26,451 bases of DNA from a virus. Numbering within the stretch: position 1 is the stretch's first letter; each line of letters begins with the position of its first letter. The notes below the pieces were generated by a model. It did not search any database. It was not told the origin of the DNA and saw only the letters and a program-made list of their open reading frames with translations. The stretch covers positions 1 through 26,451 of IMG/VR virus record IMGVR_UViG_3300049433_000036. One strand, given 5' to 3'. This document shows, one piece after another, positions 1 to 26,451 of this stretch. The translations under genes and the position numbers were made by a program.

Positions 1-201
1 CAGTACGTATATCCGCTTTTCGACTGGTCTGAGCTCCAGACTATGGTGGCATCAATGATGATCGAAGAACAGATGAGAGCAGAGCTTAAGGCAGAATACG
101 AAGTAAGAAAGCAGAAATCTATTGATGACCTAGTAGCAGACACAGTAGCCGAAGAAGACAAGCTGTGGCTTGAACAGGTTCGTAAAATCATAGGAGAATA
201 G
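1..201 (+). CDS. C-terminal part of an unknown protein
   Basis: An open frame runs from base 1 to a TAG at 199-201; its start lies outside the window. The visible 66 residues are strongly charged (repeated Glu, Lys and Arg) and look helical, with a WLEQVRKII segment just before the end. I do not recognise a family and see no motif. The ribosome-binding site of the next gene (AGGAGA) lies inside its last codons, so the two genes are tightly packed and probably co-transcribed. Confidence 0.6.
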   Translation, partial: QYVYPLFDWSELQTMVASMMIEEQMRAELKAEYEVRKQKSIDDLVADTVAEEDKLWLEQVRKIIGE

Positions 202-202
202 A

Positions 203-490
203 ATGAAAATTACTTTTGATCCTGAGGCAATCGCCAACGCAATTCATAGGGCAGGTAATGTGTCAAAAATCACAGTGTCTACTATCTTAGCTCAACGAAT
301 GACTGACGGCCTACATCAAAACAAAGACAACACGTTCGATCATTACTTCGATTTCAACTACAGATCGTTAGTAGATAAAGAGATTATCGGCGTTCTGTGG
401 GGACGCGATGTTCATATCGACGATGATTTACCAGATGACATTCTTGTTCTGACAGTAGACGGATCAAGCATTAATTATCAAGCCGAATAA
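203..490 (+). CDS. Small hypothetical protein, 95 aa
   Basis: Short acidic protein starting at an ATG placed 5 bases after AGGAGA. No recognised motif; it is mixed alpha/beta in character, with a run of Asp around residues 72-78 and no cysteine pairs or membrane segment. It sits directly before thyA with only 11 bases between, including that gene's ribosome-binding site (AAGGAG), so it is probably in the same transcript. Function unknown. Confidence 0.6.
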   Translation: MKITFDPEAIANAIHRAGNVSKITVSTILAQRMTDGLHQNKDNTFDHYFDFNYRSLVDKEIIGVLWGRDVHIDDDLPDDILVLTVDGSSINYQAE

Positions 491-501
491 GGAGAACCAA
501 A

Positions 502-1449
502 ATGAAGCAATATAACGATCTGATTCGTCACGTTCGTGATACTGGTCAGCGTGAACCAAACCGTACTGGTATCGATACTATCACTACGCCCGGTGAAATG
601 CTGAAGTTCGATCTACGTGATGGCTTTCCTGCAGTGACAACAAAGAAGTTGGCTTTCAAGTCTATGTGTGGAGAACTGGTTGCATTCTTACGTGGTGCAA
701 CAAGCGCTGCTGACTTCCGCGCCTTAGGTTGCGGCTTTTGGGATCAGAACGCGAACGAGAACAAAGATTGGTTGGCTAATCCACATCGTAAAGGCGTTGA
801 TGATCTAGGTCCTGTCTATGGCTCACAGTGGCGTAAATGGGGTGGACAAGTCTACATGGCCTTAAATCCTGCCGGCGCTTCTGATACCCTACTAATAGAC
901 AGCAAAGATGTTGGTTGGTGTGAGCACAGCGCTTACCAAAAACCAATAGATCAGCTGGCACAAGCCTTGCATGATGTACGTCACAACAGCCAGAGCCGCC
1001 GCATCATTGTAAGTGCATGGAATCCAGCAGTTATGGATCGTATTGCGTTACCTGCTTGCCACATCATGTTCCAATTGCTGCCTCGCTCTGATGGTACTCT
1101 GCATATGTGCATGTACCAACGCTCAGTAGACGTTTTTCTTGGACTCCCGCATAACATCGGTTCGTATGCATTGCTGCTCGAACTGTTTGCGAAATGGACG
1201 GGTCGTATTGCTGCGACCTCGACTATGTTCTTAGCAGACACACATATTTATGTCGACCATTTACCTATGGTAGAGGAGCAACTCTCGCGTACTCCTTATC
1301 CACTACCTACTCTTGATCTGAATGACGTAATGCCCATCGATCCTACTGCAATGAGCTTGGAGTCGTTGCTTGATTGTCTGAAACCTGAGGGAATCAAGCT
1401 CGTAAACTATCAACACCACCCAGCTATAAAGGCTTCTATGGCAGTGTAA
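502..1449 (+). CDS. thyA: Thymidylate synthase
   Basis: Makes dTMP from dUMP using methylenetetrahydrofolate, in the cytoplasm; here it would feed phage dTTP supply with the dTMP kinase at 2863. Family signatures seen: VYGSQWRKW (res 105-113), RRIIVSAWNP (166-175), the active-site segment LPACHIMFQ with Cys186, YQRSVDVFLGLPHNIGSYAL (205-224) with the pyrimidine-discriminating Asn218, and the C-terminal HPAIKASMAV. At 315 aa it is longer than the 264-aa E. coli enzyme because of about 30 extra residues between Trp113 and Lys147. The residue before the catalytic Cys is Ala, where the family nearly always has Pro. A dUMP hydroxymethylase is a possible alternative because it shares the fold. Start is supported by AAGGAG upstream. 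Confidence 0.95.
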   Translation: MKQYNDLIRHVRDTGQREPNRTGIDTITTPGEMLKFDLRDGFPAVTTKKLAFKSMCGELVAFLRGATSAADFRALGCGFWDQNANENKDWLANPHRKGVDDLGPVYGSQWRKWGGQVYMALNPAGASDTLLIDSKDVGWCEHSAYQKPIDQLAQALHDVRHNSQSRRIIVSAWNPAVMDRIALPACHIMFQLLPRSDGTLHMCMYQRSVDVFLGLPHNIGSYALLLELFAKWTGRIAATSTMFLADTHIYVDHLPMVEEQLSRTPYPLPTLDLNDVMPIDPTAMSLESLLDCLKPEGIKLVNYQHHPAIKASMAV

Positions 1450-1451
1450 TC

Positions 1452-1991
1452 ATGAAACCAGAAATCTGGAAACCCGTGCACGGTTATAAATCATTATACG
1501 AAGTTTCAAATTCCGGTCGAATTCGGAGACGCGAAACTTACGTTACTAGAGTAATGAATGGTACTGTGTTGAAACAATTGGTGCGAGAACGCATTTTAAA
1601 GATGTCTGGTGCGTATCCGACGTTGAAGTTAAGTCGTAATGGTATACCGAAGACTCATTACGTTCATATTCTAGTTGCTAGAGCTTTTTTAGGTAAACGT
1701 CCTAAAGGAATGCAGGTTTGTCATAAAGATGGAAATCCTGCTAATCCCAAATTGAGCAATCTACGTTATGACACGCCGACAGGGAATGCGCTTGATAGGC
1801 ATCGTCATGGAACTCATGCCAAGGGTGAAAGTAATCCTGGTGCAGTTCTAACTGAAAAACAAGTACGTGCAATAAAACGTAACCTTAAAGAAAATTGGTC
1901 TTGTGCAGAAATAGGAGAACTATACTGCATATCTCGTCAAACTATTAGCTCTATAAAATCAGGACGTACTTGGGGCTATGTAAAAATATAA
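1452..1991 (+). CDS. HNH homing endonuclease (NUMOD4-HNH-HTH)
   Basis: A free-standing HNH endonuclease of the phage homing type, expected to cut a related genome lacking it so that the gene is copied in by repair. Visible in order: a NUMOD4-like start (EIWKPVHGYKSLYEVSNSGR, res 4-23), an HNH core with His72 in VHILVARAF, Cys90-His91, Asn95 and Asn103 in KLSNLRY, and a C-terminal helix-turn-helix of NUMOD1 type (about 132-172, ISRQTISSIKSGRTWG). It begins 2 bases after the thyA stop and has no convincing ribosome-binding site, so it may rely on coupling. Its A/T-rich composition differs mildly from thyA, as expected for an inserted gene. thyA is intact, so this is not an intron ORF. Confidence 0.9.
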   Translation: MKPEIWKPVHGYKSLYEVSNSGRIRRRETYVTRVMNGTVLKQLVRERILKMSGAYPTLKLSRNGIPKTHYVHILVARAFLGKRPKGMQVCHKDGNPANPKLSNLRYDTPTGNALDRHRHGTHAKGESNPGAVLTEKQVRAIKRNLKENWSCAEIGELYCISRQTISSIKSGRTWGYVKI

Positions 1992-2002
1992 AAGGGAAAA
2001 TC

Positions 2003-2206
2003 ATGGAAGCCTTTCAACAGCGAGTAGTAGAAGAACAAAAAGAACTAGAAACACGTTTGATTGCACTGTCTGCATTCATCGGCACCGATAATTTCCTCAA
2101 GCTGGATGCTGAGGACCGGGACCTACTACACCTGCAGCACGATGCAATGGATACCCTCAATGATATTCTGGTAAGGCGCATTCATCGATTCGGAGCAAGA
2201 TCATGA
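2003..2206 (+). CDS. Small helical phage protein, 67 aa (crAss001_48-like)
   Basis: The start at 2003 is preferred over an in-frame ATG at 1970 because AAGGGAAAA lies just before it and the upstream ATG is buried in the HNH gene. The 67-residue protein begins with a helix (QQRVVEEQKELETRLIALSAF), then the pattern F-L-K-L-D-x-E-D-R-D-L-L-x-L-Q-x-x-A-M, and ends in a basic helix. From memory this resembles small phage proteins labelled 'crAss001_48-related', whose function is unknown. Its TGA overlaps the next ATG (ATGA), so translation is probably coupled. Confidence 0.6.
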   Translation: MEAFQQRVVEEQKELETRLIALSAFIGTDNFLKLDAEDRDLLHLQHDAMDTLNDILVRRIHRFGARS

Positions 2207-2493
2207 TTACTCATCTTGTAGTAGGTGACGACTGCTGGGATCCAACCCCCGAAGAACTACAAGAGATCCTGCGTAGATACCAGAACGCACCTTTCGCTGA
2301 TGGTGCTGTACGTGGTGTGCATATAGGTAAATTGGAAGGCACATTGCTTGGCGTCGAAGTGGAACCAGAATTGAATCTCTCGAAAGAGCAGGTACAGGAA
2401 TTGGTTACTTTGTTTCAGCAGACAGCCCTCGACCCTAATGATGGCCTCATCGTAACGCGCGCTGGTATCAAATTCATTATGGAGGCAGAATGA
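2203..2493 (+). CDS. Portal-module paralog A, 96 aa
   Basis: Unknown small protein made of two copies of a module that also occurs inside the portal protein of this window. The first copy (res 2-30) reads THLVVGDDCWDPTPEELQ and matches portal residues 285-313 (THLTAGDDVWTPTGEELQ) at about half of positions. The second copy (about 58-92) lacks the Trp but keeps LVTLFQQTALDP and GLIVTR, as in portal AQFQQAEFDP and GWVSTR. It is coupled by ATGA overlaps to the genes on both sides, the following one being its closest relative. Role is not known; an interaction with portal or a duplicated portal fragment are both inferences. Confidence 0.7.
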   Translation: MITHLVVGDDCWDPTPEELQEILRRYQNAPFADGAVRGVHIGKLEGTLLGVEVEPELNLSKEQVQELVTLFQQTALDPNDGLIVTRAGIKFIMEAE

Positions 2494-2855
2494 TTACCCA
2501 TATTGTTGTAGGTGATGCTAACTGGGCACCCACGCAAAAACAGCTAGATGAAATCAAAGAACGTTTTCTTAATGAAAAAGTTTTCGTCAATTCACCTGCA
2601 GTGAAGGTATTAATTGCATCGGGTGTACCTATGCTTGACGACCCTGACAGTCTGTTCGGACGTGTAACCTTAATGGTTACAGCAGGTACAGCCGACTGGC
2701 AACCAAGTGATGAAGACCTGAAGAAATTACATGAACAATTTCTGGCTGCCGGTAACGATAAGCACGGCTTAGTCGTTACCCGACATGGTGTCAGTGCTGA
2801 ATTCTTAGTGCACGGTGACTTTATGGTGCATGCTGGTAAAATCAAATTCAAATGA
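2490..2855 (+). CDS. Portal-module paralog B, 121 aa
   Basis: Sister of the preceding gene: both start MITH-(I/L)-VVGD with W-x-P-T and a Leu-rich helix, and their first 40 bases are clearly similar, which indicates tandem duplication. The second half (res 62-113) reads VTAGTADWQPSDEDLKKL, then EQFLAAGND, then GLVVTRHGV and HGDF; it aligns without large gaps to portal residues 286-336 (TAGDDVWTPTGEELQAL, AQFQQAEFD, GWVSTRNAV, GGDF). The two halves are separated by about 30 residues. No enzyme motif, signal peptide or membrane segment is seen. Its stop is 7 bases before the dTMP kinase ATG. Function unknown. Confidence 0.7.
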   Translation: MITHIVVGDANWAPTQKQLDEIKERFLNEKVFVNSPAVKVLIASGVPMLDDPDSLFGRVTLMVTAGTADWQPSDEDLKKLHEQFLAAGNDKHGLVVTRHGVSAEFLVHGDFMVHAGKIKFK

Positions 2856-2862
2856 GGCTACT

Positions 2863-3495
2863 ATGTTCGGTAAACTTATTACTTTTGAAGGTCAGGACGG
2901 TGCAGGTAAATCGACCCACATTCCTCTCGTCAAAGACCTGATCGAAAAGAAGTTCGGCGTAGAGGTCATCGTCACTCGTGAGCCTGGTGGTACGCCAGTA
3001 TCTGAGAAGCTGCGGGAGATCATGATCCACGACAAGATGCATGTGGAGACAGAGGCCTTGATCATGGCTGCTTCTCGGCGAGAGCACATTCATCAAGTCA
3101 TCGAGCCAGCGCTACGTGAAGGCAAATGGGTTATCTCAGATCGCTATATTGATTCGTCGTATGCCTATCAATGCGGGGGTCACGGTCTATCTGTCTCCAA
3201 GATGAATGTACTGGTGCAGTGGTCTACGAGTACACTAATGTGGCCTAATGGTCTGCTTCCTGATCTGACCCTCATGTTCACAGTAAGTGCTGAACAAGCG
3301 AGACAGCGTATGTCAGGACGCGCATTCGATAAGTTCGAGCAAGAGGATCTTGCGTTCTTCCAAAGAGTAGACAACGCTTATCGCATGCGTTTCAATTCTG
3401 ATCCTACTCGTTTCAGACTCGTGAACTCAAACTACTTCCCAGAGCAGGTGGCTGATGTATTGAAACAGGCTATCGAAAACTGGAATCCTGAGTAG
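2863..3495 (+). CDS. tmk: dTMP kinase (thymidylate kinase)
   Basis: Phosphorylates dTMP to dTDP with ATP, the step after thymidylate synthase. Seen: P-loop EGQDGAGKST (res 9-18), REPGGT (39-44) for substrate binding, the DRY motif ISDRYIDSSYAYQ (91-103), LPDLTLMF, and a LID-like stretch RMSGRAFDKFEQED before the final helices. At 210 aa it is the normal length for bacterial Tmk. ATG 2863 is chosen over an in-frame upstream ATG at 2815 because it is preceded by TGAGG, avoids overlap with the upstream gene, and starts the protein at the usual MFGKLITFEG strand. Confidence 0.93.
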   Translation: MFGKLITFEGQDGAGKSTHIPLVKDLIEKKFGVEVIVTREPGGTPVSEKLREIMIHDKMHVETEALIMAASRREHIHQVIEPALREGKWVISDRYIDSSYAYQCGGHGLSVSKMNVLVQWSTSTLMWPNGLLPDLTLMFTVSAEQARQRMSGRAFDKFEQEDLAFFQRVDNAYRMRFNSDPTRFRLVNSNYFPEQVADVLKQAIENWNPE

Positions 3496-3503
3496 GAGGT
3501 ATT

Positions 3504-3917
3504 ATGGCAGTAAAACCCACACGTAGCTTCAACCACGCGACACAGAAAAAGGCGACTAAAATACGCCAAGTGTTGTTAGCAATTCAATCGCGTGATATAT
3601 CGGCAACAGCCTTACAGGATCTGCTCGACTGTTCTGCGTCCTCAATTCGTAGCATCGTAGATTCGCTTCTGCAGGCTAATATCATCACTGACATAGATCC
3701 GATGCCACGCAAGAGTCTATATCGTATATCGGCCTACAAGATGCTTGTTACTGCCAAGCTAAAGGAGTTGGATGCTATATTAGCGGTAGAGCTTGAGCCT
3801 ATGAAGGCGGATAGGCACATTAAGAAGCCAAAGACTGTAAAGCCCATGCGATTCAGGCATTCTGAACTTCACATGCGCCTGTTCTATACTGTGTACAAGA
3901 ATTTTATCTCTCAATAG
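3504..3917 (+). CDS. Putative winged-helix DNA-binding protein
   Basis: A 137-aa basic protein with an AGGAGG ribosome-binding site. Residues about 17-75 read like a winged helix-turn-helix: a helix (KATKIRQVLLAIQSRDI), ATALQDLLDCS followed by a recognition-like helix SASSIRSIVDSLLQANI, then a beta-wing (ITDIDPMPRKSLYRIS). The remaining C-terminal part is Lys/Arg-rich (RHIKKPKTVKPMRFRHSELH) and could bind nucleic acid. Assignment as a regulator is inferred from the fold only; no target site is evident. It lies between tmk and the SWIM protein on the same strand. Confidence 0.5.
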   Translation: MAVKPTRSFNHATQKKATKIRQVLLAIQSRDISATALQDLLDCSASSIRSIVDSLLQANIITDIDPMPRKSLYRISAYKMLVTAKLKELDAILAVELEPMKADRHIKKPKTVKPMRFRHSELHMRLFYTVYKNFISQ

Positions 3918-3926
3918 GGAGGATCT

Positions 3927-4349
3927 ATGTTAACTTTAAAGCAGTTGTATTCAAAAACCACACCAGAGCGCAAAGACAGGGCGCGCTTTGTACGCATCAT
4001 TCAGACAAAGATAGGTCACAATAAACAGGGCTTAGGATACGTAGCTGCACGGACGTATTCCCGTATGAAAGTAGGTGCTGATGGCCGTCTAGTCAAAAAC
4101 GAAGACCCGCAGCACTACGTAACAGTAATTACCTTCTTGAATAAGAAGCTGCAATGCATTGTCAGTTGTTCGTGTTTTGATAATACTATGAGGTGGGAAT
4201 TTAGTAATACTCAGAAAGGTGCATCTGAAATCGAATACTCTAACGGAGAGCCTCCAGTAGTAACTAATCCTAGGCAGATTGTTGGTATGTGTAAGCATCT
4301 CTGTAAATTGTACAATACCATTCAACCTAGGCTCCCACCTGGATATTGA
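3927..4349 (+). CDS. SWIM-type zinc-finger protein, 140 aa
   Basis: Contains a C-x-C ... C-x-H zinc site of SWIM type: Cys81 and Cys83 in VSCSCFDNTMRWEFS, Cys122 and His124 in MCKHLCKLY. The segment between (GASEIEYSNGEPPVVTNP) recalls a set of phage proteins with the pattern NGEPP...NP...CKH that are annotated only as SWIM-domain or hypothetical; this comparison is from memory. The upstream part is a basic beta-rich stretch. SWIM fingers bind DNA or proteins, so a nucleic-acid role is likely but unproven. GGGAGG precedes the start. Its last 23 bases overlap the 3' end of the convergent endonuclease gene. Confidence 0.75.
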   Translation: MLTLKQLYSKTTPERKDRARFVRIIQTKIGHNKQGLGYVAARTYSRMKVGADGRLVKNEDPQHYVTVITFLNKKLQCIVSCSCFDNTMRWEFSNTQKGASEIEYSNGEPPVVTNPRQIVGMCKHLCKLYNTIQPRLPPGY

Positions 4350-5583
4350 GATCTGTAATCCAACTTATTAGGGATTCATAGTTCATTGCCTCCCATTTTT
4401 CAGGTAACTTAATACGTTTGTGCTTACGTGTAAATAATAGCACCACGTATTCATAGCCTGCTCGTTTGGCAGCCTTGGATTTGGCTCGTAACTTGAGCCA
4501 AGTTCTTTTGCTTCCCCATCCAGTGTATGTACTTTTAACCTCCACGATACAGTTTTTGTGTGGAATAAAAATATCAGGATAGTGGAAGTGAGTCCCATCC
4601 TTAAGAGAATACTCCACATGTGGTACTTTTCCTTCAGACGCTACCATCAATTGTTTTGGTTTAAACCATTTCTGTAGATAGTCTAGTGCTACAGGTTCAT
4701 AACCTTGCACCTTAACTGTTCGCTTTCCAAGTTTATAGGTTTTCATCTTTGTCTTACCCAGCGATTGTTTAAGAGCTATTTCAGGAACTTGGCTTACATT
4801 AGCTACTCCAAATTTCTCTCGGACCCCTCTCATTAGATGAGCTTGCATAGTATCGATGTTTGCTTGAATTTTAAATCTCTTCCTTAAGGTCTTAATCATT
4901 TTAGTGGTTGCTTCTGGCGAAAGTCGTTTGTCTTTATTAGCTATGTTGGCGCATATGTTCCCGCAGTAAGTCTTCCAGCCTCCTTGATGTTTTGCTGTGA
5001 GTTCCCCCTCGCAATTTTTGCAGTATGCGCGAATTGGAATTTTACCTAATGCTATCAGTTTTCGGTACTCATATGCGTCATGATTGAGATTAAACCAGAT
5101 TGGTTTCATGTCTTCTGATATGGCTTGTATAACTTTATCTTCGTTTACGCCGTAAAGAAAACTATCAAATAATTTTTGAAAATATGCTATCTGCTTTTTG
5201 GTTATCCTTGTCAATAATTTGCTTTGGTGCTTTTTCTTCTCTGAGTTAAGATTCCGTTTTTTCTTCGCGTGATATTGAGTATGCGATTCTAATTGTTTTG
5301 TGAGCTTTATCGGATCGCTATTTTGGCATTTAACTCCACACCAGTTACTGAATCTTTCTTCTCTATCAAACCAGCGCGCTTCGTTATTGCACACGCGGCA
5401 TTTGCTAATACCATGTGCGTAAATATACTGTGCTTGTTTTCGTGTATACTCAGGGTTATCTTTAACTAACGCAAGAAATGATGCGCAGTGTTGGGTTTTT
5501 TCTAAGGCAGTAAGAAACTCCAGATACTTTACTTTACCATTAGCCGCCCTGTGTTTCGTTGCCAGTTTTAAAAATGTTTTCAT
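4327..5583 (-). CDS. PD-(D/E)XK homing endonuclease with two zinc fingers
   Basis: The only leftward gene. Visible in order: a first zinc finger (CRVC, Cys62/65, with WCGVKC, Cys82/86); a Lys-rich helical linker (100-160); a second finger (YCKNC, Cys188/191, with YCGNIC, Cys207/211); a REKFGVANVSQVPEIALKQS motif (255-274) of a kind repeated in phage and algal-virus nucleases; and a C-terminal PD-(D/E)XK nuclease with QGYEP (Glu297), YPDIFIP (Asp337) and IVEVKS (Glu348, Lys350). The architecture fits a free-standing homing endonuclease, an inference supported by its opposite orientation and A/T-rich sequence. AAAGG lies about 10 bases before its ATG. The stop falls inside the SWIM gene, so transcripts collide there. 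Confidence 0.82.
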   Translation of the reverse strand: MKTFLKLATKHRAANGKVKYLEFLTALEKTQHCASFLALVKDNPEYTRKQAQYIYAHGISKCRVCNNEARWFDREERFSNWCGVKCQNSDPIKLTKQLESHTQYHAKKKRNLNSEKKKHQSKLLTRITKKQIAYFQKLFDSFLYGVNEDKVIQAISEDMKPIWFNLNHDAYEYRKLIALGKIPIRAYCKNCEGELTAKHQGGWKTYCGNICANIANKDKRLSPEATTKMIKTLRKRFKIQANIDTMQAHLMRGVREKFGVANVSQVPEIALKQSLGKTKMKTYKLGKRTVKVQGYEPVALDYLQKWFKPKQLMVASEGKVPHVEYSLKDGTHFHYPDIFIPHKNCIVEVKSTYTGWGSKRTWLKLRAKSKAAKRAGYEYVVLLFTRKHKRIKLPEKWEAMNYESLISWITDLNIQVGA

Positions 5584-5661
5584 TGAAAGGTACCTTTAGA
5601 TGTTATCGTCACAACTGCATGTAAAATTGGTGAATGTGAATTCACGACTTAGGGTTTAAAG
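5584..5661. promoter_or_regulatory. Divergent spacer between endonuclease and sigma-like gene
   Basis: A 78-base gap between divergently transcribed genes; it must carry at least the start signals of the leftward gene. It contains a perfect 10-bp palindrome GTGAATTCAC at 5636-5645, 16 bases before the rightward ATG, which could be an operator. I see no clear sigma70-like -35/-10 pair, so the promoter assignment is only positional. Confidence 0.3.
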
Positions 5662-6639
5662 ATGGCCACACATACATACGAACATAGTAAAGCCTTCGAT
5701 CTCCTTAAGCAGACGAAGGAAGCAGTAACAGGTAACTACACCAGTCTCCAATATTTGCAAACACTGGACTATTTCATCTGGGAGTCATTGCGCCCCCTTG
5801 CAGCCGAATGCCCGAGCCTGTTCTACAACTACTTCGCAAAGGTAGTGGTACGACAGACTCTGAAACCTAGTTCTAAATTCACATCTAATGAAAGAATCAA
5901 GTTACCTCTTCAGTTGTTCAATGCATTGATGGAACAAGACCAGACTAAAGCCTTTACGCTCACTCGTGAAATGTATATCAACAGAGGCATCTTGTTCGGC
6001 TTCGTCAGCTTCTTTCTCAACTCACTGAAACTTTATACTGAGCTTCAGTACAATACAAAAGTATCAGAGGTGATGCGGCGTACGTTGACCAAGCGTATCG
6101 AAGAGAATATGGGACTGCGTAAAGATGGAATGCTTTACCCTGCCATGCAGCAAGTGGACTACTGGGACAAGAAGGCGCGACAGTGGAAAGGTTTCATAGT
6201 TGAGAAATACACGCGCATGACTTTGAATCAGGCGCAGAAGACATACACTGATTTCAATCATTCAGTTCGCCTTGATGATGTGGTTCAAATTTATCTCGTG
6301 GTTGTCAACCGCTCCATCGATAGATGCGATTCCCGACAAGGTGTACTGACCACCTTTATTCAGAATTGGTTCAAGTCTGCTCGAGGCGAAGTAGCGGCGT
6401 TGGCTGAGAGCCAGCACGATTCTTCTTTTGATGCTCTAGTGGAAGAGTACGGTGATTCAGTACACGACTTTATCGGCGTGACTAATCCTAACATGGACAA
6501 GGAACTTTATGAGCAATTGGCCTATACAGCATATGTCACTGACCCGACAGGGCTTGTGCGGACCGCCTTGGGTGTACCACAATACGTATCGAGACCTGAT
6601 CGTGAACTGTTAGAGGCCCTATCGTATGAGCAGAATTGA
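5662..6639 (+). CDS. Sigma-factor-like protein (possible late sigma)
   Basis: A 325-aa protein with one stretch that matches sigma70 region 2: residues 203-241 read RLDDVVQIYLVVVNRSIDR, then CDSRQGVLTTFIQNWFKSAR. This parallels the classic D-L-x-Q-x-x-x-x-x-L-x-x-A-x-x-x-F-D-x-x-x-G-x-x-F-x-x-Y-x-x-x-W-I-x-x pattern for core RNA polymerase binding and -10 recognition. The 200 residues before it are helical without a recognised motif, and no region 4 helix-turn-helix is evident, as in T4 gp55, a late sigma that lacks a normal region 4. A role in late transcription is an inference. The next gene overlaps its end by 14 bases. Confidence 0.55.
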   Translation: MATHTYEHSKAFDLLKQTKEAVTGNYTSLQYLQTLDYFIWESLRPLAAECPSLFYNYFAKVVVRQTLKPSSKFTSNERIKLPLQLFNALMEQDQTKAFTLTREMYINRGILFGFVSFFLNSLKLYTELQYNTKVSEVMRRTLTKRIEENMGLRKDGMLYPAMQQVDYWDKKARQWKGFIVEKYTRMTLNQAQKTYTDFNHSVRLDDVVQIYLVVVNRSIDRCDSRQGVLTTFIQNWFKSARGEVAALAESQHDSSFDALVEEYGDSVHDFIGVTNPNMDKELYEQLAYTAYVTDPTGLVRTALGVPQYVSRPDRELLEALSYEQN

Positions 6640-6961
6640 ACCCCAGAGCAATGAATCAAGCCTACGCTTATCTATCAAGGCCCACGCATCGGTAATTTCT
6701 GACTATAGCTTGAGGACTAAGCAGGCGGAGGCCATGGTTGCTATACTGATGAATGAGAAAATACCTAAAGACGAGTTCATTCAGACGGTAGTAAATAAAG
6801 TGACTGCTGACATAGAAGCCCGCGGCATCGAACGATCTACGCAGTACCTTGGTCTATTGCAGACCACACTTATGGCTCTCAACGCTATTCAGAGACAGCA
6901 GCCGAGTCCTGACTTAGTTGAGGTAATCAAATCCCTAACACTCGCAATAGGTAACAAATGA
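6626..6961 (+). CDS. Small hypothetical protein after the sigma-like gene, 111 aa
   Basis: Not recognised. It is predicted almost entirely helical (SLRTKQAEAMVAILMN; IQTVVNKVTADIEARG; STQYLGLLQTTLMALNAI), with no cysteines and no membrane segment. It overlaps the sigma-like gene by 14 bases and is joined to the next gene by an ATGA overlap, so the three are one translational unit. Its place beside a sigma-like gene makes a transcription co-factor (as T4 gp33 is for gp55) conceivable, but nothing in the sequence shows this. Confidence 0.6.
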   Translation: MSRIEPQSNESSLRLSIKAHASVISDYSLRTKQAEAMVAILMNEKIPKDEFIQTVVNKVTADIEARGIERSTQYLGLLQTTLMALNAIQRQQPSPDLVEVIKSLTLAIGNK

Positions 6962-7173
6962 AAATCATTATCGAAGGTAAACTGGGTGAAGGTAAAAGTC
7001 TTATGGCTACGCAGCTTCAACTTTTTCTAGCAAGCCGTGGCTATAATGTTCGCCTAGCCGTAGATCATAATCTTCCGCATCAAACACCGAATGAAAATCT
7101 TGCAGCAATGAACTCACTTCATGAGCGTATCGATGAAGTGGTAATCGAAGAACGCCAAACCACACGTAACTAA
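6958..7173 (+). CDS. Small orphan P-loop protein, 71 aa
   Basis: Begins with a beta strand and Walker A motif, MKIIIEGKLGEGKS (Gly7 to Ser14), then a helix and second strand (MATQLQLFLASRGYNVRLAVDH), the usual start of a P-loop NTPase. It ends before a Walker B could occur, so it is either a minimal nucleotide-binding protein or the remnant of a larger ATPase. Small proteins of this type are common in big phages and have no assigned function. The ATG overlaps the previous stop (ATGA). Confidence 0.7.
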   Translation: MKIIIEGKLGEGKSLMATQLQLFLASRGYNVRLAVDHNLPHQTPNENLAAMNSLHERIDEVVIEERQTTRN

Positions 7174-7197
7174 TTCACCAACCAAAAGGAAATCGGC

Positions 7198-8697
7198 ATG
7201 AGTAACAAAGGCACAGACCTCGACAACGTTGCTACGGGCAACAACAAACGCGCTAAGATCAGTGACAAGATTCCGTTGTATAAATTCCCCGAGAAAAAGT
7301 GGGTGACTATTCGCCTGTTCGGTTCCATCTATACTTATGGTGGCTACAACGTAGCTGTTAAAACCAAAGACGGTAAGAAAAGCGGCTTCTACACCCCATG
7401 CCCATCGTACGACCCACAGACGCAGCAGCGTGATAGCTCTATCTATGATCCGTGGCGCGACCTGGAAGCAACTCTGGCTGATGTTGAATACAACGAGCGG
7501 ATCGTTAAGTTTACCAAAGCTGGTTTCATGTGCGGTATCGGGCGTAAGGCTCAGAAAGATGCACCTCGCAAACCACCAAAGCCAAGCAAGAAAGAAACCA
7601 AATCTGGATTCAAAGATCAGGATTCGGATTCGTGGACACCTGTGCACCCGTTCCGCTTCCCGGGTGGCGTTTTGGGCAAGCTGAAAGACCTGGGTGGCTT
7701 GAACGTAGTTGAGAAGAAAGGTCAGACTAAGACCTACGCGATCACTGATCCTAAATACGGCTGTGATGTTCGTATCATGTACGATTCTAGCAAAGCACCT
7801 GCAGACCAGTACTCGGTTCAGATCGGTGAGCGCACGCCTCTGACTGAAGAGGAATTGGAGTACCTGAAGTATGATCTGAGCGATCTGCAAACAGCGGATT
7901 CCAAAGAAGAAATCAAACGCGATTTTGAGGGTTGGGCTTCGCGTAACGGCGTCAAAATCAAATCCAAGAAGTCCAAGAAGGACGATGACGACGAGGATGA
8001 TGATCTGCCGGACGATGACGACGAAGATGAGGATGAAGACGACGAGCCTAAGAAGAAAAAAGGTAAGGGCAAGAAGTCGAAGAAGGACGATGACGACGAA
8101 GACGAGGATGAAGACGAAGATCTCGACGAGGATGAAGACGAAGACGAAGATGAAGACGAGCCTAAGTCGAAGAAATCTAAATCCAAATCGAAGAAATCCA
8201 AAAAAGATGACGATGATGAAGATGAAGACGACGATGACTTCATGGATGACGACGATGAAGATGAGGACGAAGACGAACCTAAGTCCAAGAAATCTAAGTC
8301 GAAGGTAAAGCCTAAAGGCAAGAAATCCAAGAAAGACGAGGACGAGGACGACGATGATCTGGATGATGACGATGAAGATGAGGATGAACCTAAGTCTAAG
8401 AAATCCAAATCGAAAACTAAGGGCAAGTCGAAGAAATCCAAAGACGACGATGACGACGATCTGGATGATGAAGATGATGATGAAGATGACGAGGATGAGG
8501 ATGAGGATGAAGAAGAAGAGGAGGAGAAGCCTAAGTCCAAGAAATCTAAGTCGAAGGTAAAGTCCAAAGGCAAGAAGTCGAAGAAGGACGATGACGACGA
8601 AGATGAAGACGAGGATGATGACCTCGACGATGATGATGACGACGAAGATGAGGATGAGCCGAAAAAGAAGGCCAAGTCCAAAAAGAAAAAGAAGTAA
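7198..8697 (+). CDS. Putative ssDNA-binding protein with Lys/Asp repeat tail
   Basis: Residues 1-254 form a folded core: KKWVTIRLFGSIYTYGGYNV looks like an OB-fold strand pair, FPGGVLGKLKDLGGLN and YGCDVRIMYDSSKAPADQY resemble phage gp32-type ssDNA-binding proteins (from memory), and ERTPLTEEELEYLKYDLSDL closes the core. T4 gp32's exact zinc signature is not present. Residues 255-499 are a tail of six basic/acidic blocks. Acidic C-terminal tails are usual for phage and bacterial SSBs and recruit partner proteins, but this one is unusually long and alternates charge. The gene directly precedes the recombinase, as expected for replication and recombination functions. AAGGAAAT precedes ATG 7198; a strong terminator follows. 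A structural DNA-condensing protein is the main alternative. Confidence 0.65.
   Translation: MSNKGTDLDNVATGNNKRAKISDKIPLYKFPEKKWVTIRLFGSIYTYGGYNVAVKTKDGKKSGFYTPCPSYDPQTQQRDSSIYDPWRDLEATLADVEYNERIVKFTKAGFMCGIGRKAQKDAPRKPPKPSKKETKSGFKDQDSDSWTPVHPFRFPGGVLGKLKDLGGLNVVEKKGQTKTYAITDPKYGCDVRIMYDSSKAPADQYSVQIGERTPLTEEELEYLKYDLSDLQTADSKEEIKRDFEGWASRNGVKIKSKKSKKDDDDEDDDLPDDDDEDEDEDDEPKKKKGKGKKSKKDDDDEDEDEDEDLDEDEDEDEDEDEPKSKKSKSKSKKSKKDDDDEDEDDDDFMDDDDEDEDEDEPKSKKSKSKVKPKGKKSKKDEDEDDDDLDDDDEDEDEPKSKKSKSKTKGKSKKSKDDDDDDLDDEDDDEDDEDEDEDEEEEEEKPKSKKSKSKVKSKGKKSKKDDDDEDEDEDDDLDDDDDDEDEDEPKKKAKSKKKKK
7960..8694 (+). repeat. Six-unit purine-rich repeat coding the polyampholyte tail
   Basis: Coding repeat of six imperfect units of about 34-50 codons, each running KKSKK, a D/E-only run of about 12-25 residues broken by one Leu or Phe-Met, then EPKSKKSKSK or similar. 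Some units are near-identical at DNA level: 33 bases at 8278-8310 recur exactly at 8530-8562, and about 35 bases at 8068-8102 recur at 8569-8603. Other unit boundaries differ in length, pointing to repeated unequal recombination. The + strand is almost purely A/G with GAY/GAR/AAR codons, which produces long spurious open frames on both strands. Confidence 0.9.
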
Positions 8698-8710
8698 ATA
8701 CGTAGAGCCG

Positions 8711-8751
8711 AACCCCGCCTTCATGTAACGGTCGGCGGGGTTTTTCTTTTT
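8711..8751 (+). terminator. Intrinsic terminator after the SSB gene
   Basis: A perfect 9-bp stem, AACCCCGCC (8711-8719) with GGCGGGGTT (8734-8742), a 14-base loop, and a T-rich run to 8751. It sits 13 bases after the SSB stop and separates that gene's transcript from the recombinase. Confidence 0.92.
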
Positions 8752-8772
8752 CTCATCAATACAGGAATTACC

Positions 8773-10233
8773 ATGGCAAAGAAATCGAAGAAAGTAGTAG
8801 AGCAGGACGATGATGACACACCAAAGAAAAAGAAAAAGAAAGCAGAAGGGTTTGACTACTCTTCGATTTATACAGACTCTATCGATGTCATCGCACGGCG
8901 TCAAGGATTCGAGGCGTCAACGCTAGATGTAGGTGATCCTATGTCTACTGGTATGTTGACTACAGATCTTCAGATGGGTGGGGGTATTCGTGCAGGTATG
9001 TACACTTCAGCGGGTGGTGAGCAGTCTGCTAAAACTACCAACGTTCTCAAGTGGATGGCAAGTGCAATCAAAGAAAATATACCCCGCATCGAGCTGGTGG
9101 ATTTTGAAGGCAGTACAAAAAATAGTAAGCCCTATGTGATGTCTATTATTCGAGGTGAGGGTCTTAAGCTGACAAGCGACGAACTCTTCGGTAAAAAAGA
9201 TAAAGAGACGGGTAAGTGGATTACACGTCCGCGCGTTACCTATCACTCTGAATCCGTCGGTGAAAAATTCTTCGATTACATGTCTGAGGTTCTGCGTGCT
9301 CTACCGGATAAGAAATTTATCGCCGGTCAGTGGTGGCTAGTATTCGAGGAAACGAAGAGTAATAAAACCAAGTACAGCGAGTACAGTGACCCTAATATGC
9401 CTAAGAAATACGGTAAAGGTATTTGGATTCCAGCACCAGATGGTAAGCTACAAGCAATCTTCTTTGTAGACTCTTACCCGGCAATGAACTCTATTGCCAA
9501 CGACGAAGAGGACGCTAACAATGGTCTAGCATTGCAGGCACGTATGTTCTCTAAACACTTGCCTAGGGTTAAAGGTCGTATGGCCGAGAAGATGGTGGCG
9601 CTGATCGGTGTAAACCAGTTACGTGCTGTTCCAATGGCTATGTTCGGCCCAAAAGAGAATGAACCGGGCGGCACTGCGCTTAAATTCAATTCGGACGTGC
9701 GTATTCGTAACACTAGCCGCGGCAGTGGTTATCCTCTGTGGGCCAAAGACTTCAATAAGAAGTTTGAGGAAGTAGAAAAGTCAGTTGAAGTTGACGGGGG
9801 TATTGACCGCTATCGTTACATTCATACCAAGGCAATTAAGAACAAGCTGTGGACGCCTGGACGTGAGAACTGGATTCGTATCTGGATCGAAGACGGTAAA
9901 GGTGTCGCACGCGGTCTCGACCCATTCTTTGACACTATGTATTACCTGAAACTTACTGGTCAGCTTATCGGTAAAGGTCGTAACCCATCGAAGACTGGCA
10001 GCGGAGGTCTGACTCTGAATCTTGAAGGGCTTGGTAAAGGCAAAGCCATCAAGTGGGCTGAATACAAGAAATGGATTCTCGGCGATAAAGAAACCATGAA
10101 GGAAATGTCCAAGAAGGCTGGCTTTAAGCCTATGTCATTGCGTGCATTCTGCTTTAAACAAATGTCTAAGGGTGTATCCGAGACCTTGTATCTGAAGGCC
10201 AAAGATTCGACCATCGAAGAGAGCGAGGAATAA
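8773..10233 (+). CDS. uvsX: UvsX/RecA-like recombinase
   Basis: ATP-dependent strand-exchange protein. Seen: Walker A GGEQSAKTT (res 81-89), Walker B-like AIFFVDSYPAMNS, and the RecA L2-type signature ALIGVNQLRAVP, MFGPKENEPGGTALKF, then DVRIR. The usual Gly before the Walker A Lys is Ala; T4 UvsX also departs from the RecA consensus here (from memory). At 486 aa it is about 100 residues longer than UvsX or RecA, with a charged 25-residue N-terminal tail (KKSKK...DDDD...KKKKKK) that resembles one repeat unit of the SSB tail, an insertion with GQWWLVFEE around 185-225, and a C-terminal region around 385-480. A DnaB-type helicase is excluded by the L2-like motif. AGGAATTACC precedes the ATG. 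Confidence 0.85.
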   Translation: MAKKSKKVVEQDDDDTPKKKKKKAEGFDYSSIYTDSIDVIARRQGFEASTLDVGDPMSTGMLTTDLQMGGGIRAGMYTSAGGEQSAKTTNVLKWMASAIKENIPRIELVDFEGSTKNSKPYVMSIIRGEGLKLTSDELFGKKDKETGKWITRPRVTYHSESVGEKFFDYMSEVLRALPDKKFIAGQWWLVFEETKSNKTKYSEYSDPNMPKKYGKGIWIPAPDGKLQAIFFVDSYPAMNSIANDEEDANNGLALQARMFSKHLPRVKGRMAEKMVALIGVNQLRAVPMAMFGPKENEPGGTALKFNSDVRIRNTSRGSGYPLWAKDFNKKFEEVEKSVEVDGGIDRYRYIHTKAIKNKLWTPGRENWIRIWIEDGKGVARGLDPFFDTMYYLKLTGQLIGKGRNPSKTGSGGLTLNLEGLGKGKAIKWAEYKKWILGDKETMKEMSKKAGFKPMSLRAFCFKQMSKGVSETLYLKAKDSTIEESEE

Positions 10234-10234
10234 T

Positions 10235-10870
10235 ATGAGTGCAGCCAGTAGTTTGATTCTGACCGACAAAGCAGGTGAAGATAGGGCAGACGATCTTCTG
10301 GCTGCCTTGTCTGAAATGGCGTATGCCACTACACCTCGTAAGGACGTAGTAATCAAAAAAGAGAAACGGTTTAAAAGCCGTTTCTTTTTTGTGCTTTCAG
10401 ACTCGATAGCCGATGAAGTAGAGAAGTCAAAGAAGAAGGTGGTAAAGAAGGAATTAGATCATATAGATGACGAGGTTGAGACACGGCTCAAGGAACTGAG
10501 GCGTAAGATGCCCAAGGAACTTGAGGCAAACATAAAGGCAGTACGTGAATTCTTTTTGACAGAGATAGGTCCTCGCACCCTAGCAGGTGGCGCTGGTTCT
10601 GTACAGGCAAAGGAAGTAGTACAGCGTCTGTTAGGTACGCCTGTAGACGGAACTCAATTCGCTAAATTTGAGCGTATGAGTCATGAAGCGGTAAACATAC
10701 GAATGGCCAAGTTTATCGCACGTTATTACAAGCTACCGCAACGCGATTGCCAGAAGCTTCTGGAATCGATCATGCCACGGCCTGTAATGTTCCCAATACC
10801 TAACGCGCAGGATCATCATGAGCGACCCCGTCATACCAAAAAAGATAAAAAAGCAGATACTACTGAATGA
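10235..10870 (+). CDS. Unknown protein before TerL (candidate small terminase)
   Basis: 211 aa, starting one base after the recombinase stop with GAGG upstream. No motif is recognised. Residues 60-110 are charged and helical, likely coiled coil (EVEKSKKKVVKKELDHIDDE), and the middle has GTPVDGTQFAKFERMSHEAV. Small terminase subunits often lie just upstream of terL and have helical oligomerisation regions, so that is the leading guess, from position only. The frame contains an intrinsic-terminator-like hairpin at codons 43-52. A later start at 10508 (ATG after CTGAGG) would give 121 aa and leave the hairpin outside the gene; the upstream start has the better ribosome site. Its last 53 bases overlap terL. 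Confidence 0.6.
   Translation: MSAASSLILTDKAGEDRADDLLAALSEMAYATTPRKDVVIKKEKRFKSRFFFVLSDSIADEVEKSKKKVVKKELDHIDDEVETRLKELRRKMPKELEANIKAVREFFLTEIGPRTLAGGAGSVQAKEVVQRLLGTPVDGTQFAKFERMSHEAVNIRMAKFIARYYKLPQRDCQKLLESIMPRPVMFPIPNAQDHHERPRHTKKDKKADTTE
10363..10390 (+). terminator. Intrinsic-terminator-like hairpin inside a gene
   Basis: A perfect 7-bp stem GAAACGG (10363-10369) with CCGTTTC (10378-10384), 8-base loop, then TTTTTT (10385-10390). It can be extended outward by pairing AAAAAA (10355-10360) with the T-run if the two bases 10361-10362 bulge, which also makes it a possible terminator for the opposite strand. It lies 130 bases after the recombinase stop, where a transcript end would make sense, yet within the next reading frame. 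Confidence 0.65.
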
Positions 10871-13016
10871 TCTGTTTCCTGAGTTCACTTCGGATGCCCA
10901 ACTCGAAATGATCGAGAAGTGGGAAAAGAAGAATCGTACCGTCAAGACCAAGGACGGTAAGGAGAGAAAGGTTAAATCAGAGACCATCATCCTACCTGAC
11001 GAGCAGGAGCTCATTCTACCTGACGATTTCGACATACGTGCCTTGATGTCCTCTGCCGAAGATCCGATTACTGGCGCTGTACGAAATCTGAAGATTGATG
11101 ACCGCGATCTTCCGCATGCCAAGAACTTCTACGATTACTCGTATCGAATAATTGGTAAGGATGCTAACCCACCCTGGGCTCGCCAGATGTGGACCGGGCT
11201 GATGTCGTTTGGGCAGGTGTGTACCGCATGCACCAAGAAGAAATACATCGAGGACATTTACAATATTCCCAAGAACATGAACTCGGAGGACATAACAGAC
11301 GTTATGACCATTCTGGAGCATGGGGTGTGCCCGAAATGCAAACGCCATAAATGGGACCTGATTAAGAACTTCAATCTCAGGGACTACATTCAGTTGGTTG
11401 GTGTTCTGGGGCAACGTAGTGGTAAGTCTAGTGCATCCTCTGGTTCGTATGCATCGTATTTGACTCATGATTATATGAAGTTCCCAGACTTGGCGACGAT
11501 GGCGCCTAAAGAAATGCAGGCCTCTACTGAACTAACAGGTACGTTTGTAAGCCTGAACTTCAACAAAGCAATTGGTGTTATGTGGACACCATACAAGCGA
11601 ATGATCGAGGACTCTAAATGGTTCCAGGAGTATTTCAAAATATTAGATCACGCAAAAAATGTTCACGGTAAGGAGTTCTATCGTCGCAGTACGTTGTACA
11701 TGACGATTCTCCACAAGAACATGCGATTCTATCCAACCGGTCCTCGTTCGTCCACACTTCGTGGTGATACGCGCCTATTTGCATTACTCGATGAGTTGGG
11801 TCTCTTTAAGTTACCTAAAGGTGATGCTGAGGAGGACGGTGACAGTGAAATGGCTAATGCGGATGAGGCACACAAGTCTCTGATGAACAGTTTAACCACC
11901 ACGCAGACTATTCGCTGGCGTTTGCTACAAGAAGGCATTAGTTCCGTACCGTCTTCGCTGATGATGAGTGTATCATCTCCTTATTCCTTACGTGATAAGG
12001 TAATGCGCCTGTTAAGGGAGTCGCGCACGCCGGAGGGATCGAAGTACATTCTGGGAGTGAATCTCCCTACATGGGAAGCTAACCCTGGTATTGAACGCGA
12101 TACGCCAATCATTGCTGCGGCGTATGCATCTAATCCAGAGAAAGCGGAACGAGATTACGGTGCTAATCCTCCGACCGTACACTCACGTTTTGTTCCAATG
12201 AAGTCATATCAGAGTGGTGTGTTCGTCAATGGGCAGAACTCGCACAACTTCACGTATCTGTTTGACCAGCCGGGCTACATATACGGTAAGGTAGAACGCA
12301 TTCGTACATTCCGGTGGCCTTCTGTTGTCTCTATCGATGCAGGTTTGAATAACAACTCATTCACCATTACAGGTGAGCACTACGATTTCGATACAGGCAA
12401 AACAGTCGGCACTACCATAATTGAGTGTATGCCTCAAGACGGGCGTAATGTCAACTTCAACCTGATTTACAAGAACGTAATTCTGCCAGTGTGCAAAGAT
12501 TTGAATGCTGTGGCTCTTTTGGCCGACCAATGGCAAGGTATCGATATACTACACAGGATTGAGATTGATATGGGTAACAACCCGCTAGGTAAAGTGCGAT
12601 GCAAGGCCGTTCAGTATAGTCCTAAGCGTAGAGACTTTGACGCTGTTGTATCCATGATGTCATCTGGTAACACACTTCTGCCCACTATCAACGCTGAAGA
12701 CCAGCAAAGAATCAACGATGGGCAAATCGACAACTATCGAACTGAAATGGTAGGCAAGCCTGTTGCTCACCTTTACTTGCAGTTGAATACCGTGCAGGAT
12801 AGGGGACCTAGCAGGACCCCAGATAAAGGTGATGGATATACTGATGATATATTCAGGGCTCTAGTATTAGGTATATCTAAGATTCACCATGAGAAAGTAA
12901 TGGCTAGATTGACCGAAGCCAGAGATTTTATTTATGAAGGTCAAGGCAATAGGGCACGAATGCCTATGCCGGCATTTGCACCTAGGTCTGGCGGGTACGG
13001 TAGAGGCCTCCGCTAA
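10818..13016 (+). CDS. terL: Terminase large subunit with zinc-ribbon insertion
   Basis: ATP-driven DNA-packaging motor and headful-type nuclease. Seen: Walker A GQRSGKSS (res 198-205), Walker B FALLDE with Asp325/Glu326, the coupling segment SVSSPYS (384-390), and the RNase H-like nuclease with SIDAGLNNNSFTI (Asp507), LLADQWQG and a final KGDGYTDDIFRAL. Ahead of the ATPase are CTAC (Cys135/138) and CPKC (Cys171/174), forming a zinc ribbon. At 732 aa it is longer than T4 gp17 (610). The start is preceded by AGGA 5 bases upstream and lies 53 bases inside the previous gene; a later Met31 start is possible but would lose conserved-looking N-terminal sequence. Confidence 0.9.
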   Translation: MSDPVIPKKIKKQILLNDLFPEFTSDAQLEMIEKWEKKNRTVKTKDGKERKVKSETIILPDEQELILPDDFDIRALMSSAEDPITGAVRNLKIDDRDLPHAKNFYDYSYRIIGKDANPPWARQMWTGLMSFGQVCTACTKKKYIEDIYNIPKNMNSEDITDVMTILEHGVCPKCKRHKWDLIKNFNLRDYIQLVGVLGQRSGKSSASSGSYASYLTHDYMKFPDLATMAPKEMQASTELTGTFVSLNFNKAIGVMWTPYKRMIEDSKWFQEYFKILDHAKNVHGKEFYRRSTLYMTILHKNMRFYPTGPRSSTLRGDTRLFALLDELGLFKLPKGDAEEDGDSEMANADEAHKSLMNSLTTTQTIRWRLLQEGISSVPSSLMMSVSSPYSLRDKVMRLLRESRTPEGSKYILGVNLPTWEANPGIERDTPIIAAAYASNPEKAERDYGANPPTVHSRFVPMKSYQSGVFVNGQNSHNFTYLFDQPGYIYGKVERIRTFRWPSVVSIDAGLNNNSFTITGEHYDFDTGKTVGTTIIECMPQDGRNVNFNLIYKNVILPVCKDLNAVALLADQWQGIDILHRIEIDMGNNPLGKVRCKAVQYSPKRRDFDAVVSMMSSGNTLLPTINAEDQQRINDGQIDNYRTEMVGKPVAHLYLQLNTVQDRGPSRTPDKGDGYTDDIFRALVLGISKIHHEKVMARLTEARDFIYEGQGNRARMPMPAFAPRSGGYGRGLR

Positions 13017-13046
13017 TTTTATGTATTCAATTGATTGCTTATTACC

Positions 13047-13649
13047 ATGGCCAAGAAAAGAAAGATCAGAGTCAATAAGGAGTACGAGCTCCTGCCGTGC
13101 AAACGCAAACACGATTGGCGTATACTGGCCTGCGATCCTGGAACTCGTAATTTCGGGATCGCTTGTGTTGGGGTACGGGACGGTAAGATAGATGTGATCG
13201 CTTCATCTTTGCTCACAAATCCTATAACTGTCTTGACTGCTGGTTATTTGGAACAGCGACGCAAATATACAGCAGAATTACGTAAGTGGATCGAACTCTA
13301 CAAACCAGATGCATACATTGCAGAGCGTTTTCAAACTAGGGGCAATGGCGGCCCAACCATCGAATTGGTGAGTACTATGAATGCTTTGCTTCCTGTCCTA
13401 AAGCAAAAGCCTTTCAAGTATGTCGTGGCAAGTCAGTGGAAGAACGCATTTAACAAGCGCTTCGATAATCAACTTAAATCCATGTACGACGATTGTTTGA
13501 CTACACCTCACCAGCTAGATGCTGCCTTGATTGGTTGCTATGGCTTGGAATTAGCGCTGCAAACTGAACTGAAATACAGTCCTGAATCCATTATCGAAAT
13601 GGTGGAAGCTATGTCGTGCTTGGAGCTAAAGCGCAGGAGAATTAAATGA
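13047..13649 (+). CDS. RuvC-like Holliday junction resolvase
   Basis: Cuts branched DNA, probably clearing recombination intermediates ahead of packaging. RNase H-fold signatures: LACDPGTRNFGIACVG (Asp30), AYIAERFQTRG (Glu93), and HQLDAALIG (Asp158), matching the acidic catalytic set of RuvC-type resolvases. At 200 aa it is close to RuvC (173). ATG 13047 is chosen over an in-frame TTG at 13035; neither has a good ribosome-binding site, an exception in this window. The N terminus is basic (MAKKRKIRVNK). It lies 30 bases after terL and is ATGA-coupled to the following gene. Confidence 0.85.
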   Translation: MAKKRKIRVNKEYELLPCKRKHDWRILACDPGTRNFGIACVGVRDGKIDVIASSLLTNPITVLTAGYLEQRRKYTAELRKWIELYKPDAYIAERFQTRGNGGPTIELVSTMNALLPVLKQKPFKYVVASQWKNAFNKRFDNQLKSMYDDCLTTPHQLDAALIGCYGLELALQTELKYSPESIIEMVEAMSCLELKRRRIK

Positions 13650-14284
13650 GTATTAAGGTAACCGCCGTGCAAACTACCGATGACACATTTGCATTTCCGG
13701 AATTTTCGAATCCTGCAGAAAATGCAAAGATAACTAAACAGCGCATAGACGCAGGAGCTACTCGTGTTTGGTTACGTAACAACAGGCTTGAGATCTACAG
13801 AGAACACAGACAGGAAGGTATATACAGATACTTTGCTGTAGACAAGAATACTGACCCACAATTAACTCTGTATTGTGTGCGTCTGGATTATGCTAATGTG
13901 AAGCCTTTACGTGTAGGCTGTCAAGTAGGTGTATGGGTGTCACATGATTCATTAATTACCTCTGGCCTTTCCAAGGATATCTTCTGGAAGATTTTGTTCA
14001 AGCATCACGATATGATTACAGACTCTGTGCAAACCTCATTTGGGCGTAGATTCTGGATAAATCGTCTAACAGAAGCCTTTCATCTGGGCTATTATGTTTA
14101 TAGCCTTAGGTATGGTACTGGAAAGATTAAAGATGCGAAGCATTACCCAACCTTGGATTCTTTAGAGGAAGATTTTTCCAAATTATGGGGACCTAAGATA
14201 ACAGATCAAGCGCGTCGATTATGTATCACACTAAAGCCACTTGATCTCGCTAGTCATCAAAAACCGTATAAAGCATCTACTTAG
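13646..14284 (+). CDS. Hypothetical protein, possible GNAT-fold
   Basis: 212 aa, start coupled to the resolvase stop (ATGA). The middle reads VWVSHDSLITSGLSKDIFWK, then MITDSVQTSFGRRFWINRL, then HLGYYVYSL. From memory, phage proteins with the pattern 'D-x-x-Q-T-x-x-G-x-x-F-W ... A-x-x-x-G-x-x-V-Y' have been placed near GNAT acetyltransferases, but no acetyl-CoA loop like the one in the 15682 gene is visible, so the link is weak. No membrane segment or zinc site. The C-terminal 40 residues are Lys/Leu-rich. Function unknown. Confidence 0.55.
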   Translation: MSIKVTAVQTTDDTFAFPEFSNPAENAKITKQRIDAGATRVWLRNNRLEIYREHRQEGIYRYFAVDKNTDPQLTLYCVRLDYANVKPLRVGCQVGVWVSHDSLITSGLSKDIFWKILFKHHDMITDSVQTSFGRRFWINRLTEAFHLGYYVYSLRYGTGKIKDAKHYPTLDSLEEDFSKLWGPKITDQARRLCITLKPLDLASHQKPYKAST

Positions 14285-14293
14285 GAGAATGAA

Positions 14294-14530
14294 ATGAGCA
14301 AGCCTAAATTACCGCAAGCTTGGATTACAGCTGGTACCAAGAAACAAGTTAGCGCCCGTATCGACATGAGTGCAGAGGTAGCCGGTAAAGGACTGTGTCC
14401 TGAATGCAAGAAACCTATGGTCCCCGGCATCGTCAATGGTCATGAATCTTTAGTGTGCCATGAAGATCGTATTGCTATTCCAATCCCAGATGCGGCAACT
14501 GAAGAACCGGTAGAAACTCCACAGGTGTAA
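14294..14530 (+). CDS. Small zinc-knuckle-like protein, 78 aa
   Basis: Starts after TAGGAGAATGAA. The central part has CPECKKPM (Cys35/38) followed by VCHEDR (Cys55, His56), spaced as in a small treble-clef or zinc-ribbon site. The C terminus is acidic and Pro-rich (DAATEEPVETPQV). Unknown role; it is packed between the preceding unknown gene and a helical protein, 2 bases before the latter. Confidence 0.6.
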   Translation: MSKPKLPQAWITAGTKKQVSARIDMSAEVAGKGLCPECKKPMVPGIVNGHESLVCHEDRIAIPIPDAATEEPVETPQV

Positions 14531-14532
14531 TA

Positions 14533-15126
14533 ATGACGAAGACTCTCCGCCTTGATGTATCGCCCGACATTAAAAAGAAAAAGAAGAAAAAGAAGCTTGA
14601 GATAGCTGAGGTCAAGCTGAAAAAGATTTCCAAGCTATCTACTCAGGCGGAGACTAAATCGATTATTGGTCAAAACGCTGAGCAGATCCATCAACTGCTT
14701 GAGAATAAGGATAATGAGGCAGCTATTCCCTTGATATACAGGAAGATGCTGCAATCGTTGGTCGACCTTCTACCTTTGGCCGAACGACAGGTCCGTAAGA
14801 CTAAGGGTGCTAGGGGCGTCTACCAAGTTAATATTTTGATCTCGTCAATTAGGGAGCTACTGGTCGATGTTCAAGCCTCCCAAGATAGAGGTATGTTGGG
14901 CCAGAATCTAGTGGAGCAGGTTGTTAAACCTTCGTTCGGTGATCTAGCACAGACCATCGTAACAGAGTATGCTGCTATCTCCGCAGATGCCAAGCTAAAC
15001 ATGAATGATAAAGAGTATGGTCGATTCCGCACCGAATTGTTGGCCTCTCGTGCGCGTCTAGCAAGTGCAATGACTGAAAGATTCCGCGATATCAAAGACC
15101 AGACCATTCAGTATCTGGAGCGCTGA
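14533..15126 (+). CDS. Helical protein with poly-lysine N terminus, 197 aa
   Basis: Not recognised. Begins MTKTLRLDVSPDI followed by eight consecutive lysines (res 14-21), then is helical throughout: ETKSIIGQNAEQIHQLLEN, RKMLQSLVDLLPLAERQVRK, NILISSIRELLVDVQAS, and a C-terminal helix ending RFRDIKDQTIQYLER. The basic start suggests contact with nucleic acid or with acidic partners; this is inference. It lies 2 bases after the zinc-knuckle gene and 1 base before the MmcB-like gene, so it belongs to the same operon in the packaging block. Confidence 0.6.
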   Translation: MTKTLRLDVSPDIKKKKKKKKLEIAEVKLKKISKLSTQAETKSIIGQNAEQIHQLLENKDNEAAIPLIYRKMLQSLVDLLPLAERQVRKTKGARGVYQVNILISSIRELLVDVQASQDRGMLGQNLVEQVVKPSFGDLAQTIVTEYAAISADAKLNMNDKEYGRFRTELLASRARLASAMTERFRDIKDQTIQYLER

Positions 15127-15127
15127 T

Positions 15128-15685
15128 ATGGATGCAAAACATATTGCGCATTCAGTCTCATTATATTGGCAAAAGAAACTGTATGTGGTTAACCATGAGG
15201 TTGGACTATGTAAGCACGGACGCCTGCGTGCCGATCTTATAGCAACTAACATGGGGCTGTATATCATCCTAGTAGAGGTAAAATCGTCGGTCGCCGATTT
15301 TAGGACTGATAAGAAGTGGCATAAGTACCTTCCGTTTTCAAATAAGACTTACTTTGCGATGGCGCCTGAAGTTTACGAAAAGGTTAAAGATCAGATTCCA
15401 AAAGGAATTGGCATCTTCTTGGTTTACCCTTCAGGACATACGAAAATTAAGGGACGCGCCCATCATAGAGAGGTGGATGCAGCCGTAAAGCTTAATATAG
15501 CTGCGCGCTTAGTCTACCGTAGTGGCGAGACTTTGCATGAGCGGAAGTCTAAGACAGCAGGAGCCCAGCTAGTAGCTGAAACTGCGGTCACAGCTATTCA
15601 GGCCATCCCTAAGGAGCAACGCAAGGGCAACAGAGCACTTGTTGTTGCAAAAGTTAAGGAAGCTATTTCAAAGTACGTAAAATGA
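15128..15685 (+). CDS. MmcB-like PD-(D/E)XK nuclease
   Basis: Shows the MmcB (DUF1052) pattern: GRLRADLIATN (Asp36), IILVEVKSSVADFRTDKKWH (Glu50, Lys52) and KYLPFSNKTYFAMAP, followed by IPKGIGIFLVYP. The Asp-Glu-x-Lys arrangement is that of the PD-(D/E)XK superfamily. MmcB is a DNA-repair protein linked to mutagenesis cassettes in bacteria; the biochemical activity here is an inference. Residues 110-185 add an Ala/Lys-rich helical tail. It is ATGA-coupled to the GNAT gene. A homing-type or Vsr-like nuclease is less likely because the FRTDKKW and YFA signatures point to MmcB. Confidence 0.78.
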   Translation: MDAKHIAHSVSLYWQKKLYVVNHEVGLCKHGRLRADLIATNMGLYIILVEVKSSVADFRTDKKWHKYLPFSNKTYFAMAPEVYEKVKDQIPKGIGIFLVYPSGHTKIKGRAHHREVDAAVKLNIAARLVYRSGETLHERKSKTAGAQLVAETAVTAIQAIPKEQRKGNRALVVAKVKEAISKYVK

Positions 15686-16218
15686 AAACAACCGCGCACT
15701 CACTAGCACACAATCCGATATCCGTAGACGGCGGTAATCGCTACTGCAAGCAACTCCAGAAAATCCTGCTCAGGGGTAAAGCGACTGATCTTGGCACAGC
15801 TAATGGTCTTCAGCTTATGTGGATCACGTGGGTTAATCCAGTATTCATTCTCAGGGATACGGAGACTTTAGAAGTTATAGGCTATATGGACCTAGCTAAA
15901 GTCGATCCTGATTGGGGCTTGCGTATCAAGTATTACCAGCAAGGTGTCTACATCAAACCTGCTTATCGTAAGCGAGGGCTAGGCACTGTTTTATACCTTG
16001 GGGTCTTGCATGTATTCCAGCATTTTGTAAGCGATCCGATTATAGGTATCGATGCGGTTAGAGCTTGGAAGGCAATCGAGAAATACGGCTATAAGGTCAA
16101 GATGTGGGACTCAGATAACCACCAAGACGTAGCTTTTGTATGGGCACCAGATGGACAACCACTGATTCATGGTCACACAATGGACAAGTATGAGGAAACT
16201 CTTCTGTTCTACGTATAA
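15682..16218 (+). CDS. GNAT-family N-acetyltransferase
   Basis: The acetyl-CoA binding segment VYIKPAYRKRGLGTVLYLGV (res 89-108) carries the R-x-x-G-x-G/A motif after a beta strand, and DAVRAWKAIEKYGYKVKMW is the usual 'one residue drifts behind its peers' end of a GNAT domain. Length 178 aa is normal. The substrate is unknown; phage GNATs may modify host proteins or their own. It lies between the MmcB-like nuclease and the portal gene, which suggests late expression. ATGA overlap with the gene before; AAGGATATAAC separates it from portal. Confidence 0.8.
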   Translation: MKTTAHSLAHNPISVDGGNRYCKQLQKILLRGKATDLGTANGLQLMWITWVNPVFILRDTETLEVIGYMDLAKVDPDWGLRIKYYQQGVYIKPAYRKRGLGTVLYLGVLHVFQHFVSDPIIGIDAVRAWKAIEKYGYKVKMWDSDNHQDVAFVWAPDGQPLIHGHTMDKYEETLLFYV

Positions 16219-16227
16219 GGATATAAC

Positions 16228-18069
16228 ATGTTCCCTCGTAATCGCGTAACTGGCGTTCAAGGTGGTAAGATACGCACCGAAATGCGCGCACCAGAAATTT
16301 CCAGCTATAGTAGTGGTCGTAAGTATGCAGAGGCAAAGACAGAGGTTCGGGCCGAGCTTGGTGGCTTCGGTCAATCAGGCGCCGGCAATAGTCTCAGCGT
16401 AAATTCCTACTGGGCATCTCAGTATCAGTATTATTTCACAGGCCTTATTCCGGCAGAGCCAGGTTACGCTGATACTTCGCAGTTAGCTCTGTTCTATAGG
16501 GATATATATCAGAACGATGCAACCGCCGGTTCCGTGGTAGACATTCAATCGAGCTTCCCTTTCTCCGATTTCGATCTACGAGGTCTTGAGGAAGATCAAC
16601 TTAAGGTATATCGTGAGAGTCTCGATCAACTGAATGTCTTGCGCATGATGCCGATCATGAGTACAGCTTACCTAGTGGATGGTTTCTTCTGCGGCAGCCT
16701 AGTCTTTGATCCTCAGACAAAGCGATTCCTCGACACTCTGGTTCACGACGCATTGCAATGTCAGGTTGTACCAAGCCCATTCTTTAATCAGATGCCGACC
16801 ATCAGCGTCCTGACATCTAATGCGACGAATGAGCTTCTGATATCGGACAGTCAGTTCAATCGTGAGTACCTAAGCAGTTTGCCTCAGTCGTTCATAGAAC
16901 TACTGAAGCAAGGACAGTTCACTTTGAATCCTATATCGACTCTGTTTGTTGGTCGTCGTAATCTGACAGACAGAGCCTATATGTCGTTCCTGCACCGCAT
17001 CCTGCCAATGTATCTAATCGAAAAAACGATGTTCAGAGGTACGCTGGTCGAGGCCTCTCGTCGTCAACGGGCTACCACTCACTTGACTGCGGGCGATGAT
17101 GTATGGACTCCTACCGGAGAAGAACTACAGGCATTGGTCGCTCAATTCCAGCAAGCTGAATTCGATCCTCTAGGTGGTTGGGTATCTACACGTAATGCAG
17201 TGCAGGTCAATGATATTCGTCCAGGTGGCGATTTCTGGAAGTGGACCGATATGGCTGATATTCTAGTCGGCTATAAGCTACGGGCCTTAGGTACCTCGGA
17301 ATCATTCTTGAGTGGTGAGAGCTCCTACGCTGCCGCTGAATCCGCTTATAACGTATTTTTGGAGTCGCAGGATACGTATCGCCGTCATTTAACTAATGCA
17401 GTATTCGATTCCACTTTATTCCCTTTAATAGCAGTTGCTAACAACTTCTACAAAGAAGGTACCCCCGCCGAAGCTAGAGTCAAGCGTAACCAAGTCAGCA
17501 AATATTTGATGCACTCGAAGAACAGAGCCAATCTGTCCATGCCTCAGTTGGTGTGGCATAAATCGCTTGAAGCCAAGAATGAAGAAAATACGTTCGAAAT
17601 GCTGGAGCAGGCATCGGAGAAAGGTGTACCTATCCCACTGAAAGCCTGGATGGCGGCAGCAGGTCTGAACGTTGAGACCTTGCTGAAAGATCTGAAGGCA
17701 GATAACGATCTGCGTAGCCGCATCAAGAAATTCACTGGTAAGGATACTGGTCACGAATCTGAAGAACAGGTCGAGGCAGCCTTCCGCCCTACGGTTCAAT
17801 CTATCAAGAGTGGTGCTATTGGTCGTCGTTCGCTTCTAGGTCGTAATTTCGGTGAACCTGAAATGTTCACGATCGGTAAGACAGGTAAGCAAGAGCATAT
17901 TTTCCATAACTCTCGTGGCAAGATGCGTGACTACAATGCAGTTATAGCCAAGATCGCCAATCGCATGGAGACTGACAAAGAGTATCGTCTGAAAGTTGCT
18001 AAGGCAAACGTGGATCGTTTGGGGTATAAGACTGTACCTCTGGCTGGTCATCTGCCTGTGAAAGGATAA
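16228..18069 (+). CDS. Portal protein
   Basis: 613 aa; forms the ring at the capsid vertex through which TerL packages DNA and to which the tail attaches. Assigned from its size, place after terL, and typical features: FYRDIYQNDATAGSVVDIQS (89-108) at the head of the fold, SYAAAESAYNVFLESQDTY in the stem-helix region, and MADILVGYKLRALGTSESFL before it. Residues 284-338 (THLTAGDDVWTPTGEELQ through GGDFWKW) form a module also found in two small proteins at 2203-2855. The C-terminal 100 residues are basic and may be a crown or capsid-facing part. Start is supported by AAGGATATAAC. Confidence 0.82.
   Translation: MFPRNRVTGVQGGKIRTEMRAPEISSYSSGRKYAEAKTEVRAELGGFGQSGAGNSLSVNSYWASQYQYYFTGLIPAEPGYADTSQLALFYRDIYQNDATAGSVVDIQSSFPFSDFDLRGLEEDQLKVYRESLDQLNVLRMMPIMSTAYLVDGFFCGSLVFDPQTKRFLDTLVHDALQCQVVPSPFFNQMPTISVLTSNATNELLISDSQFNREYLSSLPQSFIELLKQGQFTLNPISTLFVGRRNLTDRAYMSFLHRILPMYLIEKTMFRGTLVEASRRQRATTHLTAGDDVWTPTGEELQALVAQFQQAEFDPLGGWVSTRNAVQVNDIRPGGDFWKWTDMADILVGYKLRALGTSESFLSGESSYAAAESAYNVFLESQDTYRRHLTNAVFDSTLFPLIAVANNFYKEGTPAEARVKRNQVSKYLMHSKNRANLSMPQLVWHKSLEAKNEENTFEMLEQASEKGVPIPLKAWMAAAGLNVETLLKDLKADNDLRSRIKKFTGKDTGHESEEQVEAAFRPTVQSIKSGAIGRRSLLGRNFGEPEMFTIGKTGKQEHIFHNSRGKMRDYNAVIAKIANRMETDKEYRLKVAKANVDRLGYKTVPLAGHLPVKG
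17077..17241 (+). repeat. Portal module shared with the 2203-2855 genes
   Basis: Codes portal residues 284-338. The pattern T-x-L-x-x-G-D-D-x-W-x-P-T-x-E-E-L-Q ... Q-F-x-x-A-x-x-D-x-x-G-x-x-V-x-T-R-x-x-V ... G-D-F recurs once here, twice in the 96-aa protein and twice in the 121-aa protein. A shared DNA word GAAGAACTACA is seen in both the portal copy and the 2203 gene. Confidence 0.72.
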
Positions 18070-18071
18070 TC

Positions 18072-18332
18072 ATGTATTCAAATCTAATCGTAGTGGCTGC
18101 ACCAAAGAGCGCGGAGCATTACCAATACTTCAAGTTCATGGGCAAGAAGGCAATCGATCTACCTTACCGTGGTATCTCTGTTCCCTTGGAACCTGGCCAA
18201 CGCTTCGGTGTCAGAAAGAGCCGTGATGGAAAGAAAATCCGATTGGTACTAGATGATGAAGTGAACCGCGTATTCACCCTGTCCCTCGATATCGCAAAGA
18301 AAATTGCAAAGACTGTGAAGGTCTCAAAATGA
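18072..18332 (+). CDS. Small basic hypothetical protein, 86 aa
   Basis: Follows portal by 2 bases with AAGGATAATC as ribosome site. Beta-rich and basic: SNLIVVAAPKSAEHY, then RGISVPLEPGQRFGVRKSRD and KKIRLVLDDEVNRVFTL, ending in a Lys-rich helix (IAKKIAKTVKVSK). The fold suggests a small barrel, but no family is recognised. Position after portal could mean a head or neck component; this is position only. ATGA-coupled to the next gene. Confidence 0.6.
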   Translation: MYSNLIVVAAPKSAEHYQYFKFMGKKAIDLPYRGISVPLEPGQRFGVRKSRDGKKIRLVLDDEVNRVFTLSLDIAKKIAKTVKVSK

Positions 18333-18757
18333 AAACCGTGGGCTTACGATGGGATTTTTATCTACCTAGTGTAGAGGGTCAGATCACACGCGATCTGATT
18401 GCTCTCCAGAGTTCGTTTGGTTCAATAATTGTCATCTATAATGGCGATGAACCTAACGGCTTGGTATCTGCGTTGGGTCTGAAGTCTGGTATCGGGGATG
18501 AGCTTGCCGATATGTGGATTGTCTACACTACTCAAGAAGGTCATCAGGTGGATGCACCTGAGCATGCCAAGGAAGTCATCAAGCGTGATATGTTCGTGGC
18601 CAAGACAGATATATCCCTAGATGGTGATCCTCACCCAGGTTACTACATGAAACCTCAGGGACGCATAGGCAAACCTCGCTTGTCTCAGTTACCTAAGCCT
18701 ACCCATACCGGGCAGACCGATCCGGCGATAATATTTTTATGGGGCGCTGCTAAATGA
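18329..18757 (+). CDS. Hypothetical protein, 142 aa
   Basis: Not recognised. Opens with MKTVGLRWDFYLPSVEGQI and a helix, contains SIIVIYNGDEPNGLVSALGL and MWIVYTTQEGHQVDAPEHAK, and ends in a Pro/Gly-rich tail (HPGYYMKPQGRIGKPRLSQL). The alternation of strands and helices suggests a compact alpha/beta fold. It is the last gene before the 230-base leader region, and is coupled to the gene before it. Confidence 0.55.
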   Translation: MKTVGLRWDFYLPSVEGQITRDLIALQSSFGSIIVIYNGDEPNGLVSALGLKSGIGDELADMWIVYTTQEGHQVDAPEHAKEVIKRDMFVAKTDISLDGDPHPGYYMKPQGRIGKPRLSQLPKPTHTGQTDPAIIFLWGAAK

Positions 18758-18877
18758 CTGCTATAGTCGATCAGGCGCACTGACTAGCAAAGCGCAAATT
18801 ACTCGCTCAATTTAATAGTAACCGGGGTTGTGTGTCGTTGCTTGTTACGAGCGAGAAGGGTGCAATAGCACATATTT
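18758..18877 (+). ncRNA. Candidate structured RNA / leader ending in a terminator
   Basis: Non-coding. A nested stem is visible: CTCGCT (18802-18807) with AGCGAG (18850-18855) enclosing GTAAC (18818-18822) with GTTAC (18844-18848), then a second hairpin GTGC-AATA-GCAC (18860-18871), then the terminator at 18878. This is compatible with a small RNA or 5' leader; no tRNA arms and no clear promoter are seen (TATAGT at 18762 is the only -10-like word). Tentative. Confidence 0.35.
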
Positions 18878-18916
18878 AGGAGGACTTTATCCCTGGTCCA
18901 AGTCCTCCTCTTTTTT
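18878..18916 (+). terminator. Intrinsic terminator before the tail block
   Basis: A perfect 10-bp stem AGGAGGACTT (18878-18887) with AAGTCCTCCT (18900-18909), 12-base loop, then C and TTTTTT (18911-18916). The left arm contains a complete AGGAGG ribosome-binding sequence that is locked in the stem, but no start codon follows at a usable distance. Confidence 0.9.
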
Positions 18917-18925
18917 ATGCCCGTG

Positions 18926-18964
18926 GGAATAGCTGGCCCGCGAGGATCAAATGCCAGCTATTCC
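18926..18964 (+). promoter_or_regulatory. Perfect 11-bp inverted repeat holding a ribosome site
   Basis: GGAATAGCTGG (18926-18936) pairs with CCAGCTATTCC (18954-18964) around a 17-base loop. The loop contains CGAGGATCAA and an ATG at 18951 that starts a 13-codon leader ORF. There is no T-run, so it is not a terminator; a hairpin presenting or hiding a ribosome site, or a DNA-binding site, is more likely. Confidence 0.55.
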
Positions 18965-18992
18965 AACGGACTACTCGATTGGTCCATCATGA
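18951..18992 (+). CDS. 13-codon leader ORF coupled to the tail gene
   Basis: ATG at 18951 with GAGG 5 bases upstream; reads MPAIPTDYSIGPS and stops at TGA 18990-18992. That TGA overlaps the ATG (18989) of the tail gene as ATGA, the same coupling used elsewhere in this genome. The ribosome site lies in the loop of the 11-bp inverted repeat. The peptide has no recognised motif. Its short length means it could be chance, but the combination of site, hairpin and coupling supports it. Confidence 0.45.
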   Translation: MPAIPTDYSIGPS

Positions 18993-19999
18993 GTTCTCTA
19001 TCTGATATCATCGCAGCAGCAAAAGCACAAATCAAAACAAGTACATCGGAATCAAAAAGCACTCTCAGCAATACCTTCAGTATAGGCACCAATGACATTA
19101 AGGGTGAGGTCAAGAGCTTCGTGCCTAATCTCATTCAAGGTGCTACCCGTCAGGTTACCGGCGGTATCAATCAAGCACTAAACGCAGGATTAACTGACGT
19201 TAGGGGCGGAGTGTCTGATATTCTGCACGGTAACTTTAATGGAGGCCTAGAAAGGATTCTTAGTGGCCCTTCCGATGTATTGGGTTCATTGGGCAAAACA
19301 TTCGGGTTATCTACTGGATCGAAGTTATCAAATCCCGGAGGTGTAGCACCCGGTAATAGCCTCGAGGGTATACTAGCCCGCTCTGATCCTCAACTGAGCT
19401 TCAACTGGTACTGCCAACTCCCAGTCGTCACAGCTATAGGTGGGCAGCCTAAAGGTCTACCGTGGTTTTTCGTAGAAGAAGCTACATTGGCTTTCCGCAC
19501 ATTCACGCCTGTGTCTCGTTTCTATCAGGGCAGACAACAACACATTCCAGGTAGTTACACAGTAGATGCTTTGTCCTTAGCAATATACGCTGATACGGCT
19601 AACCTTGCGCTAGATTACCTAACTTCATGGCAAGGCGCTATCATGAAGAACATGAAACGTACGGATGCTGATAAATCAGGCGGCGGCTTTGGTCGCCCTA
19701 AGGATTACTATAAGACCATACCTATTTATCTTTTGTCTAACGATAAGAAAACTCTGTGCGTAATCGAATACACTGAATGCTGGCCCGAAACCATACAAGC
19801 CTACTCATTGAATAGCGGTAGCTCAGAACGCATAGTCAATCATGTCACTTTCTCCACTGGTGATGTATTCGTAACTCTATTTGGGGTATCGAATACAAGC
19901 AGCAAGGGCATGCTACCATTTGTCCAAGATGCTGCGTCCTCGCTGGTAAATTTCGCAGCAAGTTCAGTACTAGGTGCAGCTAGGTCTTTGTTTGGCTAG
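18989..19999 (+). CDS. Tail-tube/baseplate protein (gp19/gp54-like)
   Basis: Residues 137-300 resemble the T4 tail-tube fold: LSFNWYCQLPVV, VEEATLAFRTFTPVSRFYQG, IPGSYTVDALSLAIYADTAN, then YYKTIPIYLLSNDKKTLCVI and WPETIQAYSLNSGSSERIV followed by HVTFSTGDVFV, the last being the W-P-x-x-I ... V-x-F signature of tube-like proteins. A 130-residue N-terminal part is Ser/Gly-rich, suggesting a baseplate or tube-initiator role (as gp54) over a plain tube subunit. ATG 18989 gives 336 aa; an in-frame ATG at 18917 would add 24 residues but lies against the terminator's T-run with no ribosome site. The start is coupled to the 13-codon leader. Confidence 0.7.
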   Translation: MSSLSDIIAAAKAQIKTSTSESKSTLSNTFSIGTNDIKGEVKSFVPNLIQGATRQVTGGINQALNAGLTDVRGGVSDILHGNFNGGLERILSGPSDVLGSLGKTFGLSTGSKLSNPGGVAPGNSLEGILARSDPQLSFNWYCQLPVVTAIGGQPKGLPWFFVEEATLAFRTFTPVSRFYQGRQQHIPGSYTVDALSLAIYADTANLALDYLTSWQGAIMKNMKRTDADKSGGGFGRPKDYYKTIPIYLLSNDKKTLCVIEYTECWPETIQAYSLNSGSSERIVNHVTFSTGDVFVTLFGVSNTSSKGMLPFVQDAASSLVNFAASSVLGAARSLFG

Positions 20000-20030
20000 T
20001 AAATAAGATATTTAACCCAAAGAGAATACC

Positions 20031-21107
20031 ATGACCGATACCACAAAACAAGAATTTGTACCCTTCCCTGCTCAACGTATTCAACAGTTAGAAGAACGTC
20101 GTAAGGCTGCTGAGCCTTATCACAGCCCTCACCATCCATTACCTCGCACAAATCCTATACCTGGTATTGTTGGTGCTGATATGAAAACCAACTTCACCAT
20201 GGCGGAAGCCCAGCCGGCTACCGATGCACATCAAGCTAGTCCTGCTTATGTGAATGCGCAGGTAGCAGCCGCTGCGCCTATCGCACCGCAGATTCCTGTT
20301 GTAGTCCCTGGCTTTACTACACCAACTTCCGAGGAAGAGGCAGTACCTATTGCCCTTCCTAGCGGGTACGCATTCTACGACTTCAAGGATCTGTACATTA
20401 AGCCATTCAAAGGCCGTCACATGGCCAAGCTGAGTCGCGCACGGGAAGAAGGCTCGACCTTGTACACCGTAGAAGCCGTGTCTGCTGTACTAAGCACGCC
20501 ACAAGGTCATACACATCTAGCCTTCCAGCTTACTGTGCCTGACTTCTACTATGTGCTGTATTGGTTGCGCTTGAACAGTTTCACCAAGACGGCATTCATG
20601 CACAAGACTTCGTGCGCCAACGAAAAGCATATCGAAGCAGTGGCAGAAGGTAAGCTGCTGAAAGATACACTAGTCATCGCAGAGGTTATCAATCGTGCTT
20701 CTATGCAAGAGACTAATCTGAAGTCTATTCCTAATAAGGAAGCCTTCAAGTTAGACCTGCCGGGTGCTTGGGTCAAAGTATGTACCATGCAGGATGCTCT
20801 CGAAATGACTGAAGACGCAGAATTCATTTCTGAAGAATTCAGATACGCGGCAGAGATTGCTTGCTATCTGGACGTATCAGATGTACAGAATGAAGACAAG
20901 ACATTCCGTAAAGCGACGTTGCGTGAGCGAATAGCCTACGTAGACGAAATGTCACCAGATGATATTCAAACCGTAAAGTCCTTCGAGAAGGCAGTCACCG
21001 ATTACGGTATCATAGAGACTATCAGTGTGACTTGTAAACACTGTGGTCAAAAACGTACCGATGCTATCACTTTGGACGCCCATAGTTTTTTCCCATCGGC
21101 AGCATGA
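20031..21107 (+). CDS. Baseplate assembly protein (gp26-like), frameshift donor
   Basis: 358 aa. The N-terminal 110 residues are Pro/Ala-rich and probably disordered. The folded part (112-358) has LTVPDFYYVLYWLRLNSF (167-184), HKTSCANEKH (Cys195, His200) and near the end TCKHCGQKRTDAITL with HSFFP (Cys335/338), giving a likely zinc site from two distant pairs. From memory this resembles T4 gp26-type baseplate hub assembly proteins. It sits directly ahead of the tape-measure-like gene, where tail-assembly chaperones lie in many phages. Codons 352-354 hold a T-TTT-TTC slippery site, so a minor product of 412 aa extended by the next frame is probable. Ribosome site AGAGAATACC. Confidence 0.7.
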   Translation: MTDTTKQEFVPFPAQRIQQLEERRKAAEPYHSPHHPLPRTNPIPGIVGADMKTNFTMAEAQPATDAHQASPAYVNAQVAAAAPIAPQIPVVVPGFTTPTSEEEAVPIALPSGYAFYDFKDLYIKPFKGRHMAKLSRAREEGSTLYTVEAVSAVLSTPQGHTHLAFQLTVPDFYYVLYWLRLNSFTKTAFMHKTSCANEKHIEAVAEGKLLKDTLVIAEVINRASMQETNLKSIPNKEAFKLDLPGAWVKVCTMQDALEMTEDAEFISEEFRYAAEIACYLDVSDVQNEDKTFRKATLRERIAYVDEMSPDDIQTVKSFEKAVTDYGIIETISVTCKHCGQKRTDAITLDAHSFFPSAA

Positions 21108-21141
21108 ATGACATAGCGAGTATGCATGCGCTCATTGCTGC
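21086..21141 (+). promoter_or_regulatory. Programmed -1 ribosomal frameshift signal
   Basis: TTTTTTC (21086-21092) is in the correct phase (T-TTT-TTC) for tandem slippage. After a 6-base spacer comes a stem: GCAGCATGA (21099-21107) pairs with TCA-(T)-TGCTGC (21132-21141, one bulged T), loop 24 bases. The stop of the 0 frame (21105-21107) is inside the stem. Shifting by -1 enters the open frame at 21092-21268 and adds 58 residues after Phe354. Confidence 0.68.
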
Positions 21142-21268
21142 GGAATTTCATTTGATACCTCCTGACTCAATGTCTATTTTCCAAATTATGCATTTGGCAC
21201 AAACTGCTGAGAAACGCAGGGCTGATAGGCATAAGGCATTGAGTGAAGGCAAGACTTATATTGGATAA
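21104..21268 (+). CDS. 54-codon ORF in the -1 frame, likely frameshift extension
   Basis: Open from the ATG overlapping the previous stop (ATGA) to TAA at 21266-21268, three bases before the next gene. The peptide is MNDIASMHALIAAEFHLIPP, then DSMSIFQIMHLAQTAEKRRA, then a basic end: mostly helical, as in the short C-terminal 'T' parts of tail-assembly chaperones. There is no ribosome-binding site before the ATG, which favours entry by -1 frameshift from the upstream gene (412-aa fusion) over independent initiation. A stand-alone gp51-like protein made by stop-start coupling is the alternative. Confidence 0.65.
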   Translation: MNDIASMHALIAAEFHLIPPDSMSIFQIMHLAQTAEKRRADRHKALSEGKTYIG

Positions 21269-21271
21269 ATC

Positions 21272-22939
21272 ATGGCCTTTAAATCGCAGGCAGAGCAGAA
21301 CAAGTGGAATGCCCTCCAAAACACCGGAGGACAGACAATTGAGAAATTGCTGAAAGGGGAAGCCACACCTGACGATATCACCAAGCTGTCAAAGTTAGTG
21401 AGTGATCAAAGTAAGCTTGCTGGTAAACTATTTGATGAAGGTATAGCCGGAGTAGAGTCAACCGCCGATGCCCTCATCGATAAGATGAATCAAAATCGCA
21501 TCGCTATAGGTAAGAATCCGCTCACCCCTAAAGCACAGGATCGACTATTCAAGCAGACGTTCCAAAATGTTTTGAAGGCAGCCACAGAAGACATTCTAGG
21601 TTCTGTGCATGACCAACTTGCAGAGCAGACCGAGAGCATTCAGGATAGTTTGGATACAGTCACTGAACGTCTGCACAAGATACAGACCGAACGCCGCACT
21701 CGGGAAGAACAGGAAGCGCCTATTCGATCTCTGTCGGACAAAGTAGGCTCGCTGGTTTCTAGCATCAGAGCAAGCGGTATCGTTACGTCAGGCACATCCA
21801 GTCTACGCAAACTGGCTACTAAATCGCGTGAGGTCTTAGAGTCAGGTAAAGAAGTTGCTGGTAAAGGCATTCGACAATTTGGGGAAGCAATTCGTAATCC
21901 TCGCAGAACTATAGACAACACTACGACCTATCTACGTAGCTCAGTAGGTGCGATGAAGGACGCAGTTGTAGATGGCTGGCGCAAGCTTACGAATAAGAAT
22001 GAAACAGATGACGAGGATAAGAAATCTAGTACATGGCTCCGTAAGCTCAAGTCGCTGTTTGGATCAGGCAAAGATAAATTAGACAAAGGTAAAAGAGCTG
22101 CCTCGTTCCTTGGAAAGCTTTTTGGACCCATAGGTAAAGTGCTGTTGTTAGCTCTAGCCAACCCGCAATTGATTAAAACAATTACGGATGCAGTGTCCAA
22201 ATATCTAAACTTCGATACTATATCAGATTTTGTGGACTCTACTTGGAAGGATATCAAGAAAGGTGGCGCTGATATAGTAGATTGGATACTAGACAAGATA
22301 CGAGGTACGGCAGATAAAAAAGTCGCTGCAAATTCACCCAACACTGTTGAAGGTAAAGCTGCTATCGCAACATCTGTAGCCCAAGGTTCACAGATACCTG
22401 CTAATACTAGCGCTAGTGATGCCCGTGCAGCGATACCTGAAATAGAATCAAAGATAAAGGCAACCAAGGTTGCTCTGAGTCGCGCACAGGATAGGCTTTC
22501 TAAAGACCCGTCAGACGACAATAAGATTTCGGTCAGAAACAACACAATACGTCTGCAAATTCTTCAAGGGCAATTGGACAACTATAAGAAAGTCACAGGA
22601 GTCCCAACTGCTAAACCTGCTGACACAAAGACGTTGACTTCTACATCTGCTGGTAGTACGGGAGGTACTGATAGCACCACTGTGACTCCTACGGCATTAA
22701 CTGGTGCAACAGGCCCATCACCTGCTTCTATCGCTGCATCCACAACGGCTGTAGGTTCAATGCCTCAATTCAAAGAAGGTATAGCAATTGAAACACCTCG
22801 GCCAGACCAAGCACTATCTGAAGGCAACAAGACAGCAGGCAATGCAGCGCCAGGGGGAGGTATCGTAAGCCTAGGCTCGTTTGGTTACAACAGTGGTGAT
22901 GATACTCTTAATCTACTCAACATGGGCTTAATAGGATGA
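21272..22939 (+). CDS. Tape-measure-like tail protein, 555 aa
   Basis: Predicted helical with a coiled coil around 110-145 (DQLAEQTESIQDSLDTVTER), a hydrophobic segment at 279-298 (FLGKLFGPIGKVLLLALANP), charged helices, then a Thr/Ser/Pro/Ala-rich linker (about 440-510) and a Gly-rich end. Length is close to T4 gp29 (590 aa), the tape measure and hub component, and the place after the putative chaperone fits. No catalytic domain. Because a long tail needs a long tape measure, either the tail is short to medium or the next gene, to which it is coupled by ATGA, supplies the rest. Assignment rests on composition and context. Confidence 0.55.
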   Translation: MAFKSQAEQNKWNALQNTGGQTIEKLLKGEATPDDITKLSKLVSDQSKLAGKLFDEGIAGVESTADALIDKMNQNRIAIGKNPLTPKAQDRLFKQTFQNVLKAATEDILGSVHDQLAEQTESIQDSLDTVTERLHKIQTERRTREEQEAPIRSLSDKVGSLVSSIRASGIVTSGTSSLRKLATKSREVLESGKEVAGKGIRQFGEAIRNPRRTIDNTTTYLRSSVGAMKDAVVDGWRKLTNKNETDDEDKKSSTWLRKLKSLFGSGKDKLDKGKRAASFLGKLFGPIGKVLLLALANPQLIKTITDAVSKYLNFDTISDFVDSTWKDIKKGGADIVDWILDKIRGTADKKVAANSPNTVEGKAAIATSVAQGSQIPANTSASDARAAIPEIESKIKATKVALSRAQDRLSKDPSDDNKISVRNNTIRLQILQGQLDNYKKVTGVPTAKPADTKTLTSTSAGSTGGTDSTTVTPTALTGATGPSPASIAASTTAVGSMPQFKEGIAIETPRPDQALSEGNKTAGNAAPGGGIVSLGSFGYNSGDDTLNLLNMGLIG

Positions 22940-24339
22940 CTTACGCACTAGCTAGATTTCAACCTAGACCTAAAGAAAATAAGTCCATCGTTGAATCAGT
23001 CAAGGATGCGGCTAACGTCGCTACCTTGAGTGGTACGCTTGCTGCCTGGTCCGCACGAAAGAAAAAACAGTTAGAGGATCAGCGGCACGTTATAGAGTCT
23101 ATGAGGTTCTTGCAATCTAGGCTTGAAGAGCAGCCAGATATAGAGGATGAAGATATGGTGTCTCCTCTTCGCAAGATTCTTACTAAGATTCTGAAGTTCT
23201 GTGCTAAGAAGGTATTTAAATATGTGGTTCGTCCCATATTAAGGTTTGCTGCACGCATCATGATGAATCTGGTGCGTGTGGTGCTGACCTCGATAGTAGA
23301 TTTCGTCATTGTTCCGGCCATAGAACTTGTGGTAACGTTCGCAATAGCCAACCCCGTAACGGCTGCACTTGGTGCTATCTTGCTTGTAGGTGGAGGTGCA
23401 TATTTTCTGTGGGATAAATTCTTTGCTGAGAAACCGCCAGAACCAAAGATACCGCAGAAGGACATTGATCTACGTGGCGAACCAGAGCTTGGTATAGCGG
23501 AACCAGAAACTCGTAGGTCTACCCCAGCAGCAACACAGTATCAACAACCCGCAATACAACCGGAAGCAGAGCCTTCTATAGTATCGGCGCCTTTAGAATT
23601 CATCAAAGAACAGTACCATAAAGTAACAGGTAAAAAGTTCACTGGTTTCGGCGAAGACGTAGATAGCTATATAAAAGAAGCAGCAGCCAAGTATGGTATA
23701 CCAGAGGATGTTCTGCGCGGTTTCGTTAAAATGGAAGCCGGTTGGACCGGTGCTATGTCTCCTACAGGCGCTATCGGTACTGGTCAATTCATTCAACCTA
23801 CATGGGATGCGATGGCCGCTACGCCTGAAGGTAAGGCCATAGGTATGACCAAGATTGGTGACAGGTTCCGAACTTCTCAAGATCCTCGTTTTAACAAGCG
23901 CGTCAACACGCTGGCTACGGGTTTGCTTGCAAAGAACAATGCAAAGATATTGCAGCAGAATGGTTTGCCCCTTACAGGCGAGAATCTGTATATGATGCAC
24001 AATATTGGCCCTGGTATCATCGATGTTATGTTAGGTCGCCCAGCATCTGCTGCAACACTTAAGGCCATGCAACAGAACGGTATGCTTAAAGGACAGAACG
24101 CCGCGCAGTTCCTGGCCTACCAGAAAGGACGATTTGCATCTGCTTACGCGGAAGCCAATCTGGGTACTACGGTGAACCCGACTAATCCGCGGTATACGGA
24201 AGGCATTTCTGTAGCTGCTGCGTCCAAGTCCAGAGCACCTGCTACCCAAACTACGCCAGACAGCAAGGCGGGGGTAGCTGCTGCGTCGCCAGATAAGACT
24301 ATCATCAAAGATGGTAAGAAACTAATAGCTCTAGGATAA
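22936..24339 (+). CDS. Tail-associated lytic transglycosylase with membrane segments
   Basis: 467 aa. N-terminal basic helices, then a long hydrophobic region at about 112-158 (VVLTSIVDFVIVPAIELVVT, then GAILLVGGGAYFLW) that could form two membrane-spanning segments, a Pro/Glu linker (165-220), and an SLT-type domain (about 240-400). The domain has YGIPEDVLRGFVKMEAGW with catalytic-type Glu267, SPTGAIGTGQFIQPTW (275-290), and YMMHNIGPG. It would cut peptidoglycan during DNA entry. The lack of a signal peptide and its tail-gene setting argue against a lysis endolysin. Ends in a Ser/Ala-rich tail. Probably travels in the tail with the preceding protein. Confidence 0.78.
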   Translation: MTYALARFQPRPKENKSIVESVKDAANVATLSGTLAAWSARKKKQLEDQRHVIESMRFLQSRLEEQPDIEDEDMVSPLRKILTKILKFCAKKVFKYVVRPILRFAARIMMNLVRVVLTSIVDFVIVPAIELVVTFAIANPVTAALGAILLVGGGAYFLWDKFFAEKPPEPKIPQKDIDLRGEPELGIAEPETRRSTPAATQYQQPAIQPEAEPSIVSAPLEFIKEQYHKVTGKKFTGFGEDVDSYIKEAAAKYGIPEDVLRGFVKMEAGWTGAMSPTGAIGTGQFIQPTWDAMAATPEGKAIGMTKIGDRFRTSQDPRFNKRVNTLATGLLAKNNAKILQQNGLPLTGENLYMMHNIGPGIIDVMLGRPASAATLKAMQQNGMLKGQNAAQFLAYQKGRFASAYAEANLGTTVNPTNPRYTEGISVAAASKSRAPATQTTPDSKAGVAAASPDKTIIKDGKKLIALG

Positions 24340-24341
24340 TT

Positions 24342-25151
24342 ATGCCGAATAATAACCCGAACTATCAGGTCATCATTCAACAGACTGCTGATCCATCTGC
24401 AAAGACACCAACAGGTATTTCCATTGTTGCCAATCTGCCAGAGAATTTTGCTTTCGATAGTACCAGCTCTTATGAGACTCCTTATGCACAAGGTATTTTT
24501 GGTGCGGGTGCCAACGCCGCCGCTGCTTTTACTGGAACGCGTCTGACTACGCAAGCCCAGACGGCACGCATCTGGCAAGGTGCTACGGATTCTGACTTGA
24601 TGCTAGACTTTGAATTCTTTGCTGAGAATGACCCTGACGCCGATGTGATGCAAAAGACGTTGAACATGCTACGTCTTACTGCACCCACTATTGACCCACA
24701 AACAGGTATGCTGCGATCCCCTGGACCACAACTTGTTTTGAATGATGCAGGTCAACTATCTACCAATCTAGTTACATCAACTGGTAATAGTTTAAAGCAA
24801 GTAGGAAATGCAGCTGCCAGTTTAGTTGGCTTCGGTAATAAAGTTCAACAGAAGAATATGAACGGAGCTAATGCCAACTTGAGTGCTACTGGGGTATCCA
24901 ATACGCCACCTCAACCAGATGCTGCAGGTACTGCTGACTTCTGGAAACGTCAGGTACGAAATCAGATATCGATTAAGATAGGACGTTACGCTTTCTTCGA
25001 TTCAGTGGTCATTATGAATGTACAGAAAACGTATTCACACAATCTGGATGCGTTGACTGGGCAGCCTCTACATGCAAAGGTTTCGATTCGCTTCGCACCG
25101 CTATTCCTGCTGACGCAGGATGATATCGTCAATATCTTCAGGGCCCGATAA
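24342..25151 (+). CDS. Baseplate protein, gp48/gp54-like (tentative)
   Basis: 269 aa. N- and C-terminal beta-rich parts surround a Ser/Asn/Ala-rich middle (about 130-195). The C-terminal part (206-262) reads RNQISIKIGRYAFFDSVVIM, then GQPLHAKVSIRFAPLFLLTQ, resembling the sequence 'G-x-P-x-x-A-x-V-x-x-x-F' seen in tube-like and LysM-associated baseplate proteins. Early on, LMLDFEFFAENDPDADVM (86-103) looks like a second such strand pair. Assignment to the inner baseplate is by this pattern and by its place between the transglycosylase and a gp53-like gene. Overlaps the next start by one base (TAATG). Confidence 0.55.
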   Translation: MPNNNPNYQVIIQQTADPSAKTPTGISIVANLPENFAFDSTSSYETPYAQGIFGAGANAAAAFTGTRLTTQAQTARIWQGATDSDLMLDFEFFAENDPDADVMQKTLNMLRLTAPTIDPQTGMLRSPGPQLVLNDAGQLSTNLVTSTGNSLKQVGNAAASLVGFGNKVQQKNMNGANANLSATGVSNTPPQPDAAGTADFWKRQVRNQISIKIGRYAFFDSVVIMNVQKTYSHNLDALTGQPLHAKVSIRFAPLFLLTQDDIVNIFRAR

Positions 25152-25486
25152 TGAGCATTGACTATGATTTCTCGACAAATACGCCTCTAGACAACACGGG
25201 CACCAACTATTCGATCTTTAAGAGTGGTTTTAAAAATATTCGTTTCGCCATTCCATTCACTCGTACTGTGGTGATCGATGAGTCCGATATGGCAAATCTG
25301 GTTGGTATAGCATTCCGTTTATACGGCGATGTAAGTCTATGGCGTGCACTGTTAGCCTACAACGGTATTCAGGATCAGATACAGGAAGTTTATCCTGGGC
25401 TCGTGCTGCGGTGCCCGAACAAGTCCGATATCATTGCCTATATAAGTGCGCAAAAGGGCAATCAGAGTCCAACAATAATCATCTGA
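25151..25486 (+). CDS. LysM-like baseplate wedge protein (gp53-like)
   Basis: 111 aa. Residues 59-97 form a LysM-type sequence: GDVSLWRALLAYNGIQDQ, then EVYPGLVLRCPNKSDIIAYI, with the usual 'G-D-x-x-x-W ... N-G-I ... P-G-x-x-L-x-x-P' order. In T4-type baseplates gp53 uses a LysM fold to bridge the wedges and the central hub. The protein is about half the length of T4 gp53 and lacks its extra N-terminal part. It is in step with the gp27-like gene that follows. Confidence 0.68.
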   Translation: MSIDYDFSTNTPLDNTGTNYSIFKSGFKNIRFAIPFTRTVVIDESDMANLVGIAFRLYGDVSLWRALLAYNGIQDQIQEVYPGLVLRCPNKSDIIAYISAQKGNQSPTIII

Positions 25487-25493
25487 GGATAAC

Positions 25494-26451
25494 ATGGCCG
25501 GATACTTGGTCCAGAATCAACTCGAGGTCTCAGTATTCATTAATGATAATGAGTACCCTCTAGGTGCCATCAATATGCTTCAGTCGCTGCATATAACAAC
25601 GACAGTAAGAGGCAGTGTGCCCATGTTGAGTATGCAGATCGTTGATGCCCAACGCTTGATGGAAACGGTAGGTCTGAAAGATGGTACCCCAATTCGCATC
25701 GTCATCAAAGCTTTAGGTAAAAACTCGAAGACCTACAACTTCAGAGAGTTCACGCACCAGCGCATTCAGGCTGGTGCGAACTATGTGTATCGTATATTTG
25801 GTTACTGGGATGCCCCGCTTTACTGGGCTACGTCAACAGCGGTAGCCAACCAAGGGACTTCCAATGATACGCTTGCCTTCATAGCCAATAAATGCGGTCT
25901 GAAGTATGATGGTACATCATCTAATGACAGCCAACTGTGGGTGCCGCAAAACAAGCTTTATCGCGCATGGACAAAAAGCATAGTAGAAGCTGGCTACGTC
26001 GATGACAATTCATGTATGGCCTTAGGTCTAGACCTAGATAACACGCTGCGTTATAAGAATGTGAACAATTTGCCGCAGCCAGAAAAATCAGTCATAGCCT
26101 ATCAGTTGTCTAAAGAGGCTTACACCGCAGTAGACTTTCAGATCACAACGGCTTCCGGTTTCAATAATGCGTTGACTGGTTACCAAAATATGAGGTACGC
26201 GCAATCGTCTGTATCTGACACGACTCAGGACCAGATACAGAACTTGACGTTCAAAGCAGATGTGAAAAGTCCTTTGTACAACGTGGATCTTAAAGGCAAG
26301 ATCGCTCGAGGTGCTGTGCGCTTTGGTCCTATTGACTGCGGCAATGTGCATGCGAAATACGAACGTGCCAAATATCAGAACGTACGGTATGCCAATCTGT
26401 TTAATCTAGGTCTGGATTTGCTAATGACCATGCCAACTGATATCAAGCTTC
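25494..26451 (+). CDS. Baseplate hub protein, gp27-like (3' end missing)
   Basis: Starts at an ATG after TGAGGATAAC and stays open to the window edge: 319 residues are visible. The opening MAGYLVQNQLEVSVFINDNE, the segment VRGSVPMLSMQIVDAQRLME and DGTPIRIVIKALGKN are typical of T4 gp27 / GpD-type hub proteins, whose first domain is a tube-like barrel. NYVYRIFGYWDAPLYWAT and DTLAFIANKCGLKYDG continue the pattern, matching the region that gives the hub its second barrel. It would form the trimeric hub under the tail tube. The end of the gene, including any spike-attachment domain, is not in the window. Confidence 0.72.
   Translation, partial: MAGYLVQNQLEVSVFINDNEYPLGAINMLQSLHITTTVRGSVPMLSMQIVDAQRLMETVGLKDGTPIRIVIKALGKNSKTYNFREFTHQRIQAGANYVYRIFGYWDAPLYWATSTAVANQGTSNDTLAFIANKCGLKYDGTSSNDSQLWVPQNKLYRAWTKSIVEAGYVDDNSCMALGLDLDNTLRYKNVNNLPQPEKSVIAYQLSKEAYTAVDFQITTASGFNNALTGYQNMRYAQSSVSDTTQDQIQNLTFKADVKSPLYNVDLKGKIARGAVRFGPIDCGNVHAKYERAKYQNVRYANLFNLGLDLLMTMPTDIKL

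Follow-up and report, generated by a model that had tools for sequence, protein, structure and literature searches.

Small tandem proteins homologous to the portal clip domain, encoded apart from the portal gene in a viral record

In a linear viral record of 26,451 bases (IMGVR_UViG_3300049433_000036; hereafter the window, meaning the whole stretch of DNA analysed), two adjacent genes encode small proteins homologous to the clip domain of the portal protein, a relationship that we regard as established from profile comparisons of their sequences. The genes, both on the plus strand, specify tandem stand-alone clip proteins of 96 aa (P0001, 2203..2493) and 121 aa (P0002, 2490..2855). An earlier note on this DNA had proposed that each holds two copies of a module present once in the portal, and both PHROG family 16240 and a portal-only profile bear this out. 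The portal itself, a 613-aa protein assigned to PHROG 16240 (16228..18069, plus strand; E 7e-167, and by its predicted fold), is encoded by a gene that starts 13.4 kb downstream of the small clip genes.

Homology of the small proteins to the portal clip

Within the window, BLAST matches the 96-aa protein to the portal at E 3e-7, and the PHROG 16240 portal family matches both small proteins along two stretches in each, with E 1.3e-9 for the 121-aa and 2.4e-4 for the 96-aa protein. A profile made from the portal clips of 13 other phages, with neither the window's portal nor any small protein among its sequences, finds P0001 at 7.9e-17 and P0002 at 2.4e-16, with two copies each (E-values for a search size of the window's 425 ORFs). 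In the opposite direction, which the earlier note had suggested as a check, a profile of the four window copies retrieves the portal at E 1.3e-14, the best of the window's other ORFs scoring 0.8; it also ranked all 14 portals ahead of any of 4000 decoys obtained by shuffling portals. Proteins from other phages agree with this: with a profile of five modules from their small proteins, E is 1.4e-18 and 3e-15 for the two window proteins and 2.7e-21 for the portal, and tblastn matches between the window proteins and members of the stand-alone clip family (BcepSauron gp210, Motura gp019) have E-values of 6e-6 to 2e-3. A chance or convergent motif might be invoked for such matches, since W-x-P-T-x-E-x-L is a common helix cap that also occurs in plant WOX homeodomains, and a search of PDB sequences with the module profile returned only helix-cap look-alikes, among them weak matches to WOX homeodomains (E 0.0036). 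However, the portal-only profile reaches E 1e-16 across the strand-helix-strand element, and shuffled portals never approach this; the two results refute the explanation, to which we assign a negligible probability.

The small proteins share homology with the clip region of PHROG 16240, but they consist of two clip modules only, and the wing and stem domains needed for a 12-fold head ring are absent, so that P0001 and P0002 are not portal proteins. They belong to the stand-alone clip family, that is, clip modules outside the portal in a phage with a PHROG 16240 portal. They fall outside PHROG 11049, whose members have an N-terminal domain plus clip over 182 residues; the match of P0002 is confined to positions 101-138 (E 0.0045).

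The portal part of the module, placed by the earlier note at residues 284-338, is better delimited at about 281-333 (17068..17226, plus strand) from profiles and predicted structure; an HGDF/GGDF resemblance that the note also listed lies outside the part recognised by the portal profile and is unsupported on its own. The predicted portal structure (helix 254-282, strand 283-288, helix 297-311, strand 317-322, helix 339-353) comes from a 42-row alignment, has a mean pLDDT of 70, with 55-83 over the module, and finds its best structural matches in the solved portals of T4, lambda, G20c and phiKZ (Z up to 18.8). Because the strand-helix-strand element sits between two stem helices, the module is, according to this model, a beta-alpha-beta clip, and the window's portal is predicted to have the T4-type clip fold. 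In T4, the packaging motor gp17 and the neck attach at the clip tip, and subunits make main-chain contacts with each other in the clip sheet only (PMC4493910). The portals carry a tip motif, G-x(2-4)-W-x-P-[TS], whose G, W and P vary little or not at all among them; it is kept in 18 of the 22 stand-alone modules and is the best-kept part of them. By eye and from published residue numbers, the portal G-D-D-x-W-x-P-T can be placed at T4 G-N291-M292-P, the gp17-contacting tip; HHalign of the portal profile against the single T4 gp20 sequence did not align the clip.

In P0001, copy 1 (residues 1-42, 2203-2328) covers profile positions 3-30, with strand 1, tip and helix, and copy 2 (residues 47-94, 2341-2484) covers positions 16-46, with helix and strand 2. 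In P0002, copy 1 (residues 1-42, 2490-2615) supplies strand 1, tip and helix (positions 3-29), and copy 2 (residues 58-104, 2661-2801) is complete (positions 1-47). This two-copy architecture recurs in BcepSauron and BcepSaruman, in Motura, and in an orthologous 97-aa ORF of G031 that has the same two halves (positions 2-25 and 16-47, each weak individually); in BcepSauron gp210, a half copy is followed by a full copy. Several single-module members have extra sequence past strand 2, where the portal returns to the stem. For the 121-aa protein, AlphaFold gave a low-confidence model (pLDDT 55), with strands at 60-64 and 102-106 and a helix at 74-87, and comparison of this model with the clip fold gives Z 2.6. 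Foldseek placed portals at ranks 1-9 in the PDB, none of them significant (E 0.8 or worse), and among viral models returned BcepSauron gp210 first (E 0.0024), followed by the PaBG portal; as the input alignment contained portal clips, these matches serve as supporting evidence only.

Distribution, gene neighbourhood and age of the family

As the earlier note described, the two ORFs stand in tandem and are translationally coupled. They share an ATGA at 2490-2493, and a 67-aa ORF directly upstream (2003..2206, plus strand) overlaps the 96-aa ORF in the same manner at 2203-2206; their Shine-Dalgarno sequences are GGAG at 2192-2195 and GGAGG at 2481-2485, respectively. A relative of the 67-aa ORF (52% over 67 aa) also adjoins the clip-like gene of the related contig G030. 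The same gene run includes, upstream, a thymidylate synthase (502..1449, plus strand; Pfam PF00303, E 5e-83) and, between it and the clip genes, a NUMOD4/HNH homing-type endonuclease (1452..1991, plus strand; Pfam), while a thymidylate (dTMP) kinase (2863..3495, plus strand; Pfam PF02223, E 5e-39; Shine-Dalgarno GAGG) starts 7 nt past the 121-aa ORF. The thymidylate synthase appears to be a homing hotspot: it is intact in the window and followed by the NUMOD4/HNH gene, it is interrupted in G030 by a GIY-YIG-like ORF of about 270 aa (L180 5592-7666), and an ORF similar to the latter precedes its 3' part in G034 (L191 5457-6749). Elsewhere in the window, 7198-8697 encodes a 499-aa protein that has, towards its C-terminus, a long stretch in which Lys/Ser blocks alternate with Asp/Glu blocks; its relatives occupy the corresponding position in G011, G023 and G030. 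A 418-aa ORF on the minus strand (4327-5583), related to part of a G031 ORF, may encode a zinc-finger endonuclease.

The portal belongs to a group found in jumbo phages, including PaBG, Lu11, Motura, BcepSauron and BcepSaruman, and many Erwinia and Dickeya phages. Module-profile searches of whole records found the portal every time and, besides it, stand-alone modules in about 19 records: BcepSauron, BcepSaruman, Motura, Lu11, about 14 metagenomic records and the window. By phage name, the hosts are Burkholderia (BcepSauron and BcepSaruman), Achromobacter (Motura) and Pseudomonas (Lu11). Of 16 named phages with this portal that were searched, 12 yielded no stand-alone clip copy, which argues that its function is dispensable. 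The proteins that carry the modules vary, from 80-aa single modules through tandem proteins to C-terminal fusions (gp49_66-type, Lu11 gp133 type), and for some copies the fusion partner is an unrelated domain, Phage_gp49_66, in a protein of 280 aa. The stand-alone proteins share only about 25-45% identity, and scanning viral contigs for exact peptides of P0001 and P0002 gave no match because the family diverges too fast. A search of open-licence papers found no description of stand-alone clip proteins. In databases, the 154-aa tandem-clip proteins of BcepSauron and BcepSaruman bear the RefSeq name 'portal protein' (NC_049851.1 118595-119059, L004 5992-6456; NC_049850.1 118317-118781, L005), with the true portals as separate genes, and this label is likely a naming error that arose through clip similarity; other stand-alone members are placed in PHROG 11049 and annotated as function unknown.

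Two further sets of proteins gave matches too weak to be counted in the family. One is a family of 368-455 aa in three phages (L177 3970-5085, L178 3607-4965, L179 4807-5910), with a weak clip-like strand-helix-strand near the start (R-x-x-H-[IV]-Q-V-x-x-N-P; module E 1e-6 to 1e-3). The other comprises L166 4487-5077 (PHROG 1485 type) and L167 4183-4755, the end of which resembles the second half of the clip, helix plus strand (E 1e-4 to 1e-2); this locus is syntenic with the window, sharing families at window 3927-4349 and 5662-6639.

Among the relatives, thymidylate synthase adjoins a clip-like gene in Motura, G030 and G011 as it does in the window, and a ThyX-like gene does so in G031. A phage GroES gene is found no more than 2.5 kb from the clip-like gene in BcepSauron, Motura, G036, G041 and G055, and farther away in G047 and G057; in the records with both genes, portal and GroES are 22-81 kb apart. 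The p values for thymidylate synthase adjacency (3 of 9 full records with a match to the enzyme, p 0.0016) and for GroES proximity (5 of 7 records holding both, p 7e-7 under random placement) take no account of common descent; some of the loci have further genes in common, and the proximity may in part be inherited gene order.

The earlier note saw in the small proteins a domestication of a portal fragment. This is plausible, because every portal of the family has a clip at this place, and on that ground the direction from portal to small protein is likely; however, such a domestication would be old, and with a family spread over about 19 phage records it is no event of this phage. In a tree of 52 columns, with which a single origin and several origins may both be compatible, the stand-alone modules mostly form long branches apart from the portals. 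Likeness to the phage's own portal is above expectation overall (p 0.0014), but inside the main clade p is 0.13; the signal is carried by the Lu11/G015/G016 clade and holds only between clades. The long branches and the absence of an own-portal signal in the main clade argue against recent copies, and the stand-alone clip proteins are, judging from these comparisons, an old, fast-evolving family.

Possible functions

We tentatively read P0001 and P0002 as soluble clip mimics that would bind a clip partner to time portal assembly or motor docking, a proposal whose chances we put a little short of even. With the tip motif, strand and helix kept and the stem anchors and wing lost, a soluble clip mimic is the simplest reading, and a tandem of complementary copies would be in keeping with mimicry of the sheet between subunits. 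Such a mimic would be made from an operon with pyrimidine-nucleotide genes, and its copies, strand-tip-helix and then helix-strand, would reproduce in one chain the strand exchange of neighbouring clips. One candidate partner is the edge strand left open in the clip of a portal subunit; others are the components that dock at the clip tip (the large terminase motor, the neck adaptor). By such binding, the mimic would set the timing of portal ring assembly and motor docking or protect these steps. A part in assembly would agree with the GroES genes nearby. The location of the genes far from the head genes and beside thymidylate synthase or, in G031, a ThyX-like gene gives no pointer to assembly, and dispensability, fusions to unrelated domains and the low-confidence 121-aa model (pLDDT 55) count against a clip mimic. 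The wider proposal, that jumbo phages copied the motor-docking clip into a soluble tandem-clip family that controls the timing of portal assembly and packaging and which phage's portal is used, is possible but more doubtful.

Thymidylate neighbours fit early-operon co-expression or an unrelated reuse, and it is conceivable, if on the whole unlikely, that a portal-derived domain serves outside portal function, e.g., as a small oligomerisation or adaptor module for nucleotide-metabolism or other early proteins. Such reuse would suit an operon shared with thymidylate synthase and dTMP kinase and the thymidylate synthase or ThyX adjacency in relatives, the module at the C-end of unrelated proteins (the 280-aa gp49_66-type, the Lu11 gp133 type), and fast divergence, with main-clade sequences showing no tie to the portal of their own phage. 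It sits poorly, however, with a tip motif retained better than anything else, with a GroES adjacency stronger than that of thymidylate synthase, and with the relative G048, which has thymidylate synthase and a DHFR-like gene at the corresponding place and no clip gene.

A patchy distribution, rapid divergence and small products encoded in an accessory region are also typical of conflict genes, and Avs4 recognises portals (PDB 8dgf, 'Avs4 bound to phage PhiV-1 portal'). A soluble clip might thus be a counter-defence decoy that occupies portal-recognising host sensors of the Avs4 type or blocks the portals or motors of competitors. Yet nothing specific points there, a portal fragment might instead trigger the sensor, and we consider a decoy improbable; no paper with 'Avs4' together with 'clip domain' was found in the open-licence literature. 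Partial copies, with several modules weak or truncated, could be taken as decaying, functionless fragments of former portal duplications. Intact ORFs, ribosome-binding sites and translational coupling speak against decay, as do a tandem architecture recurrent in diverged phages and a tip motif conserved at about 25-45% identity, and we regard it as very improbable.

If the clip-mimic reading is true, the intramolecular imitation of a portal subunit interface would represent a previously undescribed kind of regulator. Viral DNA packaging hinges on the clip, which meets first the motor and afterwards the neck, and a natural free-standing clip would be a ready tool for testing which clip contacts suffice for motor or neck binding. 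It would also be a candidate natural packaging regulator or inhibitor, or a decoy in phage-host conflict. For annotation, the correction concerns small proteins called 'portal protein' in databases.

Comparison with known systems

T4 has a portal-assembly chaperone of the gp40 type, which binds the portal and promotes ring assembly. The clip of T4 gp20 (residues 279-358) resembles the module of the window's portal in its stem-helix position, its strand-tip-helix-strand order and, by eye, its G-N-M-P tip; unlike the small proteins it is part of a full portal, and HHalign with the single gp20 sequence detected no sequence similarity. The jumbo portal of the PaBG/Lu11 type (PHROG 16240) has the clip module, beta-alpha-beta in the predicted portal structure, and the G-x(2-4)-W-x-P-T tip in common with the window proteins, whereas these have no wing, stem, crown or C-terminal region, hold two copies, and are encoded by separate genes 13-14 kb from the portal gene. 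PHROG 11049 proteins (Lu11 gp133 type) are alike in having one clip module, and differ in an N-terminal domain of about 110 residues that is absent from the window proteins. Closer in build are BcepSauron gp210 and BcepSaruman gp209 (154 aa), which likewise are small, have two clip modules and are encoded far from the real portal gene; their second module is much closer to portals, they have an extra C-terminal region, and their genes adjoin GroES, whereas those of the window adjoin thymidylate synthase. Motura gp019 (189 aa, hypothetical) likewise has two clip modules, and its gene has an ATGA overlap with thymidylate synthase, with GroES next; it differs in an N-terminal extension of about 55 residues, a long linker, and one gene in place of two.

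Follow-up and report, generated by a model that had tools for sequence, protein, structure and literature searches.

A T4 gp26/gp51-family tail assembly chaperone gene with a probable −1 frameshifted long form of the lambda G/GT type

In phage lambda, a short and a long protein (G and GT) come from a single gene that immediately precedes the tape measure gene, and the long form arises by a −1 slip close to the 3′ end of that gene (Xu et al. 2004, reviewed in PMC5009743). Such G-T frameshifting occurs widely among long-tailed phages “except T4,” and not all of these phages shift in the same direction (PMC5009743). For the T4-like phages, the chaperone genes were identified by Vladimirov, Gautam and Davidson (2022), and papers that cite this study describe T4-like TAC genes as having either poly-T slippery sites or a short and a long gene copy. 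Because of these two sources (Atkins et al. 2016, PMC5009743; Vladimirov et al. 2022, as described by citing papers), the kind of system described here is known, and the T4-like part of our result is probably known as well. A duplication in T4 was considered as a new explanation and dropped, as it is already published (Vladimirov et al. 2022).

The stretch of DNA analyzed here (the window, 26,451 bases) is a jumbo-phage-like structural region with the gene order portal, tail tube, gp26-like, putative tape measure, transglycosylase-bearing protein, and PmgG-like protein. Judging from the sequence comparisons given below, the gene at 20031-21107 very probably encodes a T4 gp26/gp51-family tail assembly chaperone with a −1 frameshifted, lambda G/GT-type long form. 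Its short product scores 26.2 bits against PF12322, above the curated cut-off of 24.5, and matches phrog_13792 (E 2.4e-35) and phrog_150 (baseplate hub, E 5e-7). No solved structure was matched by sequence. The predicted −1 slip lies near the 3′ end of the gene as in lambda, and neither form is expected in the virion. In contrast, the lambda heptamer is not T TTT TTC, and the window is from a myophage with a T4-type gene. No sequence relationship to lambda G is claimed. A literature search, which covered few subscription journals, found no report of a frameshift in the jumbo-phage family of the window. The features are listed in Table 1.

Table 1 Features of the chaperone locus and its neighbors in the window
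Feature	Positions	Strand	Remark
Tail-tube-like protein, directly upstream	18917..19999	+	phrog_45, E 2.5e-16
gp26-like gene, short chaperone form (TAC-N / G-like)	20031..21107	+	358 aa
−1 slippery heptamer T TTT TTC	21086..21092	+	In phase with 20031-21107
Second heptamer T TTC CCA, in phase, overlaps the first	21089..21095	+	Yields an identical fused protein
Spacer, 6 nt	21093..21098	+	
Hairpin, possible stimulator	21099..21141	+	9 bp, one bulge at 21135
−1 frame extension, 58 codons + stop (predicted T-like domain, long form TAC-NC)	21092..21268	+	
54-aa ORF, the −1 frame read separately from ATG (rival reading)	21104..21268	+	
Putative tape-measure protein, first part, 555 aa	21272..22939	+	Assigned by position
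467-aa protein with transglycosylase-like region	22936..24339	+	phrog_4067 transglycosylase, E 8.4e-19

The 3′ end of the gp26-like ORF reads ...GAC GCC CAT AGT TTT TTC CCA TCG GCA GCA TGA. The heptamer T TTT TTC fits the X XXY YYZ phase of this frame and lies 12 bases before the stop (TGA, 21105-21107). From 21092, the −1 frame continues as CCC ATC GGC AGC ATG... to a stop at 21266-21268, which is 3 bases ahead of the next gene with its ATG at 21272. The window makes no use of the +1 frame because this frame closes at once, 4 nt beyond the 0-frame stop position. The initial annotation had described the same signal, and every coordinate that it gave was exact.

Most ribosomes would stop at the TGA at 21105 and release the short form. 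A minority would slip back one base on T TTT TTC, with tRNA-Phe re-pairing on TTT in both sites, and would read on for 58 codons. The resulting long form, 413 codons with the stop counted, would carry a T-like domain at its C-terminus. The junction peptide of the fused form is predicted to be SFF-PIGSMNDIASMHALIAAEF. The comparisons below show the site, the conserved fused reading, and its equivalence to the in-frame long paralogues; slippage in the cell, its frequency, and the binding roles of the two forms are inferred. If the pair works as G and GT do in lambda, the N-terminal domain common to both forms would cover the tape-measure protein made from the following gene, and tail-tube subunits would be recruited by the extension of the minor form.

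Taken singly, the heptamer and the hairpin of the window are each compatible with chance. Given Ser-Phe-Phe, T TTT TTC is expected from codon usage at ~8%. Across the 7,807 codon positions of the window, 12 sites fit X XXY YYZ in phase. Just the two overlapping sites among these 12 are located ≤30 nt from a gene end with a −1 frame of >50 codons. The site is far above chance because it is conserved in relatives.

Searches of phage records and viral contigs gave 30 different single-copy loci, window included, among them Motura, BcepSaruman/BcepSauron, PhiXhv, Rhizobium RHEph12, phiXF1, and QdP_Psa3. In the viral-contig search, the window protein alone had no match, and an alignment query was needed to obtain matches. 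The single copy was confirmed by whole-record search in the single-copy records tested. In 30/30 loci, an extension in a shifted frame starts from conserved S-F-F/L (SFF/SFL) codons. The fused proteins align almost gaplessly from FFP on, mostly over 58-59 residues and even upstream of start codons, and the window extension aligns in this way with those of the 29 other loci. L027 and L032, the closest relatives of the window, have T TTT TTC in exact phase, as does, separately, L012; the overlapping T TTC CCA is common to the window and L032 and is absent from L027 and L012. Loss of the heptamer in close relatives that keep the downstream frame had been named beforehand as evidence against the signal. 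We found that the nearest relatives keep T TTT TTC and that L030 and 25 more distant loci retain the extension behind a +1 site, so the direction there differs from the window while the fused product is unchanged. In phiXF1 (L022:4167-4315) and QdP_Psa3 (L023:4167-4318), the unannotated gaps between the chaperone and tape-measure genes carry a +1 extension.

In HRDY3, Lu11, PaBG, NCTB, Yoloswag, and Sen-NF, two paralogues lie in tandem ahead of the tape measure (one-copy versus two-copy status was checked over whole records). Their short copy ends with ...DAHSFFV or similar, and the long copy continues through the extension without a change of frame. Against the long paralogue, the fused window-family profile aligns through the junction (hhalign 99.9%, E 4e-35), whereas its match to the short paralogue (hhalign 99.7%, E 2.5e-27) ends at ASFF. 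Together, the two matches are the best non-experimental evidence that the fused molecule would be the functional one. The PaBG paper mentions no such frameshift. Together with the heptamer in L027, L032, and L012 and the fused protein in the 30 single-copy loci, the in-frame long paralogues support the lambda G/GT-type −1 reading that had been put forward for the window.

T4 gp26 (208 aa) and gp51 (249 aa) both fall in PF12322 and belong to the same family as the window protein by Pfam and profile, with the junction at the same SFF position. T4 differs in having two separate genes, short gp26 and long gp51, and no frameshift. Cyanophage Syn9 has one PF12322 gene, the end of which is overlapped by the gp51 C-terminal family phrog_634. 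The Syn9 junction is GCT TCT TTT TTC GGG TAG, and the gp51 part is in the −1 frame. In all 80 of the marine T4-like loci retrieved, gene 26 ends with the in-phase heptamer T TTT TTC, identical to that of the window, then one codon and the stop, and the gp51 C-terminus is in the −1 frame. Hence, the initial annotation was wrong in expecting a gp26-like donor to be unusual for T4-type phages. KVP40, Stenotrophomonas Yut3, and Aeromonas AS-zj have T TTT TTC as well, and variant heptamers occur in phiM12 (T TTT TTT) and RL38J1 (T TTT TTG), all of them −1.

The fused marine profile is colinear with T4 gp51 over 237 columns (98.6%, E 8.5e-16) and, through the junction, with the window family over 251 columns (96.7%, E 3.3e-10); SFF is aligned in both matches. 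Compared directly, the profiles of the window family and of T4 gp51 gave no significant match, and the link between the two appeared only through the marine T4-like intermediates. The window extension is not recognizably the gp51 C-terminus by sequence: the extension of the window family has no phrog match, phrog_634 (gp51 C-terminus) included, and an hhalign comparison of the extension only with the gp51 C-terminal region was not significant. The T4-type chaperone gene would behave like lambda G/GT in many large phages, and T4 with its two genes therefore looks derived and not the rule. Syn9 gp13 (L083:2249-2392) and its equivalents in L165, L164, and L166 are annotated as “gp51-like baseplate hub assembly catalyst.” By sequence, the “gp51-like” ORFs in the cyanophage, KVP40, and phiM12 records look like −1 extensions of gp26. 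In cyanophage, KVP40-like, and jumbo phage records, a small ORF labeled “hypothetical” or “gp51-like” that lies between gene 26 and the tape measure is probably not a gene of its own.

A separate gene could also be read from the window if the 54-aa ORF were translated from ATG 21104 by stop-start coupling and the heptamer were incidental. This ATG overlaps the TGA stop as ATGA, a layout that could permit re-initiation and would allow a 54-aa product beginning MNDIASMH, and the existing annotations of relatives call small separate ORFs. We nevertheless consider two genes improbable. The ATG is preceded by TTTTTTCCCATCGGCAGC and has no Shine-Dalgarno sequence; an earlier statement that no ribosome site precedes it is correct for 21104, with the ATGA overlap as the proviso. 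In relatives, start codons are at inconsistent places, and in 10/30 loci the first possible start (ATG/GTG/TTG) is at least 13 codons into the conserved extension; therefore, a small protein translated on its own cannot be what these loci make in general. Moreover, conserved FP(L/I/V) residues lie upstream of the ATG, the extension is fused in frame in the two-copy phages and in T4, and the heptamer is kept in all 80 marine T4-like loci.

Among the 30 single-copy loci, −1 with T TTT TTC is needed in the window, L027 (= L028), L032, and L012. In the remaining 26, a +1 shift is required, and the TTT at the site always precedes a C or T. Most of these sites are TTT CTT YCC, or TTC TTT CCC / TTT CCC TAA, and on TTT-Y a move of one base forward can leave tRNA-Phe perfectly paired. 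The Leu codon at the +1 sites is CTT in 17/18 cases against an average CTT usage of ~16%, which argues for selection on the nucleotides at the site; kinship of the loci, and the fact that these bases are also read in +1, weaken this statistically, not as a pattern. A −2 shift in the relatives was ruled out, as TTT and CTT cannot re-pair two bases back there. In a maximum-likelihood tree built from the shared part, the branches with good support require no fewer than two direction switches, and bootstrap trees with a single −1/+1 change were not obtained (0/200). Among the +1 loci, L030 is the nearest sister to the window clade; from the Ser codon to the ATG, it differs from the window by a net two nucleotides.

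Hence, it is likely that −1, +1, and duplication interchange freely at one fixed codon position of one homologous chaperone gene, with the short and long proteins kept, and that −1 appeared on at least two occasions among +1 relatives; for the window versus L030, this took a net two-nucleotide change. This interchange is the less expected part of the result and, if true, means that the protein pair is conserved while the decoding route to it can be exchanged. The literature search, which covered few subscription journals, found no report of switching between −1 and +1 at one site. The natural pairs L030 versus window and BcepSaruman versus L012, with the same product by +1 or −1, are useful for testing direction and ratio. 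The +1 sites of relatives (TTT CTT YCC, TTT CCC TAA) are similar to the +1 site of E. coli prfB. They also resemble the +1 site of Listeria phage PSA (PMC5009743), with YTT-Y or CCC and a nearby stop. The window itself differs from both systems, as it has no +1.

Slippage during transcription, with RNA polymerase stuttering on the T run, instead of slippage on the ribosome, is a very unlikely source of the fused product. A run of 6 T is present, but six T are short for efficient polymerase slippage, and the +1 sites of relatives are without a long homopolymer (TTT CTT CCC). T TTT TTC is in strict codon phase in 84 loci, which points to tRNA re-pairing. A sequencing or assembly error deserves next to no weight: the site is a homopolymer, and one more T would fuse the frames into a single long ORF that needs no frameshift, but this reading appears largely refuted by the same −1 arrangement in the independent contigs L027/L028, L032, and L012, each with a 0-frame stop a short way downstream, and by the same site in the isolate genomes of Syn9, KVP40, Yut3, and AS-zj.

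Downstream of the −1 site, 21099-21107 pairs with 21132-21134 and 21136-21141 to form the stem. Its MFE is −19.1 kcal/mol, and the stem alone is not beyond chance because 24 of 200 dinucleotide shuffles (12%) fold equally well (z −1.13). A hairpin starts 6-7 nt after the heptamer in the window, L032, and L027, and 17 nt after it in L012; the arm sequences in L027 are different. Downstream folding is more stable in the four −1 loci than in the 26 +1 loci (one-sided Mann-Whitney test, p 0.011), and the marine T4-like loci have a mild folding tendency only (mean z −1.3 vs mononucleotide shuffles). The 6-nt spacer and the bulged 9-bp stem of the initial annotation exist, and the stem-loop as a necessary part of the signal is weakly supported. 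The hairpin may stimulate slippage. In 79/79 marine T4-like loci (L084-L163), an SD-like purine run (GAGG/GAAGG) is found at most 21 nt upstream of the heptamer. This run may be a dnaX-type stimulator or a by-product of the conserved encoded Glu-Gly.

The 555-aa protein encoded after the chaperone had no confident family match. Its assignment as the putative tape measure rests on position, as an annotated tape measure directly follows the long paralogue in NCTB and the chaperone in phiXF1. The 467-aa protein probably makes up the second part of a split, Sit-like tape measure. The tape measure at 21272-24339 is seemingly split into 555 aa + 467 aa, and it is one long ORF in PhiXhv and Lu11.

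In phage P1, Sit is the tape measure with an SLT domain, and PmgB was proposed as the tape-measure chaperone upstream of sit (PMC9024508). PmgB has the same position as the window chaperone. It has no annotated frameshift, and its PF12322 match (E 2.5e-4) is below the cut-off, which makes the relationship borderline. A conserved stretch resembling the chaperone extension is found at the pmgB end of P1, JK004 (L075), and D6 (L076); in P1, it is in the +1 frame. Across the pmgB end of P1 (L063, NC_005856), the +1 frame reads ...SNLVLYGGIPIQDAERLTESYAFFLLEKLEEKLKPKR and stops just before sit. From this sequence, P1 PmgB may have an unannotated frameshifted long form.

Elsewhere in the window, an in-phase A AAG GGC is located at 25454-25460, 33 nt from the end of ORF 25151-25486, and the −1 frame after it is open for 34 codons.
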